Made by a program: the position numbers and the translations under genes. A DNA stretch of 64,000 bases from the NCBI RefSeq assembly GCF_025384765.1, contig NZ_VHLL01000001.1, positions 1-64,000 of the forward strand, written 5' to 3'. Source of the stretch: Methanoculleus formosensis (GTDB lineage: Archaea; Halobacteriota; Methanomicrobia; Methanomicrobiales; Methanoculleaceae). The notes under the pieces are model-generated. The model did no database searches. It was not told where the DNA came from and saw only the letters and a program-made list of their open reading frames with translations. This document shows positions 1 to 64,000 of the stretch, piece by piece (the first letter of the stretch is position 1; the number at the start of each line of letters is the position of its first letter).

Positions 1-2
1 GT

Positions 3-27
3 CCGGGAGGGGGTGTCCCCCTCCCGG
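3..27. terminator. Perfect GC-rich hairpin
   Basis: An 11-bp perfect inverted repeat (3-13 with 17-27) flanks a 3-base loop. It lies just past the 3' end of the leftward aIF1A gene. There is only a short T-run nearby (36-39), so it may be a terminator hairpin or mRNA end stabiliser for aIF1A or for a gene outside the window. Confidence 0.5.
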
Positions 28-61
28 TAACAGTCTTTTGGGACGACCTCGTGTAAAAAAA

Positions 62-433
62 TTAGAGATACCGGTTCTTCCGGAGCCACTCCACCTGGGG
101 TCTCGTGTAGCGGTAGATAATATCGCATTTCTCGTCCTGGAAACTCCAGGGGATGACCACCAGGACGTCTCCTTCCCGGATCCAGACCTTCTTCTTGATC
201 TTGCCCTTGATCCGCCCGGTGCGCGTCACCCCGTCGAAGCAGCGGATCCTGATATGGTTTGCCCCGAGCATCAGTTCAGCGCTCCCGAACATCTCCCGAT
301 TCCTCTTGTTCGGCAGGCGCACGCGGATAATCTCATCCCCCGATTCCCCCCCGGCGGATCCGGGTTTGCGCTTTGAAGGATCTGTCAATTCATCTACCCC
401 ATCTATCTGAGTGTTCGGTCTTTTGTGTGTCAA
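62..433 (-). CDS. eif1A: Translation initiation factor aIF1A
   Basis: Archaeal IF1A, the OB-fold factor that binds the small ribosomal subunit at the A site during initiation. The 123-residue product has a variable basic N-terminus, then the S1/IF1 fold from about residue 35. It includes the family-typical stretches IRVRLPNKRN, KVWIREGDVLVV and PWSFQDEKCDIIYRYT. Most homologues are 100-115 residues, so the true start may lie a little downstream of this ATG. The gene is divergent from the DUF2238 gene, and their promoters presumably share the roughly 155-bp gap. Identity is secure; only the start is uncertain. Confidence 0.95.
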   Translation of the reverse strand: MTHKRPNTQIDGVDELTDPSKRKPGSAGGESGDEIIRVRLPNKRNREMFGSAELMLGANHIRIRCFDGVTRTGRIKGKIKKKVWIREGDVLVVIPWSFQDEKCDIIYRYTRPQVEWLRKNRYL

Positions 434-588
434 ATTTATACAACTGCCAGGTAATCAAATATTCCCCCGCAGGCGAAGCGAGCGGCGGACCCGCTCCGGT
501 TGGCTGCGCCAGCGGCCGGGAGCAAACCCCGGAGATGCCCGCCGGGACGGTTATGTATATCTGCCGGGAGTATCTATCCAGCGTTCCC

Positions 589-1254
589 ATGGCATGCCCG
601 GACCCCCCGCGCGGGATCTACCTCGCCTACCTCCTTCAGGGGCTCATACTCCTCGCCGCAGCCTCATGTATCCTGGCGGGAGAGTACTTCCTCGGGCTCG
701 CGGCAACCTCCGCGTTTCTCCTGGCGACGGCACCTGCCCTCATGGCGAGAAACCTGCGTTTCTGCCTTCCCTGGGAGATCAATGTCCTCATCGCCACCTC
801 CTTCTACATCCACGTCATGGGGCACGTCGGGGAATATTACGTCACCTTCGCTCCCTACTACGACAAACTGGCCCACCTCGTCGCCTCAGTCACCGTCGGG
901 CTCATCGCCCTCTTTCTCGCGCTCCTCGCCGAACGCCGGGGGGAGATCCGGTTGACGGGTCCGGCGATTGTCCTCTTCATCCTGACGTCGACGCTCGCGG
1001 CGGGGGCCATCTGGGAGATCTATGAGTTCGTGGTCGACCAGGCCTTCGGCACCGGCCTCCAGTTCGGCAACACCGACACGATGCTGGATCTCATCTTCGA
1101 TCTCACCGGGGGGGCGATCGTCGCCGTCTTCGCCGCTATCGTCCTCGCGAGGGGCGAGGAAGATCGGTTTGACCGGTTCTTCGCCGAACCGTCCTCCGGT
1201 GCCGAACCCCCCGAGATCGCGGGCGATCCGATCGATCCGGTCCACAGCCGCTGA
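589..1254 (+). CDS. DUF2238 (YjdF-like) multipass membrane protein
   Basis: A polytopic inner-membrane protein of unknown function, similar to the DUF2238/YjdF family. After a short N-terminus (MACPDPPRGIYLAYLLQG) come six or so hydrophobic segments. Family-like conserved polar positions are YYDKLAHL, WEIYEF and DTMLDLIFD, which could form an intramembrane site. I chose the ATG at 589 because the paralogue at 37509-38123 begins with the equivalent RPAGLYLAYFFQ. ATGs at 535 and 553 are in frame and possible. The C-terminal 30 residues are acidic and proline-rich and are absent from the paralogue. No enzymatic activity can be assigned. Confidence 0.8.
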   Translation: MACPDPPRGIYLAYLLQGLILLAAASCILAGEYFLGLAATSAFLLATAPALMARNLRFCLPWEINVLIATSFYIHVMGHVGEYYVTFAPYYDKLAHLVASVTVGLIALFLALLAERRGEIRLTGPAIVLFILTSTLAAGAIWEIYEFVVDQAFGTGLQFGNTDTMLDLIFDLTGGAIVAVFAAIVLARGEEDRFDRFFAEPSSGAEPPEIAGDPIDPVHSR

Positions 1255-1280
1255 CCCGTCCGGATCCCATCCAGCGGATC

Positions 1281-1291
1281 CTATTTATATT
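1281..1291 (+). promoter_or_regulatory. TATA box for the phosphoesterase gene
   Basis: CTATTTATATT stands 21 bases before the GTG at 1313 in otherwise GC-rich DNA. This is the spacing expected for an archaeal TATA element giving a near-leaderless transcript. Confidence 0.5.
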
Positions 1292-1312
1292 TTGGAATTG
1301 GAATAAAATGCA

Positions 1313-2227
1313 GTGAATCCGAACGCACCCAGCGCACGACATATGGCGATACTCCTGCTCATCGTGCTTCCCTCCATGACAGGCTACATGGCCTGGGAGG
1401 CACGGGCCGTCGAGGTGACCGTTCTCGAGATCGACGGCGCACCCGAAGGCATCGTCTATATCACCGACCCACACGTCAAGGCGTCCAACATCGACCACGT
1501 CCGGGAGGTGATCGATGAGGTCAACCGCCTGAACCCCTCGCTCGTCCTGATCGGCGGCGACTTCGCCACCGGCGAGGAGGAAGACTTCACAGCCCAGGAG
1601 GTATGGAGGTCGCTCGACGCCCCGGCCTACGCCGTGCTCGGGAACCACGACTACCGGGTGGGGATCGACGGCCCGACGGGTGTCGAGAGGCTGTTCGCCA
1701 CCCGGGCGTCGGCCGTGGTCGCCGCCGGCGCTTACGACGTCTCGTCCCTGGACGACGGCTCCGCCGACACCGCGTTTGCCGATGGACTTGCCGCGACGCT
1801 TGAAGAGAACGGGGTTCGCGTCCTCAGGAACGACTACGCCCGCGTCGACATCGGGGGTAAGGAACTCCTCATCGTCGGGGTCGACAGCGGGTGGGCGGGG
1901 ATGGCGGACCCGCCCGAGGTGCCGGCGACGGACGCGTTCACCCTCTACCTCATCCACGAACCCTCCTGCCGGGCGGACTGGGACGCCGACCTCATCCTCG
2001 CCGGCCACACCCATGGCGGCCAGTTCCTCTTCCCGGTCGTCAACCAGCTCAACGACCTCGGCGTCATCGAACTCGCCGGCCTCTTTGACGACGACGGGAA
2101 GACGCCCACCTACATCTCCCGCGGGGTCTGCAGCTCGAGTCTTGCAGGAGTGGATCTCCGGTTCAACTGCCAGCCCGAGATCGTCCTCATAAACCCGACC
2201 GACGAGCAACTCCGGGCGATCGCCTGA
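1313..2227 (+). CDS. Membrane-anchored calcineurin-like metallophosphoesterase
   Basis: A two-metal phosphoesterase probably facing the cell exterior. An N-terminal hydrophobic segment (residues about 11-24) acts as signal or anchor. The metal-binding blocks are in canonical order: TDPH (Asp52/His54), GGDF (Asp83), GNHD (110-113), His215 and GHTHGG (231-236). Relatives such as YkuE act on phosphodiesters, UDP-diacylglucosamine or lipid-linked substrates; the substrate here is unknown. An insert between GNHD and the next block (about 115-170) lengthens it relative to minimal family members. GTG 1313 fits the TATA spacing. ATG 1343 (MAILLL) is an alternative start that would give a shorter signal peptide. 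Confidence 0.85.
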   Translation: MNPNAPSARHMAILLLIVLPSMTGYMAWEARAVEVTVLEIDGAPEGIVYITDPHVKASNIDHVREVIDEVNRLNPSLVLIGGDFATGEEEDFTAQEVWRSLDAPAYAVLGNHDYRVGIDGPTGVERLFATRASAVVAAGAYDVSSLDDGSADTAFADGLAATLEENGVRVLRNDYARVDIGGKELLIVGVDSGWAGMADPPEVPATDAFTLYLIHEPSCRADWDADLILAGHTHGGQFLFPVVNQLNDLGVIELAGLFDDDGKTPTYISRGVCSSSLAGVDLRFNCQPEIVLINPTDEQLRAIA

Positions 2228-2243
2228 TTCGCGATCGCCTGAT

Positions 2244-3074
2244 TCACGGCTCGAGGATGGCGCGAGCCCGCCCGGCGATCAGCAGCACCTCTTTGAGGGG
2301 GATGCCCGCGTCGTTTGCGATCGTCGCGGTGTCGCCTTCGGCGAGCTGCTTCGCCGTGACGATCCCGGCGGCGGCGAGCCGGGTGGAGACCGACCGGTTC
2401 ACATTGGAGACGATAGTGATCGGGTAAGACCGCGTCTCCTCGATCATCGTCCGGAGGTTCTGTTCCTCGGGGTAATCCCACCCGATGTGGTCGATCCCCC
2501 GGCAGGCGGCGTAACGCTTCGCATGCTCGGAGAGTTTGGTGTTGCAGACGATCAGGGCGCCGTCGATATCAACGACGCACCGCCCCGACCGGAACCCCTC
2601 CTGGAGGTCTTCGATGATCGCCCGGGCGATCCGGCCTTCGTCGAGGCCGGTCACCCGGTGATGGCTGACGTGGTGTTTCACCTCGACGAAGACAGTCGTG
2701 CCGTCCTTCTCTGCGATGGCATCCACCTCGTGCTCCCCGCACCGGCCGTTGAGGACGCACCCGGTTCTGACCCGGTAGCCGTGTTCACGGAGGAGGACCC
2801 GCACGAACTCCTCGAAGTCCGGTTTCGGGTGGAGGAGACCGAGCGCTCTTCTGAGGTTCGTCCGGTGGCCGACGGCGGGGCGGACGGTCCGGGCACGGGA
2901 GCGGATCATCCGGAGGACCGCGGCGGTCCTCACCCCGTCCGGCACCGACTCCTCGATCTCGCCAGCGATCCGTTCGGCGTCCCCGGCGCCGAGACCCATC
3001 CTCTGGAGTGTCCGCTGCACCTTCACCGTATCGAACGGCTGCCGGCCGCCGTCGGCCTTCGTGACGTGCTTCAT
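2244..3074 (-). CDS. ATP-cone / PD-(D/E)XK nuclease fusion
   Basis: Residues 1 to about 85 form an ATP-cone domain (VTKADGGRQPFDTVKVQRTLQRMG...), the nucleotide-sensing module of ribonucleotide reductases and NrdR. Residues about 86-200 are a restriction-endonuclease-like domain of Mrr type, with Asp118 in HEVDAI and the EVK triad Glu131/Lys133. The last 50 residues resemble a helix-hairpin-helix (SVSTRLAAAGIVTAKQLAEG). I infer a DNA nuclease whose activity depends on adenine nucleotides; this is not shown. The gene converges on the phosphoesterase and is divergent from panE. A second, stand-alone ATP-cone gene lies at 24435-24740. Confidence 0.75.
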   Translation of the reverse strand: MKHVTKADGGRQPFDTVKVQRTLQRMGLGAGDAERIAGEIEESVPDGVRTAAVLRMIRSRARTVRPAVGHRTNLRRALGLLHPKPDFEEFVRVLLREHGYRVRTGCVLNGRCGEHEVDAIAEKDGTTVFVEVKHHVSHHRVTGLDEGRIARAIIEDLQEGFRSGRCVVDIDGALIVCNTKLSEHAKRYAACRGIDHIGWDYPEEQNLRTMIEETRSYPITIVSNVNRSVSTRLAAAGIVTAKQLAEGDTATIANDAGIPLKEVLLIAGRARAILEP

Positions 3075-3171
3075 CTGGTACCGTAGCTCGGTTCCACAGA
3101 TGAAAAGCGTTCGCTATCCGGCTCTCCCACCGTACACCGTTATCGTCTTTTAGGTCCAATGTAACTTCGAG

Positions 3172-4113
3172 ATGGAGTCACTGCAGCGTCCGGTCATCCT
3201 TATCCTCGGTGCAGGGGCGGTCGGCCTCGCCCTCGCCGGGAGGCTTGCCGCGGCCGCATCGGTCTACGCGGCCTGCCGGCCGGTTCACGCCGCCGCGATC
3301 CGGGATCGGGGCCTCGTGATGGAGGGGATCTGGGGGGATGCGACCATCAGGGAGGTCATCCCTGTCACGGGGCCGGACGAGGTCCCGCCGGCGGTCGACT
3401 TCGTCATCGTCACCGCGAAGGGAACCGGCACCCGGGCGATCTGCGCGGACTACGCCGGGGTGATCCGGGGCAGGCCGACGGCAAGCCTCCAGAACGGGAT
3501 CGGGAACGAGGATATCATAGCGGAGTACACCAATACCGTCATCGGCGGGACCGTGACGACGAACTTCTCGGTCGCGGGCCCGGGGCACGTCCGGGTCTTG
3601 AGCGAGAGCGCCCCGATGCGGTTCGGGGCCTGGTCGGGCGACGGTGATGCCCTCCGGGAACTGATCGGGATCGTCCGCTCCGCCGGGATCCCGGTCGAAC
3701 CCGAACCCGATATCCGTGCGGGCAAGTGGGCGAAAGCCCTCCTCAACATCGCGGTGAACCCGATCTGCGCTCTCCTCCGCGCACCGGTCGGGGTCGCTGC
3801 CGAGAAAGAGATCCGGGGGATCGTCGACGGCCTCATCCGCGAGACCTTCGCCGTCGCCGGTGCCGAAGGGGTCCACCTCCCCTGGGCGACCGCCGACGAC
3901 TACCTCGCCTACCTCTTCGGCGTCCAGGTGCCTGACTTCGCCACGGTCTACCCTTCGATGTACCACGATCTCCGCCAGGCCCGCCGGACGGAGATCGATC
4001 TCCTCAACGGTTACGTGGCAGACCTCGGGGAGCGCCACGGGATCGCGACACCGTACAACCGGTGCATCGCCGCCCTCGTCCGCTACGCACAGACGCATCC
4101 TGACGGACGGTGA
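3172..4113 (+). CDS. Ketopantoate reductase family protein (PanE/ApbA)
   Basis: A cytosolic NADPH-dependent 2-dehydropantoate 2-reductase family enzyme, which would form pantoate for coenzyme A. The N-terminal Rossmann motif GAGAVG is at residues 12-17. The substrate-site Lys and Asn motif appears as AGKWAKALLNIAVNPICAL, and the C-terminal helical domain is complete, for 313 residues in all. Family members include paralogues that act on other 2-ketoacids, so pantoate synthesis is likely but not certain. It starts at ATG 3172, divergent from the ATP-cone nuclease. A small opposite-strand gene begins four bases past its stop. Confidence 0.8.
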   Translation: MESLQRPVILILGAGAVGLALAGRLAAAASVYAACRPVHAAAIRDRGLVMEGIWGDATIREVIPVTGPDEVPPAVDFVIVTAKGTGTRAICADYAGVIRGRPTASLQNGIGNEDIIAEYTNTVIGGTVTTNFSVAGPGHVRVLSESAPMRFGAWSGDGDALRELIGIVRSAGIPVEPEPDIRAGKWAKALLNIAVNPICALLRAPVGVAAEKEIRGIVDGLIRETFAVAGAEGVHLPWATADDYLAYLFGVQVPDFATVYPSMYHDLRQARRTEIDLLNGYVADLGERHGIATPYNRCIAALVRYAQTHPDGR

Positions 4114-4116
4114 TCC

Positions 4117-4296
4117 TCACTCTCTCTCGAGGCTTGCGGCGAGCCTCCGGGCGGCCTCTTTTGCATTTGCTTCCGTCCGCCACAGCCCGGTCTTTCCGAT
4201 GGGATTTTCTTCCCGGTCGTAGAGCTCCACGTAGTAACCGCCGTCCTGGCGGGAGAACCGGACTTCGCCGACGATACCGGGGCCGTATTCCTGCAT
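4117..4296 (-). CDS. Small conserved-looking protein, 59 aa
   Basis: A 59-residue reading frame from ATG 4296 to TGA 4117, starting MQEYGPGIVGEV and ending AARRLAASLERE. The composition is protein-like: alternating beta-type residues (VRFSRQDGGYYVELYD) followed by an amphipathic Ala/Glu/Arg helix. GC3 usage matches the neighbours. It looks like the small protein at 15656-15904, which also has a beta-rich start and a helical end. Function is unknown. It is convergent with panE and does not overlap it. I judge it real from composition and placement, without homology proof. Confidence 0.6.
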   Translation of the reverse strand: MQEYGPGIVGEVRFSRQDGGYYVELYDREENPIGKTGLWRTEANAKEAARRLAASLERE

Positions 4297-4386
4297 GCCC
4301 CAATCTTATCTGCAGTTGGTTATGATGGTTCCGCGTCCTGCTGCTCTATATGCGATGAGTGTACTATCCCCCACGGAGTGATGGTG

Positions 4387-4872
4387 ATGATCCTCATCGT
4401 ATACTACTCCGGCGAGGGGCATACGGAAAAGGTGGCGACGGCGCTTGCAGAAAAGGTCGGGGGCCGGCTTGCGAGGATAGAGCCGGTCTCGGAAGCGGGG
4501 ATGTTTCGGAAAGGCATGATGGCGATGTTCGGGATGCGGGCGGAGATCCGCCCGGTGAAGACGGATCTCGCCGACGTCGACTTCCTGGTCGTCGCAACCC
4601 CCGTCTGGTCGCGGAAGGTTCCGCCCTACGTCAACGAGTATCTCTCGAAGGTTACGGGCGCCGCGGGAAAACCCTTCTCGGTGCTCGTGGAGATGAGCGG
4701 TTCCGGGGCGGAGAGCGCCGTCGAGATCGTGAGAAAAAGCCTTGAGGCGAAGGGGATGCGGTTCGTCTCCTCGGCCGTGACGGTCGAGAGCGATGTCGAT
4801 GCCGGGCGGTTCGGCCCGACGATCGAGGAGTTCGCCCGGACGATCGCACCGATTGCTGTCCCGGCCGCCTGA
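4387..4872 (+). CDS. Flavodoxin family protein
   Basis: A 161-residue flavodoxin-like FMN-binding electron carrier or NAD(P)H:quinone-oxidoreductase-like protein. It opens with MILIVYYSGEGHTEKVA, the typical strand 1 plus phosphate-binding loop, here GEGHT instead of the common SxTGNT. The second FMN loop region is ATPVWSRKVPPYVNEYL. I chose ATG 4387 because GGAG at 4375-4378 sits 8 bases upstream and the resulting start matches family N-termini. GTG 4378 and ATG 4381 are in frame. It is likely cytosolic and used in the low-potential electron metabolism of a methanogen. The partner protein is unknown. Confidence 0.85.
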   Translation: MILIVYYSGEGHTEKVATALAEKVGGRLARIEPVSEAGMFRKGMMAMFGMRAEIRPVKTDLADVDFLVVATPVWSRKVPPYVNEYLSKVTGAAGKPFSVLVEMSGSGAESAVEIVRKSLEAKGMRFVSSAVTVESDVDAGRFGPTIEEFARTIAPIAVPAA

Positions 4873-4879
4873 AGTCCTC

Positions 4880-5155
4880 TTACAGCCCCAGCGGTATTCC
4901 GAGGAGGTGCAGCACCACGGTGACGATGATACCGAACACCCCGCCGATTGCGCAGATCAGGACGGTGAGGATGTTGATCGGGATGTCGGGCCGGCCGACG
5001 AGTTGCATCAGGTCGAGGAGGTTGATGAGCCAGAGCAGGACCACGCCCACGACGGCGTTGATGATGAGGCCGGTCACGCTCTTTACGGTCTTGTAGAGGA
5101 TGTACGCAAGGACGATCACCAGGATCAGAGCCAGGAGTCCCGTGAGTAAGCTCAT
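4880..5155 (-). CDS. BofA-like small membrane protein
   Basis: A 91-residue protein with two to three hydrophobic segments: 2-22, 30-48 and 62-88. It resembles the pro-sigmaK-processing inhibitor BofA family, including VGVVLLWLINLLDL and a terminal hydrophobic segment. In Bacillus, BofA regulates an intramembrane protease. Archaeal copies are common, but their role is unknown because sigmaK does not exist there. The gene converges on the flavodoxin gene with 7 bases between stops, and the transglutaminase-like gene lies upstream on the same strand. Confidence 0.7.
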   Translation of the reverse strand: MSLLTGLLALILVIVLAYILYKTVKSVTGLIINAVVGVVLLWLINLLDLMQLVGRPDIPINILTVLICAIGGVFGIIVTVVLHLLGIPLGL

Positions 5156-5210
5156 ACCGATCGTACGATGCGACGGGTATTGAACGTTCCTCTGCGGGGG
5201 GAAGGGCCGC

Positions 5211-5750
5211 CTAAAGGTAGCCCAGCGTCTCGAAGAGCGGCTGGAAGCAGACTCCCTCGCCGAGTTTCACGCACCGTACCGCAGGGTTTCCCTCGTAGGC
5301 GCCCATCGTCCGGCCGTCGCCGAGTTCGACCCAGTCGTGGACGGCGATGCCCTTCCCGCGGATCTCGACGTGGAGGGCGCTCGTCCGGAACGCTTCCTTG
5401 TCCCAGATCATGATGCCGTGGACGGGGCGGGCGCTGATGCCGTTCTGCCGGAGGACTTCCGCCCGGAGGAGCGCGAGATCGGTGCAGTCGCCCACCCCGT
5501 AGGCGAGGGTCGCGTTGAGGCCCACCGGGAAGAGGCGGGGAGACCCGTCGACGCAGGCGAACGTCATCCGGCCCACCCGGTCGAGGAGGGTATCTTCCGG
5601 GAGGGGTTCGGATAGGAAGGCGATCCTCTCCGCCTCTGCTTCGCCGACTGTGTCAAAGGCGCCATTCCCCCCTCCGCCGTCATAGATCAGGTGTCCCTGG
5701 GGGGTGAGGAGGGAGAGGAGGAATATCGCGTTAAGAATGCCCCAAACCAC
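5211..5750 (-). CDS. Transglutaminase-like cysteine protein
   Basis: A 179-residue protein with a hydrophobic N-terminus (WGILNAIFLLSLL), probably a signal or anchor, so it likely acts outside the membrane. The transglutaminase-like core shows GVGDCTDLALL with nucleophile Cys89, then AVHDWVEL with His138, followed by an acidic turn. Such archaeal proteins are thought to be peptidases or amidases rather than true transglutaminases. The start is GTG 5750, with an AT-rich tract containing AAAATATATC close upstream (5762-5771), consistent with a leaderless or very short leader. A short downstream start is possible. Confidence 0.7.
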   Translation of the reverse strand: MVWGILNAIFLLSLLTPQGHLIYDGGGGNGAFDTVGEAEAERIAFLSEPLPEDTLLDRVGRMTFACVDGSPRLFPVGLNATLAYGVGDCTDLALLRAEVLRQNGISARPVHGIMIWDKEAFRTSALHVEIRGKGIAVHDWVELGDGRTMGAYEGNPAVRCVKLGEGVCFQPLFETLGYL

Positions 5751-5924
5751 GTTATTTGCCTGATATATTTTAATGTTTTTTAATCTATATCAGGACTTCT
5801 ATTTTTGTTACAGACATATATATGGAGAATACGCGATTTACCGGTTTATGATCAGGAGAAGAGTTCCGGGCGCGCACCACGAAAGAGATGGATCTCGCCA
5901 TGCGCGGTCTGGCAAGATAGGGGA
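5751..5924. other. AT-rich intergenic segment
   Basis: About 100 bases (5751-5850) are strikingly AT-rich against a GC-rich background. They contain TATA-like elements on both strands, which could serve the leftward transglutaminase-like gene. Plus-strand open frames running through here into the next gene look like shadows, and I see no convincing gene. Confidence 0.4.
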
Positions 5925-7136
5925 TCACCGGGAGGCGGCGATCTGCCGTGCGGCGAGGGCCGCGGTGGAGAACGCGGCCTGGAGGTTGTAGCCGCCGGTG
6001 TCGCCGTCGATATCGAGCACCTCGCCGATGCAGTAGAGGTTCGGGACAGTCCTGGATGCCATCGTCTTCGGGTTGATCCCTCCGAGGGCGACCCCGCCCC
6101 GCGTCGCCATCGCCTCACCAAACCCGCCGAGCCGCTCCACCCGGAAGGGGAATCCGGCAAGGGATTCGGCGAGGGTGTCCCTGGCCTTCTTTCCAAGGTG
6201 CGCACAGGTCGCTCCCGCCGGAATCCCGGCGAGGTCGAGGAGCCGCCGGACGAACCGCTCCGGGAGAGGGAGGACGGTCTTCACCTGCCGGGCCCCGCCC
6301 GCCGCTATCGCGTCGGCGAGGCGCTTTCGCACCTCCTCCGCGCCCGCCCCGGGGATGAACGTGACCCGGAGGACGTCGGCCGGGAGGATGTGGCGGGAGA
6401 GGTCGAGGATGCCCGGACCCGAGAGCCCGGTGTGCGTGAAGAGGAGGTCGCCGGTATGCTGCCCGACACGTTTCCCGTCGCGGTAGACGGAGAGGGTGAT
6501 ATTCTGGAAAGATATCCCGGCGAGGTCGGCGAACGGGTAGTCCTCGACGTAGACCGGGGTAAGCGCCGGAGCAACCTCCGTCGTCGGCTGCCCGAGGGCC
6601 CGGGCGAAGGCGTAGCCGTCCCCGGTCGAGCCGGTGGCGGGGTAGGAGGCGCCGCCGGTGGCGATGACGAGGGTGTCGGCCCGGACGGTCTCCTTCGCCG
6701 TGACCAGGAACCCGTCGCCGTCGCGCTCGACGGCCCGGACGGGGTCGCTATGCCGGATCTCCACCCCGCGGGCGGCGCACTCCGCGAGGAGGACGGCGAG
6801 GACGTCGGCGGCCTTCCGGGTCTGTGGGAAGATCTTCCCCCCGGGCTCGGTCTCCATGCGAAGCCCCCGGTCGGCGAAGAACCCGATGAGGTCGCGGTTG
6901 GTGAAGTTCATGAGCGCGGGCCGCAGGAACGTGCCGTGGTCGCCGTAGCGGGAGAGGAAGTCGGCGATCTCGCCGTCGTGGGTGATGTTGCACTGCCCCG
7001 ACCCGGTGATGAGGAGTTTTCGGCCCGCCGCGGGCTTCTTCTCGAAGACGATGACGGTTCTCCCGGCGCCTGCGGCCCGGAGGGCGCAGAAGAGCCCGGC
7101 GGGCCCTCCCCCGATGATCGCGATGGTCTCGTTCAC
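5925..7136 (-). CDS. HI0933-family FAD-dependent oxidoreductase (BaiN/RdsA type)
   Basis: A 403-residue flavoprotein of the HI0933 family. The FAD-binding motif IIGGGPAGLFCALRAAGAG begins at residue 6, followed by the family signature GRKLLITGSGQCN. A second conserved block, VIATGGASYPATGSTGDGYAFA, lies in the middle. The C-terminal FAD motif is NLYCIGEVLDIDGDTGGYNLQAAFSTA, with GGV at TRGGVALGGI. Members reduce bile-acid or disulfide-type substrates in bacteria; the archaeal role is unassigned. It is complete, is monocistronic by appearance and is divergent from the DUF2341 gene. Confidence 0.9.
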   Translation of the reverse strand: MNETIAIIGGGPAGLFCALRAAGAGRTVIVFEKKPAAGRKLLITGSGQCNITHDGEIADFLSRYGDHGTFLRPALMNFTNRDLIGFFADRGLRMETEPGGKIFPQTRKAADVLAVLLAECAARGVEIRHSDPVRAVERDGDGFLVTAKETVRADTLVIATGGASYPATGSTGDGYAFARALGQPTTEVAPALTPVYVEDYPFADLAGISFQNITLSVYRDGKRVGQHTGDLLFTHTGLSGPGILDLSRHILPADVLRVTFIPGAGAEEVRKRLADAIAAGGARQVKTVLPLPERFVRRLLDLAGIPAGATCAHLGKKARDTLAESLAGFPFRVERLGGFGEAMATRGGVALGGINPKTMASRTVPNLYCIGEVLDIDGDTGGYNLQAAFSTAALAARQIAASR

Positions 7137-7224
7137 GGTACTGATCGGTCGCCCCCACGAAGCATCAGTATTGGGGTGCGCCGGCCGCCAGATGGATATA
7201 GGGGCGGGTTCTCATGGGGGCACC

Positions 7225-8229
7225 ATGAACCTCACCTGGATCGCTCTCCTCACAGGGCTCGCGCTCCTCACCGCCCCGGCGGCTGCGGAGGTGAGCCCGC
7301 GCTACTGGCTGGACGATACCGCCGGGACCTTCTCCCACCAACAGATGGTATCGGTCGAGAACCCCTCCGCCGTCGACGGTCTCGCGGTCTCGTTCAACGC
7401 CACATACCTCCCCGGGATGCGGCCGGACTTCGCCGATATCCGGTTTACAGACACGAACGGGACTCCTCTCCCCTACTGGATCGAGAACACGACCGCCGGC
7501 TCCCACGCCCGCGTCTGGCTCGCCCTCCCGGCGAGGGCGACGGCGGTGACCATGCTCTACGGCAACCCCGACGCCCGGGAGGCCGGCGACCCCGACGCGG
7601 TCTTCCCCTTCTTCGAGGACTACGAGCAGGGCGACCTCTCGCGGTGGTCGTCCTGCGGCTCGAGCGCCCTCGTTCAGTCGGAAGTCGTCCGCAGCGGTGG
7701 ATATGCCGGGGATATCAACGTCTCCGACCCGGACCTCCCGGAGTTCAACGAGAGAAGGGTCTGTACCGCGAATATCTCCGCGGGCCCGCTGGTGATCGAG
7801 GGGGACTTCCGGGTCAGCGAGTTCGGGAGGTGGTGCGGGTCGGGCTACATCCAGGCCTGGAACGGAACCGACCGGCTCTATGCCCTCCACCTCAGGAACG
7901 GGTCGGTGCAGCACTACTACGACGGCGACCACCGGAACTTCTCCGCCGATAGACAGGCTGAGACCGATACCTGGTACCACGTCAGGGTTGTTTTAGATAC
8001 GCCGAACGCCACCGAACACGCCTGGATGGACGGCGAATACCTGGGGAGCGCACCCCTGCGGTTTGCCGACGGGTCGCCGGTGCCGGAGGATGTGATCTTT
8101 GACGACTTTGCCCTGATCGGGTCGTCCGCGTGGTATTCCGGCGACCCGCACCACTTCTACGCCGACAACGTCGTCGTCAGGAAGTACGTCCCGGTCGAGC
8201 CGGTGCTCTCCTACGGGGACGGTTCATAG
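7225..8229 (+). CDS. Secreted DUF2341-domain protein
   Basis: A 334-residue exported protein. ATG 7225 gives a clean signal peptide, MNLTWIALLTGLALLTAPAA. A DUF2341 domain follows (residues about 60-110: FADIRFTDTNGTPLPYWIE...WLALPA). The rest is a concanavalin-like beta-sandwich, with DDFALIG and YADNVVVRKYVPVEPVLSYGDG near the end. DUF2341 is common in archaeal surface proteins and is thought to bind sugars. There is no membrane anchor, so it may be released or associated with the S-layer. The LEA2 lipoprotein gene follows after 12 bases, probably in one operon. An upstream in-frame extension from 6982 overlaps the flavoprotein and is unlikely. Confidence 0.8.
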   Translation: MNLTWIALLTGLALLTAPAAAEVSPRYWLDDTAGTFSHQQMVSVENPSAVDGLAVSFNATYLPGMRPDFADIRFTDTNGTPLPYWIENTTAGSHARVWLALPARATAVTMLYGNPDAREAGDPDAVFPFFEDYEQGDLSRWSSCGSSALVQSEVVRSGGYAGDINVSDPDLPEFNERRVCTANISAGPLVIEGDFRVSEFGRWCGSGYIQAWNGTDRLYALHLRNGSVQHYYDGDHRNFSADRQAETDTWYHVRVVLDTPNATEHAWMDGEYLGSAPLRFADGSPVPEDVIFDDFALIGSSAWYSGDPHHFYADNVVVRKYVPVEPVLSYGDGS

Positions 8230-8241
8230 AGGGGGAACGGG

Positions 8242-8760
8242 ATGTCGCGGCAGACCTCTATCCCGGCAGGGGGGATACGGCGCACCGCCGTCACCCTCCT
8301 TATCGCCGTCCTGCTCTGCAGCGCCGGCTGTATGGCTCCCGCGCTCCAGGAGCCGACCATCACCCTCAGCGGGGTCGGGATAGAGAACATCACCCCGGGG
8401 AGCACCGATCTCTTGCTCCACTTCATCATCGACAACCCCAACCCCATCGGTGCCACCCTGACCCGGGTCTCGTTCGATGTCTACTTTATCGACGGCGGAC
8501 AATGGGTCTTCCTCGCACACGGGGAGCGGGGAGGGTTTGAGATCCAGCCCAACGCCGAGACGGCAGTCTCCATCCCGGTGACCGTCGATAACCTGCGGCT
8601 GGTGCAGGGGCTCCTTCAGGGTCTCGCGGACGGGGGGGTCACGCTCCGGGTGACGGGGTCGGGGGTCCTCGACTTCGACATTACGACCTTCGAGGTCCCC
8701 TTCGACCGGACGGTGGAGGTTCGGCCGGGTCAGGCCCGAGAGGCCGCGAGGATGAAGTAG
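8242..8760 (+). CDS. LEA type 2 family lipoprotein
   Basis: A 172-residue protein with an N-terminal signal ending in a lipobox-like CSAGC, so probably lipid-anchored outside the membrane. The body is one LEA2/WHy beta-sandwich: FIIDNPNPIGATLTRVSFDVYFIDG is the diagnostic NPNP block. LEA2 domains are linked to desiccation and stress in plants and occur widely in archaea with unknown roles. It is likely cotranscribed with the DUF2341 gene. The last 31 bases overlap the end of the convergent UbiA gene. Confidence 0.8.
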   Translation: MSRQTSIPAGGIRRTAVTLLIAVLLCSAGCMAPALQEPTITLSGVGIENITPGSTDLLLHFIIDNPNPIGATLTRVSFDVYFIDGGQWVFLAHGERGGFEIQPNAETAVSIPVTVDNLRLVQGLLQGLADGGVTLRVTGSGVLDFDITTFEVPFDRTVEVRPGQAREAARMK

Positions 8761-9653
8761 AGGACAACGAGCCCCTGGAAGAGGAAGTAACCCTTGATGT
8801 TCGCGGTGGCATACCGGAGGGCGCACGCCCGCTCCGCGCACCGGTGCGAGAATCCCCAGAGAGCAATCCCGAGCGGGATGAGTGAGAAGAGCGCCACCGG
8901 CCGGAAGTCCACGGGTGCGAAGAAGCCGGCGAGGGCGAGGAAGGTGAGCGCCGCGGTCGCGAGAGACGCCGCGAGGGCGATGAGCGAAAAACCGAAGATC
9001 CGGCCTCTTCGGACGATGAGCGTCCGCTTCCCTCCGGCGATGTCGCCCTCCCGGTCCGGGATCTCGACGCTCGTGATGAAGACGAGCCCGTAGAGCGAGA
9101 GCGGGACGGCGAACGCGAAGAAGGAGGCATCCAGCGTTCCCATCGCGACGAAGTAGCCCGCCCCCGGCATCAGGAGGCCGAAGGTGATCATGTTCGTGAC
9201 CTCGCCGAGGTTACGGTAGGCAAGCGCAATCGGCGGGGCCGTGTAGAACCAGCCGAGCAGGTTCCCCGCTACACCGAAGACGAGGAAGACGACCGGGTAG
9301 TCGTAGACGGTCACGAAGAGATACCCGATCAGGACCGAGACCGCCATCAGGGCGACCGCTGCCCGGAGCGCGGCGGGTTTCAGGCCGGGGTTGGCGGCGA
9401 GGACGCCGCTCCCCCCGGATATCGGCGACGTCTCGACGAACTGGTCGGCGTCGGCATCGAAGTAGTCGTTGCTGTAGTGGACGGAGAGGTGCGCCGCCGC
9501 CATCGCCACGTAGCCGACGAGAAACTGGGCCGGGGTGAACTGCGCCCCGAGGAGATGCGCAAGGAGCGCGGCGGCGGTGAACGGGATGAAGCCCGAGAGG
9601 AGGAAAGGGAACCGGCCGAGCCTGATGAACTGCGAGAATGCGTGGGTGTCCAT
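8730..9653 (-). CDS. UbiA family prenyltransferase
   Basis: An integral-membrane aromatic or lipid prenyltransferase of the UbiA superfamily: 307 residues, about eight to nine transmembrane helices. The two Asp-rich prenyl-diphosphate/Mg sites are visible as NDYFDADAD and, after the mid-protein helices, EIPDREGD. Archaeal members make the digeranylgeranyl ether lipid backbone or prenylate quinone-like and haem precursors. This protein resembles the MenA-like branch more than DGGGP synthase, so the substrate is uncertain. Its 3' end overlaps the LEA2 gene by 31 bases in a convergent arrangement. Confidence 0.85.
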   Translation of the reverse strand: MDTHAFSQFIRLGRFPFLLSGFIPFTAAALLAHLLGAQFTPAQFLVGYVAMAAAHLSVHYSNDYFDADADQFVETSPISGGSGVLAANPGLKPAALRAAVALMAVSVLIGYLFVTVYDYPVVFLVFGVAGNLLGWFYTAPPIALAYRNLGEVTNMITFGLLMPGAGYFVAMGTLDASFFAFAVPLSLYGLVFITSVEIPDREGDIAGGKRTLIVRRGRIFGFSLIALAASLATAALTFLALAGFFAPVDFRPVALFSLIPLGIALWGFSHRCAERACALRYATANIKGYFLFQGLVVLYFILAASRA

Positions 9654-9706
9654 GAGGGTCTCCGCCGCGGGATGGGGGAGCCGGGTATATAGCCTTTATC
9701 CGGGGC

Positions 9707-10357
9707 CTAACTCTCGTCGCAGGCGAGGAGCGGCACCACCGCCCGCAGCGCATCGACGCCCCCTTCGACGTAGATGAGGCCGAGAACCGCCCGGGCAAGG
9801 GTCTCCTTCTCCCTCACGAGCCCCTCGCCGTCGGGAGCGTGCCCCGCGCCGATCCGGTTCCCGTGAAGGCCCCAGCGGTCGGAGAGAGCCGCGAGGTCCA
9901 GCGTCCCGGCGTCTCTCCCCGGGAGGACCTTCAGCCGCAGGGTCACGTCGCCGATGAGGGCGAGGGCGTGGGAGTCGTCGGCGAAGTTTCCAAGCATTGA
10001 GAGGTCGTTTGCAGATATCGGGAGCGCGTCTTCAGGAAACCCGGCGAGGATATCCGAGAAGAGCCGCTTCGTAGAGGGGGCCATCAGAATTCGGATAGGC
10101 CCGTCCGGGCTGTGGAAAGCATGCCCGGTCTCCTGTTCGATCCGGGGAAGGATGCGCTCTGTCACACGAGCGGCCTGCTCCGCCAGGCGGCCAGTCGCCC
10201 TGCACCACCCCCGTATCCGCCGGAGCCGCCGCAACCGCCGGGCCGAACGCCGGTGCGCAGGCAGGTACTCCAGACGGTACTCGCACATGAGCCCGTCCTG
10301 CAGCGCCGCGAGGGTCTCCTTGAGCGGGCGGGAGAGCGGCCCGTACTCGTACGCCAT
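9707..10357 (-). CDS. RNase III-like fold protein, catalytic residues degenerate
   Basis: A 216-residue protein with a very basic N-terminal 70 residues (HRRSARRLRRLRRIRGW). Its C-terminal half echoes RNase III: NFADDSHALALIGDVTLRL aligns with the NERLEFLGDAVL signature, and EKETLARAVLGLIYVEGG with the second (GD)xFEALxGAxYxDGG helix. The first aspartate is kept, but the acidic residues expected before it and the Asp/Glu pair in the second helix are His, Ala, Thr and Arg. The protein may therefore bind RNA without cutting it, or use other chemistry. This reading rests on motif comparison by eye. It precedes the UbiA gene on the same strand, with 53 bases between. Confidence 0.5.
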   Translation of the reverse strand: MAYEYGPLSRPLKETLAALQDGLMCEYRLEYLPAHRRSARRLRRLRRIRGWCRATGRLAEQAARVTERILPRIEQETGHAFHSPDGPIRILMAPSTKRLFSDILAGFPEDALPISANDLSMLGNFADDSHALALIGDVTLRLKVLPGRDAGTLDLAALSDRWGLHGNRIGAGHAPDGEGLVREKETLARAVLGLIYVEGGVDALRAVVPLLACDES

Positions 10358-10407
10358 ACAGTAGGGTGAGATAACGGATTGGTTATACTTTTGTCAGTGG
10401 TAAACCG

Positions 10408-10698
10408 TCATCCGCTGACGAGCGGCCACACGTGACTCGCGACGAGCGCGGCGGCGATCACGAGGTGCAGGCAGAGGAAGATGGGGACGAGCCTGAAGAC
10501 CGGCTTCTGCGTCTTGTGCCGGAAGAGACGCATCGCGGCATATGCGCCCAGCGGCCCGAAGAACGCGATGCCGAGGAGCGTCTTCTCCGGCGTCCTCCAC
10601 GCCGAGCGTTTCGCCGACCGTTTGTCGTGGTAGTATGCAAGGAACGAAGCGACGTTTATGAGGAGGTAGACCGTTATCAAGGCTGGAATGAGAGTCAT
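10408..10698 (-). CDS. DUF1294 membrane protein
   Basis: A 96-residue small membrane protein of the DUF1294 family. It has an N-terminal membrane helix (ALITVYLLINVASFLAYYHDKRSA), then the conserved WRTPEKTLLGIAFFGPLGAYAAMRLFRHKTQKP, and a final helix. In other organisms DUF1294 can be fused to a cold-shock domain; here it stands alone. Function is unknown. It begins 6 bases after the stop of the DtxR-type regulator and is probably in the same operon, which hints at regulation by metal status, but no metal ligands are obvious. Confidence 0.85.
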   Translation of the reverse strand: MTLIPALITVYLLINVASFLAYYHDKRSAKRSAWRTPEKTLLGIAFFGPLGAYAAMRLFRHKTQKPVFRLVPIFLCLHLVIAAALVASHVWPLVSG

Positions 10699-10704
10699 AT
10701 CGCG

Positions 10705-11148
10705 TCAATCTCCCCCTGCGGGAGCGCTCTTTGGGATCCGCTCAGATATCCCCGATTCCGACCGTAATTCCTCCACAAGCGCCCGGATCTGCCGGATCGT
10801 CGCCGGGTGGAGTTCATGCTCCATGTAGCAGGCATCGGACTCGGCGATCTTCTCCGGGACATGGATGATCTTCAGGAACTCCTTCAGGGTATCGTGGCGG
10901 GACTTGACGGCCTGTGCAACCTCGCGCCCGGCGGGTTTCAGGACCACGCCCTCGTAGCGCCGGTACTCGACGAGCCCCATCCCATCGAGTTTCCGGAACA
11001 TCTCCACGACGCTCGAGGGGCTCAGGTCCAGTTCGCACGCCACATCCTTCGTGCGGGCGTAGCCCTTCTTCAGCGTGACGTTGAGGATGGCTTCGAGGTA
11101 GTCCTCGGCCTTTCGGCTGAGATTCTTCACAGGAGATCTCTTCTTCAT
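10705..11148 (-). CDS. DtxR/MntR-family metal-dependent transcriptional regulator
   Basis: A 147-residue regulator that would bind DNA when loaded with Fe2+ or Mn2+. It has an N-terminal winged helix (LSRKAEDYLEAILNVTLKKGYARTKDVACELDLSPSSVVEMFRKLDGMGLVEYRRYEGVVLKPAG). A metal-binding/dimerisation helix region follows with DACYMEHELHPATI, where Cys, Glu and His match the usual primary site. It lacks the SH3-like C-terminal domain, as MntR does. I chose ATG 11148; TTG 11157 is possible. A DtxR-box-like palindrome lies about 140 bases upstream in the divergent region, suggesting autoregulation or control of the prenyltransferase gene. Confidence 0.88.
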   Translation of the reverse strand: MKKRSPVKNLSRKAEDYLEAILNVTLKKGYARTKDVACELDLSPSSVVEMFRKLDGMGLVEYRRYEGVVLKPAGREVAQAVKSRHDTLKEFLKIIHVPEKIAESDACYMEHELHPATIRQIRALVEELRSESGISERIPKSAPAGGD

Positions 11149-11288
11149 GACAATCAAAAGATGTTGCTGTCTGGTCGTTCTCCTCTATCCCGGGTGAGCC
11201 CGTGTCACACCGGGGGGAGGATGCAGCCAACCGCTATCAACCCGACCTGCATTCGTCCGTAGAGTAATGTATACTACTCGGCTTTTAT

Positions 11289-11307
11289 CAAGGTAGGCCT
11301 AACATTT
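11289..11307. promoter_or_regulatory. Candidate DtxR-family operator
   Basis: CAAGGTAGGCCTAACATTT, centred on TAGGCCTA, matches 13 of 19 positions of the bacterial DtxR/IdeR consensus TTAGGTTAGCCTAACCTAA. It sits in the divergent gap beside the DtxR-type gene. The rest of the 313-base gap (11149-11461) holds AT-rich promoter-like DNA around 11263-11290 but no gene that I can see. Confidence 0.5.
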
Positions 11308-11461
11308 TTCGGAAAATGCTCCCCATCCGAGATCATCCCGGCATCCCCGGGGCCAGAGGATGAAGACTCCGGCGAGAGATACCGCATAACCGGAGTGTTC
11401 AAAGCCCGGGGTCGGTGGGATCCGGCGACAGGTATTTGAGCGCGGACAGAGAGTTCGCGTT

Positions 11462-12358
11462 ATGAGAGAGAGCCTTGTGGCGCTTGCAGACCTGACCCGT
11501 GCCCACTTCTTCTTCGTCTGGCCCCTGCTCTTCTGCTCGGGGCTCGCGCTCGCGTTTGAGAACTACGGCGGGTTCTCGTGGGTGCTCGTCGGCCGGGCGG
11601 CGCTGATCGGGCTCTTCGGGTTTACGGCAGGGCTCGTCCTGAACGACTACATCGACCGCGAGTATGACAGAAGAGACGTCGACGGCTCGCTCACCCGCTA
11701 CTGGCGGCCGTTCGGCGAGCGGCCGATTCCTGCGGGAAGACTCTCCCCCCGCGCAGCGTTCGCCGTCTTTCTCCTCCTCGCCGGTTTCGCGGCCGCGCTC
11801 GCGGTAACCCTCCCTTCGCCGCAGAACCTCTACGTCCTCGGGATCATGGGCTACTCCTACCTGGTCGAGTACTTCTACCAGACGAAGAAACGCGGCCAGA
11901 CCATCCCCCTCGCCCAGGTCATCGGGCGGACGGACTTCGCCCTCTTTCCCGTCGCCGGCTACCTGGTGCACGGGAACCCTGATGCGACCGCTCTCCTCTT
12001 CTTCCTCTTCTTCTATCCGTGGACGCTCGCGCACCTCGGGGCAAACGACATCGCCGATATCGCAAACGACCGCGCCCGGGGGATGGCGACGATCCCGGTC
12101 CTCTACGGGATGAAGGGCGCTGCCGCCTGGGTTCTCGGGTTCTCGGCCGTCCACGCCGCGATGGCGGTCGTCTTCGGCCTCACCCTCGGGCCGGTAACCC
12201 TCGCCGGGTTCGCCGCGGGACTCGTCCTCCTCGGGGCGGCGAACGCCATCATCCATAGAGAGAAGGATGCGGACGCCGCGATGCGGGCGCTCCCGCTCAT
12301 GCATGCGACCGTGATCGTCTACGCAGTCGCGATCATCGCAGGAGCCGTGCTTACGTGA
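11462..12358 (+). CDS. UbiA family prenyltransferase
   Basis: A second UbiA-superfamily membrane prenyltransferase: 298 residues with about nine transmembrane helices. The first Asp-rich motif is NDYIDREYDRRDVDG and the second is NDIADIANDRARG, after LAHLGA. It differs from the copy at 8730-9653 in both motifs, so the two probably serve different substrates. Its N-terminus (LADLTRAHFFFVWPLLFCSGL) resembles archaeal enzymes of unknown substrate. It is divergent from the DtxR-type regulator across a candidate operator, which raises the possibility of metal-dependent expression. It overlaps the convergent cupredoxin gene by 8 bases. Confidence 0.82.
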   Translation: MRESLVALADLTRAHFFFVWPLLFCSGLALAFENYGGFSWVLVGRAALIGLFGFTAGLVLNDYIDREYDRRDVDGSLTRYWRPFGERPIPAGRLSPRAAFAVFLLLAGFAAALAVTLPSPQNLYVLGIMGYSYLVEYFYQTKKRGQTIPLAQVIGRTDFALFPVAGYLVHGNPDATALLFFLFFYPWTLAHLGANDIADIANDRARGMATIPVLYGMKGAAAWVLGFSAVHAAMAVVFGLTLGPVTLAGFAAGLVLLGAANAIIHREKDADAAMRALPLMHATVIVYAVAIIAGAVLT

Positions 12359-12659
12359 CGATGAACGCCCCGTGCATCGCAGGGTGGACGTCGCACCGGA
12401 AGAAGTAGTTCCCCGGGGTCTCGGGCGCCGTGAGGGTGTAGGTCGTCCGGGTCGGGCCGGTGACGACCTCGCCGACGAAGATTGCGTCGGCCGCGGAAGA
12501 GTCCGTGTAGACCGCGACGTTGTGCGGGACGCCGTCATCCCGGTTGTCGAACTCGATCGTCACCTCCGCTCCCGCGGGGACCGTGATCGTCTCCGTACTG
12601 AAACCGAAGTTCTCGGCCGCGATCGCGACCGTCGTCGTGATTACGGTTGTTCGTGCCAT
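12351..12659 (-). CDS. Cupredoxin-like protein
   Basis: A 102-residue single cupredoxin (plastocyanin-like) domain. Type 1 copper ligands are recognisable: His in VPHNVAVY and the Cys-His-Met cluster RCDVHPAMHGAF. Such domains carry electrons or bind copper outside the membrane, yet no signal peptide is seen from ATG 12659, nor from GTG 12668. The protein is thus either cytosolic or the exported form starts elsewhere. GGTG lies close upstream of the ATG. The frameshifted DUF2298 gene precedes it on the same strand in the leftward direction, 23 bases away from its end. Confidence 0.85.
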   Translation of the reverse strand: MARTTVITTTVAIAAENFGFSTETITVPAGAEVTIEFDNRDDGVPHNVAVYTDSSAADAIFVGEVVTGPTRTTYTLTAPETPGNYFFRCDVHPAMHGAFIVT

Positions 12660-12691
12660 GAGCCCCACCAGGTATCCGGGAGGGATAAAGA

Positions 12692-14706
12692 TTACCCGGC
12701 CCGCTCGTAGATCCGGACCCCACCCCCGTCGTAGACGAGCAAAAGCCCCCGGTCGGGAAGCCGGACGTTGTAGCGCTCTCGTTCAGGCTCGCCGACGTAG
12801 AGGAGGGTCGCGTTGTACTTCTCCATCAGCACGACGGCCTCCGCCGGATCTTCGTAGATCGCCCGGATATCCGCCGGGCGCTCCGTGTACCACGCTCCGT
12901 TCCCCCGCCAGGTCAGTTCGTGGCCGATCTGTCCGAGGATCGCTGGGATGCCGGTAAAGGATGAGACACGAGAGTAGTAGCCGTAATCGCCGTTCTCCGC
13001 CTCGACGATCCGGTGGTCGCCGTCGAGCGTCCGGAGGTAGTCGACCGCCGCGGCCTCCCCGGGCCGGGTGGCGTCGAGGTAGGCGAGGCCGTCCAGGGTG
13101 TGGTAACTCTCCGGCGGGTAGTCGATCCCGAGGAGCCCCCGGCCGATATCGATCTCGAGGGCGACCGGGGCGGCGATGAGAGCGGCGGCGGCGACGACCG
13201 CGACCCACCGGCTCGCCCGGGGGAGGACCGATCGCCGCCCGGCAAGCCAGCCCCCGGCGATGAGGAGGGAACCCGTGCCGAGCAGGATCCAGGCGTCGAA
13301 GTAGAACTTGAAGACGGTGTTGAACCGGCTGTAGTCGCCCCCGAGCATCTCCTTGAGGTAGAAGACCTCGCAGAGGGCGAGCACAGCAAGGCCGGCGATG
13401 CAGAGGAGGTCGGCAAACGAGCGCTCCCGCCGGAGGAAGAGGTAGGCGAGCGGCACCAGGACGATCGCAAGAGCCGTATACCCGATGGCGAGCGCCGGGA
13501 CGGCTACGGCAAGCGCCACCGGGGCCCGCCGGATATCCCGGGCGATGGCCGCGTAAGCGATACCGAGAAACCCGCCCCAGACCGCGAGGAAGGCGAGCGG
13601 ATCGGTGGGGGGAAGGCCCCACCCGATCCCGCCGATACCCGCGGGCTCGAGGTCGAGGTAGTAGGGGAGGTAGATCGCGAGAGCGAGCGCCGGGACCGCC
13701 ACGGCGGCGACAAGCGTGGAGCGGTCGCGCCCGGAGAGGAGGAGGACGAGGAGGAAGATTGCGACGGCGGGGGCGTAGACGAGAGCGTCCCAGGAGGAGA
13801 GGAGCGGCATCGAGCCGACGGAGAGAGCGAGGAGGAGGGTGAGGCCGAACCTTCCCGGGGCGTCGAGTCCGCGCCAGCGACACCAGGCAAAGGCGAGGAG
13901 GAAGATGAGGAAGACCTGGTTGAAGACCGCTATCTCGAAGGCGTGGACGTTCCCGAGGAAGAGGGAGAAGACCGGGAACTCGAACCGGCCGCCGGGGATG
14001 ATCCAGTTGGTATCCTGGAAGGCCGAGTAGATCCCGTCGCCCGCGGCGAGGAACCAGACGACCGACGGCGGGACGAGGAGGAGGACCGCGAGCGGGAGCC
14101 ACCGCCACCGGGGAAGGATGAGGTGGCCGAGCGCGTAGAGCATGACAAACGCCGTCCCGTAGACCGTGGCCGGGACGAGGTTGAAGGCCACCTCCGAGGG
14201 TATCCCCGTGACGATTGCAAGGGAGCCCATCAGCCAGTGGCCGAGGTAGTAGTAGACGGTGAGAGGCGCCCGCCCGAAAACCAGGGGTCGAGCGGGGGCA
14301 CCACGGGCTCGCGGATGATGCTCGCGATGAAGGCGTGGTTCATGTACTGTTCGCTGAAGTAGCCGATGAGAGGGTTTGTGAACCGGACGGAGAGGGCGAA
14401 GAGGAACCCGACGAGGAAGACCGCGTCCCAGGAGAGGAGGCTTCTGATCTCGGAGAACCGGTAGTCGCCCCGCCGGATGCCGTAGACGCCGAGGGCGAGG
14501 AAGACGAGGAGCGCGAGGGCGACCGGGGCGTGGAAGAGGCCGCAGTACCAGGTCGCGAGGGCGAAGAGGAGGAGGGAGGCCGGGTAGGCCGCCGGGTAGG
14601 CGTAGTCCCCGAGCGCCGGGCGGAGCCGGGGCCAGAGGGCCATCTGCAGCCCTTTGAGGAGACCGGCCCAGAGGAGCACGTCGCATGCCTGGAGGAGGAG
14701 GTTCAC
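12692..14706 (-). pseudogene. DUF2298 (Chlor_Arch_YYY) membrane protein, frameshifted
   Basis: Two reading frames together encode one multipass membrane protein of the DUF2298 family. The first (14706 to 14230) runs MNLLLQACDVLLWAGLL...FSEQYMNHAFIASII and PLDPWFSGGRL, then goes out of frame. The expected continuation TVYYYLGHWLMG lies in the next frame and runs to 12692, ending in the soluble VRIYERAG domain. The slip is at a CTCTC run near 14265-14270 (minus strand). Removing two bases restores a 670-residue protein, because 2015 minus 2 is divisible by three. It could be a real mutation or a base-call error. Family proteins are large probable glycosyltransferase-like membrane proteins. Confidence 0.75.
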
Positions 14707-14797
14707 GCCCCGCTATCGTGGTTCCGGGTATATGCGGTTTGCGCCCGCCCCTCCCGGATGATTTAACCCGGAGTGCCGTCATACCTACAGCCTGGAT

Positions 14798-15643
14798 ATG
14801 ACCGGGACGAAGAAGCAGCCGGGGGTCATCCGCCTCCGGGAGAGGGGGGAGATCGCCGTCCGGGGAAGGGTCCTCGCCGGCGTGATGACTGCGGCGCAGA
14901 TGGCGGCGGTAGCCCGGATCGCGGAGGAATTCGGGGACGGTACGGTCGGGCTGACGACCCGGCTCAACGTGGAACTCCCCGGTATCCACCGGCGGGATGC
15001 CGGAGAGGTCGCAGAGAGACTCCGGGAGGCCGGGATAGAGCCGGGGAGCACCGGGCCCACGCTCCGGTCGGTCGTCGCCTGCAAGGGCACCGTCTGCAGG
15101 CACGGGTGCTACGACACCCAGGGGCTCGCCCGGGCGATCGAGGAGCAATACGGGGGGTGCGCCCTCCCCCGGAAACTGAAGATCTCCCTCTCTGGGTGCC
15201 CGAACAACTGCGCACGGGTTCAGCTCAACGACATCGGGATAGCGGGGAGACGATACCCCCTCTTTGCCGATGAGTGCGAAGGTTGCGGGGCGTGCGAGAA
15301 GGTCTGCCGGGAGGGAGCCGTCCGGGTCGCAGACGGCAGGGTTCTCTTCTCGGGGGAGGCTTGCATCGGCTGCGGCGACTGTATCGCAATCTGCCCGAGC
15401 GGTGCGATCGCTGTTGCGGCAGAGGGGGTCTCCTTCTTCCTCGGCGGGAGGTCGGGCAGGGTGCTCCAGGTCGGCACCGAGGCCGACGATCTCATCGCCG
15501 AAGACGAGGCGGTCGCGGTCGTCGGCAGGCTGCTCGACTGCTTCCGGGAGAACGCACTGCCGGGCGAGCGGTTCGGGGAGATGATGGAGCGCGTGGGAAG
15601 GGAGAAGGTCTTTGCAGCCGCCGGGATGCGGCCGCGGGAGTGA
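14798..15643 (+). CDS. Small siroheme sulfite/nitrite reductase-like protein with ferredoxin domain
   Basis: A 281-residue protein of the compact sulfite/nitrite reductase hemoprotein group found in methanogens. An N-terminal ferredoxin-like half-domain (residues 10-60) leads to the siroheme-[4Fe4S] cysteines: Cys95 and Cys100 in ACKGTVC, then Cys134 and Cys138 in SGCPNNC. A two-cluster ferredoxin is inserted at 160-199, with CxxCxxCxxxC at 160/163/166/170 and 189/192/195/199. A tail of 80 residues follows. It resembles Dsr-like proteins rather than full Fsr, as the F420 module is missing. The substrate (sulfite, nitrite or another) cannot be told from sequence. It is divergent from the DUF2298 gene. 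Confidence 0.85.
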   Translation: MTGTKKQPGVIRLRERGEIAVRGRVLAGVMTAAQMAAVARIAEEFGDGTVGLTTRLNVELPGIHRRDAGEVAERLREAGIEPGSTGPTLRSVVACKGTVCRHGCYDTQGLARAIEEQYGGCALPRKLKISLSGCPNNCARVQLNDIGIAGRRYPLFADECEGCGACEKVCREGAVRVADGRVLFSGEACIGCGDCIAICPSGAIAVAAEGVSFFLGGRSGRVLQVGTEADDLIAEDEAVAVVGRLLDCFRENALPGERFGEMMERVGREKVFAAAGMRPRE

Positions 15644-15655
15644 GCAGAAGACTGT

Positions 15656-15904
15656 TCACTGCGGCGCCGTTGTGCCCTGCACGCCATACGGCTCCTCTCC
15701 GTCGCCGCCCCAGTCCCCGCACCCGGAAACAACCCTCCATGCCTCCCGGATCCCCTCCTCCAGCTGCAGGATCCGGGCCGTCTCGCCGAGGCTCTCCTCG
15801 ACCTCAAAGAACTCTCGGGCCTTCTGCTCGTTGAATGGGCCGTAGCGCTCGATGCCGCCGGCACTGCGGACCTCGACCCGGTACTTCAGTCGCGAACCAT
15901 CCAT
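15656..15904 (-). CDS. Small uncharacterised protein, 82 aa
   Basis: An 82-residue protein of unknown function. It begins with a beta-like stretch (KYRVEVRSAGGIERYGPF), continues with a helical middle (NEQKAREFFEVEESLGETARILQLEEGIREAWRVV) and ends with a glycine-rich tail. AGGTGA sits 6 bases before ATG 15904 and abuts ATG 15910, so I prefer 15904. The layout resembles the 59-residue protein at 4117-4296, but I see no clear sequence identity. It is convergent with the siroheme protein gene, 12 bases apart. Confidence 0.6.
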   Translation of the reverse strand: MDGSRLKYRVEVRSAGGIERYGPFNEQKAREFFEVEESLGETARILQLEEGIREAWRVVSGCGDWGGDGEEPYGVQGTTAPQ

Positions 15905-16023
15905 CGTCATTCACCTGGGGATGGGATCGCCCGGAGATCGATAAACCTTGGGGGCACGGGCGGGATTGCACCGCAGCAGAAGCCGGACGCGATCCCGATC
16001 ATCCCCCGGCACGGATACCAGAC

Positions 16024-16033
16024 ATTATATACT
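16024..16033 (+). promoter_or_regulatory. TATA box for the CxxC-x17-CxxC gene
   Basis: ATTATATACT lies 37 bases before the ATG at 16070 within a local AT-rich patch, so transcription would start about 10-15 bases before the start codon. Confidence 0.55.
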
Positions 16034-16069
16034 AGACACTCGAATATAACCGGGCAGTGTTCTATCTGC

Positions 16070-16264
16070 ATGAGCAATCCAATGGATTATAATAGAGGAA
16101 ACAGAAATTTTGGCGGTCCCAGAAACTTCGGCGGCCCCCGTGAAATGACAAAGACCATCTGTTCGGACTGCGGCAAAGAGTGCGAAGTCCCGTTCAAGCC
16201 GACCGAAGGCAGACCCGTCTATTGCCAGGACTGCCTCCCGAAGCACAGAAAACCCCGGTTCTAA
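16070..16264 (+). CDS. CxxC-x17-CxxC zinc-binding protein
   Basis: A 64-residue protein with a low-complexity N-terminus (NRGNRNFGGPRNFGGPRE) rich in Asn, Gly, Arg and Phe. One zinc-binding module follows: CSDC, exactly 17 residues, then CQDC, ending LPKHRKPRF. This spacing defines the CxxC-x17-CxxC domain family, abundant in methanogens and some bacteria. The repeats of NFGGP resemble RNA-binding RGG/FG tails, so a nucleic-acid role is plausible but not shown. A strong TATA box sits upstream and a T-rich tract follows the stop, so it is likely a monocistronic, well-expressed gene. Confidence 0.85.
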   Translation: MSNPMDYNRGNRNFGGPRNFGGPREMTKTICSDCGKECEVPFKPTEGRPVYCQDCLPKHRKPRF

Positions 16265-16275
16265 AACCAATAAAT

Positions 16276-16285
16276 TCTCTTTTTT
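16276..16285 (+). terminator. Oligo-T terminator
   Basis: CTCTTTTTTC shortly after the TAA of the CxxC-x17-CxxC gene is the usual archaeal T-rich termination signal. Confidence 0.45.
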
Positions 16286-16396
16286 CGCGCGTGATATCTA
16301 ATTCATCCAGAGCGGAGCGGCTCGCGGGGAGGAACGGGCTCAGTACTTCGCTAAAATGACCGGGGTAATTTTCAAGAGATCACCCCATCGACTACC

Positions 16397-16469
16397 CTTC
16401 GCGCCTTCGCGTGAATGAACTAGTGATGGTGTCGACAGAGCCTCACACGAAGAGCGCGAAGCCGCGAAG
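16397..16469. repeat. Copy of dispersed 'cgcgaag' inverted repeat
   Basis: Two facing arms: CTTCGCGCCTTCGCGTGAA beginning near 16397, and CCTCACACGAAGAGCGCGAA continuing GCCGCGAAG to 16469. They closely resemble the repeat cluster at 52945-53202. This pair sits in the otherwise gene-free 16265-16558 gap. A 63-codon minus-strand frame here is repeat-derived and I do not accept it as a gene. Confidence 0.7.
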
Positions 16470-16558
16470 ACCGGTATCGGGGTGCTGCTGATCCCGCTTC
16501 CGGTCGCCGGGCGTGACTTGCTCGACTTCAAATGCTGAAATTAGCGAGGTACCGGGGC

Positions 16559-17428
16559 TCAGGAGAGCCCGAGTTCGGCAAAGAGAGTATCCCTGAGCAG
16601 TCGGAGGGCATCCGCCGCCGGAGAGTCGGATCGGGTCGCCGGCCGGCCGTTTCTGACCGCGTCGACCACCGCCGGGTCGAACGGGATCTTGCCCACCACC
16701 ACGATCCCCTCCTTCCCGCAGTAGTCCTCGATCCGCTGGCAGATACCCTCCGCGAGGTCGAACCGGTTGATCACAACGAAGATCCGGACCTCAAAGCGCC
16801 GGCAGACTGTCACAAGCCGTTCGAGGTCGTGGAGTGCAGAGACTCCCGGTTCCGTCACGGCGAGGACCGCGTCCATCCCGCTCACCGTCGCGATCAACGG
16901 GCACCCGATCCCCGGCGGGCCGTCGGCGAGGAGGAGGTCGGCGCCCTTCGAGAGGGCCATTGCTCGCTTCTTCACCTCGGTAACGAGCAACCCCGAGTTC
17001 CCTGAGCCCGGAAAGAGCCGGGCGTGAGCGAGGTAGCCGCGATCCGTCTCCGAAGTGAAGACCTCCCCGTTGACGTGCGACACCATCTCGATCGCCCCCA
17101 TCGGACAGACATAGGCGCAGAGCCCGCAGCCCTCGCAGTGGAGGGGATCGACCGCCCAGGCATCGTCACGGCGCACGATCGCCCCGAACCGGCAGTGACT
17201 CTCACAGATGCCGCAATCGGTGCAGATATCCGGATCGATCCGGCCCACCTCAAGCCCCCGGAACTCCTCGGTGCTGATTCGCCGGGGACTGAGGAGGAGA
17301 GAGAGGTTCGCAGCTTCTACGTCGCAGTCGGCGAGAACCTGCGGCACACCGCTCGTATCCGCAAGCGCCGCCGTCACCATCGTCTTCCCGGTGCCGCCCT
17401 TGCCGCTGATAACGGCGAGTTTGATCAT
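16559..17428 (-). CDS. MinD/Mrp-type ATPase with ferredoxin insert (second of pair)
   Basis: A 289-residue P-loop ATPase of the MinD/Mrp/ParA superfamily with the deviant Walker A GKGGTGKT (residues 9-16). Two 4Fe-4S ferredoxin motifs are inserted around 70-105 (CTDCGICESHCRFG and CEGCGLCAYVCPMG). The Walker B region is DLLLADGPPGIGCP. This arrangement is typical of the tandem nucleotide-binding proteins encoded with NifX/NifB-like proteins in anaerobes, and they are thought to assemble or deliver Fe-S or metal cofactors. Its ATG overlaps the TGA of the partner ATPase (ATGA), implying translational coupling. ATG 17428 matches the family N-terminus MIKLAVISGKGG. Confidence 0.9.
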   Translation of the reverse strand: MIKLAVISGKGGTGKTMVTAALADTSGVPQVLADCDVEAANLSLLLSPRRISTEEFRGLEVGRIDPDICTDCGICESHCRFGAIVRRDDAWAVDPLHCEGCGLCAYVCPMGAIEMVSHVNGEVFTSETDRGYLAHARLFPGSGNSGLLVTEVKKRAMALSKGADLLLADGPPGIGCPLIATVSGMDAVLAVTEPGVSALHDLERLVTVCRRFEVRIFVVINRFDLAEGICQRIEDYCGKEGIVVVGKIPFDPAVVDAVRNGRPATRSDSPAADALRLLRDTLFAELGLS

Positions 17429-18267
17429 GGGTTCACCCCCAATATCGCATCGGCAAGATCGGTGAACCGCTCCTCCCACCCGGGCAGGAGCGCGGCGATG
17501 AGCCCGCCCCGGGAGGTCGTGGTCGCGATCTCGCGGGAGAACGGTATGGTCATCAGGATCGGAAGGTCGTGCTCCCGGCAGAAGTCGAGGGTCTCCTCGT
17601 CCTTGCCGTCACTACGGTTGATCACGACACCGGCGGGAATACCGAGCGTCTCGGCCACCCCTGCAGCAAGGCGGAGATCGTGCAGCCCGAACGGCGTCGA
17701 CTCCGTCACCAGAACGCAGAAGTCGCTCCCCTCGAGCGTCTCGATCACCGGGCAGGCGATCCCGGGTGAGGCATCGTAGAGGATGAGCGGGTGGCCTTCC
17801 GCGAGCATCTTTGCCGCCTTGATGACCATCGGGGCCAGCACCTCTCCCTCGTTCAAGACCCCGCTCACCAGGGTGAGGCGCGGGAGAGGGTGGGAACGGG
17901 TCACCCGGCCGATGGTGCGCGGGACCTCCCGGATAGCCCCCTGTGGGCAGACGAGGGCGCAGCCCCCGCAGGAGTGGCAGAGGTGCGGGAAGGTGAGGAC
18001 ACGGTCCTTCACCACGGCAAGTGCCCCGAACCGGCAGAACTTCCCGCACTCCCCGCAGAGGTTGCACTTCGCAGAGTCGATCTTCGGAACCGGCGTCGTC
18101 ACCGGGACATCCGTCGCCTCGGCCGGGAAGAAGAGGTGGAGGTTCGGCTCCTCGACGTCGCAGTCGACGAGCACGACGTCGCGGGAGCAGGAGAGGGTGA
18201 AGGCGAGGTTCGCCGCCACCGTACTCTTCCCGGTGCCGCCTTTCCCGCTTGCAATCGCGATCTTCAT
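17425..18267 (-). CDS. MinD/Mrp-type ATPase with ferredoxin insert (first of pair)
   Basis: The 280-residue partner of the downstream ATPase. Walker A is SGKGGTGKST, beginning at residue 7. Two ferredoxin clusters appear at CNLCGECGKFCRFG and CHSCGGCALVCPQG. The Walker B-like LILYDASPGIACP is followed by the ESTPFGLHDL switch. The two ATPases share architecture but are divergent, so they may work as a heterodimer. The gene starts at ATG 18267, 13 bases after the stop of a NifX-like gene, giving an operon NifX-like, ATPase, ATPase. Role in Fe-S or metallocofactor transfer is inferred from family and context. Confidence 0.9.
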   Translation of the reverse strand: MKIAIASGKGGTGKSTVAANLAFTLSCSRDVVLVDCDVEEPNLHLFFPAEATDVPVTTPVPKIDSAKCNLCGECGKFCRFGALAVVKDRVLTFPHLCHSCGGCALVCPQGAIREVPRTIGRVTRSHPLPRLTLVSGVLNEGEVLAPMVIKAAKMLAEGHPLILYDASPGIACPVIETLEGSDFCVLVTESTPFGLHDLRLAAGVAETLGIPAGVVINRSDGKDEETLDFCREHDLPILMTIPFSREIATTTSRGGLIAALLPGWEERFTDLADAILGVNP

Positions 18268-18280
18268 GCCGGGTCCCGCT

Positions 18281-18622
18281 TCAGGAGAGAGAGAGCGGCT
18301 GCAGGTTCCCGGCGGTGTACTCCGCAAGGGCATCGGCGACGCTACCGTTTCCGCGGTAGGCGTAGACCTTGATCCCACCCGCTTCGAGCGCTTTTGCGGC
18401 GTTCCCGCCGACCTGACCGGTGATGACCACCGTCGCGCCGTGCTCCGAAAACATCTGAACCGCCCGGGGACCGACCCCGCCGGCATCGGCAACGAGGGGG
18501 TTTTCAATCGATTCCGCCGTTCCCGTCTCCGTGTCGACGAAGACGAAGAAGGGTGCCCGGCCGAACCGCTGCTCGGCCGGGGCGTCCATGCCTGCTGCAC
18601 GTGCTGTGATACCAACTATCAT
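18281..18622 (-). CDS. NifX/NifB-like dinitrogenase cofactor family protein
   Basis: A 113-residue single-domain protein of the dinitrogenase iron-molybdenum cofactor biosynthesis family (NifX, NafY, C-terminal NifB). It shows the typical EQRFGRAPFFVFVDTETG, the loop NPLVADAGGVGPRAVQMFSEHGATVVITGQVGGNAAKAL, and a C-terminal helix. In nitrogen fixers these bind NifB-co or FeMo-co. No nif structural genes occur in this window, so it more likely handles another metal cluster. It is the first gene of the operon with the two ferredoxin-MinD ATPases. A CATATG-centred motif lies about 30 bases upstream of its ATG. Confidence 0.9.
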   Translation of the reverse strand: MIVGITARAAGMDAPAEQRFGRAPFFVFVDTETGTAESIENPLVADAGGVGPRAVQMFSEHGATVVITGQVGGNAAKALEAGGIKVYAYRGNGSVADALAEYTAGNLQPLSLS

Positions 18623-18648
18623 CCTGATTCACTCCACTCTGAAATATT

Positions 18649-18663
18649 ACTCATATGTGCATA
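18649..18663 (-). promoter_or_regulatory. CATATG-centred shared motif, site 1
   Basis: On the minus strand this reads TATGCACATATGAGT, immediately downstream of a TATA-like GTATTATG and about 30 bases before the NifX-like ATG at 18622. The core CACATATGAGTA recurs upstream of the DUF5320 gene, and a related form precedes the second NifX-like gene. Confidence 0.5.
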
Positions 18664-18686
18664 ATACTTTGGATAGGAGACCCGCC

Positions 18687-19046
18687 TCAGTGGTGCCCGC
18701 TGCACTCTCCGCCGTCTTCGTGGTGGCAGGAACTCTCTCCCGGAACGAGGCGGCCGGCGATATAGTCCTGCGCGATATAATCGACGTTCCCGCTGATACC
18801 GAGGAGCACCCCGATACCGTTCTCACGGAAAAGTTCGACGGCCCGCGGCCCCATCCCGCCGGCGATGATCTGGTTGACGCCGTGCTCCGCAAGGAAGACC
18901 GGGAGCCGGCCGGGTTCATGGCCGGGGTTCGGGAGATCGTCCCGCCGGTAGATGATCGAATCCTCAACGTCGAATATCGCGTAGTTCTCACAGTGCCCGA
19001 AGTGCCCGGAGACCTGGTTTCCATCCTGTGCTATTGCAATCCTCAT
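18687..19046 (-). CDS. NifX/NifB-like family protein with His/Cys tail
   Basis: A second, 119-residue member of the dinitrogenase cofactor family: MRIAIAQDGNQVSGHFGHCENYAIFDV, then NQIIAGGMGPRAVELFRENGIGVLLGISGNVD. Unlike its neighbour it ends in a metal-ligand-rich tail, ESSCHHEDGGECSGHH, which could bind iron, nickel or zinc. It precedes the other NifX-like gene on the same strand with a 64-base gap holding that gene's own promoter, so the two may be separately transcribed. ATG 19046 fits the family start. A related CATATG motif lies 60 bases upstream. Confidence 0.9.
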   Translation of the reverse strand: MRIAIAQDGNQVSGHFGHCENYAIFDVEDSIIYRRDDLPNPGHEPGRLPVFLAEHGVNQIIAGGMGPRAVELFRENGIGVLLGISGNVDYIAQDYIAGRLVPGESSCHHEDGGECSGHH

Positions 19047-19100
19047 GATATCACCAAATTTACACGGCCCCGTATACGGTATCGGCCGCATACAAACGTA

Positions 19101-19113
19101 CTACACATATGCG
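19101..19113 (-). promoter_or_regulatory. CATATG-centred shared motif, site 2
   Basis: The plus strand reads CTACACATATGCG, with CATATG at 19106-19111. It lies upstream of the NifX-like gene starting at 19046 and shares ACACATATG with the other two sites, though the 3' half is weaker. Confidence 0.4.
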
Positions 19114-19161
19114 CGAAAGGAAGTAAAACCACCTATCGTACCATCCGGTGCCGGGTCGGGG

Positions 19162-19172
19162 AACCTTTTTTA
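19162..19172 (+). promoter_or_regulatory. T-rich promoter element (AACCTTTTTTA)
   Basis: AACCTTTTTTA stands 49 bases before the Lon-like start. The same word occurs ahead of several other genes in the window, and it may be the local form of the TATA element. Confidence 0.35.
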
Positions 19173-19221
19173 AGGCGAGCGACATCCCTGCGGTGTAAGT
19201 TGCAGAGACCTGGTGAGATTG

Positions 19222-21618
19222 ATGATTCAGCCCTTGGATATCAAAGAGTACCGGAACGTCTACGAACCGGGAAAGGTGGAGTGCGCCAGCACCGAGGAGA
19301 TGAGGCCGCTCGAGGAACTCATCGGCCAGGAACGGGCGCTCCGGGCGCTGCGGTTCGGTCTTGAGATCCGGGAGGTCGGGTTCAACGTCTACGCCGCGGG
19401 CGCTCAAGGAACCGGGCGGGTGCGAGCCGTCCGGAGTTTCCTCGACGAGCTCGCGAAGGCCAAGTCCCGGGCGAGCGACTGGGTCTATGTCCATGACTTC
19501 AAGAACCAGTATGAGCCCAACGCCATCGCCCTCCCTGCCGGGAGAGGGAGGGAGTTCCGGGAGGATATAAGACGGTTCATCGATGAGGCGCGGCAGGCGC
19601 TTCCCCGGGCGTTCCAGAGCGAAGAGTATACCCGACGGCGGGACGAGACGCTTCAGGCGCTCCAGGGGAACAGAACGGATCTCATCGCCCGGATCAACCA
19701 GCGCGCCCAGGAGGCTGGGTTCGTTATCCAGATGAGCCCCATCGGCCTTCTGACCATTCCGGTCATCGACGGGAGGCCGGTCCCCGATGAGGAGTTCATC
19801 AACCTCCCCGACGACGTCCGGGCGGAGGTCCAGCGGAGGCGCGACGCTCTCAGCACTGACCTCCGGAGCATGCTCCGGCAGGTGCAGGATATCGAGCGGC
19901 AGGGGGCCGAGGCGGTCACGAAGATCAACCGCGAGATCGCCCTCTACGCGATCGGCAACCTCGTCACCGAACTCAAGGAGAAGTATACCGGTGTCCCGGA
20001 AGTCGCCGAGTATATCGACACCGTCCAGGACGATATCCTCGAGAACCTCCAGGCCTTCCTCGGGATCTCCGAGCAGCAGGGCGTCCCGCCCCAGCTCCAG
20101 GCTCTCATGCGCGAGATCCCGTTCCGGAAGTACGAGGTGAACGTCGTCGTCGACAACGCCGGCGCCGAGGGCGCACCGGTGGTCTTCGAGCAGAACCCCA
20201 CCTTCCAGAACCTCCTCGGCAAGATCGAGAAAGAAGTGCAGTTCGGCGTCGTCACGACCGACTTCACGATGATCCGGCCGGGCTCGCTCCATAAGGCCAA
20301 CGGCGGCTACCTCGTCCTCGACGTCGAAGACCTCCTGCGTGCTCCGCTCTCCTGGGACGGGCTCAAGACGGCGTTGAAGACCGGAGAGGCCGTCATCGAG
20401 GAGCCGGGCGAGCGGATGGGGTTCATCACGGCAAAGACGATCAAGCCCGAACCCATCCCCCTCGACATCAAGGTGGCCCTCATCGGGACGCCGATGATCT
20501 ACCAGCTCCTCTACCAGATGGACCCCGACTTCAAGGAGCTCTTCAAGGTCAAGGCTGACTTCGACACCGTCATGGACCGAAACGACGAGAACGCCAACAA
20601 ATACGCCGACTTCATCTGCAACCTCGTCCGGGAGGAGAAACTCCGGCACCTCGACCGGGGGGCGATCGCCCGGGTGATCGAGCATGGTTCGAGACTCGCC
20701 GCAGACAGGGAGAAACTCTCGACCCAGTTCGCAGTGGTCTCCGACCTCATCAGAGAGGCGAACTTCTACGCCGCAGAGGACGGCGCCGAACAGATCGAGA
20801 GGAGGCATGTCACGAAGGCGATCGAAGAGAAGGTCTACCGCTCGAACCTGGTCCAGAAGAAGGTCGAGGAGGCCATCCGGCGAGGGGTCTTCCTGATCGA
20901 TACCGAGGGTGAGAAGGTCGGCCAGGTGAACGGCCTCTCGGTCATGGGGGTCGGCGACTTCGCGTTCGGTCGACCGTCGAAGGTGACGGCGAGCATCGGG
21001 GTCGGCCGCGAGGGGATCGTGGATATCGAGCGGGAGGCTGCGCTCGGCGGGCCGATCCACACAAAAGGCGTCCTGATCGTGAGCGGCTACCTCAACAACA
21101 ACTACGCACGGGACAGGCCGCTCTCCCTCTCTGCCCGGCTCGTCTTCGAGCAGAGCTACGGAGGAATCGAGGGCGACTCAGCGTCGAGCACCGAACTCTA
21201 TGCCCTCCTCTCGGCGCTCTCGGGGCTTCCGCTGAAGCAGTACCTCGCCGTCACGGGTTCGGTGAACCAGAACGGGGAGGTCCAGGCGATCGGCGGCGTG
21301 AACGAGAAACTGGAGGGGTTTTTCGAGGTCTGCAGGGCAAAAGGGTTCAACGGGAACCAGGGAGCGCTGATCCCGGCGAGCAACGTCCAGAACCTGATGC
21401 TCAAGGAGGAGATCGTCGAGGCCGCGAAGGCGGGGAAGTTCCGGATCTATCCCGTGCGGACGATCGATGAGGGGATCGAGGTTCTGACGGGGGTTCCGGC
21501 AGGCACCCGGCGCGAGAACGGCACCTACGAGGAGGGGACGGTGAACTACCTGGTGGACCGGCGTCTCCGGGAGATGGCCGAGACGATGCGCGGGTTCCAG
21601 CCGACGACGGCGAAGTGA
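19222..21618 (+). CDS. Lon-like ATP-dependent protease (AAA_32/LonH type)
   Basis: A 798-residue protein of the Lon-related family with an N-terminal AAA-like module and a C-terminal S16 protease domain. The Walker A-like loop is GAQGTGRV (60-67), with Arg66 where Lys is usual. Walker B-like GGYLVLDVEDLL follows in the second half of the ATPase. The protease dyad is Ser653 in EGDSASST and Lys696 in GGVNEKLEGFF. There is no substrate-binding LON domain and no transmembrane insert, unlike archaeal LonB. GGTGA at 19212-19216 supports ATG 19222 over GTG 19213. It is followed directly by nifS and the phosphohexomutase in a tight operon. Confidence 0.88.
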   Translation: MIQPLDIKEYRNVYEPGKVECASTEEMRPLEELIGQERALRALRFGLEIREVGFNVYAAGAQGTGRVRAVRSFLDELAKAKSRASDWVYVHDFKNQYEPNAIALPAGRGREFREDIRRFIDEARQALPRAFQSEEYTRRRDETLQALQGNRTDLIARINQRAQEAGFVIQMSPIGLLTIPVIDGRPVPDEEFINLPDDVRAEVQRRRDALSTDLRSMLRQVQDIERQGAEAVTKINREIALYAIGNLVTELKEKYTGVPEVAEYIDTVQDDILENLQAFLGISEQQGVPPQLQALMREIPFRKYEVNVVVDNAGAEGAPVVFEQNPTFQNLLGKIEKEVQFGVVTTDFTMIRPGSLHKANGGYLVLDVEDLLRAPLSWDGLKTALKTGEAVIEEPGERMGFITAKTIKPEPIPLDIKVALIGTPMIYQLLYQMDPDFKELFKVKADFDTVMDRNDENANKYADFICNLVREEKLRHLDRGAIARVIEHGSRLAADREKLSTQFAVVSDLIREANFYAAEDGAEQIERRHVTKAIEEKVYRSNLVQKKVEEAIRRGVFLIDTEGEKVGQVNGLSVMGVGDFAFGRPSKVTASIGVGREGIVDIEREAALGGPIHTKGVLIVSGYLNNNYARDRPLSLSARLVFEQSYGGIEGDSASSTELYALLSALSGLPLKQYLAVTGSVNQNGEVQAIGGVNEKLEGFFEVCRAKGFNGNQGALIPASNVQNLMLKEEIVEAAKAGKFRIYPVRTIDEGIEVLTGVPAGTRRENGTYEEGTVNYLVDRRLREMAETMRGFQPTTAK

Positions 21619-21623
21619 GACCG

Positions 21624-22790
21624 ATGGAGCGGAAACGGACGGTCTACATGGACCATGCGGCGACGACGCCGGTGCGCCCGGAAGTTGTAGAGGCGATGAA
21701 CCCTTACTTCTCGGAGCGGTTCGGGAACCCCTCCTCGCTCTACGCCCTCGCCCGCGAGGCGAAGGAGGCGATCGAGGAGGCGCGGGAGGCGGTGGCGGCG
21801 GCGATCGGCGCGACCCCCGAAGAGATCTACTTCACCTCCGGCGGGACGGAGGCCGACAACTGGGCGATCAAGGGGGCGGCCCTCCGGGGAAAGGGCGATC
21901 ATATCGTCACCTCCGCGATCGAGCACCACGCCGTCCTCCACACCTGCGAGGTCCTCGAGAAGCAGGGTTACCGGGTCACCTACCTCCCCGTCGATGAGTT
22001 CGGCCGGGTGGAGCCGGCGACGGTCGAGGAGGCGATCACCGAGAAGACCGTCCTGGTCTCGGTGATGGCCGCAAACAACGAGATCGGGACGATCCAGCCG
22101 GTCAGGGCGATCGCGGAAGTCGCCCGCGACCACAAGGTCCCGTTCCACACCGACGCCGTCCAGGCGATCGGGGCCTTCCCGGTCGACGTGGACGAGATGG
22201 GAGCCGACCTCCTTGCGCTCTCGGCTCACAAGTTCGGCGGCCCGAAGGGCGTAGGAGCGCTCTACGTCCGGCGGGGGACACGGATCGGGACGTTCATGGA
22301 TGGCGGGGCGCAGGAGCGGGGCCGCCGTGCCGGGACCGAGAACGTTCCCGGGATCGTGGGGCTGGGGCGGGCGATCGAACTTGCGGTCGCCGGGATGCCG
22401 CAGAGCGCGCCAAGGCTCGCCGCGATGCGCGATCGGCTGATTCGCGGGGTCCTGGATGAGATCCCGGACACCCGGCTGAACGGCCACCCGACCGAACGGC
22501 TCCCGAACAACGTCAACGTCGCGTTCCGCTACATCGAGGGGGAGTCGATCCTCCTCATGCTCGATGCCCTCGGGATAGCCGCCTCGACGGGGAGCGCCTG
22601 CACCTCGGCGTCGCTCGAGCCCTCGCATGTCCTGACCTCATGCGGCCTCCCGCCCGAGCACGCCCACGGCTCGCTCCGGCTCACCCTCGGCCACCGGAAC
22701 ACCGAAGACGACGTCGACTACGTCCTTGAGGTGCTTCCCGGGATCATCGAGCGGCTGCGGGCGATCTCGCCGCTCCGGGGAGAGGCGTGA
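21624..22790 (+). CDS. nifS: Cysteine desulfurase (NifS/IscS family)
   Basis: A PLP enzyme that takes sulfur from cysteine for Fe-S cluster and thio-cofactor assembly. The protein of 388 residues has the N-terminal MDHAATTP, PLP Lys203 in SAHKFGGPKG, and the sulfur-accepting Cys326 in STGSACTSASLEPSHV, the NifS/IscS group I loop. ATG 21624 leaves the normal short N-terminus. An earlier GTG at 21615 overlaps the Lon-like stop. The stop is immediately followed by the ATG of the phosphohexomutase gene. With the ferredoxin-MinD/NifX cluster nearby, it could feed metal-sulfur cluster building, although no IscU-like scaffold gene is adjacent. Confidence 0.93.
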   Translation: MERKRTVYMDHAATTPVRPEVVEAMNPYFSERFGNPSSLYALAREAKEAIEEAREAVAAAIGATPEEIYFTSGGTEADNWAIKGAALRGKGDHIVTSAIEHHAVLHTCEVLEKQGYRVTYLPVDEFGRVEPATVEEAITEKTVLVSVMAANNEIGTIQPVRAIAEVARDHKVPFHTDAVQAIGAFPVDVDEMGADLLALSAHKFGGPKGVGALYVRRGTRIGTFMDGGAQERGRRAGTENVPGIVGLGRAIELAVAGMPQSAPRLAAMRDRLIRGVLDEIPDTRLNGHPTERLPNNVNVAFRYIEGESILLMLDALGIAASTGSACTSASLEPSHVLTSCGLPPEHAHGSLRLTLGHRNTEDDVDYVLEVLPGIIERLRAISPLRGEA

Positions 22791-24137
22791 ATGGCCGGGA
22801 TCTTCCGCGCCTACGACATCCGGGGGCGCTACCCGGACGACCTCGACGAGGAGACGGCGGAGCGGATCGGGAACGCCTTCATCGCGCTCCTTAGAGCGGA
22901 ACGCGTCGTCGTTGGGCGGGACATGCGTCTCTCGTCGGAAGCGCTCGCCCGGGCGTTCAGTACCGGAGCGGTCGCGGCCGGGGCGGAGGTCGCCGATGCC
23001 GGCGAGGTGAGCACCCCGCTCCTCAACTACGCCGTTGCGGCAGGGGGGTTCGACGGCGGGGCGATGGTGACGGCCTCCCACCTCCCCGGGCATATGAACG
23101 GGTTCAAACTGGACCGGGAGAACGCCATCCCCCTCTCCGGCGACCGAGACCTGCCACTCCTGGAGGCACGGGTCGGGGAGGAGCCGGTCGCCCGCGCCGG
23201 CGGGTCCTGCCGCCGGATCGATATGCTCGACTCCTACATCGGGAAGGTGGCCGGGTTCGTCCGGAACCCGCGGCCGTTCACGATCGTCGTGGACGGCGGG
23301 AACGGGATGGCCGGGCCGGAGGTGCCCCGGCTCTTTGAGCGGGTCCCGGCCTGGCGCCTCGTGCCGATGTATCTCGACCCCGACGGGGGGTTCCCCCACC
23401 ACCACGCCAACCCGCTCGACCCAGAGACCACCCGGGAACTGCAGGAACGGGTCGTCGCCGAGGGCGCCGATTTCGGGGCCGCGTTCGACGGCGACGCCGA
23501 CCGGTGCGGGTTCATCGATGAACGGGGAAAGCGGGTCCGGGAGGACCTGGCGACCGGCCTCGTCGCGGCATACCTGCTGGAAGAGAACCCGGGGGCGACG
23601 ATCCTCTACGACCTTCGGTCGAGTCGGGCGGTCGTGGAGGCGATCGAGGAGGCGGGGGGGAGAGGGGTCCGGTCGAGGGTGGGCCACGCCTTCATCAAAG
23701 CCCGGATGCGGGAGGAAGACGCCCTCTTCGCCGGGGAACTCTCCGGGCACTACTACTACCGGGATATGGGGTTCACCGACAACGGACTCGTGACGCTGGT
23801 CATGGTTGCAAACATCATCGCCGCGAGCGACAAGACCCTCTCGGAACTCATCCGGCCGCTCGACCGCTACCCTTCGACCGGGGAGATCAACCTCCGGGTG
23901 AGCGATCCAGCGGCGGTCTTTGCGGTGCTCGAGGCGCACCACCGGGACGCGGACCAGGACCACCTCGACGGGCTGACGGTGGGCTACCCGGAGTGGTGGT
24001 TCAACATCCGCCGCTCCCATACCGAGCCGGTGGTGCGGCTGAACCTGGAGGCGGAGACTGAGGGTCTCATGGAGGAGAAGAAGCAAGAGGTGCTCTCGGC
24101 CATCAGGAGTGCCGACCCGGGTGTGCAGGAGGTGTAG
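22791..24137 (+). CDS. Phosphomannomutase/phosphoglucomutase
   Basis: A 448-residue alpha-D-phosphohexomutase that interconverts hexose 1- and 6-phosphates, needed for nucleotide sugars and surface glycans. It starts FRAYDIRGRYP. The phosphoserine loop is TASHLPGHMNG with Ser96; residue 98 is Leu where most family members have Asn (TASHNP). Metal ligands are DGDAD (Asp233, 235, 237). The sugar-specificity loop is GELSGHYYYRDMGFTDNG, and the C-terminal phosphate loop is RRSHTEPVVRLNLEAE. The SGHYYY loop favours mannose as well as glucose phosphates. It is joined without a gap to nifS. Confidence 0.9.
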   Translation: MAGIFRAYDIRGRYPDDLDEETAERIGNAFIALLRAERVVVGRDMRLSSEALARAFSTGAVAAGAEVADAGEVSTPLLNYAVAAGGFDGGAMVTASHLPGHMNGFKLDRENAIPLSGDRDLPLLEARVGEEPVARAGGSCRRIDMLDSYIGKVAGFVRNPRPFTIVVDGGNGMAGPEVPRLFERVPAWRLVPMYLDPDGGFPHHHANPLDPETTRELQERVVAEGADFGAAFDGDADRCGFIDERGKRVREDLATGLVAAYLLEENPGATILYDLRSSRAVVEAIEEAGGRGVRSRVGHAFIKARMREEDALFAGELSGHYYYRDMGFTDNGLVTLVMVANIIAASDKTLSELIRPLDRYPSTGEINLRVSDPAAVFAVLEAHHRDADQDHLDGLTVGYPEWWFNIRRSHTEPVVRLNLEAETEGLMEEKKQEVLSAIRSADPGVQEV

Positions 24138-24434
24138 GGGGGCCGCTTTTGAGAACGGCAGCGGCCTGCACCGTTCACCGCACAGCATCGCCCACGCGGG
24201 AGAGCCGTTCAGAACTTCATCGCGCAAGAAGGCGCCGTTAATCCACTGCTTCCGCGGGAAGAAGATGATGGCCAGCAGCCGCAACTTATAAGTATCCGAT
24301 AGCTCACTGTTGGCCGGCAGGCTGCGGCTTGCAACCGGAACGGAGCCGGGTGAGCCCTCTGGAAATCGTTATCCGGGGGAAGAGGCCGGGATGCACCGGA
24401 CACCCGGGCCCCGATTCGGGAAAGCAGAACAGGT

Positions 24435-24740
24435 ATGGATGTGGTGATGAGAATGGCGGCACAGCAGATGGAGTCCCTGTCCTGGCAGGAGACCATGGTC
24501 CGGAAGTCGAACAACCAGGAGGAGCAGTTCAACCCCGACAAGATCAGGAGGTCGATCCAGAACGCCGGAGCAAGCCAGCAACTGGCGGACGAGATTACCC
24601 GGCAGATCCAGGGGAGCACGCACAGCGGGATGACGACCTCCGAGATCGACAGCAGCGTCCAGGAGACCCTCAGGCAGAAGGATATGAACGCCTACAACAA
24701 CTGGATGCAGTGGAAAGAGCAGCACCAGAGTTCGCGGTAA
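24435..24740 (+). CDS. Stand-alone ATP-cone domain protein
   Basis: A 101-residue protein made almost entirely of one ATP-cone-like domain: MVRKSNNQEEQFNPDKIRRSIQNAGASQQLADEITRQIQGSTHSGMTTSEIDSSVQETLRQKDMNAYNNWMQWKEQ. ATP-cones bind ATP or dATP and normally regulate ribonucleotide reductase or, in NrdR, its genes. This one has no partner domain and no zinc ribbon, so it may act as a nucleotide sensor or adaptor. In-frame starts at 24447 and 24453 are possible. The 297-base gap before it has a TATA-like ACTTATAAGTA at 24284-24294 but no gene. Compare the ATP-cone nuclease at 2244-3074. Confidence 0.75.
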   Translation: MDVVMRMAAQQMESLSWQETMVRKSNNQEEQFNPDKIRRSIQNAGASQQLADEITRQIQGSTHSGMTTSEIDSSVQETLRQKDMNAYNNWMQWKEQHQSSR

Positions 24741-24888
24741 GAACGACTCAAACCTTCCCGCAGGCGGTCTTTCATACCAGGCACCGGACGTCCGCCGGCA
24801 GGTCTGCACGGCGGACTTCCGGGCGCTGCGCCTGCCAGGATGCGGGTGCCCGCAAGAGCGCGCACAATGTTTTTATGATCAAAGAACA

Positions 24889-24898
24889 ATATTTATAT
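24889..24898 (+). promoter_or_regulatory. TATA box upstream of tRNA-Met
   Basis: ATATTTATAT is the only strong TATA element in the 238 bases before the tRNA. It would give a leader of about 55-60 bases to be removed by RNase P. Confidence 0.4.
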
Positions 24899-24978
24899 GC
24901 AGTGAGATTCCGGGATCTCCCGGACGTCTGAGATACGTGTACTGTTTCAAGATTCAGGCCGGCTGCATACCAATTCTC

Positions 24979-25053
24979 GGGCCCGTAGCTTAGTCCGGTC
25001 AGAGCGCCCGGCTCATAACCGGGCGGTCGTGGGTTCGAATCCCTCCGGGCCCA
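24979..25053 (+). tRNA. tRNA-Met (CAT), elongator type
   Basis: A cloverleaf can be folded by eye. The acceptor is GGGCCCG with CGGGCCC (25046-25052). The D-arm contains AGCTTAGTCCGGTCAGAGC. The anticodon stem CCCGG/CCGGG holds loop CTCATAA (anticodon CAT). The T-loop TTCGAAT is at 25034-25040, and the discriminator is A 25053. G1-C72 argues against initiator tRNA, which has A1-U72 in archaea. The alternative is a CAT-anticodon tRNA-Ile2. CCA is not encoded. The T-stem as drawn has one T-T mismatch. Confidence 0.95.
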
Positions 25054-25346
25054 CCTTTTGCAGGATATCGTCGCGTGTAGCGGTGCGTTTTGACGGTGTG
25101 CCGTCGTTCTCTCGTATCCCATCTGACGCCATGGCAGTTGCGGCTCTGCCCGTACACCTGCAGGACACGGATTCCCGATACCAGCTCCGGCCTTCGAGCG
25201 CAGCAAGACCGTTCGGCCTCCCACCAGACACAACGGAGCCTCCAGGCGGTTGTGCACCACCGTATCGCCGGCAGAAGATATTTGACGATGGAGAAGGAGG
25301 GGAACTATCAAAGACACAGAGCAGGCGCGATGCGTGAGGTGACACC
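25054..25346. other. Gene-free gap between tRNA-Met and MNT gene
   Basis: I find no convincing gene, T-tract terminator or strong promoter. Short frames on both strands lack plausible starts or composition. AGATATTTGACG near 25278 may be the TATA element for the nucleotidyltransferase gene. Confidence 0.3.
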
Positions 25347-25706
25347 ATGACCACTGCCCCGAAACCGATGAAGAAGGCGCCGTCCGTCGTCAGGCTTGAG
25401 GAGATGCTGCCGGTACTCCGGGATCGGTTCGGTGTGGTAACGATCGGGGTCTTCGGGTCTACTGCCCGCGGTGAGGAGCGACTTGACAGCGATCTGGATA
25501 TCCTGGTCGAACTCTCGCCGGACCGCCTCACGTTCCGGAACTTCATGGCACTCGCCGACTTCCTGGAGGAACTGTACGGGCGGAAGGTCGATCTCGTCAC
25601 CGTCGGAGGACTGGACCCGCTCATCCGGCAGGATGTCGAGAATGAGGTGGTCTGGTGTGAAGCAGTAACTACAGCATATCCGCTGCATCGAACGAAGAAC
25701 CGTTAG
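25347..25706 (+). CDS. MNT-type nucleotidyltransferase (antitoxin-like)
   Basis: A 119-residue minimal nucleotidyltransferase. The catalytic block is TIGVFGSTARGEERLDSDLDILVEL: the GS motif and DSDLD metal ligands are intact. MNT proteins are usually antitoxins paired with a HEPN RNase toxin, which they silence by AMPylation. Here no HEPN gene is adjacent on either side, so it is an orphan or acts in trans. GAGGTGAC lies just before ATG 25347. The C-terminal CEAVTTAYPLHRTKNR differs from the usual helix end. The following gene is an endonuclease, 41 bases downstream. Confidence 0.88.
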   Translation: MTTAPKPMKKAPSVVRLEEMLPVLRDRFGVVTIGVFGSTARGEERLDSDLDILVELSPDRLTFRNFMALADFLEELYGRKVDLVTVGGLDPLIRQDVENEVVWCEAVTTAYPLHRTKNR

Positions 25707-25747
25707 AAAGGCCTATCTGTCGGGACGCGAGAGTCTCCTGAGAGACT

Positions 25748-26311
25748 ATGATCGAATGGGCCGTCATCCTTTTACTGTTTCTTGCGCTCTTAGCACTTTT
25801 CTACAAATACTCCCGGATCCAGGGTCAGGTCGAGCGGAATGCACGTGAGCTGTTTGAATCCTGGCGTTGGAGGGAGCGGGAGGATATCGAAGACTGGAAA
25901 GAGCAGGAACTCAGGCGGCTCTCGGATGAGAAGGCAAGGATTCTCTTTGAGAAGTGGAGACTGGACGAAGAGGGGAATATCCGCACCGATGCGGTGAAGC
26001 GCAGCCAGTCGGTGACCCGGGGGAAGGTCACGGAGTGCCTCATCCCGTACTTCCCGGACTTCCCCTACAATCCGAAGGATGCACGGTTTTTAGGGACTCC
26101 GGTCGATCTCATCGTCTTTGACGGACTCTCCGACGCCGATGAGGTGCAGAAGGTGGTGTTCGTCGAGATAAAGACGGGTAAAGCCGCCAACCTGAGCAGA
26201 CGGGAGCGTGCCGTCAGGGAGTGCATCAAAGCCGGGCGGGTGCAGTACTCCACCATCCACCAGTCGTTTGACGAAGAGACCAACCGGCTGAGCGATATGG
26301 GGATGAACTAG
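25748..26311 (+). CDS. Holliday-junction-resolvase-related endonuclease, membrane-tethered
   Basis: A 187-residue protein with an N-terminal transmembrane helix (IEWAVILLLFLALLALFYK), a charged coiled-coil (residues about 30-85), and a PD-(D/E)XK-type nuclease domain. It matches the family of endonucleases distantly related to archaeal Holliday junction resolvases: RSQSVTRGKVTECLIPYFPDFPYNPKDARFLGTPVDLIVFDGL, then VVFVEIKTGKAANLSRRERAVRECI. Likely catalytic residues are Glu in GKVTE, Asp in PVDLIVFD and the EIK triad. Membrane tethering is common in this family. Its substrate and role are unknown. Confidence 0.85.
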   Translation: MIEWAVILLLFLALLALFYKYSRIQGQVERNARELFESWRWREREDIEDWKEQELRRLSDEKARILFEKWRLDEEGNIRTDAVKRSQSVTRGKVTECLIPYFPDFPYNPKDARFLGTPVDLIVFDGLSDADEVQKVVFVEIKTGKAANLSRRERAVRECIKAGRVQYSTIHQSFDEETNRLSDMGMN

Positions 26312-26394
26312 TCTTATACAGTTGTATGGGGTTTTGAACCGTTGCCGGGTCTCGATACCCGCCGCAAAAAAGTCTGGAGAGGATCTCTTCCACG

Positions 26395-26772
26395 TCACCC
26401 AGGCGAGGGACCCGTGGAGGCGTCCTCGTCCTCGGGGCACCCCTCCTCCCGCTCACGGCCGCACCCGGCGATCCGGATCGTCTTCCCGTTCACCAGGGCG
26501 TCGGCGACCTTGGCCCGCGCCTCGTGGAGGTCGCGCCAGAGAGTCTTGCGGGAGATACCAAGGGTGCGAGCGGCTTCTTCCTGCTCGAGTCCCGAAAGAT
26601 CGACGAGGCGGAGGGCCTCCACCTCTTCGGGGAGGATGACGACGACCTCGTCAGGCCTCCCGCAGAGGGGGCCGAAACAGCGGAACGCCCCCGGATCCCC
26701 GATCATCCGGCGGGCCCGGGGCCGGCCGCGTCCGCGGCGGCAACGCCCCTCGCCATGCTCGCTCTCGTTCAC
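26395..26772 (-). CDS. DUF134 DNA-binding protein
   Basis: A 125-residue member of the DUF134 family of predicted helix-turn-helix proteins. The N-terminus is basic (RCRRGRGRPRARR), followed by GAFRCFGPLCGRPDEVVVILPEEVEALRLVDLSGLEQEEAARTLGISRKTLWRDLHEARAKVADALVNGKTIRI. The sigma70-region-4-like helix-turn-helix is EQEEAARTLGISRKTLWRDLHEAR. The Cys-rich tail (CGREREEGC) may bind metal. DUF134 genes commonly sit with DUF5320, NifX-like and ferredoxin-MinD genes. I start it at GTG 26772 because the upstream extension is compositionally unlike protein. It lies 65 bases downstream of the DUF5320 gene on the same strand. Confidence 0.85.
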   Translation of the reverse strand: MNESEHGEGRCRRGRGRPRARRMIGDPGAFRCFGPLCGRPDEVVVILPEEVEALRLVDLSGLEQEEAARTLGISRKTLWRDLHEARAKVADALVNGKTIRIAGCGREREEGCPEDEDASTGPSPG

Positions 26773-26837
26773 GGTATCATCTCTGGAGAAGATCTCCGTC
26801 CCGCGTGCAGATAGTGCCTTCGCTCCGGCACCGGGCG

Positions 26838-27035
26838 TTACCGACGACCGCGTGCTCGACCGCCGCAGTGGCCGCGGCCGCATCCGCACGGGACTCCGCC
26901 CCGGCCGACGCCGCGAAGCACTGGCGTGGCGGACTCGCCTTCCGCCGCCGCAGTCGGGGGCAGAACGCACCGGCCCCGGCGGCCGCCCGTCATCGGGCCA
27001 GCCCCGGCAGGTCCGGTTCCATCAAATCCTGGCAT
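26838..27035 (-). CDS. DUF5320 small Gly/Cys-rich protein
   Basis: A 65-residue protein starting MPGFDGTGPAGAGPMTGGRRGRC, the signature of the DUF5320 family, and ending in a Gly/Cys/His/Arg-rich tail (PCGCGRGHCGGRARGRR) that could bind metal. Such proteins accompany NifX-like and ferredoxin-MinD genes in anaerobes; their role is not known. A strong ribosome site GAGGTGAT (27041-27048 on the minus strand) stands 5 bases before ATG 27035, and an unusually AT-rich promoter with a CATATG motif lies directly upstream. DUF134 follows. Confidence 0.8.
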   Translation of the reverse strand: MPGFDGTGPAGAGPMTGGRRGRCVLPPTAAAEGESATPVLRGVGRGGVPCGCGRGHCGGRARGRR

Positions 27036-27052
27036 GGTGTATCACCTCAATT

Positions 27053-27067
27053 AGTACACATATGAGT
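27053..27067 (-). promoter_or_regulatory. CATATG-centred shared motif, site 3
   Basis: The plus strand reads AGTACACATATGAGT, with CATATG at 27059-27064. On the gene strand it lies between an AT-rich TATA region (about 27066-27090) and the start of the DUF5320 gene. It matches site 1 over ACATATGAGTA, an operator-like position. Confidence 0.5.
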
Positions 27068-27136
27068 ATAAATATATTATATATACTGATGGGGCAAAAT
27101 GAGATGCTCCCGCAGGCGGAATCATGATGACAGTCA

Positions 27137-27213
27137 ACTACCCCACGCTAGCGCAGGGGCCTCCTTGCCCGACGTGGTGAAGCGAGGCCTGCCCGACCGG
27201 TGAGCGCTGGATG
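27137..27213 (+). mobile_element. Solo IS605/TnpB-like end or structured remnant
   Basis: After AACTACC comes a hairpin CCCC-A-CGC-TA-GCG-CA-GGGG (27141-27159), then a second fold GCCTC.../...GAGGC. The form 'ccccgcg..cgcgggg then cttcc' resembles the right end and guide-RNA end of archaeal IS605-group TnpB elements. No tnpA or tnpB frame is nearby, so this would be a solo end. Identification is by resemblance only. Confidence 0.35.
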
Positions 27214-27239
27214 ATCACCAGCGGTAAACCGGAGCTCCG

Positions 27240-27509
27240 TCAAGGGAAGACACCGTAGATCTCTTCACGGCTCTTTACCCGGTAAAAGGTGAGAACTCCA
27301 TCCTGGATCCGGCAACCGATCCGATACGTCCCCACCCGAATTCGATAGTAATCTCGATAACCCTGGATCTTCCGGATGTCGAGTTCGGTAAAGATATCTT
27401 CCGACGCAGGAATCTTCTCAAACACCAGGTTCTCGATCTTTTTTCGGTAGTCGGGGTGAACCTTCGCCAGATCTTTTAGAAAGGTCTTTTTATAGCGGCA
27501 GGGGACCAT
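27240..27509 (-). CDS. RelE/ParE-family toxin
   Basis: An 89-residue toxin-like protein: KKTFLKDLAKVHPDYRKKIENLVFEKIPASEDIFTELDIRKIQGYRDYYRIRVGTYRIGCRIQDGVLTFYRVKSREEIYGVFP. The RelE-like core is clear, with the DYYRIRVGTYRIGCRI strand pair and the terminal RVKSREEIY. RelE proteins cut mRNA in the ribosome A site and ParE relatives inhibit gyrase; sequence alone does not choose. Its ATG lies one base past the antitoxin stop, the standard antitoxin-first order. Confidence 0.9.
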   Translation of the reverse strand: MVPCRYKKTFLKDLAKVHPDYRKKIENLVFEKIPASEDIFTELDIRKIQGYRDYYRIRVGTYRIGCRIQDGVLTFYRVKSREEIYGVFP

Positions 27510-27510
27510 G

Positions 27511-27711
27511 CTACTCTTCGCTCATCTGCGCATAGTATTGCCGCGCCTCATTGAGCGAGAGGGTCTCCTCTTTCTCGACTTCTTCCATGTACCGCGCAAG
27601 CCCGCAGTTTTCGAGGAGTTCCTCAATCTTCTCGAAGGTCTCTATGTCGAGCACGACCCCGATCCTTCTGTCGTCTGCTACAATGTATTGCCGTTTAATA
27701 TCGATCGTCAT
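27511..27711 (-). CDS. Antitoxin of RelE-type pair
   Basis: A 66-residue antitoxin: MTIDIKRQYIVADDRRIGVVLDIETFEKIEELLENCGLARYMEEVEKEETLSLNEARQYYAQMSEE. The N-terminal half has the YIVADD..RIGVVLDIETFEKIEELLE pattern of Phd/YefM-like or RelB-like antitoxins in methanogens. The C-terminal helix would wrap the toxin. It is directly upstream of the toxin gene. AATGTTTATCCC at about 27768-27779 (minus strand) is a possible promoter. Confidence 0.85.
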   Translation of the reverse strand: MTIDIKRQYIVADDRRIGVVLDIETFEKIEELLENCGLARYMEEVEKEETLSLNEARQYYAQMSEE

Positions 27712-27840
27712 ACCTCACCCCATGTTATGCCGCAGTTCCCGCACGGGTATCTTGGAAGAGCAGAGGGATAAACATTGAGGGCATGCCCCTCTCCCTGCCA
27801 CGACCAGGTGGGGGGGAAAGGTCCCCCTTTCAGAAGAAGG

Positions 27841-28914
27841 TCAACCCCGCTTCCGGACGAAGACCCCCGCCCCGGCGAGGGCCGCTAGCCCCGTGAGCCA
27901 CGAGAACGGCAGCCCTGCCTGCTGGACGGCGGTCGCCGATGCGACAGGGCCGAACGTCAATGTCGGCTCGGTGAGGGGAGCGGGCGTCGCCGCCACAGTC
28001 TCCTCCACCGGAACGGCAAAGACCGCAATCAGGGTGAAGTGCGGGACCGCCGCGGTGACCGCCCGGGTCGCGGGATTGACCGTCGTGGCGAGGGGTTCCC
28101 AGGCGCCGGTCGCGCTGTTGTATAACCGGACGGAGAACTGCCCGGCCGCATAACGCTCCCACTCCTCCGGAGTGAGCGTGAACGAGACCTCGATCGCCGG
28201 GTCGAAGGTCGCCCCATCGGGACCGCACCGGAGCGCCCGGCCGATTGGTTCTCCTCCCTCACCTGGCGTGGGGAGGTCGCCCGGGGGGACACTCCTGACG
28301 CTCACCGTACTGAGCGGCCTTCCGAAACGGTCCTCCGCCCGGGCACCCGGAGCGATGGAGAGGCTGGCATCCCCCTCCGTGGTGGTTATGACGGTCGTGT
28401 ACTGCACCGCACCTTCGGTATCGGTCTGTAGAGAACCGCTCCCGGTGTACTCCATCACCGGTGCTGCAGGCATGAATGAGCCAGATGAACCACCACCCCC
28501 GCCGCCACCAGACGACCCGGAAGAGCCGCCGGAAGAACCACCGGATCCGCCGCCCTTCGTCACCGCGAGAGCAAGGTTTGCGGAGGTGCCGGGAGTGTAG
28601 ACCGCAGTCCGGGAGGCTTTTACCCCGTTGACAAGGAAGGTGACGGTCTTCCCGGCATCACCCTCCTCTTCGCTGACGATCAGGCGCTCGTTAAAGAGGT
28701 TGTCCCCGCCGTAAACGCCGGCGACGGTGAGGGTGAGTGAGCCGCAGTCGCGGTCATCAATCCGAGCAGTAACGACAGTCCCTGCCGGTGCGGGGCTCCC
28801 ATCGATCGTGACCGTGCCCGAGAACTCGGCGGGGAGGGCCGGGACGGCGGACGTAGGGGCCGCGAGGGCGAGGAGGAGAAGGAGCAGAACGATGACCCGT
28901 CTCACCGGTATCAC
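27841..28914 (-). CDS. Anchored surface protein with Gly/Ser linker
   Basis: A 357-residue exported protein. GTG 28914 overlaps the S-layer gene stop (GTGA) and gives a strong signal peptide, VRRVIVLLLLLLALAAPTSA. An N-terminal beta domain (EFSGTVTIDGSPAPAGTVVTARID..., YGGDNLFNERLIV) is followed by a Gly/Ser-rich linker. A second beta domain (SFTLTPEEWERYAAGQFSVRLYNSATGAWEPLATT) leads to a Thr/Pro stalk and a C-terminal anchor, LPFSWLTGLAALAGAGVFVRKRG. This tripartite end resembles archaeal sorting signals, although PGF itself is absent. It is translationally coupled to the S-layer gene and may be its anchor or accessory. GTG 28904 is an alternative start. Confidence 0.75.
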   Translation of the reverse strand: MIPVRRVIVLLLLLLALAAPTSAVPALPAEFSGTVTIDGSPAPAGTVVTARIDDRDCGSLTLTVAGVYGGDNLFNERLIVSEEEGDAGKTVTFLVNGVKASRTAVYTPGTSANLALAVTKGGGSGGSSGGSSGSSGGGGGGGSSGSFMPAAPVMEYTGSGSLQTDTEGAVQYTTVITTTEGDASLSIAPGARAEDRFGRPLSTVSVRSVPPGDLPTPGEGGEPIGRALRCGPDGATFDPAIEVSFTLTPEEWERYAAGQFSVRLYNSATGAWEPLATTVNPATRAVTAAVPHFTLIAVFAVPVEETVAATPAPLTEPTLTFGPVASATAVQQAGLPFSWLTGLAALAGAGVFVRKRG

Positions 28915-31900
28915 GCCCCTATGGCATAGAGGGTGCCCGGCCCGGTCATAGAGAGCCAGTAGCCCCTGCCGGGGTAGACCGACCGGGTGTCGGCGTTCGC
29001 GCCGGTCCCGTCGTTGACGATACCGATCTCGAAGGCCTGTGCCCCGGCGTTGTACCCGATCAGGTTCGACCACTGCCCCTTGACCGAGTGGAAGGCGTCC
29101 CGTGCCGTGGCCGGAGTGCTGCCGGTGATTCCGACGGCGTTCCAGCCGGCCGCGAGGGCGCGCTCCGCCGGCGAAATGAGGGGATCGGTCGAGAAGTTGA
29201 GCGGGACTGTCGCGGGCCCGGCCGAGTAGATCCAGTATCCTTCGAGGGGGGCGAGGCGGTCGGTCTTTGTGAGGTTCATCCAGGTTCCGTGGGCGGTGTC
29301 GTAGCGGAAGGCTGAGTGGCCGTCAGCCTTGACATCGGAAAAGATCGCCGCGGTGTCGTTCCCCGCAGCAAGCGGCCGGGGGATCGAGACGAAGTTCCAG
29401 CCGGGGGAGAGGGTGAGGTTATCGACGGAGAGCGGGGCCGGGTCATCGGAGAGGGGGATCGAGAGGCGGTGCTCGCTGTTCGGGACGACCCTCCCGTCGC
29501 CTTCGCGCTCGAGGATCCTGAGGAGAACGGGGTTCTCTGAATCCGCCGACGGGGTGGTGCCGGAGAGAGAGAGAAGGATGCGGACATCGCCCTGATAGTC
29601 AAGATCCCAGCCCGATAGCGCGAACGACCTGGCGTTGACGATCATGGGTTCGGCGTAGAGCACGTTCCCATCTACCCTGAGGTTGTAAGACCATACTGGA
29701 TCCTGGAGATCCGTGGAGAACTCAAGGGTTCTGGAGGCGAGCGGGGAATAGAGGGAACCAAGGGTGTCGTCAAGCCTGATGACTCCATCGAGTACAGCAC
29801 CATCACCAGGAGTGAGACTGTCAAGGGAAGGAGTTACATCAAGCCTCTCTACCCGGTAGGACCCTCCTCCCGGCGGGACGGGATGGACGATGTCATCGTA
29901 GACATCAAAGAGCGCAATCGCGGAGGCGTGGTCTTCCGGGGCGGTAATGTGAAGGGTGAACGCACCAGGCCCAATCACGGTCGTGTCCACCTCAAAATTC
30001 CAATCCCCATTATCGGTCACGACCACCACATCGGAGAGGGCGACCGTTCCACCTTCGGTTATCCAGTAAGCCAGCGCCTTGCCTGCAGGGAAGCTGGTCG
30101 TGCCGGCGACCATGAATGTCTCCCCGTAGGTCTGGTCACCGAGCCCGTCGATCCGGATCCACGAGGCGTCTCCTACCGTAAAAGAGAACTTGATATAGAT
30201 GTCATCGACATACGGGGATTCAAGGGCGCTGATCAGCGCGTTGGCTGCCTCGGGGGCCTGGAGATTGGTGAGGGTCGCTACGAACACGTTCGTAACACCG
30301 TTATAATAAGATCTGTAAATGCTGTTGGTATTCTGCCCCAGTTGTGCATCGCCTTGGGCAACCCCGAACCCCATGCTCCCGGGATGCTGGACAATCACGT
30401 AATACTGGCCTTTCTGAAGAGTGCTGGTCTCAGCACCCGTGAGGACGCACTCGAAGGTGCCGTCGGACTCAACGTTTGCAGTTATGACATGTAATTCGCC
30501 AGGGGCGCCATAGTAGTTTTTACCAAAGATCCAGACATTCACATTGGGCGGGTTGCCCGTTGCGGTCCCGCTGATCCAGTACTCGCCACCCGGGATAAGG
30601 GTGGTGCTGGAGGGCCGGGCGGTGAGGGAGGGGGGCCTCAGTTGGATGGTAGTCGTGCCATACTTAACGTCACTGAGGCTCTCCTTGCTCCTCGGCTCCG
30701 AGATCGCATAAATTGTGTAGCCTCCGGCGTCGAGGGACCGGGTAATGCTGCCGGTGTCCCACTTGTAGGACCAGGTGTCGTCAGCCTCGACGGGTGTCGA
30801 GGTAAAGGAGGTTGCATTGTTGTTCTCCACCGGCGACATACTGCCGTCAAGCCTGACCCCGTTGGCAGGGAGATTCGGGCCGGTCAGGAAGAGGTAGACA
30901 TTATTGCTGTCGGTGTTCGTCCCAGAGATGACGAGCTCCTCGCCCAGATAGTAAACACCGGTGCCGGACGTGGTGATGGTGACCGAGCCAGTCTCGACCC
31001 TCACCCGAACTTCGTCATACCTGTTTGCGTCACGGGAGTCGGTAACGCGGAGGGTGTAGCTTGCCTCTCTCGTGGCCGTGGTGGAGGTCAGTTCGACGGA
31101 TCGGGTGCCGGCTGCCGTGGTCCTGATGGTCACGTTGGTCGGGTCAGCCGTGGGGGTCACGCCAACCTGGTTCGCGCGGAACGTCGGGGGCTGTGCCCCG
31201 GGGTTCTGGAGGGTCAGGAAGTAGTCCTGCCCGGATTCGCCGGTGATGGTCACGGTGAACGAGTTGCCACGAACAACGGTATCCTTGTTCGACGTGATGC
31301 CAAGGTCCCTGGGAACTGCCGGGGTCTGAGACGGCGTCGGTGTCCACATCGGTGTTGGGGTCGGCTCCGGAGCCCCTCCTCCACTGGAACCTCCCCAAGA
31401 GAGGATCTCTGATCCATCGACGTAGACGGAGCCCGTCATGATGCCCTGCTCGATCCCCTCGATGGTAAAGGAGATCTGGCCGTCGTCAGGCCCCTGCTTC
31501 GTGCCGAGAATCGTGAAATCAGCGACGAGGCTCGACACCGCGGCTTTTCCCTGGAAGGTGATGGGAACAAAAGTCCCGCTCGGGATGTCACGGGGTTGCG
31601 CGATCCGGACTTCGCCGTTATCGTCGGAGTTGAGGCGCATGATGACGGAGCCCCCGTCAGGGAGTGCCGCGACAAGCTCGGTCCAGTCCGTCCCTCTCGT
31701 GTAAGCGTTCACCTCACCGGAATTGAGGGAGAAGGGGAGAGAGAGGTCCCGGATGGTAAACTCAAACGCTTCGCCCGGGGTCGTGGCAAACACATTGCGG
31801 ATGGTGAGCGAGAAGGATGCATTGTCCGGAACGCCGCTTACGCTCACGGTGGTGACCGTATCCCCGGGCGCGACCGGCTGCAACGTCACGTAGACCTCTC

Positions 31901-32360
31901 TGGTCTCACCCGCTGCAGGACCCGAGGGCAGGCTGGCGGTGTAGGTGTGGTAACCACTCTTCTCGACCCGGATGGTGCTGTACGGCGTCCCGGTGGTGTA
32001 GACCGGTACATAGAGTGAACCTCCGGATGTGGCACCCTGATACTGCCCGTCAAAGTAAACGGAGGCACCGTCGACGTTGCACTGGATGCGGTACCACCCC
32101 TGGTCTCCTCCAACGCCTGCAGCAAAGACAGGGACACTGGTGCCGGCGGTGGTGATGGTGACTGCGCCATCCACAGCCGCCAGACCCGGTGCGCTGTCAG
32201 GGAAGGGCAGGGTATTGCCTGCGGTAGCCATGGTGAGGTTTTCATCGTCTGCCGGGGTGCCGTTCGCCGTGATCTCCCCTGCCGCAGCCGGGGCGACGAC
32301 CAGCGCAGCCAGGAGGGCCACGGTGACGATCGCCTGAAATGCCGTTCGCTCTGAATTCAT
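28911..32360 (-). CDS. Large S-layer-type surface glycoprotein
   Basis: A 1149-residue exported protein. The signal peptide is FQAIVTVALLAALVVAPAAAGEITANG. A PEGA-like domain follows (about residues 88-168: YRIQCNVDGASVYFDGQYQGA...VEKSGYHTYTASLP). A Pro/Thr linker (EPTPTPMWTPTPSQTP) leads to a series of Ig-like or S-layer beta domains (VRGNSFTVTITGESGQDYFLTL; YYLGEELVISGTNTDSNNVYLFLTGP; LIPGGEYWISGTATGNPPNVNVWIFG). Two C-terminal domains of the WNFVSIP/GYWIYSAGPA type close it. Many NxT/NxS sites suggest N-glycosylation. It has no C-terminal membrane anchor, unlike the overlapping downstream gene. The layout fits Methanomicrobiales S-layer glycoproteins. The AT-rich GACATAAACATGTC at 32502-32515 may include its promoter, giving a long leader. 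Confidence 0.82.
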   Translation of the reverse strand: MNSERTAFQAIVTVALLAALVVAPAAAGEITANGTPADDENLTMATAGNTLPFPDSAPGLAAVDGAVTITTAGTSVPVFAAGVGGDQGWYRIQCNVDGASVYFDGQYQGATSGGSLYVPVYTTGTPYSTIRVEKSGYHTYTASLPSGPAAGETREVYVTLQPVAPGDTVTTVSVSGVPDNASFSLTIRNVFATTPGEAFEFTIRDLSLPFSLNSGEVNAYTRGTDWTELVAALPDGGSVIMRLNSDDNGEVRIAQPRDIPSGTFVPITFQGKAAVSSLVADFTILGTKQGPDDGQISFTIEGIEQGIMTGSVYVDGSEILSWGGSSGGGAPEPTPTPMWTPTPSQTPAVPRDLGITSNKDTVVRGNSFTVTITGESGQDYFLTLQNPGAQPPTFRANQVGVTPTADPTNVTIRTTAAGTRSVELTSTTATREASYTLRVTDSRDANRYDEVRVRVETGSVTITTSGTGVYYLGEELVISGTNTDSNNVYLFLTGPNLPANGVRLDGSMSPVENNNATSFTSTPVEADDTWSYKWDTGSITRSLDAGGYTIYAISEPRSKESLSDVKYGTTTIQLRPPSLTARPSSTTLIPGGEYWISGTATGNPPNVNVWIFGKNYYGAPGELHVITANVESDGTFECVLTGAETSTLQKGQYYVIVQHPGSMGFGVAQGDAQLGQNTNSIYRSYYNGVTNVFVATLTNLQAPEAANALISALESPYVDDIYIKFSFTVGDASWIRIDGLGDQTYGETFMVAGTTSFPAGKALAYWITEGGTVALSDVVVVTDNGDWNFEVDTTVIGPGAFTLHITAPEDHASAIALFDVYDDIVHPVPPGGGSYRVERLDVTPSLDSLTPGDGAVLDGVIRLDDTLGSLYSPLASRTLEFSTDLQDPVWSYNLRVDGNVLYAEPMIVNARSFALSGWDLDYQGDVRILLSLSGTTPSADSENPVLLRILEREGDGRVVPNSEHRLSIPLSDDPAPLSVDNLTLSPGWNFVSIPRPLAAGNDTAAIFSDVKADGHSAFRYDTAHGTWMNLTKTDRLAPLEGYWIYSAGPATVPLNFSTDPLISPAERALAAGWNAVGITGSTPATARDAFHSVKGQWSNLIGYNAGAQAFEIGIVNDGTGANADTRSVYPGRGYWLSMTGPGTLYAIGA

Positions 32361-32769
32361 TGTAATCCCATTCCTGGTGATGCTTGCCGGGAGGGCTGGA
32401 GTTCCGCAGGATGCTGGCTGCGGTGGGGGTTGAACGCAAATAGAATCGCTGGACCGGCGAAAGCCCTCTTCCCGTGCGCAGGGTTCCTATCTTGAGTATG
32501 GTGACATAAACATGTCGCTATCGCCCTGATCGGGATATCAGCGGCACATAAATTCCTTCAGCTCCGTGGCGTTCGTCTGCCTGGTGCAGCCATACCAGGA
32601 CTCTCCATATTGCCGGGCAACCCCCAGATCAGAACTATGCCCGTCAGAAGAACAGTGAATCCGCATTGGGCGTAGTGAGGACAGGCTGCTCGAGATTACG
32701 ACTCCGATCTCCTGCCGGAAGTCAAGCTGGTTCGGAAAAATAGAGTTGTCCGGAAAGCCAGTGCAGCCT
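32361..32769. other. Gene-free region upstream of the S-layer gene
   Basis: The leftward S-layer gene's leader and promoter probably lie here, around 32440 (TCTATTTGCG on the minus strand) and 32502-32515 (palindromic GACATAAACATGTC). A 122-codon minus-strand frame spanning 32538-32906 is low-quality and I do not accept it. Confidence 0.4.
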
Positions 32770-32978
32770 TCAGGAGCGGCCTTCCTTCTTCCGGCACCCC
32801 AGAACCCCTGCCACGACCGTATCGAGATCCCGTTCAAGCGAGACCCTGCGCTCCCGGGTATAGTCCCCGCTCCCGCGGGAGTAACTCCGGACGAACCGTA
32901 TCGCATCGGCAGGCCCGAGGCTCTTCACCAGCACCTCAAACCCCAGGACCCGGTCTCATCGAGCGCCTTCCCTTCCAT
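32770..32978 (-). pseudogene. Frameshifted small toxin-antitoxin partner (GDYTRER family)
   Basis: From GTG 32934 a frame reads VLVKSLGPADAIRFVRSYSRGSGDYTRERRVSLERDLDTVV, a clear match in style to the roughly 65-residue archaeal proteins with LGPxDAIRFxxxFxxGxGDYTxER. An in-frame TGA stands just upstream, while the likely N-terminus MEGKALDETGS (ATG 32978) is in another frame. One frameshift near 32945-32955 would join them into about a 70-residue protein. These proteins are usually encoded beside PIN-domain toxins, whose remnant precedes it here. Confidence 0.6.
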
Positions 32979-33120
32979 CGGCAGGCCACCTCCATGAGCC
33001 ACTGCACAGGATTGTATATTCTGATAAGGGATCGTATCCGCGCTTTATAATAGCCTGGATGAGAACATCGTCCGTCGTGAGCAGTACAGCACCGGCACTC
33101 TCAGCAGGTGCAGGGTGGAG
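32956..33120 (-). pseudogene. PIN-domain (VapC-like) toxin remnant
   Basis: The minus strand encodes a C-terminal PIN piece, AESAGAVLLTTDDVLIQAIIKRGYDPL. It includes the TTDD block typical of the third acidic site. The expected end of the domain, NPVQWLMEVA, appears in a different frame just downstream, overlapping the start of the GDYTRER remnant. The N-terminal two thirds of the domain are missing; upstream lies the tRNA-derived hairpin. I read this as a decayed PIN toxin gene, non-functional as it stands. Confidence 0.5.
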
Positions 33121-33149
33121 AGCATCGTCTCCCGAACCGGCACCCACCC

Positions 33150-33212
33150 CTTATGGTCTGGTGGTATGACTTCGCCTACCCACGGCGACGTCATAACCAG
33201 CTAGACCATAAG
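33150..33212. repeat. tRNA-derived near-perfect hairpin
   Basis: A 63-base inverted repeat: CTTATGGTCT pairs with AGACCATAAG, and the inner arms TATGACTTCGCC and GGCGACGTCATA pair with one mismatch around loop TACCCAC. Read on the plus strand it mimics a tRNA-Gly D-arm and anticodon arm (loop with CCC). On the minus strand (TGGTCTAGCTGGTTATGACG) it mimics the 5' half of a tRNA of the Val/Glu type. A TATA-like GTTTATAC at 33234-33241 (minus strand) stands about 25 bases upstream of the minus-strand hairpin. Confidence 0.65.
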
Positions 33213-33215
33213 CTC

Positions 33216-33233
33216 ACGCCCGAAATCGGGCGT
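33216..33233. repeat. Short perfect hairpin between tRNA-like copies
   Basis: ACGCCCGA pairs with TCGGGCGT around two adenines. It separates the two tRNA-derived segments and adds to the structure-rich character of 33148-33350. Confidence 0.5.
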
Positions 33234-33271
33234 ATAAACGGTCCGATAGTCATTCCATGCAAGTTCGGCCG

Positions 33272-33347
33272 GGCTCTCGACCCACGGCCCACTCCATCTG
33301 TCCTCGCCTTACCAAGGCGACGTCATAACCAGCTAGACCACGAGCCC
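33272..33347 (-). pseudogene. tRNA pseudogene or tRNA-like element
   Basis: On the minus strand from 33347: GGGCTCG acceptor, TGGTCTAGCTGGTTATGAC D-arm, and anticodon stem TCGCC/GGCGA with loop TTGGTAA (anticodon GGT). The last bases, GAGCCC at about 33270-33275, can pair with the acceptor. The variable and T-arm region has no GTTCGANTC loop, so it is not a normal tRNA. The D-arm is identical to the minus-strand reading of the hairpin at 33150-33212 over about 20 bases. Confidence 0.55.
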
Positions 33348-33479
33348 ATTATGCCTCACCGGGGGCATCCGCTGCATCCCGTTGAACCATCTGGAATTCC
33401 CGGATAGTTGCCCGGCACCACACCACGAGAGCGCCCCGGCAGGGTAACCTATATCCCGGCGCCCGCCCCCTCCCGGAGC

Positions 33480-35138
33480 ATGCCCGCCGGTGGACCGCAG
33501 GTGAAAAGCCTTCCCGCCGACCTCGCCGCCGGCGCGACGACTGCCCTCGTCGGCATCCCGCAGGCAATGGGATTCGCCCTCGTCGCCGGAATCAACCCCC
33601 TCTACGGCCTCTACACCGCCGCGTTCTCGACGGCGATCGCCGCGTTCCTCACCGGCTCCTCCTACCTCAAAGTGATGCTCTCAAACGTCCTCGCGGTCTC
33701 GATCTACTCCATCCTCGCCCCGGTCCCCGAGGCCGACGTCCCGGCCACCCTCTTTGTGCTGACCATCCTCGTCGGGCTCTTCCAGCTCGGCTTCGGGCTC
33801 ATCCGGGCCGGCAGCCTGACCCGGTTCATCTCCAACGCCGTCCTCACCGGGTTCGTCACCGGGGCGGCGCTCCTCATCGTCCTCGGCCAGCTCGGGAACC
33901 TCACCGGCTACGAACTCCCGAGGGACGCAATCCAGGTCCTTGCCATGCTCGACCTCATCCGCCATGCGGGCGATATCCAGCCCGACGCACTCGCGATCGG
34001 CCTCCTCACGATCGTCCTCGTCCTCGTCACCCGCCGCATACCGCGCCTCGCCCCTGTCGCCCTCCTCCTCCCGCTCATCGTCACGGCCCTCCTCGCCTGG
34101 ATAGTCTTTCCGGATGTCGCGCTCGTCGGCAGTATCGCCACCATTCCCGCCGGTCTCCCGGGCCTTGTCATCCCGGACATCGCCCTCGCCACCGGCCTCC
34201 TCGTCCCGGCGCTCGCGCTTGCCATCATCGGGCTCGTCATGGCCGTCGGGGTCACGGAGACGATCCCTGAGCCCGACGGCACCATCGCCGACGTGAACCG
34301 CGATTTTACCGGACAGGGGGTCACAAACATCGTCGCGAGCTTCCTCCAGTGCGCACCCTCAGCCGGCTCCCTCTCCGCGACGGCCTTGAACGTCGCCGCG
34401 GGGGCAGAGACCCGTGCAGCGAACCTCATATCCGGCGCCCTCGTCGGGGTCGTCATCCTCGTCGCCGGCCCCCTCGCCGAACTCATCCCGCTCCCGGCGC
34501 TGGCCGGCATCCTGATCCTCATCGGGGCCGAACTCATCTACCGGCCCCATGAGATCGCCTGTATCTGCAGGTACTCCCGGACCGGGCGCTGGGGGATGGT
34601 CGCCACCTTCATCTCCACCCAGGTCCTCCCGCTCCAGTACAGCATCTACGTCGGCGTCCTCCTCTCGCTCGCCATCTACCTGATCGCCTCCACCCGCGAG
34701 GCCTCTGTGGTCCACCTCGTCCCGATAAAAGATGGTATGTACCGTGAAGAGTCTGCACCGGGTCGGCTTCTCCCGGGCCAGGTCACCATCCTCTCGGTCT
34801 CGGGAAGCGTCTACTTCGCCACTCTCCATGCCATCGAACGGTCGCTCCCCTCCCCGGAGGGGGCAGAGGGCGCCGTCGTCATCCTGGCTCTCCGGGGGAG
34901 GGTCGAGGCCGGGACCGGGCTCTTCCGGATGCTGGAGCGCTACGCCCGGCGGCTCCACGCCCAGAACGACCGGCTCATCCTCACCGAGGTCGACCCCCGG
35001 CTCCTCGAGGGGCTCGAGGGGACCGGGGTGATGGAGGCCATCGGCTGCGAGAACATATTCATCGCGACGCCGGTCATCGGGGAGGCGCTCCGAGAGGCCA
35101 TACGGGCGGCAGAGACCCGGGCACCGGAGGGGAGATAG
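33480..35138 (+). CDS. SulP/SLC26-family anion permease with STAS domain
   Basis: A 552-residue transporter with about eleven transmembrane segments from KSLPADLAAGATTALVGIPQAMGFALVAGINPLYGLYTA (SulP signature) and a C-terminal STAS domain (residues about 435-550: QVTILSVSGSVYFATLHAIERSL...VILALRGRVEAGTGLFRMLERYARRLHAQNDRLILTEVDP). SulP proteins move sulfate, bicarbonate, chloride or organic anions; the substrate here is not deducible. The start at 33480 leaves the normal short N-terminus, with GGAG close by. It opens the rightward envelope or stress cluster, 23 bases before an AI-2E permease gene. Confidence 0.92.
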   Translation: MPAGGPQVKSLPADLAAGATTALVGIPQAMGFALVAGINPLYGLYTAAFSTAIAAFLTGSSYLKVMLSNVLAVSIYSILAPVPEADVPATLFVLTILVGLFQLGFGLIRAGSLTRFISNAVLTGFVTGAALLIVLGQLGNLTGYELPRDAIQVLAMLDLIRHAGDIQPDALAIGLLTIVLVLVTRRIPRLAPVALLLPLIVTALLAWIVFPDVALVGSIATIPAGLPGLVIPDIALATGLLVPALALAIIGLVMAVGVTETIPEPDGTIADVNRDFTGQGVTNIVASFLQCAPSAGSLSATALNVAAGAETRAANLISGALVGVVILVAGPLAELIPLPALAGILILIGAELIYRPHEIACICRYSRTGRWGMVATFISTQVLPLQYSIYVGVLLSLAIYLIASTREASVVHLVPIKDGMYREESAPGRLLPGQVTILSVSGSVYFATLHAIERSLPSPEGAEGAVVILALRGRVEAGTGLFRMLERYARRLHAQNDRLILTEVDPRLLEGLEGTGVMEAIGCENIFIATPVIGEALREAIRAAETRAPEGR

Positions 35139-35161
35139 ACGTTGCCCGGAAAACTCTTTCT

Positions 35162-36217
35162 TTGGAGAAGATCCATACCATCTCTGTGAATATCGCCGAG
35201 CGCCTCTCCCCCCCTGCCTACATCGCGATAATCGGGGCCGCGATCGTCATCGTCCTCGCCGGACTCCAGGCAGCCTCCGCGATAGTCAGCCCGCTCCTCG
35301 TCGCCGTCTTCTTCGCCATGATCACCGCGCCCATCATGACGTGGCTGACACGCCGGGGGGTGCCGCGGGTCATCGCTGCCGGAACCGTGGTCATGGGGCT
35401 CATCGGGATCCTCGCCGGGATGATCGCCTTCCTCGGTGTGGCCCTCACCGGGTTCGTCCGCTCGCTGCCGCAGTACCAGGCGCGCCTCGAAGAACAGCTC
35501 GTCATCACCCAGTCCATCCTCTCCGAATACGGCATCACCCCCGGCGGCATCCAGATCGGAGACTACATCGACCAGGGGCTCATCGTCCAGCAGGTCGCCG
35601 GGATAGCCCGCGGGGTCGGATCCATCGCCGTCGAAATCTTCGTCATCCTCGTCGGGATCGGGTTCCTCCTCCTCGAAGCGCCCCGGATCGCGGCCGTCGT
35701 CAGGCGGCACCTGGGGGCGGAGAGCCCTCCCTACCGGCACCTCATGGAGTCAGGCCGGCTCCTCATCGAATACGTCGTCGTCAGGACGAAGGTGAACCTG
35801 GTCACCGGCACCGGGACCGCACTCTTCCTCGCCGTCCTCGGGGTCGACTTCGCGCTGCTCTGGGGCTTTGTCGCCTTCGTCCTGAGTTTCGTCCCCTACA
35901 TCGGCCTCGTCGTGGCCGCGATCCCGCCCACCCTCCTCGCCCTCATCGAGTTCGGGCCGGCCGGAGCCGTGGCCGTCATCGCTGCGATCGCCATCATCGA
36001 CGCCGCCGCAGAGAACCTCATCCTCCCCCGGATGGCCGGACGGGACCTCAATCTCTCGCCGTTCGTCGTCCTCTTCTCCGTCGTCTTCTGGGGGATCATC
36101 TTCGGGGTGGTCGGGGTCCTCCTCGCCATCCCCCTGACGATCGCGGTGAAACTCTTCCTCGAAAGCTGGGACGATACCCGGTGGATCGGGGAGCTGATGG
36201 GCGCCGGAGAGGAGTAG
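35162..36217 (+). CDS. AI-2E family transporter, copy 1
   Basis: A 351-residue permease of the AI-2 exporter/TqsA-like superfamily (PF01594 type). It has two N-terminal helices (AYIAIIGAAIVIVLAGL, IVSPLLVAVFFAMITAPIMTWLTRRGVPR), a soluble segment around residues 95-150, and a C-terminal helical bundle ending FGVVGVLLAIPLTIAVKLFLES. Members export autoinducers or act as Na+/H+ antiporters; archaeal substrates are unknown. The start may be TTG 35162 or GTG 35186; both look plausible and neither has a clear ribosome site. A second copy is at 42245-43303. Confidence 0.88.
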   Translation: MEKIHTISVNIAERLSPPAYIAIIGAAIVIVLAGLQAASAIVSPLLVAVFFAMITAPIMTWLTRRGVPRVIAAGTVVMGLIGILAGMIAFLGVALTGFVRSLPQYQARLEEQLVITQSILSEYGITPGGIQIGDYIDQGLIVQQVAGIARGVGSIAVEIFVILVGIGFLLLEAPRIAAVVRRHLGAESPPYRHLMESGRLLIEYVVVRTKVNLVTGTGTALFLAVLGVDFALLWGFVAFVLSFVPYIGLVVAAIPPTLLALIEFGPAGAVAVIAAIAIIDAAAENLILPRMAGRDLNLSPFVVLFSVVFWGIIFGVVGVLLAIPLTIAVKLFLESWDDTRWIGELMGAGEE

Positions 36218-36218
36218 G

Positions 36219-36227
36219 GTTATATAC
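36219..36227 (+). promoter_or_regulatory. TATA box for the DUF1269 gene
   Basis: GTTATATAC begins 2 bases after the AI-2E stop and 53 bases before the DUF1269 ATG. GGAGGAAGAG at about 36259-36268 provides its ribosome site, so the gene can be transcribed alone. Confidence 0.5.
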
Positions 36228-36271
36228 GCCGGGGAATATCCCCGGCACATGTCACCTGGAGGAAGAGAGCC

Positions 36272-36787
36272 ATGAGCGACCTGGTCGCCATCGCCTATGA
36301 TGACGAGGATACCGCGTTCCGGGTCAGGGACCGGCTCGTGCAACTGACAAAAGAGCACATCATCGAACTGGAGGACCTGGTGGTCGTCGTCCACCGCCAG
36401 GACGGCAAGACCGAGATCAAGCAGGCCACCAACCTGGCCGGGATGGGGGCACTCTCCGGCGCCTTCTGGGGCCTCCTGATCGGCCTGATCTTCCTTGCAC
36501 CGGTCTTCGGGCTTGCCATCGGCGCGATCGCCGGGGCGCTTGCCGGACGCTTCACGGATTACGGCATCGACGACAACTTCATCAAAGGGGTCGCGGAGAA
36601 CGTCGGGCCGGGCAACTCCGCGGTCTTCCTGCTCATCAAGAAGATAACGCCGGATAAGGTGGTCGGCGCCATCAAAGAGTACGGCGGTCACGTCATCCGG
36701 ACGTCGCTCTCGGAGGCAGACGAGGCGAACCTCCGCGACGCCTTCGGGACCGGCGCACAAAGAGAGGTTCCGCCGCCTCCCGCGTGA
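36272..36787 (+). CDS. DUF1269 membrane protein
   Basis: A 171-residue protein of the DUF1269 family. The N-terminal ferredoxin-fold-like half is MSDLVAIAYDDEDTAFRVRDRLVQLTKEHIIELEDLVVVVHRQDGKTEIKQATNL. A glycine-rich membrane hairpin follows (residues about 57-95: GALSGAFWGLLIGLIFLAPVFGLAIGAIAGALAGRF). The C-terminal half, GVAENVGPGNSAVFLLIKKITPDKVV, is also family-typical. DUF1269 proteins are often stress-induced in other organisms, with unknown mechanism. It has its own TATA box and ribosome site. Confidence 0.9.
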   Translation: MSDLVAIAYDDEDTAFRVRDRLVQLTKEHIIELEDLVVVVHRQDGKTEIKQATNLAGMGALSGAFWGLLIGLIFLAPVFGLAIGAIAGALAGRFTDYGIDDNFIKGVAENVGPGNSAVFLLIKKITPDKVVGAIKEYGGHVIRTSLSEADEANLRDAFGTGAQREVPPPPA

Positions 36788-36899
36788 ACGCCGGCACTTC
36801 ACTCATTTTCAAGGATAGACCGGATATCCCGGGGCAAACGTTCATCACGCCGCAGTACGAACCCTGGATGGAGACGTCGCGGGTCACCCGGGATACGGT

Positions 36900-37460
36900 A
36901 TGCGGGAAGTCAGGGTCACGAGAACTGAGCGGGACGGGGCGCTCGAGATCGGGTTCCGGTTCAGATCGCTGGATCAACTTCTCGACCCGGACGACCCGTC
37001 CCCTCTCCCCGGGCGGGAGGTCACGGAGTTTGCCGAGGAGTACATCTCGAGTTACCTTGATGGGTGCAACATCAAGCGGATCGCCGGCATCGCCGTCGGC
37101 CTCCCGCGGAAGTCGCTCACTCCCGGGGAGGCCGCGCTCCTGGCGGAGACGATCCGGCGGCACTTCTCGTTCCGTATCGCCGACCTCGACGACGACATGC
37201 GGGTCTCCCGGCGGGAGGGCAGGATCAGCCTCGCCCTCGCCGCATTCAACGCAACGGTCGCCGTCCTCTTCGTCACGGTCTTTGCAGGGTACTTCGAAGA
37301 ACCCCTCGTGACCCTGCTCACCGGCCTCGTCACCATCCTGAACTGGGTGACGATCTGGGACACCTATGAGTACTTCGTCTACGATTACCGGCGCGAGGTG
37401 CGGAGACACCGGATCTACCAGAAACTCGCGAGCATCGAGGTCCGGGTCGGAGAGTGGTGA
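36900..37460 (+). CDS. Unknown protein with C-terminal membrane hairpin
   Basis: A 186-residue protein I do not recognise. Residues 1 to about 110 are soluble and charged (MREVRVTRTERDGALEIGFRFRSLDQLLDPDDPSPLPGREVTEFAEEYISSYL...). Two membrane helices follow (ISLALAAFNATVAVLFVTVFAGYF and PLVTLLTGLVTILNWVTIWDTYEYFVYDYRREVRR). The N-terminal part resembles small archaeal proteins with paired acidic/aromatic motifs (EEYISSYLDG). It lies between DUF1269 and DUF2238 in the rightward cluster. Function is open. Confidence 0.7.
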   Translation: MREVRVTRTERDGALEIGFRFRSLDQLLDPDDPSPLPGREVTEFAEEYISSYLDGCNIKRIAGIAVGLPRKSLTPGEAALLAETIRRHFSFRIADLDDDMRVSRREGRISLALAAFNATVAVLFVTVFAGYFEEPLVTLLTGLVTILNWVTIWDTYEYFVYDYRREVRRHRIYQKLASIEVRVGEW

Positions 37461-37508
37461 GGCCGGAAAGGCGCAAGGCGTTTATGAAACGCCGTCCAAT
37501 GCCATGGT

Positions 37509-38123
37509 ATGAAGAGACCAGCCGGCCTCTACCTCGCCTACTTTTTCCAGTTCCTCATCGCAGTAAACGTCCTCATCGCGCTCTCGATCGGCGAGTACTC
37601 GCAGGTCTTCACCGGCGTCATCGGGCTTTTCCTGACCATGGTTCCCGCCATCGCCACCCGCAAGTGGAGCATCACGCTTCCCTGGCAGATCAATCTCCTC
37701 ATCGCCTTACTGCTCTACCTCCATGTCGCCGGCGAGATCCAGGGATACTACCTGCTCTACTACCCCTACTACGACAAGATCGCCCACCTCATCGCCGGGA
37801 TAACCGTCTCGATACTCGCCTTCGTCATCGTCCTGCTCCTCGACCGGTTCAGCAGGCTGAACCTCTCACGGTGGATGATCGTCGGGTTCATCATCATCAC
37901 CGCGATGGCGATGGAAGGGTTCTGGGAGATCTACGAGTGGACGTTCGACACCTTCCTCGGGACCAACCTCCAGCACGGCCTCGACGACACCATGCTCGAT
38001 ATGATCTTCGTCCTCATCGGGTCGAGCATCGTTGCGCTTGCCGGGAATCGTTACCTTCAGGAATACTCAAAAGAGGAGATCACCGATAAGCTGGTGATCG
38101 CCGAAGAGCCTCCGGTCGAGTGA
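37509..38123 (+). CDS. DUF2238 (YjdF-like) membrane protein, paralogue
   Basis: A 204-residue multipass protein, paralogous to 589-1254. It shares RPAGLYLAYFFQ, the WQINLLIALLLYLHVAGE helix, YYDKIAHLIAG, MEGFWEIYEWTFD and DTMLDMIFVLIGSSIVAL. It lacks the acidic C-terminal tail of the first copy and ends LVIAEEPPVE. The conserved His, Asp, Trp and Glu positions in both copies point to a shared intramembrane function. It precedes a SpoIIAA-like gene with 42 bases between. Confidence 0.85.
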   Translation: MKRPAGLYLAYFFQFLIAVNVLIALSIGEYSQVFTGVIGLFLTMVPAIATRKWSITLPWQINLLIALLLYLHVAGEIQGYYLLYYPYYDKIAHLIAGITVSILAFVIVLLLDRFSRLNLSRWMIVGFIIITAMAMEGFWEIYEWTFDTFLGTNLQHGLDDTMLDMIFVLIGSSIVALAGNRYLQEYSKEEITDKLVIAEEPPVE

Positions 38124-38130
38124 CGGCCGG

Positions 38131-38143
38131 AACCTTTTTTTAA
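38131..38143 (+). promoter_or_regulatory. T-rich promoter element
   Basis: AACCTTTTTTTAA ends 22 bases before the SpoIIAA-like ATG at 38166, the position of a TATA element for a near-leaderless gene. It could equally terminate the DUF2238 transcript. Confidence 0.4.
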
Positions 38144-38165
38144 TCCGCCCCGGAGAGGGGGCGCC

Positions 38166-38558
38166 ATGCTCGAGGGGATGGCAACCGGTGCAGGAGACGT
38201 CGTCGGGTTCCGGTTCGACGGCGAGATGACGGCAGACGACTACGCAGGGACGTTGATCCCGGCACTCCGGGACGCACAGAGCAGTCATCCGGTCCTCCGG
38301 ATACTCTTCGTGATCGTGGATTTCCACGGCTGGAGACCGCACGGCTACTGGGAGAGGCTCAAGGACTGGCCGGGGATAGGGAAGGTCGACCGGATCGCGA
38401 TCGTCGGCGGCGAGAAGTGGGAGGAGTGGATGAACCTCCTGCCGGGTCTCTTTGTGGGCTTTACGGGCATCGACGTCCGGTATTTCACCGAAGGCCACCT
38501 GGACGCCGCCATCGACTGGTTGCGCCAGCCGATAGCGATCGAACCGGAGCGGGCATAG
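38166..38558 (+). CDS. SpoIIAA-like (STAS/SEC14-type) protein, copy 1
   Basis: A 130-residue single-domain protein of the SpoIIAA-like family (PF11964 type). The fold reads VVGFRFDGEMTADDYAGTLIPALRDAQ, then RILFVIVDFHGWRPHGYWERLKD, KVDRIAIVGGEKWEEWMNLLPGLFVGFTGIDVRYF, and a final helix. These are related to STAS and lipid-binding SEC14 folds and may sense or bind membrane lipids; no activity is established. A paralogue of equal length is at 41834-42226. Confidence 0.85.
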   Translation: MLEGMATGAGDVVGFRFDGEMTADDYAGTLIPALRDAQSSHPVLRILFVIVDFHGWRPHGYWERLKDWPGIGKVDRIAIVGGEKWEEWMNLLPGLFVGFTGIDVRYFTEGHLDAAIDWLRQPIAIEPERA

Positions 38559-38590
38559 GTGCCGATCTTGCCTGACTCCGGAGAACGGGC

Positions 38591-38600
38591 AACCTTTTTT
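38591..38600 (+). promoter_or_regulatory. T-rich promoter element
   Basis: AACCTTTTTT, 38 bases before the PHP gene start at 38639, repeats the word found at 38131 and 19162. It may also terminate the preceding gene. Confidence 0.3.
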
Positions 38601-38638
38601 CATCCCGGGCAACCCACTGGTGATCAGACAGACGCCCC

Positions 38639-39505
38639 ATGCACTATTATAAAGACATCGTATTCGAAAAGCCCATGCCGGAAGAGATCCGGCGTCTCGG
38701 GCTGCTCCCGGCGGACCTTCACTTTCATACCCGGCACTCCGACTCCACGACCCGCGTGCGCGACGCACTGAGACTCGCGGCACGGCGGGGGATCGGGCTT
38801 GCGATCACCGACCACAACCAGGTGAGCGGCGTGGTCGAGGCAGAGCGGCAGGGGACCCGGGTCCCCCTCATCCCCGGGATCGAGGTCAGCGCGAGCGACG
38901 GCCCGCACATCCTGCTCTACTTCTACTCGGTATCCGACCTCCGGGACTTCTACCAGCGCCACGTCGAGAAGAACCGCAGGAACGGCCCTTACACCGCAAT
39001 ACATCTCGATACGCCCGAGATCCTCGACCGCCGGGAAGGCTACGCCTGCATCGCCGTCGAGGCGCACCCCTGCGGCTACGCCTTCCTGAACCGGGGCGTC
39101 CAGCGCTGCGTCGCAGGCAGCTGCATCAGTGAAGAGGTCTTCTCCCGCCTGGACGCCCTCGAGGTGATCTGCGGCGGGATGGCCCGGTCCCACAACCTGA
39201 AAGCGGCCGGGCTCGCCGCCGCCCACGGTCTCGGGAGGACCGGCGGGACCGACGGCCACCTCCTCTACGAACTCGGTGGGGTCGTCACCTGCGCCGAGGC
39301 CGATACCGTCGAAGAGTTCCTGGACGCCATCCGGACGAAGAAGACCGCCGTCATCGGGCGCGAGCGGCCGCTCCTCGAGAAGGCGGTGATGGGGACTGTG
39401 GTTCTCCCCCACCACATCCCCTACACCGTCCCCATCCTCCAGGCCCGCTGGGAGCAGGGCCTCCCGCAGATCAGGAAGTTCGTCGAAGGCCGGCTGAACC
39501 GGTGA
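38639..39505 (+). CDS. PHP-domain phosphoesterase
   Basis: A 288-residue PHP-family metal-dependent hydrolase. Metal ligands appear in LHFHTRHSD near residue 30, GLAITDHNQVSG, IPGIEVSASDGPHILLYF, the EAHPCGYAF block, and GTDGHLLYELG. This pattern fits phosphoesterases that cleave nucleotide or sugar phosphates, such as the 3',5'-nucleoside bisphosphate type; the substrate is not identifiable. It ends 7 bases before the convergent cardiolipin synthase gene. ATG 38639 has no strong ribosome site. Confidence 0.88.
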   Translation: MHYYKDIVFEKPMPEEIRRLGLLPADLHFHTRHSDSTTRVRDALRLAARRGIGLAITDHNQVSGVVEAERQGTRVPLIPGIEVSASDGPHILLYFYSVSDLRDFYQRHVEKNRRNGPYTAIHLDTPEILDRREGYACIAVEAHPCGYAFLNRGVQRCVAGSCISEEVFSRLDALEVICGGMARSHNLKAAGLAAAHGLGRTGGTDGHLLYELGGVVTCAEADTVEEFLDAIRTKKTAVIGRERPLLEKAVMGTVVLPHHIPYTVPILQARWEQGLPQIRKFVEGRLNR

Positions 39506-39511
39506 AAGGTC

Positions 39512-40945
39512 TCACCCGAGCGGCGAGAAGAGACGGGATATCGACTCTTTCACCCGGATGCCGATGGGGCGTGCCTGGTAATCCTCCAGCGTGATCTCGG
39601 TCGAGACTGCGAGATCCTCCTCGAATGCCCGCACGAATTCGGCGCCGACGGCCGCGTCGTAGAGGAACGCGTTCGCCTCGAAGTTCAGCCGGAAACTCCT
39701 GACGTCCCAGTTCGCGCTCCCGACCGAGCCCGCTTTTCTGTCGACGACGATCGTCTTCGCATGGAGAAACCCGTCGTTGTAGGTGTAGGCCCGCACCCCG
39801 GCATCCAGCATGTCGCCGATGAACGAGAGGGTCGCCCAGTAGACGAACGGGTGGTCGGGCTTGCAGGGGATCATGATCCGGACGTCGACCCCCGAGAGCG
39901 CCGCGATCCGCAGGGCGTCGGCGACGCTATCGTCCGGTATGAAGTAAGGCGTCTGGATGTAGATCGATTCCCGGGCGGAGTTGATCAGTTTGAGATACCC
40001 CTCCTTGATCGGGTTCCACCGGGTATCCGGGCCGCCGGAGACGATCTGGATCGGCGTCGTGCCGGGGTCGCCCCCGTCGGGGAAGTAGGGGGCCTCGATA
40101 CTCAGGTGCTCGTCGGTCGTATAGTTCCAGTCGAGGAAGAACCGGATCTGGAGCTGCTTGACGGCATCTCCCGTGATCCGGACGGCGGTGTCGCGCCAGT
40201 TACCGAGCGGCCCCTCCCCGATATAATAATCCCCGATGTTGAAACCGCCGATGAACCCCATTTCCCCGTCGATGATGGCGATCTTTCGGTGGTTGCGGTA
40301 GTTGACCCGGTAGAACGAGGGGAAGAAGACCCCGATCTTCCCGCCCGCCTCCTCCAGTTCGGAGAACGCCGCCCGCGACCCGCCCCCGGCGCGGGAGCCC
40401 ATCGCGTCGAAGAGGAGACGGACCTCGATGCCATGGCGCGCCCTCTCTGCAAGGGCGCGGATAACCGCCCGCCCGAGGTCGTCGTTGCTGATGGCGAAGT
40501 ACTCCAGGTGGATGTGGTGGCGCGCCATGCGGATCGCGGCAAAGAGCTCGTCGAAGAGGGCCTCGCCCCGGGTGTAGACGTCGACACAGTTCCCCTCGGT
40601 CAGGTAGGCCTGGTTGTTCTGGAGGAGGAGGAAGATAGTGTCGCGAAACTCCTCAGCCGCCGGGGTGGTGAACGGGTGATGGCGAGCCGCGAGCGATCGG
40701 TGCTGTCTCTCGAAGATCTCCTGGAGCAGACGGCGGTCCTCGTGCTCCTTGACGACGAACATCCTCTGCCGGGTATAGTTCTGCCCGAAGAAGAGGTAGA
40801 GAGCGAACCCGACGGGAGGTAGCAGGAAGAGAACGACCAGCCAGGCGGTCGTCGCCGTCGGGTTCCTCCGCTCGAAGAAGACTATCGTGACGGCGAATAC
40901 GACGTTGAGCGCCAGGATGACGGCGAGCAGGAACTCGAGTCTCAT
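39512..40945 (-). CDS. cls: Cardiolipin synthase-like phospholipase D protein
   Basis: A 477-residue membrane enzyme. Two N-terminal helices (LEFLLAVILALNVVFAVTIVFF, TTAWLVVLFLLPPVGFALYLFFG) precede the signature YTRQRMF. Two PLD motifs follow: HRKIAIIDGEMGFIGGFNIGDYY and HAKTIVVDRKAGSVGSANWDVRS, both complete HKD sites. It would join two phospholipids to form cardiolipin or archaeal glycerocardiolipin. GGAGG lies 7 bases before ATG 40945. The much longer upstream frame is polar, unlike membrane enzymes, and overlaps the HdeD gene, so I reject it. It is encoded opposite to its neighbours. Confidence 0.92.
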   Translation of the reverse strand: MRLEFLLAVILALNVVFAVTIVFFERRNPTATTAWLVVLFLLPPVGFALYLFFGQNYTRQRMFVVKEHEDRRLLQEIFERQHRSLAARHHPFTTPAAEEFRDTIFLLLQNNQAYLTEGNCVDVYTRGEALFDELFAAIRMARHHIHLEYFAISNDDLGRAVIRALAERARHGIEVRLLFDAMGSRAGGGSRAAFSELEEAGGKIGVFFPSFYRVNYRNHRKIAIIDGEMGFIGGFNIGDYYIGEGPLGNWRDTAVRITGDAVKQLQIRFFLDWNYTTDEHLSIEAPYFPDGGDPGTTPIQIVSGGPDTRWNPIKEGYLKLINSARESIYIQTPYFIPDDSVADALRIAALSGVDVRIMIPCKPDHPFVYWATLSFIGDMLDAGVRAYTYNDGFLHAKTIVVDRKAGSVGSANWDVRSFRLNFEANAFLYDAAVGAEFVRAFEEDLAVSTEITLEDYQARPIGIRVKESISRLFSPLG

Positions 40946-41056
40946 CTCGTTGCCTCCCGGTGCATTTTCTCCACGGAGTATATCCGTCTGTCGGGCGGCG
41001 AGGGGGGCGGATATAACCCTCTCCCATGACCGGACGATCACCCGCCACCGGGACAG

Positions 41057-41066
41057 GTATATACTT
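41057..41066 (+). promoter_or_regulatory. TATA box for the HdeD-like gene
   Basis: GTATATACTT begins 39 bases before ATG 41096 in an AT-rich patch; TATATACT recurs at 41067-41073. Confidence 0.5.
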
Positions 41067-41095
41067 ATATACTGAACCGATGTCTTGACGGCGTT

Positions 41096-41647
41096 ATGGC
41101 AAACGTAACATCCGGCGTCGGCAGGCCCGGGCTCAGCGCATCGGTTCCCCTGCCGCGGTGGCTCGTCCTGCTCCAGGGCATCATCGCCCTTGCCCTCGGC
41201 ATCCTGCTTCTGGCGTACCCCGTCGGGGTCCTTCTCGTTCTCACCGTCCTCCTCGGCATATACTGGATGATCAACGGGGCATTCGTCCTCCTGAGCCTCT
41301 ATTCGGACAGGTCCGACCGGGGATGGAAGGCGCTCGTCGGTGGCCTCGGGCTCCTCGCCGGCATCCTGGTTCTGGCCTACCCGCTCTACAGCACCGTCCT
41401 CCTTCCGTCGTTCCTTGCCATCATCGTCGGCGTGGCGGGGCTGGTCATCGGGGCCGTCCATCTGGTACGGGGATTTTCGGGCGCGGGCCTGGGAGCAGGA
41501 GTTCTCGGCATCGTGAGCATCATCTTCGGGCTCATTCTGGTTGCAAACCCGTTCATCGCCGCTCTCACGCTGGTGACGATCCTCGCGGTCCTCGCCATCA
41601 TCGGGGGAGGGCTGACGATCGTCTTTGCCCTCTGGAGGCCCGCATAG
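41096..41647 (+). CDS. HdeD-like DUF308 membrane protein
   Basis: A 183-residue protein with six transmembrane helices built from three repeats of the DUF308 hairpin: WLVLLQGIIALALGILLLAYPVGVLLVLTVLLGIYWMINGAFVLL, the region KALVGGLGLLAGILVLAYPLYSTVLLPSFLAIIVGVAGLVIGAVHLV, and a third copy. HdeD of E. coli contributes to acid resistance at high cell density. Archaeal members are common and uncharacterised. It is divergent from cardiolipin synthase across a 150-base promoter region. Confidence 0.9.
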   Translation: MANVTSGVGRPGLSASVPLPRWLVLLQGIIALALGILLLAYPVGVLLVLTVLLGIYWMINGAFVLLSLYSDRSDRGWKALVGGLGLLAGILVLAYPLYSTVLLPSFLAIIVGVAGLVIGAVHLVRGFSGAGLGAGVLGIVSIIFGLILVANPFIAALTLVTILAVLAIIGGGLTIVFALWRPA

Positions 41648-41798
41648 CAAACCGGCCCGCATGGCACGACAGCGTCCCCCCTCATAACGAGGGGGCCGCC
41701 CCACAAGACCGCGATAGGGAGGCCGGCGGAGTATTGAACTCCTCCGGGTGGAGAGGCGAGATCGGTACACCGGTGGTGCATCTCCCGCCGGAGAGCCA

Positions 41799-41810
41799 TA
41801 CCTTTTTTTC
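41799..41810 (+). promoter_or_regulatory. T-rich promoter element
   Basis: TACCTTTTTTTC ends 23 bases before ATG 41834, matching the position of the similar element before the other SpoIIAA-like gene. Confidence 0.4.
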
Positions 41811-41833
41811 TTCAGCGCGCTATAGGGGCACCC

Positions 41834-42226
41834 ATGCTTGACCGGATGAAGGAGAGTTCAGGACCCGTGGTCGGGTTCCGCTTCGACGGGAAACTGAGCG
41901 AGAGTGAGTATACCACCCTTCTGGTCCCCGAGCTCGAACGAGCGATGAACAACCACCGGAACGCCCGCGTCCTCCTGAAGATCGAGGGGTTCCGCAGCTG
42001 GAGGCCGGGGGAGGGGTGGGACGCCTTCAGGGAGTGGCCCGACCTTGAGAGGGTCGACCGGATCGCCGTCGTCGGCGGAGAGCGGTGGCGGGAATGGATG
42101 AACCACCTCCCGGGACTCTTTGTCGGCTTTACCGGGGTCGATGTACGTTACTTCCCGGAGAGCCGTCTCCGGGACGCCTGGGGCTGGCTTCGCGAGGGGC
42201 TCGTGGTCATGATGGTTCCAGAATAA
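41834..42226 (+). CDS. SpoIIAA-like protein, copy 2
   Basis: A 130-residue paralogue of 38166-38558, the same length. It has VVGFRFDGKLSESEYTTLLVPELERAMNNHRNARVLLKIEGFRSWRPGEGWDAFREW, then RVDRIAVVGGERWREWMNHLPGLFVGFTGVDVRYFPES. Several stretches are nearly identical to copy 1 (VGGExWxEWMNxLPGLFVGFTGxDVRYF), which suggests a fairly recent duplication or strong constraint. It is followed after 18 bases by an AI-2E permease gene. Confidence 0.85.
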   Translation: MLDRMKESSGPVVGFRFDGKLSESEYTTLLVPELERAMNNHRNARVLLKIEGFRSWRPGEGWDAFREWPDLERVDRIAVVGGERWREWMNHLPGLFVGFTGVDVRYFPESRLRDAWGWLREGLVVMMVPE

Positions 42227-42244
42227 AGGGCAGAACCCGGGGTT

Positions 42245-43303
42245 GTGACGTATGAGGAGCCCCCCGACGACCCTAACTCTTCGAGGGGGGTGACCGTGCC
42301 CGCCCCCTCCCGCCTCGCATCCCTCACCCGGGTCGTCGTCATCGCTGCCGTCATCGCCACCGGCATGTACCTCGGCGCCGCGATCGTGAACCCGGTGCTC
42401 GTCGGGCTCGTCCTGGCGATCATCGTCACACCAACCGTGCACCATCTGCAAGAGCGCGGGGTGCCCCGGGTGGCGGGGGTGCTGGCGATGGTCGGGGCGA
42501 TCGCCGGCGTCACTCTGCTGCTCGTCGCGCTCCTGAGCCTCTCGCTCATCGAGCTCGACAGCGCGCTGCCTGCTTACCAGGACCTCTTACAGGCGCAAAT
42601 CCTGGGGCTGCAGTCGTGGTTTGCTGACCTCGGAGTCGGGGTATCGGCACAACCGCCCGAACCGCCGAACGGCTCCGTCCTCATCCCGCCGCTCTGGGAG
42701 ATCCTTGCCGGACTCTCTCTCCTGGCCATCGATTTTCTGGTCATCCTGATAGTAACCGTCCTCATTCTTCTGGAGGCAGACGCGTTCCGGGGGCGACTCG
42801 CCCGGAGCCTCGGAACCGGCGCCATGGCGGAACTCAGCCGCGCCGCGAGCAGCCTGTCTGCATACGCATCCTTGCGCACCAGGAACGGGCTTGCAACCGG
42901 CATCGCCGTCGCAGTCCTCCTGCTGCTCCTCGGGGTCGACGCCCCGGTGCTCTGGGCGGTCCTGATCGTCGTGCTCGGCTACATCCCCTACTTCGGGACG
43001 CCTGTCGCATCGGCGCCCCCGATCGGGCTTGCCTGGCTCCAGGGTGGTCTTCCGGGGGCGCTCGCGGTTGCGATCGGCATCTTCGTCATCGACGTCCTCG
43101 CCCGTCGCCTCCTCCTGCCCTACCCTGCCGAGCGGGCGCTTGAGATCTCGCCACCGGTGATCGTCCTCTCGGTCCTCGCCTGGACGCTGGTGCTCGGTGT
43201 TCCCGGGCTGTTTCTGGCGGCTCCCCTGACATTACTCATAAAAGCGGCGCTCGCGGGTTCTGTTGAGACACGGTGGCTCGGGATGCTGATGGAGCGGACC
43301 TGA
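42245..43303 (+). CDS. AI-2E family transporter, copy 2
   Basis: A 352-residue AI-2E/TqsA-like permease, paralogous to 35162-36217 but with a longer polar N-terminus (TYEEPPDDPNSSRGVTVPAPSRLASLTR). Helices begin VVVIAAVIATGMYLGAAIVNPVLVGLVLAIIVTPTVHHLQERGVPRV, aligning with the first copy. The C-terminus is GVPGLFLAAPLTLLIKAALAGSVETRWLGMLM. GTG 42245 is used here; GTG 42287 would remove the polar tail. Substrate unknown. Confidence 0.85.
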   Translation: MTYEEPPDDPNSSRGVTVPAPSRLASLTRVVVIAAVIATGMYLGAAIVNPVLVGLVLAIIVTPTVHHLQERGVPRVAGVLAMVGAIAGVTLLLVALLSLSLIELDSALPAYQDLLQAQILGLQSWFADLGVGVSAQPPEPPNGSVLIPPLWEILAGLSLLAIDFLVILIVTVLILLEADAFRGRLARSLGTGAMAELSRAASSLSAYASLRTRNGLATGIAVAVLLLLLGVDAPVLWAVLIVVLGYIPYFGTPVASAPPIGLAWLQGGLPGALAVAIGIFVIDVLARRLLLPYPAERALEISPPVIVLSVLAWTLVLGVPGLFLAAPLTLLIKAALAGSVETRWLGMLMERT

Positions 43304-43328
43304 TGCAGATCGGGACGGGCGACGAGCG

Positions 43329-43338
43329 CATATTTATG
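43329..43338 (+). promoter_or_regulatory. TATA box for the methyltransferase gene
   Basis: GCATATTTATG region 23-32 bases before ATG 43361, the right distance for a leaderless or near-leaderless transcript. Confidence 0.5.
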
Positions 43339-43360
43339 TCTCGACGCCTAACGCAGAGTC

Positions 43361-44386
43361 ATGCACTGTCCGGTCTGCGGAGGCGACTGCGTCACGGACG
43401 CCCGCACCATCCTTGCGGAACTACCGGGCCGTTTCGCCCCGTGCCCCGACTGCATGGGGCTTGTCTACGACAAGTCGAGCCCTCCCCCCGATATCGATAC
43501 GGCGGAGCCGTGCCCCTCCTGTGGAAAGCGGTTCATCGACGAGGTCTTTGCTGATATATACCGGGTGATGGCCGCCGAAGGGGATCTCGCCGGGACCGAA
43601 CCCCTCGCCGCGGCCGGAACGCCGCTCGTCCACCCCGGGTTTGCGATGCGCTCCGCCCCCTACCTCCCGCCACGGTCGCTCGTCCTCCTCTCCCGGTCGG
43701 TCGGGGAGCGGGCGGCCGCCCGGCTGGTCGACGAGGTCCCCGAGGTCCGGGGGGTCGTCAGGACGGGGGCCGGAAGACCGGGGATCGGCGACACCGGTGC
43801 CGAGCCGCAGGCCTACACCCTTCTTGCCGGGTGCGACGTCCGGGCCGATGTATTCCCGACCCGCGCAGGATCGGTCGTCGTCTACAAACAGCAATCGGTC
43901 CTGCACATCGAGTTCTCCCGGGGCCAGAACGAGAAGATCCTCTCGCTCGAGCGCGAGATCGACCGGCACCGCCCGGAGACATTCGTCGACGCCTGTTCGG
44001 GCGCCGGAACCCTCGGTCTTGCCGCCGCCCGGGCGGGAGTCCCCCGGGTGATCGCGAACGACGCCTGGTACGCGGCCGCCTTCTGGACCGCCTGCAACAT
44101 CGGGGTGAACCGGGAGTTCCTCGGTATCGAGGAGGTGGCGATGCACGCATCCTACGACGACCTCCGCCGCCGGCCGATCGCGCGGGATCCGGTCATGGTC
44201 GCCACCGCCGCCGGAACGCAGGAGATCGAGGTCTACCAGGGCGACCTGCGGCTGCTTTTTGCCGTCCTCCCGCCCGAGATCGATCTCTCTGCCCTCGACC
44301 TCTTCGAGAAGAACGACGGGCGCAAGGTCGAAGAGATCACCGGAGCCTGGCGTGCCCGGGTGGGCGGAGCTATTTTTATCCCATAG
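43361..44386 (+). CDS. SAM-dependent methyltransferase with zinc ribbons
   Basis: A 341-residue protein. The first 60 residues carry two cysteine knuckle pairs (MHCPVCGGDC, FAPCPDCMG, then CPSCGKRF) likely binding zinc. The C-terminal half is a Rossmann methyltransferase: ETFVDACSGAGTLGLAAARAGVPRVIANDAWYAAAFWTACNIGVN, the motif I GxGxG form being CSGAGTLG. The middle (FPTRAGSVVVYKQQSVLHIEFSRGQNEK) is distinctive. It is probably an RNA or protein methyltransferase of a methanogen-specific group; the substrate is unknown. Its coding end contains the TATA box of the SRP RNA gene. Confidence 0.78.
   Translation: MHCPVCGGDCVTDARTILAELPGRFAPCPDCMGLVYDKSSPPPDIDTAEPCPSCGKRFIDEVFADIYRVMAAEGDLAGTEPLAAAGTPLVHPGFAMRSAPYLPPRSLVLLSRSVGERAAARLVDEVPEVRGVVRTGAGRPGIGDTGAEPQAYTLLAGCDVRADVFPTRAGSVVVYKQQSVLHIEFSRGQNEKILSLEREIDRHRPETFVDACSGAGTLGLAAARAGVPRVIANDAWYAAAFWTACNIGVNREFLGIEEVAMHASYDDLRRRPIARDPVMVATAAGTQEIEVYQGDLRLLFAVLPPEIDLSALDLFEKNDGRKVEEITGAWRARVGGAIFIP
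44370..44379 (+). promoter_or_regulatory. TATA box of SRP RNA gene
   Basis: CTATTTTTAT lies inside the last codons of the methyltransferase gene, 20-29 bases before the 5' end of the SRP RNA. Confidence 0.6.
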
Positions 44387-44398
44387 AATCCAGTATAT

Positions 44399-44709
44399 AC
44401 GGGGACTAGCCCGGGTGGCTCGGCGTCACCTGTCACCCGAAACCGCCGTCAGCGGGGGGCGAAGTCTGAGGAAGGCCGCAGCGGCCTGCAGGAACCTCTG
44501 CGTCCCGACGGAGAAGCCTCGTCCCATGAGGTCGGCGGAGAGGGATCAAAGCCCCGGAGGGGGCGGCGACCTTTTGCCGCGGGTACCGGTTCAGGCCCGG
44601 AAGGGAGCAGACTTACCGTGGACGTTCGGCGCCCATGGGGTTGCGGGGTGGAGGAGGGATGCTGCGGTGAATGCTTGTGCGCACGGTCGACCGAGGACGT
44701 GTCCCCAAC
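44399..44709 (+). ncRNA. ffs: Signal recognition particle 7S RNA
   Basis: The 5' part has the archaeal Alu-domain sequence (ACTAGCCCGGGTGGCTCGGC, then CCTGTCACCCGAAACCGCC). The S-domain shows the conserved SRP54-binding loop GTTCAGGCCCGGAAGGGAGCAG at about 44589-44610. The ends pair: GGGGAC at 44401-44406 with GTCCCC at 44701-44706. The length of about 310 bases equals that of other archaeal 7S RNAs. It scaffolds SRP54/SRP19 for cotranslational targeting. The malate dehydrogenase ATG is 11 bases beyond its end, so the two may share transcripts. Confidence 0.95.
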
Positions 44710-44719
44710 GGCGATCTCC

Positions 44720-45673
44720 ATGACAAAAGTAACGATTCTTGGGGCTACAGGGAACGTCGGCGCATTTGCGGCCCACACTGTATCCGAGATCCCCTACGTC
44801 AGCGACATGCTGCTCGTGGGAAGGCCCGGACGCGAAGATTTTCTCGCAGGTTGTTGCCGTGACCTATCCGACTCGTTTGCTGCACGCGGCACCGACGTCC
44901 GTCTCTCCTACAGCACCAGTCTTCTCGACGCGAAAGACTCGGACGTCATCATCTGCACGGCAGGGGTGCCCCGACGGCCGGGACAGGACCGAAACGACCT
45001 CGCCTTCGAGAACGCAAAGATCATTGCCGGGACCGCCGAGACGATCGGTCGAACATCGCCCGACGCCATCCTCTTTCTCGTCACGAACCCCGTCGACGTC
45101 ATGACCGCCGTCGCCCTGAAGTATTCGGGGCTCCCGTCAAGACAGATCTTCGGCCTCGGAACACATCTCGACTCGATGCGCCTGAAGTCCCTGATTGCGC
45201 GGTACTTCCGCGTCCACGTCAGCGAGGTGCATACCCGTATCATCGGCGAGCACGGCGACAGCATGGTTCCGCTCTGGTCGGCGACGACGATCGGCGGCAT
45301 CCGGATCACGAACCTGCCCACCTTCTCGGGACTGCCTGCGCAGGAGATGATCGAGGCCGTCAGGACGAGCGGCGAGGCGATCATCAGGGATAAGGGCTCG
45401 ACCGTCTACGGGCCGGGTGAAGCGATTGCAACGCTTGTCCGGACGATCCTCGGAGACGAAAACCGCATCCTCACGGTATCGAGTTACATCAAGAGCGAGA
45501 TCCACGGGATCGGCGATGTCTGCATCGGGGTGCCCGCCCGCATCAATCGCGACGGCGTCTTTCCGGTTCCACTCAGCCTCGAAGGGAGCGAAGTCGCCGG
45601 ATTCAGCGAGTCGGTCAAGAAGATCCGCAGCGTCACCGCCGACGTGATGGAACGGCTCGAAGAGGCCCGCTAA
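44720..45673 (+). CDS. mdh: Malate dehydrogenase (LDH/MDH superfamily)
   Basis: A 317-residue NAD(P)-dependent malate dehydrogenase. The dinucleotide motif GATGNVG is at residues 8-14. The substrate loop is AGVPRRPGQDR, with Arg where lactate enzymes have Gln, arguing for oxaloacetate/malate. Other marks are the LVTNPVDVMT motif and catalytic His178 in GEHGDS. In methanogens it serves the partial TCA route. ATG 44720 lies just past SRP RNA; an upstream extension runs through that RNA and is rejected. A GATCTCC-type region gives no obvious ribosome site. Confidence 0.92.
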   Translation: MTKVTILGATGNVGAFAAHTVSEIPYVSDMLLVGRPGREDFLAGCCRDLSDSFAARGTDVRLSYSTSLLDAKDSDVIICTAGVPRRPGQDRNDLAFENAKIIAGTAETIGRTSPDAILFLVTNPVDVMTAVALKYSGLPSRQIFGLGTHLDSMRLKSLIARYFRVHVSEVHTRIIGEHGDSMVPLWSATTIGGIRITNLPTFSGLPAQEMIEAVRTSGEAIIRDKGSTVYGPGEAIATLVRTILGDENRILTVSSYIKSEIHGIGDVCIGVPARINRDGVFPVPLSLEGSEVAGFSESVKKIRSVTADVMERLEEAR

Positions 45674-45698
45674 GAAGAGTGGGTATCGAGGATCCCAC

Positions 45699-45953
45699 TT
45701 ACACAAGAGTAGATTCGACGATCTCGGCGCTTGCGACGCCTTCTATCTTCTGAAGCGCTGCTTCGACCTTATCGGGAGCGCCGGCACTGTCGGGGACGAC
45801 CACGGCGGCTTTCAACGCCACGAGACCGAAGCCGATCGGCTCTTCCCGGATATCATCGACCGGGACGGCCGCCTTGATCGCCGCTTTGAGCGCTTCACGG
45901 TCGACTTCCGGCGACTCCGGCATTATCTTCACGATTATGGCTACGTTTCCCAT
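45699..45953 (-). CDS. ef1B: Translation elongation factor aEF1B (1-beta)
   Basis: The 84-residue archaeal EF-1 beta, nucleotide exchange factor for aEF1A. The whole protein is the EF1-guanine-nucleotide-exchange fold: GNVAIIVKIMPESPEVDREALKAAIKAAVP, DDIREEPIGFGLVALKAAVVVPD, and a C-terminal VEAALQKIEGVASAEIVESTLV. It starts two bases after the stop of the zinc-ribbon gene, a neighbour pair conserved in euryarchaea, and is translated from the same mRNA. Confidence 0.95.
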   Translation of the reverse strand: MGNVAIIVKIMPESPEVDREALKAAIKAAVPVDDIREEPIGFGLVALKAAVVVPDSAGAPDKVEAALQKIEGVASAEIVESTLV

Positions 45954-45955
45954 GG

Positions 45956-46120
45956 TTATGGCCCCTGGAACCCACACTTCGGGCACGTATACCCTATGCT
46001 CTGCTCCCTGCACCGGTAGCACCGGCTGACCTGGTGCGCGCACGACGGGCATGGGAACCGGGTAGAGCCTTCTTCAGCCAGTGTGGCGTTACAGGAGGTA
46101 CATCGTTCTCTCGCTGTCAT
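45956..46120 (-). CDS. Small zinc-ribbon protein (HVO_2753-like)
   Basis: A 54-residue protein from ATG 46120 to TAA 45956 with four zinc knuckles: CTSC, CPSC, CYRC and CPKCG (RERCTSCNATLAEEG, FPCPSCAHQVSRCYRC, YTCPKCGFQGP). Two zinc ions are expected. It resembles the archaeal small zinc-finger family typified by haloarchaeal HVO_2753 (family recalled from memory), which is usually encoded just before aEF1B and may act in translation. GAGGAAG stands 5 bases before the ATG. Confidence 0.85.
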   Translation of the reverse strand: MTARERCTSCNATLAEEGSTRFPCPSCAHQVSRCYRCREQSIGYTCPKCGFQGP

Positions 46121-46164
46121 CTTGCTTCCTCGAATGTTAACCTATCATATCGCTGCCGCAGCAG

Positions 46165-46767
46165 TTAAAATCTCGGATCGACGAGAGTCCCGATGACCGG
46201 CTCGTCACGGAGAGCACGACGGACACGGTCGTCGTGCCTGCCGTTGATCACCCGGGCAGCGATACCGTGTTCGAAGACAAACCGGATGAACGTGGGATCG
46301 ACCTCGTCGGGGGTGATCGTGGGATCCTCGACGCGCTCGAGGAGTCTCCGACGGTGGTGGATGCCGTCGACCGATTTCAGGAGGAGGAGATCGGAGGAGA
46401 GTTCGCGGGCGACCCAGGCGGCGATGGTGTCGGAGGTGACGTCCCAGGAGTGGGGGAGGGGGTCGGACTCCCGGAGAGCGCAGTACGGGAGGAGGACTGT
46501 CACCCCGGCTGGAAGCGCGACGGCGGTGGTTGCCGGGATGCCGTGCGAGGCGATGTACCATGCGAACTGCTCCATGCCGGCGATCGCCATCCAGTGGGCG
46601 GCGTCCTCGGAGACGTCGAGCCGCCGGACGAGGTCGGCGAACTTCCCGCCGCCGGGCACGATCAGCACCGGGCGACCGGCCTCCCTGAAGAGGTCGAGCA
46701 GGGAGACGACCCGGTCGAAGAGGCTCCCTCCGACCTTGACAACCAGCGGGGAGCGAGGAGAATCCAT
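46165..46767 (-). CDS. mfnE: Amino-acid-kinase family protein, probable MfnE
   Basis: A 200-residue kinase of the amino acid kinase fold: VVKVGGSLFD at the N-terminus, VLIVPGGGKFADLVRR, then DAAHWMAIAGMEQFAWYIA, and a C-terminal SDLLLLKSVDGI block. The short length and DDAAHW-type segment match the methanogen enzyme MfnE, which phosphorylates 5-(aminomethyl)-3-furanmethanol phosphate in methanofuran biosynthesis. The alternative is a paralogous small amino-acid kinase. It lies upstream of the zinc-ribbon and aEF1B genes on the same strand. Confidence 0.75.
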   Translation of the reverse strand: MDSPRSPLVVKVGGSLFDRVVSLLDLFREAGRPVLIVPGGGKFADLVRRLDVSEDAAHWMAIAGMEQFAWYIASHGIPATTAVALPAGVTVLLPYCALRESDPLPHSWDVTSDTIAAWVARELSSDLLLLKSVDGIHHRRRLLERVEDPTITPDEVDPTFIRFVFEHGIAARVINGRHDDRVRRALRDEPVIGTLVDPRF

Positions 46768-46809
46768 ATCGCTCTGCTATTAAACCGGCGATGACATAAC
46801 TCTTTACGT

Positions 46810-48483
46810 ATGCGCCGGATCGCCGCTGCCGTCCTGCTCCTCTGCCTCCTTGCCGGCTGTGCCGGCGCTGTCCAGATCGTCGAGTTCTGCCCGGACCCCT
46901 ACCTGTCCGGCGATCTCGACGAGTACCTGGTCCTCGAGGGTGAGGGACTCCTCGACGGCTACGTCCTCTCGGACGGCGAGGGCGGCTACCGGTTCCCGCC
47001 GGGGACGCGGATCGACGGGCAGCTGGTGGTCGCGAGGAGCGGGGCCGCGTTCGAGGAGGTGCACGGCTACTTCCCCGACTTCGAGAGCCAGGAGCGGACG
47101 CCGGCCGTGCCGGACGTGATCCCGAACGGAAACCTCCTGATGGCGAACCGGGCGGACGAACTCCTCCTCTACCGGGGAACCACCCTCGTCCAGGAGATCG
47201 CCTGGCCCCGCGACGTCGCCGCACGGGAAGGGCAGATCCACTACCTCGATGACGGCGTCTGGGACCCGCGCCCGCTCTTTATCGGCCAGTCCCGGTTTGC
47301 ACCCCGGACCTTCGAGGGGGTGGCGGTAGCCGCGTTCGCCGCCCCGGACTGCTCCTACGAGGTCTTCAGGGCCGCCGTCAGAGAGGCGAAGCGCGAGATC
47401 CTCGTGAACGTCTACGAGTTCACCGACGAGAAGATGGCAGGCGACCTCATCGCCGCCCGGGAGCGGGGGGTTACCGTGACCGTCCTCCTCGAGGGCGGGC
47501 CGGTGGGCGGCGTCTCGGCGGAGGGGCGCGCGGTCGCGGGCGCCCTCAACCGGAGCGGCATCCCGGTCCTCGCTATGACGACGACCGATGCCGCCCACGC
47601 GAAGTATCGCTACGACCACGCGAAATACATCGTCATCGACGGCAGGACGGTTCTCCTCGGGAGCGAGAACTTCAAGCCCGGCGGCTACCCGGCACCGGGG
47701 CTGCAGGGCAACCGCGGGTGGGGCGTCCTCATGAAAGACCCGGAACTCGCGGCCTACTTCCGGGAGGTCTTCTTCTTTGATGCGGTGGGCGGCGACATCG
47801 TCCCGCTCGAAGGGACGGCGGCCGAACTCTACACGCCCTGGGCGCCCGACTACACGATCGAGTTCGCCCCCTGCCGCGCGGAGGGGGCGCGGGTGACCCC
47901 GGTCATATCCCCGGATACGAGCGTCCTCATCCTCGAACTGATCGAGAGCGCAGAAGAGAACATCGCGATCGAGCAGGCCTACATCACAAACGAGACGGCC
48001 TCTGAACTCAACCCCTACCTCGCGGCCGCGATCAACGCCTCCCGGCGGGGTGTCACGGTGCGGGTGCTCCTCGACTCTGCCTGGTTCAACACCGAGGGCG
48101 ACACGGACAACGACGAGATGATCGAGATCATCAACCGGATCGCCGCGGCCGAAGGGCTGCCGCTCGAAGCCCGGCTCGCCGACCTCGAAGCAAACAACCT
48201 GGCGAAGATCCACAACAAGGGCGTCGTTGTCGATGGAAAAGTGGTGCTCGTCAGCAGCATCAACTGGAACGCCAACTCACCGGCGTTCAACCGGGAGGCG
48301 GGCGTGATCGTCGAGCACCCGGATATCGCCGGGTATTACGTCGCCGTCTTTGAGGACGACTGGGAGGCGTCAGACGGGAGCGGAGGAAGCGGCCCGGAGC
48401 CCGACCGGCTCAAAATAGCGGCGGCAGCAGGCATACTCGTCGCGCTGACGGGGCTCTACCTCTACCGGCGGAGGCGCACCTGA
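46810..48483 (+). CDS. Exported phospholipase D-like protein
   Basis: A 557-residue exported protein with a lipobox-like signal (LLLCLLAGCAGAVQ), possibly lipid-anchored. The N-terminal beta domain resembles a lamin-tail domain (IVEFCPDPYLSGDLDEYLVLEGEG...YRFPPGTRID). Two phospholipase D modules follow: first HAKYIVIDGRTVLLGSENF, second HNKGVVVDGKVVLVSSINWN, both with HKD-type residues. A C-terminal membrane helix (IAAAAGILVALTGLYLY) and an RRRR tail close it. It likely acts on lipids or nucleic acids outside the cell. CTCTTTACG before the ATG is the only promoter-like sequence. Confidence 0.85.
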   Translation: MRRIAAAVLLLCLLAGCAGAVQIVEFCPDPYLSGDLDEYLVLEGEGLLDGYVLSDGEGGYRFPPGTRIDGQLVVARSGAAFEEVHGYFPDFESQERTPAVPDVIPNGNLLMANRADELLLYRGTTLVQEIAWPRDVAAREGQIHYLDDGVWDPRPLFIGQSRFAPRTFEGVAVAAFAAPDCSYEVFRAAVREAKREILVNVYEFTDEKMAGDLIAARERGVTVTVLLEGGPVGGVSAEGRAVAGALNRSGIPVLAMTTTDAAHAKYRYDHAKYIVIDGRTVLLGSENFKPGGYPAPGLQGNRGWGVLMKDPELAAYFREVFFFDAVGGDIVPLEGTAAELYTPWAPDYTIEFAPCRAEGARVTPVISPDTSVLILELIESAEENIAIEQAYITNETASELNPYLAAAINASRRGVTVRVLLDSAWFNTEGDTDNDEMIEIINRIAAAEGLPLEARLADLEANNLAKIHNKGVVVDGKVVLVSSINWNANSPAFNREAGVIVEHPDIAGYYVAVFEDDWEASDGSGGSGPEPDRLKIAAAAGILVALTGLYLYRRRRT

Positions 48484-48487
48484 GACG

Positions 48488-48805
48488 TCACCGGTTGCCG
48501 GCAAACTCAGTGGAGCGGCAGACGTCGCAGATGGTGATCGCCCCTTCACCGGAGGCGACGGCGGAGACCCACCGCTCGATGACCAGTTCGAGGTTGTCGG
48601 GGAGATCTTCCCGGTTGAACCCGCGCTTCCGGCTCATGTACTGGGATATCGCGGCCCTGCTGATCCCGAGGCGCTTCGAGGCCTCGCTCTGGCTGATCCC
48701 CCGCTCGTTCACCAGACGGTAGACCATCTCGGCACGCATCCTGGGGAGCAGGCTCCGCACAAGGGTGTCGCACCGCATGATGTCGCAGGGGGAGGGTTCG
48801 GTCAT
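48488..48805 (-). CDS. Helix-turn-helix regulator (XRE-like) with Cys pairs
   Basis: A 105-residue DNA-binding protein. A helix-turn-helix of the XRE/TetR-like type is ISQSEASKRLGISRAAISQYMSRKRGF. The C-terminus has CDVC, and the start has CDIMRC, giving possible redox or metal sites. It resembles archaeal transcriptional regulators fused to thiamine enzymes, but no such enzyme domain is present. Its ATG overlaps the stop of the preceding winged-helix gene (ATGA), so the two regulators are coupled. The promoter is the palindrome at 49044-49058. Confidence 0.85.
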   Translation of the reverse strand: MTEPSPCDIMRCDTLVRSLLPRMRAEMVYRLVNERGISQSEASKRLGISRAAISQYMSRKRGFNREDLPDNLELVIERWVSAVASGEGAITICDVCRSTEFAGNR

Positions 48806-49035
48806 TGTGCAGACACCATCTGAGAGTCTTTGTACTCGTAGAGGATCTGGCGGGCATCCCTGAAGTTGAACTTCTCCACGATCATATCGTTGTCTTTGAG
48901 TCGTTTTAAAGCGTATCGGACGGTGCGGGGAGCAAGGCTGCTGAGGCGGACGAGCTCCTTGTGGGTCAGGGCACCCCCGTCCTCGAGCAGGAGAAGGATC
49001 TTTCTCGAGGAGGGGGGCAGGTTCACATCATCCAT
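48802..49035 (-). CDS. Winged-helix transcriptional regulator
   Basis: A 77-residue single winged-helix domain: PPSSRKILLLLEDGGALTHKELVRLSSLAPRTVRYALKRLKDNDMIVEKFNFRDARQILYEY. It resembles TrmB/MarR-type archaeal regulators and has no ligand domain. It is the first gene of a two-regulator operon. Its ATG is nine bases from a 15-bp perfect palindrome, an obvious candidate operator for autoregulation. Confidence 0.85.
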   Translation of the reverse strand: MDDVNLPPSSRKILLLLEDGGALTHKELVRLSSLAPRTVRYALKRLKDNDMIVEKFNFRDARQILYEYKDSQMVSAQ

Positions 49036-49043
49036 ACAGGATA

Positions 49044-49058
49044 GTTAACGCCGTTAAC
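49044..49058. promoter_or_regulatory. Perfect palindromic operator
   Basis: GTTAACGCCGTTAAC is a 15-bp perfect inverted repeat (7-bp arms, 1-base centre). It begins 9 bases upstream of the leftward winged-helix gene and lies 48 bases before the rightward OB-fold gene, so it could control both. Confidence 0.65.
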
Positions 49059-49105
49059 ATATCAAACTGACGGATGTTATTAGCCCGGACATCGAAGGGA
49101 TTATC

Positions 49106-49471
49106 ATGCTGGAACGGCAGGAGAAAGCGGCACTCACCGTCCTCGTATGTGTCGTCGGGATCGTGCTTGCGGCGCACCTCCTCTTTAACGCCGTCGGCCG
49201 ACCGCTGGTGGCGGAGCCGTACTCGCCGGAGGTCCCGGACGGGGCGCTGGTCCTCCTCGAAGGGAGCATCGAAGGGATCACGAAGACCTCGAGCGGCGGG
49301 CACCTGATCCTCACTGTCAACGGCACCGCGGTCTTTCTGCCGGAGAACGTGGCTGTCGGGCTTGAACTGCACGAAGACGAGAACGTAACGCTGTACGGGG
49401 TCGTCCAGACCTATCGCGGGAAACGGGAGGTGGTGGTAGCCTCCTCCAGGGACATCCAGGTACGAAAATGA
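49106..49471 (+). CDS. Membrane-anchored OB-fold protein
   Basis: A 121-residue protein with an N-terminal membrane helix (ALTVLVCVVGIVLAAHLLF) and a C-terminal OB-fold of the nucleic-acid-binding type: LVLLEGSIEGITKTSSGGHLILTVNGTAVFLPENVAVGLELHEDENVTLYGVVQTYRGKREVVVASSRDIQV. The strand order fits tRNA_anti-like or COG-type OB folds. The domain would face outside if the helix is a type II anchor. It is divergent from the two-regulator operon over the palindrome. Confidence 0.75.
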   Translation: MLERQEKAALTVLVCVVGIVLAAHLLFNAVGRPLVAEPYSPEVPDGALVLLEGSIEGITKTSSGGHLILTVNGTAVFLPENVAVGLELHEDENVTLYGVVQTYRGKREVVVASSRDIQVRK

Positions 49472-49472
49472 C

Positions 49473-49685
49473 CTACTTCCTCGTGTAGAAGATATCGGCG
49501 TCGTCGCCATCCCCGAAGAGGGGCTCTCTCCGCCGGGACTTCCCGCGGCTCTCTTCCTTCTTCGCAGTCTCCCGTTCGGGCTCCTGGCGGGCGGGGGCCG
49601 GGCCCTCGTCGGGCATCTTCTTCCGTCCCCCCTCCACGCCGGAACCGGTGGGGAGGTCTCCGTCGTTGATCCGCACCCTCGGCAT
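49473..49685 (-). CDS. Small charged protein, 70 aa
   Basis: A 70-residue polar protein, MPRVRINDGDLPTGSGVEGG followed by a Pro/Glu/Arg/Lys-rich stretch and ending FGDGDDADIFYTRK. It is likely disordered and contains no membrane or metal motif. The gene begins at ATG 49685 and converges on the OB-fold gene with one base between stops. The N-terminal ten residues could form a short beta segment. I do not recognise a family; confidence is modest. Confidence 0.5.
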   Translation of the reverse strand: MPRVRINDGDLPTGSGVEGGRKKMPDEGPAPARQEPERETAKKEESRGKSRRREPLFGDGDDADIFYTRK

Positions 49686-49837
49686 ACAGGATAATCATCC
49701 TGTCCGATATATGACTTCTCTGGATCAGCAGGCGGCTATGTGTGGTTTTTTCGGTATACCGCGCCTCATATCCGCCTCCGGCAGGGTGAGGATACCGGGA
49801 GGGAGGGGCAAGACCGCATAAGATCGGTTTTCCCCAC

Positions 49838-51277
49838 ATGGCGCGCCGCCGCGCGGAGATTGAACGGCAGAAACATCCGGAAAGAATTTTCTCTTTCCGG
49901 GAGAGATACTCAATCATCACGAGAACGACAGCAACCCGGGCGGAGAGGGGCGACGGCGGGCCGGAATGGAGCGGCACGGAGGATTACCCGCTCTCCGCGG
50001 TTCCGGAAGACGCGCGGCGTGGATTCTGGCCGATGACACTGGTGCTGCTCGGGTTCACCTTCTTCTCCGCCACGATGTGGGGCGGCGCGAGCATCGGGGT
50101 TGCGTTCCCGCTCTGGCCCGATCTCGCTCTGGTCATCCTCCTCGGGAGCGCGATACTCGGGCTTTACGTCACCGGCCTCGGCTACGTCGGTTATAAGAGC
50201 GGGCTCTCCACCGTCCTCTCCGCCCGGTTCGCCTTCGGCGACGCAGGGAGCCGGTGGCCCGACATCCTCCTCGGGCTCACTCAGATAGGGTGGTACGCCT
50301 GGGGAACCGCGACGATCACGATCGCCCTTGCCCGCCTGCTGAACCTCGATGCAGGGTGGCAAGCGCCCCTGATGGTCGTCTTTGGGTTCGCTTTCTGCCT
50401 GACGGCGTATATCGGCTACCGTGGGATTGCAGCCCTCTCCCTCTTCTCGGTTCCGGCGATGCTCATCCTCATCGCCGCAAGCGCCTCGGTCGCTCTCGGG
50501 GACGCCGGGGGCGCCGCCGATCTCCTCCCGCCGGGCACCGTGGAGACGCTTACGGTCGCCGAAGCCCTCACGATCGTCGTCGGCACCTTCGTCTCCGGCG
50601 GCACCCAGGTCGCGAACTGGACGCGCTTTGCCGGGTCGCCGCGCACCGCCGTCGGTTCCACGTTCATCGCTTTCTTCTTCGGGAACGGGCTGATGATCGC
50701 TGTCGGGGCCTTCGGCGCCGCCGTCTACGGCCTCTCCGACGTCGTCGAGGTGCTGGCGGTGCAGGGCCTTCTTGCCGCCGGCATCCTGATGCTCTTCCTG
50801 AACATCTGGACGACCCAGGACAACACCATCTACAACTTCTCGGTCGCCGGATGCCACTTCTTCAGGACAGGACGGCGAAGGTTGATCACCTTCGCCGGCG
50901 CCGCTGCAGGGACGCTGCTCGCGCTCCTCGGGATGTACAACTGGCTGATCCCCTACATGGTCATGATGGGGGTCTTCATCCCTCCGCTCGGCGGGGTGAT
51001 CATGGCCGACTTCTTTATCCGCCACCAGGGACGCTACCCCGAACCCGGCGAGGAGGCCGTCCCCCGGTTCAACCCGCAGGGGATCGCGGCGTATGCCACC
51101 GGCTCCCTCGCTGCCCTCCTGGTTCCGGGCATCCCCCCGCTGAACGGCATTGTCGCCGCGTTCCTCGCCTACGCCTGCCTCGTCCGGCTCCCGGCTCACA
51201 TGAACCGTTCGAACCGGTCGCGGGGAACCCGGCAGATGGGGCAGATCTCGGGCGGAACGTTGCGGGCGCAGAGGTAG
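49838..51277 (+). CDS. NCS1-type permease (CodB-like)
   Basis: A 479-residue secondary transporter of the NCS1 nucleobase family, closest in style to cytosine permease. From DYPLSAVPEDARRGFWPMTLVLLGFTFFSATMWGGASIG the family core runs through twelve helices, including GLGYVGYKSGLSTVLSARFAFGDAGSRWPD and WTTQDNTIYNFSVAG. The first 45 residues are basic and unlike the family, so the real start may be later. The C-terminal 80 bases overlap the convergent FTR-rubredoxin gene. No deaminase gene is adjacent. Confidence 0.85.
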   Translation: MARRRAEIERQKHPERIFSFRERYSIITRTTATRAERGDGGPEWSGTEDYPLSAVPEDARRGFWPMTLVLLGFTFFSATMWGGASIGVAFPLWPDLALVILLGSAILGLYVTGLGYVGYKSGLSTVLSARFAFGDAGSRWPDILLGLTQIGWYAWGTATITIALARLLNLDAGWQAPLMVVFGFAFCLTAYIGYRGIAALSLFSVPAMLILIAASASVALGDAGGAADLLPPGTVETLTVAEALTIVVGTFVSGGTQVANWTRFAGSPRTAVGSTFIAFFFGNGLMIAVGAFGAAVYGLSDVVEVLAVQGLLAAGILMLFLNIWTTQDNTIYNFSVAGCHFFRTGRRRLITFAGAAAGTLLALLGMYNWLIPYMVMMGVFIPPLGGVIMADFFIRHQGRYPEPGEEAVPRFNPQGIAAYATGSLAALLVPGIPPLNGIVAAFLAYACLVRLPAHMNRSNRSRGTRQMGQISGGTLRAQR

Positions 51278-51708
51278 CCGCAGACCCGGCACCGCCAGAC
51301 CGGGTAGTTCAGGGTTCCCGGTGCGCGGTCTGCCGCGGCTCGTTCCTCCTTCCGCCGCCTGCGCTCCGCCGGGGGCGGCCGCCGTTCCGGGACAAGGGCG
51401 GCGGCACGTTCCCCGCCCTCCACGTCGGCGGTGACGTAGAGCGCGCAGTAGCAGGCCCCATAATCGGAGAGATCGGGATCGCGGTAGTCGCAGGGGCAGA
51501 TGATGTCGAGGTCGTCGTCCCGGTCTCCCGAGGCAAGCCTGCAGGGGCAGGAGATGTAGCCATAACGTTCCCGGTTGGCAAGCAGGCCACGGACGAGATC
51601 GCAGGTGAACCCCTCATCAGGGTTCAGGTGGTATCCGCCGGCCTCCGCCTCCTCTGCGAGGTCCTGCATGAGCCGGTCCACCTCCCCGTCACTCACCGCA
51701 TCAGGCAC
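51196..51708 (-). CDS. Ferredoxin:thioredoxin reductase catalytic domain fused to rubredoxin-like domain
   Basis: A 170-residue fusion. Residues 1-95 are the FTR beta catalytic fold with all seven cysteines: Cys36, CPC (54/56), CPC (71/73) and CYC (86/88; CHC in most). A charged linker (residues 98-130, PERRPPPAERRRRKEER) leads to a rubredoxin-like knuckle pair, CRVC (140/143) and CPIC (156/159), in YPVWRCRVCGYLC...PPEICPICRVPRDRF. The rubredoxin part probably supplies electrons to the disulfide/4Fe-4S site. It is preceded, with an 8-base overlap, by a glutaredoxin gene, its likely substrate. Confidence 0.9.
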   Translation of the reverse strand: MPDAVSDGEVDRLMQDLAEEAEAGGYHLNPDEGFTCDLVRGLLANRERYGYISCPCRLASGDRDDDLDIICPCDYRDPDLSDYGACYCALYVTADVEGGERAAALVPERRPPPAERRRRKEERAAADRAPGTLNYPVWRCRVCGYLCARNVPPEICPICRVPRDRFERFM

Positions 51709-52003
51709 CGACCGCCTCCCGGATCTCGTCCTCCCGGAACCCCACGATCACCTTTGCATCACCGAAGACGACCGTCGGAAACGAGAGCCGGGGGTTCCAG
51801 TGTTCGACCTCCCTGACCACGCGGTCGCGCTCCTCCCCCGCAAGCAGGTCCACGTAGACGTATGAGAACCCGACGCCGAGGTCGGTGAGAAGTTCCTTTG
51901 TCCGGGCACACCAGCCGCAGGTGCTCAGGGCGTAGAGGATCACCCTGCCGCGGTCCTCGCCGGGAACGTTCTGCATCTCAGCCAAAATATTCCTCCATCT
52001 CAT
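51701..52003 (-). CDS. Glutaredoxin-like protein
   Basis: A 100-residue thioredoxin-fold protein with redox motif CGWC (29-32 from this start) in VILYALSTCGWCARTKELLTDLGVGFSYVYVDL, and the cis-Pro in SFPTVVFGDAKVIVGF. Starts at 52003, TTG 51985 or ATG 51976 are in frame; the family would prefer about 51976. It overlaps the FTR-rubredoxin gene by 8 bases, so the pair forms a reductase/redoxin operon: FTR reduces glutaredoxin using ferredoxin or the rubredoxin module. AAGATAAGTATCTTG near 52020-52034 is a possible promoter or palindrome. Confidence 0.9.
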   Translation of the reverse strand: MRWRNILAEMQNVPGEDRGRVILYALSTCGWCARTKELLTDLGVGFSYVYVDLLAGEERDRVVREVEHWNPRLSFPTVVFGDAKVIVGFREDEIREAVGA

Positions 52004-52247
52004 CCCGCTACGGAGGCCGAAGATAAGTATCTTGCCCCAAAAGAGGGGCGGTCAGGGGGAGGGGCCGGCACCGTCCCGGTATGTCGCCGGGTCGTCCGCC
52101 GCTTCGATGAACATCTCGTCCGAGAACGGGGGTGTCGAGGCCCCGGCGACGAACTCGCAAAGCACCGACGAGGGATTCACGGCAGAGGGGAAGTCCATGT
52201 CCCGGCAACCGAAACTTCTTATCCAGCCGTGCAGGAAGGAGAATGTG

Positions 52248-52805
52248 GTGAATCGAGGCATGGATACCAGGAAAGTTGCCGGACTCGCGGCCGCGCTCAT
52301 GCTCGCGGCATGCATCGCGTGCACCGCCGCAGCGCAGGAGATGGGCATCGAAGAGATCGGGACGGTCACCGCCGGCGAGACCGTCACCATCGGCGGAACG
52401 ACGAACCTCGCCCCGGGCAACCGTCTGCTCATCACGGTGACGCCGGTCGGATTTGCACCGACGAACAAGTCCGTGCCTTCCGGGGCGGGAGGGACGGCCG
52501 GAACGGCCGTTGTTGAGGGGGGAGACGCCGCCGCGAAGACCTGGTCGTTTGCGGTCGACACGACCGGGTTCGAGCCCGGGGAGTACATTGTGACCGTGGA
52601 GTGGGTCGAGGGCGACGCCACCGCAAGCACCACGTTCACCGTCGTCGAGGCGGCGGCGGTGACCCCGACGGCAACACCAACCGCCACCACACCGCCGACG
52701 ACGGCAGCGACGACGATCCCCACCCCGACCACGGCGGGGCCCGTTCTCCCGGTGGCGGCGGGCCTCGCGGCAGCGCTGGCCGGATACCTGGTGCGGCGGC
52801 GATAG
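52248..52805 (+). CDS. DUF3821-like surface protein with C-terminal anchor
   Basis: A 185-residue surface protein: signal MDTRKVAGLAAALMLAACIACTAAAQE, a beta domain (IEEIGTVTAGETVTIGGTTNLAPGNRLLITVTPVGFAPTNKS...GEYIVTVEWVEGDATASTTFTV), a Thr/Pro-rich stalk (TPTATPTATTPPTTAATTIPTPTTAG), and a C-terminal helix LPVAAGLAAALAGYLVRRR. This order is typical of archaeal anchored glycoproteins. GGAG at 52238-52241 is 6 bases before GTG 52248. It resembles the second half of the DUF3821 protein at 56353-57351. Confidence 0.75.
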   Translation: MNRGMDTRKVAGLAAALMLAACIACTAAAQEMGIEEIGTVTAGETVTIGGTTNLAPGNRLLITVTPVGFAPTNKSVPSGAGGTAGTAVVEGGDAAAKTWSFAVDTTGFEPGEYIVTVEWVEGDATASTTFTVVEAAAVTPTATPTATTPPTTAATTIPTPTTAGPVLPVAAGLAAALAGYLVRRR

Positions 52806-52836
52806 AGGGCGAAGTACGATAGTCTGTCAGGAACGG

Positions 52837-53202
52837 AGTGTGAGCACCGAAGGTGCGAAGTGCGAGTTGCCTATACCCATCTACCGATCTTCGCGGATTG
52901 AAGCCTACGGATTCTCAAACTCCTTCCCCAAAGGAGAAGTCGTCCTTCGCGTGAGTTAACGGTTTATAAGCGAAGATACGGCCTCACGCGAAGAACGCGA
53001 AGCCGCGAAGTGCGACGGTTCGTAGAACCGGAGCATGAGCACCGCTAGGTGCGAAGTGCGAGTGTAGCGAGCATGAGAGGCCATCAGGCTTCGAAGGGGA
53101 GTTACAGATAATTATACCGAACTTCGCGTTCTTCGCGGCTTCGCGTGAGTTAACGGATACAGATAACAATAAAGTCTCACGCGAAGAACGCGAAGCCGCG
53201 AA
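52837..53202. repeat. Cluster of two interspersed repeat families
   Basis: Family A: CTCACGCGAAGAACGCGAAG continuing CCGCGAA at 52983-53009 and 53176-53202, with inverted copies TTCGCGTTCTTCGCGGCTTC continuing GCGTGAG at 53123-53149 and partly at 52945-52958. Family B: GAGCACCG(a/ct)AGGTGCGAAGTGCGAG at about 52843-52865 and 53036-53062. TGAGTTAACGG follows family A twice (52952 and 53147). This fills most of the gene-free 52806-53243 interval. Confidence 0.8.
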
Positions 53203-53243
53203 ACCCTGTGTCCCAAAACGAGCCCCCGCATTTCCCGCACTCC

Positions 53244-54599
53244 TCACCGCCGGTCGACGATCCGCTTCGGCCGGCCGGGCGCCCGGTGGAGTTCGAGCCC
53301 GCCCGGCGGCGTGACGCTGCAGAGGATCTGGAGCGACCCGTCCTCGTATGCGCCAGAAAGAGCAGGAACCGAGCGCAAAAGGGAGGCAAGGAACGTCTCT
53401 TTGATCTCGTCCTCATCGACGCGGGCGGGATCGAAGCACTCCATGCTCACCCGGAGGACGGTCTCCCCCGCCTCGTCGCCGCCATAGATGAACGCCTCGT
53501 ACTCCCCGTTCAGGTGAACCATGTTCTCGGGCGCAAAGACCGCCGCCTCCACGTCCACCCGGTTGAGCGGGACATCTCCGATCCGGATCGTCTCCGCCTC
53601 CCGCCGGGGGGAGGCGATCCGCATGTGCGTCCGCCCGCACCCGCACCGCTCCCGGGAGACGACCGAGCAGGTATCCTCCGTATCGTAGTTGATGAGGAGT
53701 GTCCCCGCCCTCTTTCCCGGCGCAAGGAGCGTCGTGTAGACCAGCCGCCCCGTCTCGCCGTCATGGACGAACCGGTTCATCCCGGGGTCGTAGAGATCGA
53801 AGTGAACCAGATCCTCGGGGACGTGGAGCCCTGCCTGGCGGGTGCACTCGCCGCACATCGTCCCCTCGGTACTCCCGTAGGAGTTGTAGACCGGGCATCC
53901 CCAGACCTCCTCCAGGTAGCGCCTCGACTCCGGGGCGAAACTCTCGCCCCCGACGACGAGGCGCGCGACACCCGCATCCTGCGGCGGGTGCCCTTCCGCC
54001 TCCATCCTGCGGGCGAGCCGCAGGAGCTTGAAGACGCTCCCGATCAACGCCGTCGGGCGGTACTGCTCCAGCACCCTGACCGGGAAGGTGCACTTCCCCT
54101 CCGGGACGATCGCCATCCCGATGTCGCGGGCGGCGAGGGTCATGGTGTTTGCCCCGACGTTCATCCCGTAGGAGGCGCAGACCACCACCCGGTCGCCGGC
54201 CTCGAAGCCCTGCGAGACAAAGAGCCGGGCATACTTCTCCGCATACCGCTCCCAGTCCTCCCAGGTGAGGAAGAAACTCTTCGGGATACCGCTCGTCCCG
54301 GAGGTCTCGTTGACCGTGAAGACCGCTTCCCAGGGGACGCTCTTGAAGCAGAACTCCTTCTCGTGCGGAGGCTGGTATCGCCGGATCGTCGCCCCGGAGA
54401 CGATGGGCAGCTCGCGGAGGTCCTCGTGCTCCCGGATCGCCTCCGGGCGGATGTTGTGTCGCGTAAACCACCGGCGGTAGAAGGGCGAATGCTCCGTCGC
54501 GTACCGGACGGTCAGGCGGATCCGCTCGTCGATGAGGAGATCGAGATCCGATCGCGCGAGCGTCTCCACCGCCGGGTCGTGGTATCGGTTACCTGTCAT
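53244..54599 (-). CDS. Phenylacetate-CoA ligase/coenzyme F390 synthetase family
   Basis: A 451-residue adenylate-forming enzyme. The AMP motif is ETSGTSGIPKSFFLTWEDWERYAE; further motifs are NSYGSTEGTMCGEC, GRLVYTTLL and INYDTEDTCSVV...CGCGRTHMRI. This pattern fits phenylacetate-CoA ligase relatives; in methanogens the best-known member is coenzyme F390 synthetase, which adenylylates F420 on oxygen exposure. The Cys-rich stretch CGECTR and CGCGR could hold zinc. I cannot exclude an arylacetate-CoA ligase. It has a good TATA box at 54621-54630. Confidence 0.7.
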   Translation of the reverse strand: MTGNRYHDPAVETLARSDLDLLIDERIRLTVRYATEHSPFYRRWFTRHNIRPEAIREHEDLRELPIVSGATIRRYQPPHEKEFCFKSVPWEAVFTVNETSGTSGIPKSFFLTWEDWERYAEKYARLFVSQGFEAGDRVVVCASYGMNVGANTMTLAARDIGMAIVPEGKCTFPVRVLEQYRPTALIGSVFKLLRLARRMEAEGHPPQDAGVARLVVGGESFAPESRRYLEEVWGCPVYNSYGSTEGTMCGECTRQAGLHVPEDLVHFDLYDPGMNRFVHDGETGRLVYTTLLAPGKRAGTLLINYDTEDTCSVVSRERCGCGRTHMRIASPRREAETIRIGDVPLNRVDVEAAVFAPENMVHLNGEYEAFIYGGDEAGETVLRVSMECFDPARVDEDEIKETFLASLLRSVPALSGAYEDGSLQILCSVTPPGGLELHRAPGRPKRIVDRR

Positions 54600-54620
54600 C
54601 CGGCCGGGATAGACGCACGA

Positions 54621-54630
54621 GATAAAAATA
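54621..54630 (-). promoter_or_regulatory. TATA box for the ligase gene
   Basis: On the minus strand ACCTATTTTTATC ends about 21 bases before ATG 54599, and has the same CTATTTTTATC form as the SRP RNA promoter. Confidence 0.55.
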
Positions 54631-54642
54631 GGTGCCGGGGGA

Positions 54643-56151
54643 TTAGAGCGCCCAGGCAGGAATGTCGAAGGGGATACCGAGCGCCCAGAGGACGACCGTG
54701 TAGAGGCAGATCATCCAGAGCCCGACGCCGACGAGGTCGAGCGCCCAGCCGGACTTGAGGAGGTCTTTCGCATCGATGTAGCCGGTCCCGTAGGCGACGG
54801 CGTTCGGCGGGGTGGCGACCGGGAGCATGAACGCTATCGAGGCGCAGACCGCGGCGGTCATCATCAGGATGATCGGGTTGATCCCCACGCTGATGGCCGT
54901 GACCGCCATGATCGGCATCATGATGGCCGCTATAGCAGTGTTCGAGGTGATCTCCGTGACAAGTGAGGTTCCCAGCGCCACGATGGAGATCAGGAGGACG
55001 ATCGGGAGCCCATGGATAAGCGTCAGCGACTCGACGATCGCCGCAGCAAGCCCGCTCTCGAGGAACCCGCTCGAGAGGGCGATACCGCCGCCGAAGAGGA
55101 GGAGGATCCCCCAGGGGATCTTCACCGCCCACTCCCAGTCCATCGTGAAGATGCCCTCCTTCGTGTCGACCGGGAGGACGAAGAGGAGGAGCGCGCCGAA
55201 TATCGCGATGGTGGAGTCCTTGATCCCCGGGAAGATCATATCGAGACCCGGGACGATGAACCCGCCGATATCCTTCGTCTGGGCAAACACCCAGGCGAGG
55301 GCGGTCAGGGTGAAGACGATCAGCGTCCACCGCTCTCCGGTCGAGAGCGAACCGAGTTTCTCAAGTTCCTCGCGAATGAGCCCCTTTGCGCTCGGGAGAG
55401 TCGTCACCATCCGGCGGTAGGAGACCTGCGTGAGCCAGATCCAGGCAATGAGGAGGAATATGGCGGCGAACGGGACGCCGAACTTCATCCAGGTGAAGAA
55501 GTCGATGGTGGGCGCGTCGGGAAAGATCGTCGCGAGCTGGGAGATGAAGATCCCGTTCGGGGGAGTGCCGATGATCGTCGCAATCCCCCCGATGCTCGCG
55601 GCGTAGGGGATGGATATGATCAGGCATTTTGCAAGTACCGCCTCCTTCCCTTCAAGGTTCTCAAGCGCATGATCAGTCCCCGGCAGGATCGTCAGGATGA
55701 TCGCGACCGCGATCGGGATCATCATCATCGTCGTCGCGGTGTTCGAGATCCACATCGAGAGGAACGCGGTGGCGATCATGAACCCGAGCACCAGGCGGCG
55801 CGGACTTGTCCCGACGAGACGTATGATGTGCAGCGCGATACGCCGGTGCAGGTTCCACCGCTGCATCGACATCGCGATGATGAACCCGCCGAGGAAGAGG
55901 AAGATCACCTCATTGCCGTAGGATACCGCCACCTCCACCGGGGAGAGGATGCCGAGCGCCGGGAAGAGGACCAGCGGGAGGAGTGCGGTCGCCTCCAGGG
56001 GGATGACGCCGGTGACCCAGAAGAGGACCATAAGGACGGTGACGGCCAGAACGGCCTTCGCCTCGGGCGCAAGAACAGTGGGATCGATGGGGATCGCCAG
56101 GATCGCGAAGAAGATGAGGAACGATGCGATAATGAAGGCGACCTTTTTCAT
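54643..56151 (-). CDS. DASS-family anion:sodium symporter
   Basis: A 502-residue transporter of the divalent anion:Na+ symporter family, which imports dicarboxylates, citrate or sulfate. About eleven helices from ATG 56151. Two Na+/substrate loops are present: SNTATTMMMIP with GTPPNGIFISQL, and TSNTAIAAIMMPI with ATPPNAVAYGTG; both carry the SNT and TPPN hallmarks. A longer polar upstream frame is rejected. The AATATTTAAG promoter lies 20-30 bases upstream. In a methanogen, malate/succinate or sulfate are the likeliest cargo. Confidence 0.92.
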   Translation of the reverse strand: MKKVAFIIASFLIFFAILAIPIDPTVLAPEAKAVLAVTVLMVLFWVTGVIPLEATALLPLVLFPALGILSPVEVAVSYGNEVIFLFLGGFIIAMSMQRWNLHRRIALHIIRLVGTSPRRLVLGFMIATAFLSMWISNTATTMMMIPIAVAIILTILPGTDHALENLEGKEAVLAKCLIISIPYAASIGGIATIIGTPPNGIFISQLATIFPDAPTIDFFTWMKFGVPFAAIFLLIAWIWLTQVSYRRMVTTLPSAKGLIREELEKLGSLSTGERWTLIVFTLTALAWVFAQTKDIGGFIVPGLDMIFPGIKDSTIAIFGALLLFVLPVDTKEGIFTMDWEWAVKIPWGILLLFGGGIALSSGFLESGLAAAIVESLTLIHGLPIVLLISIVALGTSLVTEITSNTAIAAIMMPIMAVTAISVGINPIILMMTAAVCASIAFMLPVATPPNAVAYGTGYIDAKDLLKSGWALDLVGVGLWMICLYTVVLWALGIPFDIPAWAL

Positions 56152-56170
56152 CTTCAGGGATTGGCGAAGA

Positions 56171-56181
56171 GAATATTTAAG
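56171..56181 (-). promoter_or_regulatory. TATA box for the DASS transporter
   Basis: GCTTAAATATTCTC on the minus strand stands 20-30 bases before ATG 56151, implying a very short leader. Confidence 0.55.
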
Positions 56182-56320
56182 CGTAAGGAATCGAATTGCA
56201 CCCGATTCTGAAGGAGGACAGCCAGATCCGGGATACCGGCGGCTTCCTTCCCATGACCGGGAGAGGCGCACCTCGGCCGAACAGGGCCGGGTGTGGGGGG
56301 TCGCCGCGCCGCCACACCAA

Positions 56321-56329
56321 CCTATATCA
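56321..56329 (+). promoter_or_regulatory. TATA box for the DUF3821 gene
   Basis: CCTATATCA, 24-32 bases before ATG 56353, is the expected position for a near-leaderless transcript. Confidence 0.5.
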
Positions 56330-56352
56330 ACAAAATCAGCACAGGGAATGTC

Positions 56353-57351
56353 ATGAGACCGGATCGGATCTTCAGGCGAGGTTTCGCCATCCTCCTTGCC
56401 GTCTGTTTCCTTGCCCTCTGTGCCGGAGAGGCCGGGGCCCGCGGGCCGACGATCAACGATATCCAACCCCACGACACCATCTTTGTCCACGAGGAGGGGC
56501 TCAACCTCACGCAGCTCCGCGACCCGGCCACGAACAGCCCCGTCACGGAACTGCGGAGATACCAGGACGACAACCCCGACCGGGGTCTCGAAAGGAGCAT
56601 CCCGGTCGGTGACGACACGGACTTCGAGGTGCAGGAGTTCTTCCTGGGCGGAGACTACGGGACATACTACGCCTTCAACCCCACCGACGGAGCGACTGCA
56701 CAGGTCATGATCCGTGAACCGCGGCTCTTCATGGATGTGGTGCTCGCGAACCCCCATCACAACGAGCCCCTGGAAGGGCTGACCGTCTCCCCGAACACCC
56801 GGATAGCCTTCAGGATAGCCGCCCCCGACGTCGGGGCGTTCTACCAGGCGGGCGGGGTCTATCCGGCGACGATCGATATCGTGCTCACCACACCGGGCGG
56901 CGCCGAGACGACGATGATCGGCGGGGTCAACATGGCCGGGCTCAACGTCAGTTCGACCCGGTTCTACACCGATGACCCCGACAGGCCCGGCGCGGTCCGG
57001 ATCGGTGATATCGGGCGGCCGGGGGAGTACTCCATCCGGGCGGTATGGAGGACGCCTTCGGGGTTCGACGCCTACGCTCCCGACTCTGAAGCGGTGACGT
57101 TCACGGTAGCAAACCGTGTCGGGGTGGAAACGACCCCAACGTCGACGCCCACCGCAACCGTGACGGCCGCGCCGACGCCGACAACGGTTCCGCCGACCCC
57201 ATCCACGACCTCCGCAACCGTGCCGGCCACCCCGACGGTGGTCGAGACGACGGGGCCGGCAACCCCGACACCGACCGCAGCGCCGCTCCCGGCCGCCCTG
57301 GCTGCAGCAGCGGTCGGGTTCGCCCTCGCGCTCGCCGGCAGGCGCAGGTAG
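56353..57351 (+). CDS. DUF3821 surface protein with Thr/Pro stalk
   Basis: A 332-residue exported protein of the DUF3821 family. The signal peptide is RRGFAILLAVCFLALCAGEAGA. The DUF3821 domain covers about residues 30-240 (INDIQPHDTIFVHEEGLNLTQLRDPATNSPVTELRRYQDDNP...). A long Thr/Pro stalk (TPTSTPTATVTAAPTPTTVPPTP...) is followed by an anchor helix (LPAALAAAAVGFALALAGRRR). This family is found in methanogen envelopes, and stalk threonines are likely O-glycosylated. A tail-to-tail HEAT-repeat gene follows after 4 bases. Confidence 0.85.
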   Translation: MRPDRIFRRGFAILLAVCFLALCAGEAGARGPTINDIQPHDTIFVHEEGLNLTQLRDPATNSPVTELRRYQDDNPDRGLERSIPVGDDTDFEVQEFFLGGDYGTYYAFNPTDGATAQVMIREPRLFMDVVLANPHHNEPLEGLTVSPNTRIAFRIAAPDVGAFYQAGGVYPATIDIVLTTPGGAETTMIGGVNMAGLNVSSTRFYTDDPDRPGAVRIGDIGRPGEYSIRAVWRTPSGFDAYAPDSEAVTFTVANRVGVETTPTSTPTATVTAAPTPTTVPPTPSTTSATVPATPTVVETTGPATPTPTAAPLPAALAAAAVGFALALAGRRR

Positions 57352-57355
57352 AGGA

Positions 57356-57673
57356 TCAGCAGAACCGGCAGCCGCAACCGCCGGCCGCGTCCCGGATACG
57401 GCGGAGAGCGGCGGCCGCCCATTTTACGACGGCGGGGTCGGTGTCCTCGAGCGCCTCCATGAGCGCCGGAACCGCTCCCGCATCCCCGATCATCCCGAGG
57501 GTGTAGGCCGCCCACATCCGGAGGCGGGGATCGGGATCGTCGAGGAGAGAGAGCAGCGGCGGGAGGGCAGCCGGGCCGATGGCAGCGATCTCCGCCGCCG
57601 CCGCCATCCGGTCGGCACTGCTGCCGGCGCGGAGGATACCGATCAGCGCATTCGTTCTGTCCGTCACATCCAT
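57356..57673 (-). CDS. Short HEAT-repeat protein with Cys tail
   Basis: A 105-residue helical-repeat protein: SADRMAAAAEIAAIGPAALPPLLSLLDDPDPRLRMWAAYTLGMIGDAGAVPALMEALEDTDPAVVKWAAAALRRI, about two and a half HEAT (PBS-lyase type) repeats. A cysteine cluster CGCRFC ends it, which could bind metal. HEAT proteins usually scaffold protein partners. I start it at ATG 57673; the upstream ATG 57730 lies beyond the promoter element. Confidence 0.8.
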   Translation of the reverse strand: MDVTDRTNALIGILRAGSSADRMAAAAEIAAIGPAALPPLLSLLDDPDPRLRMWAAYTLGMIGDAGAVPALMEALEDTDPAVVKWAAAALRRIRDAAGGCGCRFC

Positions 57674-57697
57674 GGTTGCTCTTCGCTGCGGAAGGGG

Positions 57698-64000: not shown

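Follow-up and report, generated by a model that had tools for sequence, protein, structure and literature searches.

A conserved CATATG-centred palindrome as the predicted DUF134 operator at NifX/ORP-type genes of Methanoculleus formosensis

The closest described gene set is the orp locus of Desulfovibrio vulgaris, in which Orp3 and Orp4 each carry two ferredoxin motifs, Orp8 is a homologue of a Mo-Cu cluster protein, MrpORP belongs to the same set, and the genes form two divergent operons under a sigma54-dependent promoter (available text of PMC6345978). The window analysed here, that is, the whole 64,000-nt stretch of Methanoculleus formosensis DNA, contains units with the same kind of target genes as this ORange Protein (ORP) complex; whereas the D. 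vulgaris operons are under sigma54 control, a palindrome linked to DUF134 stands at the window units. We take Orp3 and Orp4 to be MinD-like ATPases and Orp8 to be NifX-like, and to our knowledge archaea have no sigma54. Among known regulators, IscR, NikR and ModE are one-component metalloregulators with a fold and an operator unlike those of DUF134. DUF134 likewise is a small helix-turn-helix protein with a palindromic candidate operator over the promoter, a site at its own operon and a predicted control of cofactor genes, while its proposed sensor would be a NifX domain or partner.

As to DUF134 itself, the available text of PMC7565180 describes DUF134 and DUF5320 proteins as functionally unknown, with a motif that may bind quadruplexes; in the parts available, DUF134 is also mentioned in PMC8347963, and UPF0251 (= DUF134) appears in a mutation table of PMC5886521. 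PMC10434189 was discarded as a source, as its available text concerns DUF1349 instead. A literature search of titles and abstracts, with most subscription journals outside its scope, did not find DUF134 binding at a defined DNA site, and because of this scope the novelty of the DUF134 site is unproven.

Palindromic sites and genes of the three leftward units

A 14-bp near-palindrome, YRC-N-CATATG-N-GYR, precedes three leftward units of the window. An earlier note on this DNA had reported a shared motif before these units, which we confirmed, with exact positions 1-2 bases off those first given. The sites, the adjoining promoter stretches and the genes are as follows.

27055-27068, strand ".", putative operator palindrome TACACATATGAGTA, upstream of DUF5320-DUF134; sole exact TACNCATATGNGTA genome-wide
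27069..27085, minus strand, TATA-like A/T run (putative box), directly 5' of the DUF5320-DUF134 site
26838..27035, minus strand, DUF5320 protein, first gene of its unit (Pfam PF17253, 32.9 bits, cut-off 27)
26395..26772, minus strand, DUF134 protein, proposed regulator (Pfam PF02001, 79.2 bits, cut-off 27; helix-turn-helix model); predicted GTG start, the ORF in the program list being longer
19102-19115, strand ".", putative operator palindrome TACACATATGCGCG, upstream of NifX2, between this gene and a divergent LonB-like gene
18687..19046, minus strand, NifX-like protein 2 (NifX2; Pfam PF02579); predicted start 19046, listed ORF from 19091
18662..18671, minus strand, TATA-like stretch (putative box), directly 5' of the NifX1 site
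18648-18661, strand ".", putative operator palindrome TACTCATATGTGCA, upstream of NifX1 and two ferredoxin-MinD ATPases
18281..18622, minus strand, NifX-like protein 1 (NifX1; Pfam PF02579, 78.7 bits)
17425..18267, minus strand, ferredoxin-MinD ATPase a (CbiA and Fer4 matches; predicted start)
16559..17431, minus strand, ferredoxin-MinD ATPase b (CbiA and Fer4 matches; predicted start)

The sites at 18648-18661 and 27055-27068 were said in the note to agree with each other, and they do have ACATATGAGTA in common, on opposite strands relative to their own genes; since the word is near-palindromic, the orientation relative to the genes hardly matters. With up to two mismatches, ACATATGAGTA occurs 10 times in the window against 2.75 expected, and 0 of 100 shuffles reach as many. 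Pfam searches confirmed the families of the units as Nitro_FeMo-Co (two proteins), CbiA/Fer4 ATPases (two proteins), DUF5320 and DUF134. The window carries a NifX/ORP protein together with two ferredoxin-MinD ATPases, as in an ORP-type gene set, and NifX2 matches the ORP domain of MrpORP (E 1.7e-28; 99.9 bits, under that model's whole-protein cut-off), so the window genes resemble the Desulfovibrio ORP set.

Analysis of the promoter regions revealed an A/T fraction of 0.90 in the 10 nt 5' of 39 distinct archaeal sites, compared with 0.50 farther upstream; for 36 of the 39, the distance from the end of the site to the start codon is 12-40 nt. The archaeal site thus lies between a TATA-like run and the start codon. 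The NifX2 site, approximately 55 nt from its start, is farther away than the others. TATTATG beside the NifX1 site recurs within the genus, and the count of strict TATA hexamers is weak (7/39 in the adjoining 22 nt versus 2/39 in the far 22 nt, of 45). No sigma-70 promoter was found when the archaeal region 26350-27300 was scanned for one.

Frequency and conservation of the word

In the 2.65-Mb M. formosensis genome, the exact word TACNCATATGNGTA occurs once, and with up to one mismatch it is found at four places, two of which are window sites. The other two are L003, a chance-like site in the leader of a gene read from its sequence as putative PurH-like, and L004, at the start of a gene read as putative FmdE-like; in a related genome (G033), an exact site (L032) lies at the same FmdE-like gene. 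At up to two mismatches the genome has 19 matches, fewer than the 44 of the reversed control; by itself this loose word carries no meaning, and we rejected it as the description of a genome-wide regulon. The relaxed word YRCNCATATGNGYR has four genome occurrences, three being window sites and the fourth lying at C1:71200 (L225), and its reversed control has two. This pattern was derived partly from the window sites and their orthologues, so proof has to come from elsewhere, and the independent support is conservation in relatives. A random frequency of the motif, which the note had named as grounds for abandoning the idea, did not apply to the strict word, which is rare, with the reservation that the loose word has no genome-wide enrichment.

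A scan of the family (40 genomes) found 21 copies of the exact word, spread over 18 genomes, and none of its reversed control. Fifteen of the 18 exact-word loci retrieved, the M. formosensis site included, are at the DUF5320/DUF134 position; L026 and L027 (same genus) and L032 are away from it. The exact family sites outside the 18 retrieved loci are G015:C23, G032:C124 and G033:C98, the last one 340 nt before a DUF134 match. NifX1 was detected in 35 and DUF134 in 32 of the 40 genomes. The upstream regions were compared over the best 30 loci per gene, with usable starts for 29 (NifX1), 29 (NifX2) and 21 (DUF5320). The word is kept at an almost fixed place in 19/21 DUF5320 upstreams, as is YRCNCATATGNGYR in 23/29 NifX1 upstreams, while the NifX2 upstreams keep the word in 14/29, or in 24/29 if CTTATG is counted (CWTATG). 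The third site, listed in the note as a weaker one at 19101-19113, also has its place kept in relatives, with CTTATG more often than the other sites.

Comparison with the relatives revealed site identities of 0.90, 0.94, and 0.91 (NifX1, NifX2, and DUF5320), versus 0.76, 0.76, and 0.63 for the flanks. The best other 14-nt stretch of the same upstreams reached 0.84, 0.93, and 0.93, respectively, and before DUF5320 it is more conserved than the site (0.93 vs 0.91), so the site is not alone as a conserved block. Conservation upstream of orthologues had been set beforehand as a test, its absence counting as a refutation, and it was found. The NifX1 site persists in G020 and is degraded in G021, two genomes (assemblies 80-83% complete) in which DUF134 was not detected.

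The analysis was extended to 80 DUF134 loci (982,012 bp), which belong for the most part to Methanomicrobiales; some are from Methanomassiliicoccales-type MAGs and one is from a Methanocella. These loci contain 23 exact and 90 relaxed words, whereas 23 alternative palindromic cores, similar in composition and placed in the identical frame, gave 0-8 each. Most relaxed words (69/90) lie at most 330 nt before a domain match of DUF5320 (43), NifX (25), or DUF134 (1). The relaxed word is present in 52 of the 80 loci, 45 of which have one at DUF5320, NifX or DUF134, and it is absent from the remaining 28. A conserved palindromic site is therefore found at several operons, including that of DUF134 itself, in the manner of a regulon.

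Counts of the relaxed word over the order (100 genomes) gave 288 versus 78 for its control; the counts were 222 vs 52 in 67 genomes with DUF134 and 9 vs 4 in 7 genomes without it, with G025 omitted and 25 genomes of unassayed DUF134 status kept apart. In a sample of 392 genomes from the phylum, 238 have DUF134 above the Pfam cut-off. The exact word was found there in 24/83 genomes of the order of M. formosensis (control 8/83) and in 12/309 genomes outside it, where the control was commoner, so the exact word marks this order and not every DUF134 carrier. Within the order, it is absent in 8/8 genomes without DUF134, but also in 51/75 genomes with DUF134.

DUF134 recognition helix and palindrome type

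The DUF134 protein scored 82 against NCBIfam NF003257, below the cut-off of 115. In its AlphaFold2 model, the helices 48-59, 64-71, and 75-95 form a helix-turn-helix with an SRxTxW-type helix, with pLDDT values of 86-97 in ten-residue blocks at the helices and of 73.7 for the whole model. A Foldseek search with this model gave region 4 of SigR and SigE, DeoR and KorA at probabilities of 0.99-1.00, but none of the matches reached E 0.001 (best 0.013, with approximately 40-50 residues covered); the helix-turn-helix fold of the model is most similar, at weak E-values, to sigma region 4 and to the domains by which DeoR and KorA bind DNA. A PDB sequence search gave no convincing relative, the sigma factors having E-values of 0.015 or worse. 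Designed TIM barrels, the best PDB rows, were dismissed as short repeated matches. Four cysteines are invariant in 13 DUF134 proteins of the same order, and in an alignment of 35 of the 45 first-listed sequences (ten left out) three are invariant and one nearly so; they are not common to the other DUF134 clades compared.

In addition, 40 DUF134 regions from other families were retrieved, and palindromes were searched de novo in the 150 nt before DUF134, DUF5320, NifX and MinD-type genes, grouped by recognition helix. For the helix grouping and the cross table, upstreams near-identical over 40 nt were merged. The palindrome type changes with the DUF134 recognition helix, two helix classes having two palindromes. 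The top palindrome is CTCATATGAG at loci with the helix SR[KR]TxW[RK]D (18 of 267 upstreams, versus 0.2 in shuffles) and AATATATATT at loci with the helix SQPTFHR (25 of 68, versus 0.0). The CATATG word is upstream in 43/84 SR[KR]TxW[RK]D loci and in 0/24 SQPTFHR loci, while GAATATATATTC is found in 1/84 and 22/24, respectively. A NifX gene is present in 17 of the 24 SQPTFHR loci, and in 9 of the 24 DUF134 and NifX are each preceded by GAATATATATTC.

Two individual families were also inspected. In f16 (helix SRKTLWRDL), AGC[GT]CATATGTGCA is centred 10-13 nt before DUF134 in 3/3 loci, and in f26 (helix SRKTLW[IVM]D), the CATATG word is upstream in 3/3 loci from two genomes. The helix classes SRRAFWED (19 loci) and SRKAFWND (10 loci) gave no common palindrome in the upstream search. 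On a DUF134 tree (117 of 152 rows kept), the operator labels, assigned with a looser CATATG word, clustered beyond shuffles, and the operator labelled B needed 3 changes; both results come from few alignment columns, and because the helix classes follow the clades, few independent changes stand behind the helix-operator link.

Bacterial DUF134 is found in 189 plasmid records, mostly enterobacterial. Of 15 bacterial DUF134 regions, which include close relatives and are not all independent, 10 have CATATG in the 200 nt preceding DUF134, compared with 4.3% of random windows. Near variants are present in four other loci, namely CATTTG (two Bacteroidota), CAAATG (Treponema) and CATAAG (Salinivibrio), and Acetoanaerobium has no clear CATATG-type site upstream of DUF134. 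The promoter check covered 11 of the 15 loci (L266, L272, L276 and L278 left out); in six promoters, the -35 box TTGACA lies inside the palindrome and is followed 16-17 nt on by a -10 box with 5 or 6 of 6 matches. In the Roseburia-type promoter, TTGACATATGTCAA lies on the -35 box. Judged from the sequence, the archaeal and -35-box positions are those of a repressor.

The DUF134 frame runs on into NifX-type sequence in 7/15 bacterial loci, with a NifX family match for two of the fusions, those of Roseburia and Pusillibacter. Peptoclostridium has a DUF134-NifX-ATPase-ATPase-MrpORP row on a single strand, with DUF134 first. In Salinivibrio, NifX is separate from DUF134, and TTGGCATATGCCAT-like sites precede NifX.

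Predicted regulation by DUF134 and alternative readings

The attribution of the motif to DUF134 was originally a guess. It now appears supported by the site at DUF134's own operon, by the other palindrome that accompanies another recognition helix at the same genes, and by the CATATG-core palindromes on the promoters of bacterial DUF134 operons. With the sites, their conservation, their position and their link to the DUF134 type observed here, we consider it highly probable that the palindrome is the DUF134 operator and that DUF134 represses both its own operon and NifX/ORP-type genes, likely with a metal-cluster signal.

In the proposed mechanism, the small DUF134 protein, whose helix-turn-helix resembles that of sigma region 4, is predicted to bind the palindrome, probably as a dimer on the two half-sites. 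On the DNA it would adjoin the TATA box in archaea and cover the -35 box in several bacteria, and it would block its own operon as well as the NifX/ORP-type metal-sulfide cluster genes. The repressor is probably released when a metal or Fe-S cluster changes. The sensor may be NifX, which some bacteria have as a fusion with DUF134, or the four cysteines of the proteins from the order of the window.

That DUF134 instead activates from the site, or activates some promoters and represses others, is in our judgement unlikely: its fold resembles sigma region 4 and the NifX2 site is farther from the start (~55 nt), whereas sites that overlap the -35 box or sit between the TATA-like run and the start occupy the position of a repressor. 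Another regulator, unlinked to DUF134, might bind the palindrome and have DUF134 merely as one target, which would fit the two DUF134 classes without a clear site, the one or two genomes that have the NifX1 site with DUF134 undetected, and the so far predicted status of DUF134 binding. This is quite improbable, as the operator type shifts together with the DUF134 recognition helix and the Salinivibrio sites precede the split-off NifX; moreover, CATATG palindromes at plasmid-borne DUF134 operons from several bacterial phyla make one common unlinked regulator unlikely.

The word could also be a basal promoter part (extended TATA or initiator context) and no regulator site at all, as the archaeal sites adjoin a TATA-like, A/T-rich run and their distance to the start varies little. 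We give this reading very little credence, since the word is palindromic and its bacterial versions lie on -35 boxes; with just 4 occurrences over 2.65 Mb, the relaxed word is too rare for a general promoter element. As for three similar words having met in the window by chance and been seen after the fact, the genome matches at two mismatches are indeed fewer than those of the control (19 vs 44), but the positional conservation across as many as 29 orthologous upstream regions, the excess over other palindromic cores, the placement at target genes and the helix link in DUF134 loci leave chance a negligible probability.

Operation of the palindrome by DUF134 as a repressor would be ordinary as a mechanism, a helix-turn-helix regulator with its operator; the interest lies in a testable site, its targets and a possible sensor. 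Taken more broadly, DUF134 may be an ancient archaeal and bacterial family that uses CATATG- or ATATAT-centred palindromes and couples the transcription of ORP/NifX-type genes to the cluster state, sensed by a fused or adjacent NifX, a proposal for and against which we see the chances as evenly divided. DUF134 is widespread, also on bacterial plasmids, yet its Pfam entry reads 'unknown function'. A named candidate operator with its promoter position and targets makes the family directly testable, and would provide a handle on when anaerobes make the ORP/NifX cluster proteins.

NifX genes and their neighbours

Three features in the window adjoin the NifX genes or the ferredoxin-MinD ATPase unit:

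16070-16264, small treble-clef zinc-finger protein (Pfam PF23477), adjoining the ferredoxin-MinD ATPase unit
19102-19115, NifX2 site, in the divergent gap between NifX2, the second NifX-like gene, and a LonB-like gene
19213-21618, + strand, LonB-like gene, across the divergent gap from NifX2

Because the NifX2 site shares this gap with the LonB-like gene, it could affect lon as well. In three genomes of the same family, the match to NifX1, the first NifX-like gene, contains one in-frame TGA (loci L052 in G029, L057 in G030, and L058 in G017).

Operator-like words at an FmdE-like gene

The exact operator word was observed at the start of an FmdE-like gene, so named from sequence reading, in G033 (L032 1501-1514), and a CATATG word with one mismatch occupies the corresponding gene start in the own genome (L004 1501-1514, C8:72119). 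The FmdE-like gene is a possible additional target.

DUF134 in other lineages

In the DUF134 tree (117 of 152 rows, few columns), the proteins of five Methanomassiliicoccaceae and Methanomethylophilaceae MAG loci (L135, L138, L139, L143, and L153) are placed within Methanomicrobiales, and the CATATG word is present in four of the five. The system may have been transferred, or the contigs may have been mis-binned.

Enterobacterial and Aeromonas-group plasmids carry DUF134-NifX (L269, L270, L277, L279, and L280), with two CATATG sites upstream of DUF134; downstream of DUF134-NifX lies a gene for a PaaI thioesterase, one for a SLAC1 channel, or both.

In the DUF134 family f9 (L195, L197, and L198), the recognition helix reads SKATVW, and the upstream regions contain repeats resembling TTGAAATATGTTTCAA, which perhaps represent a third operator type.
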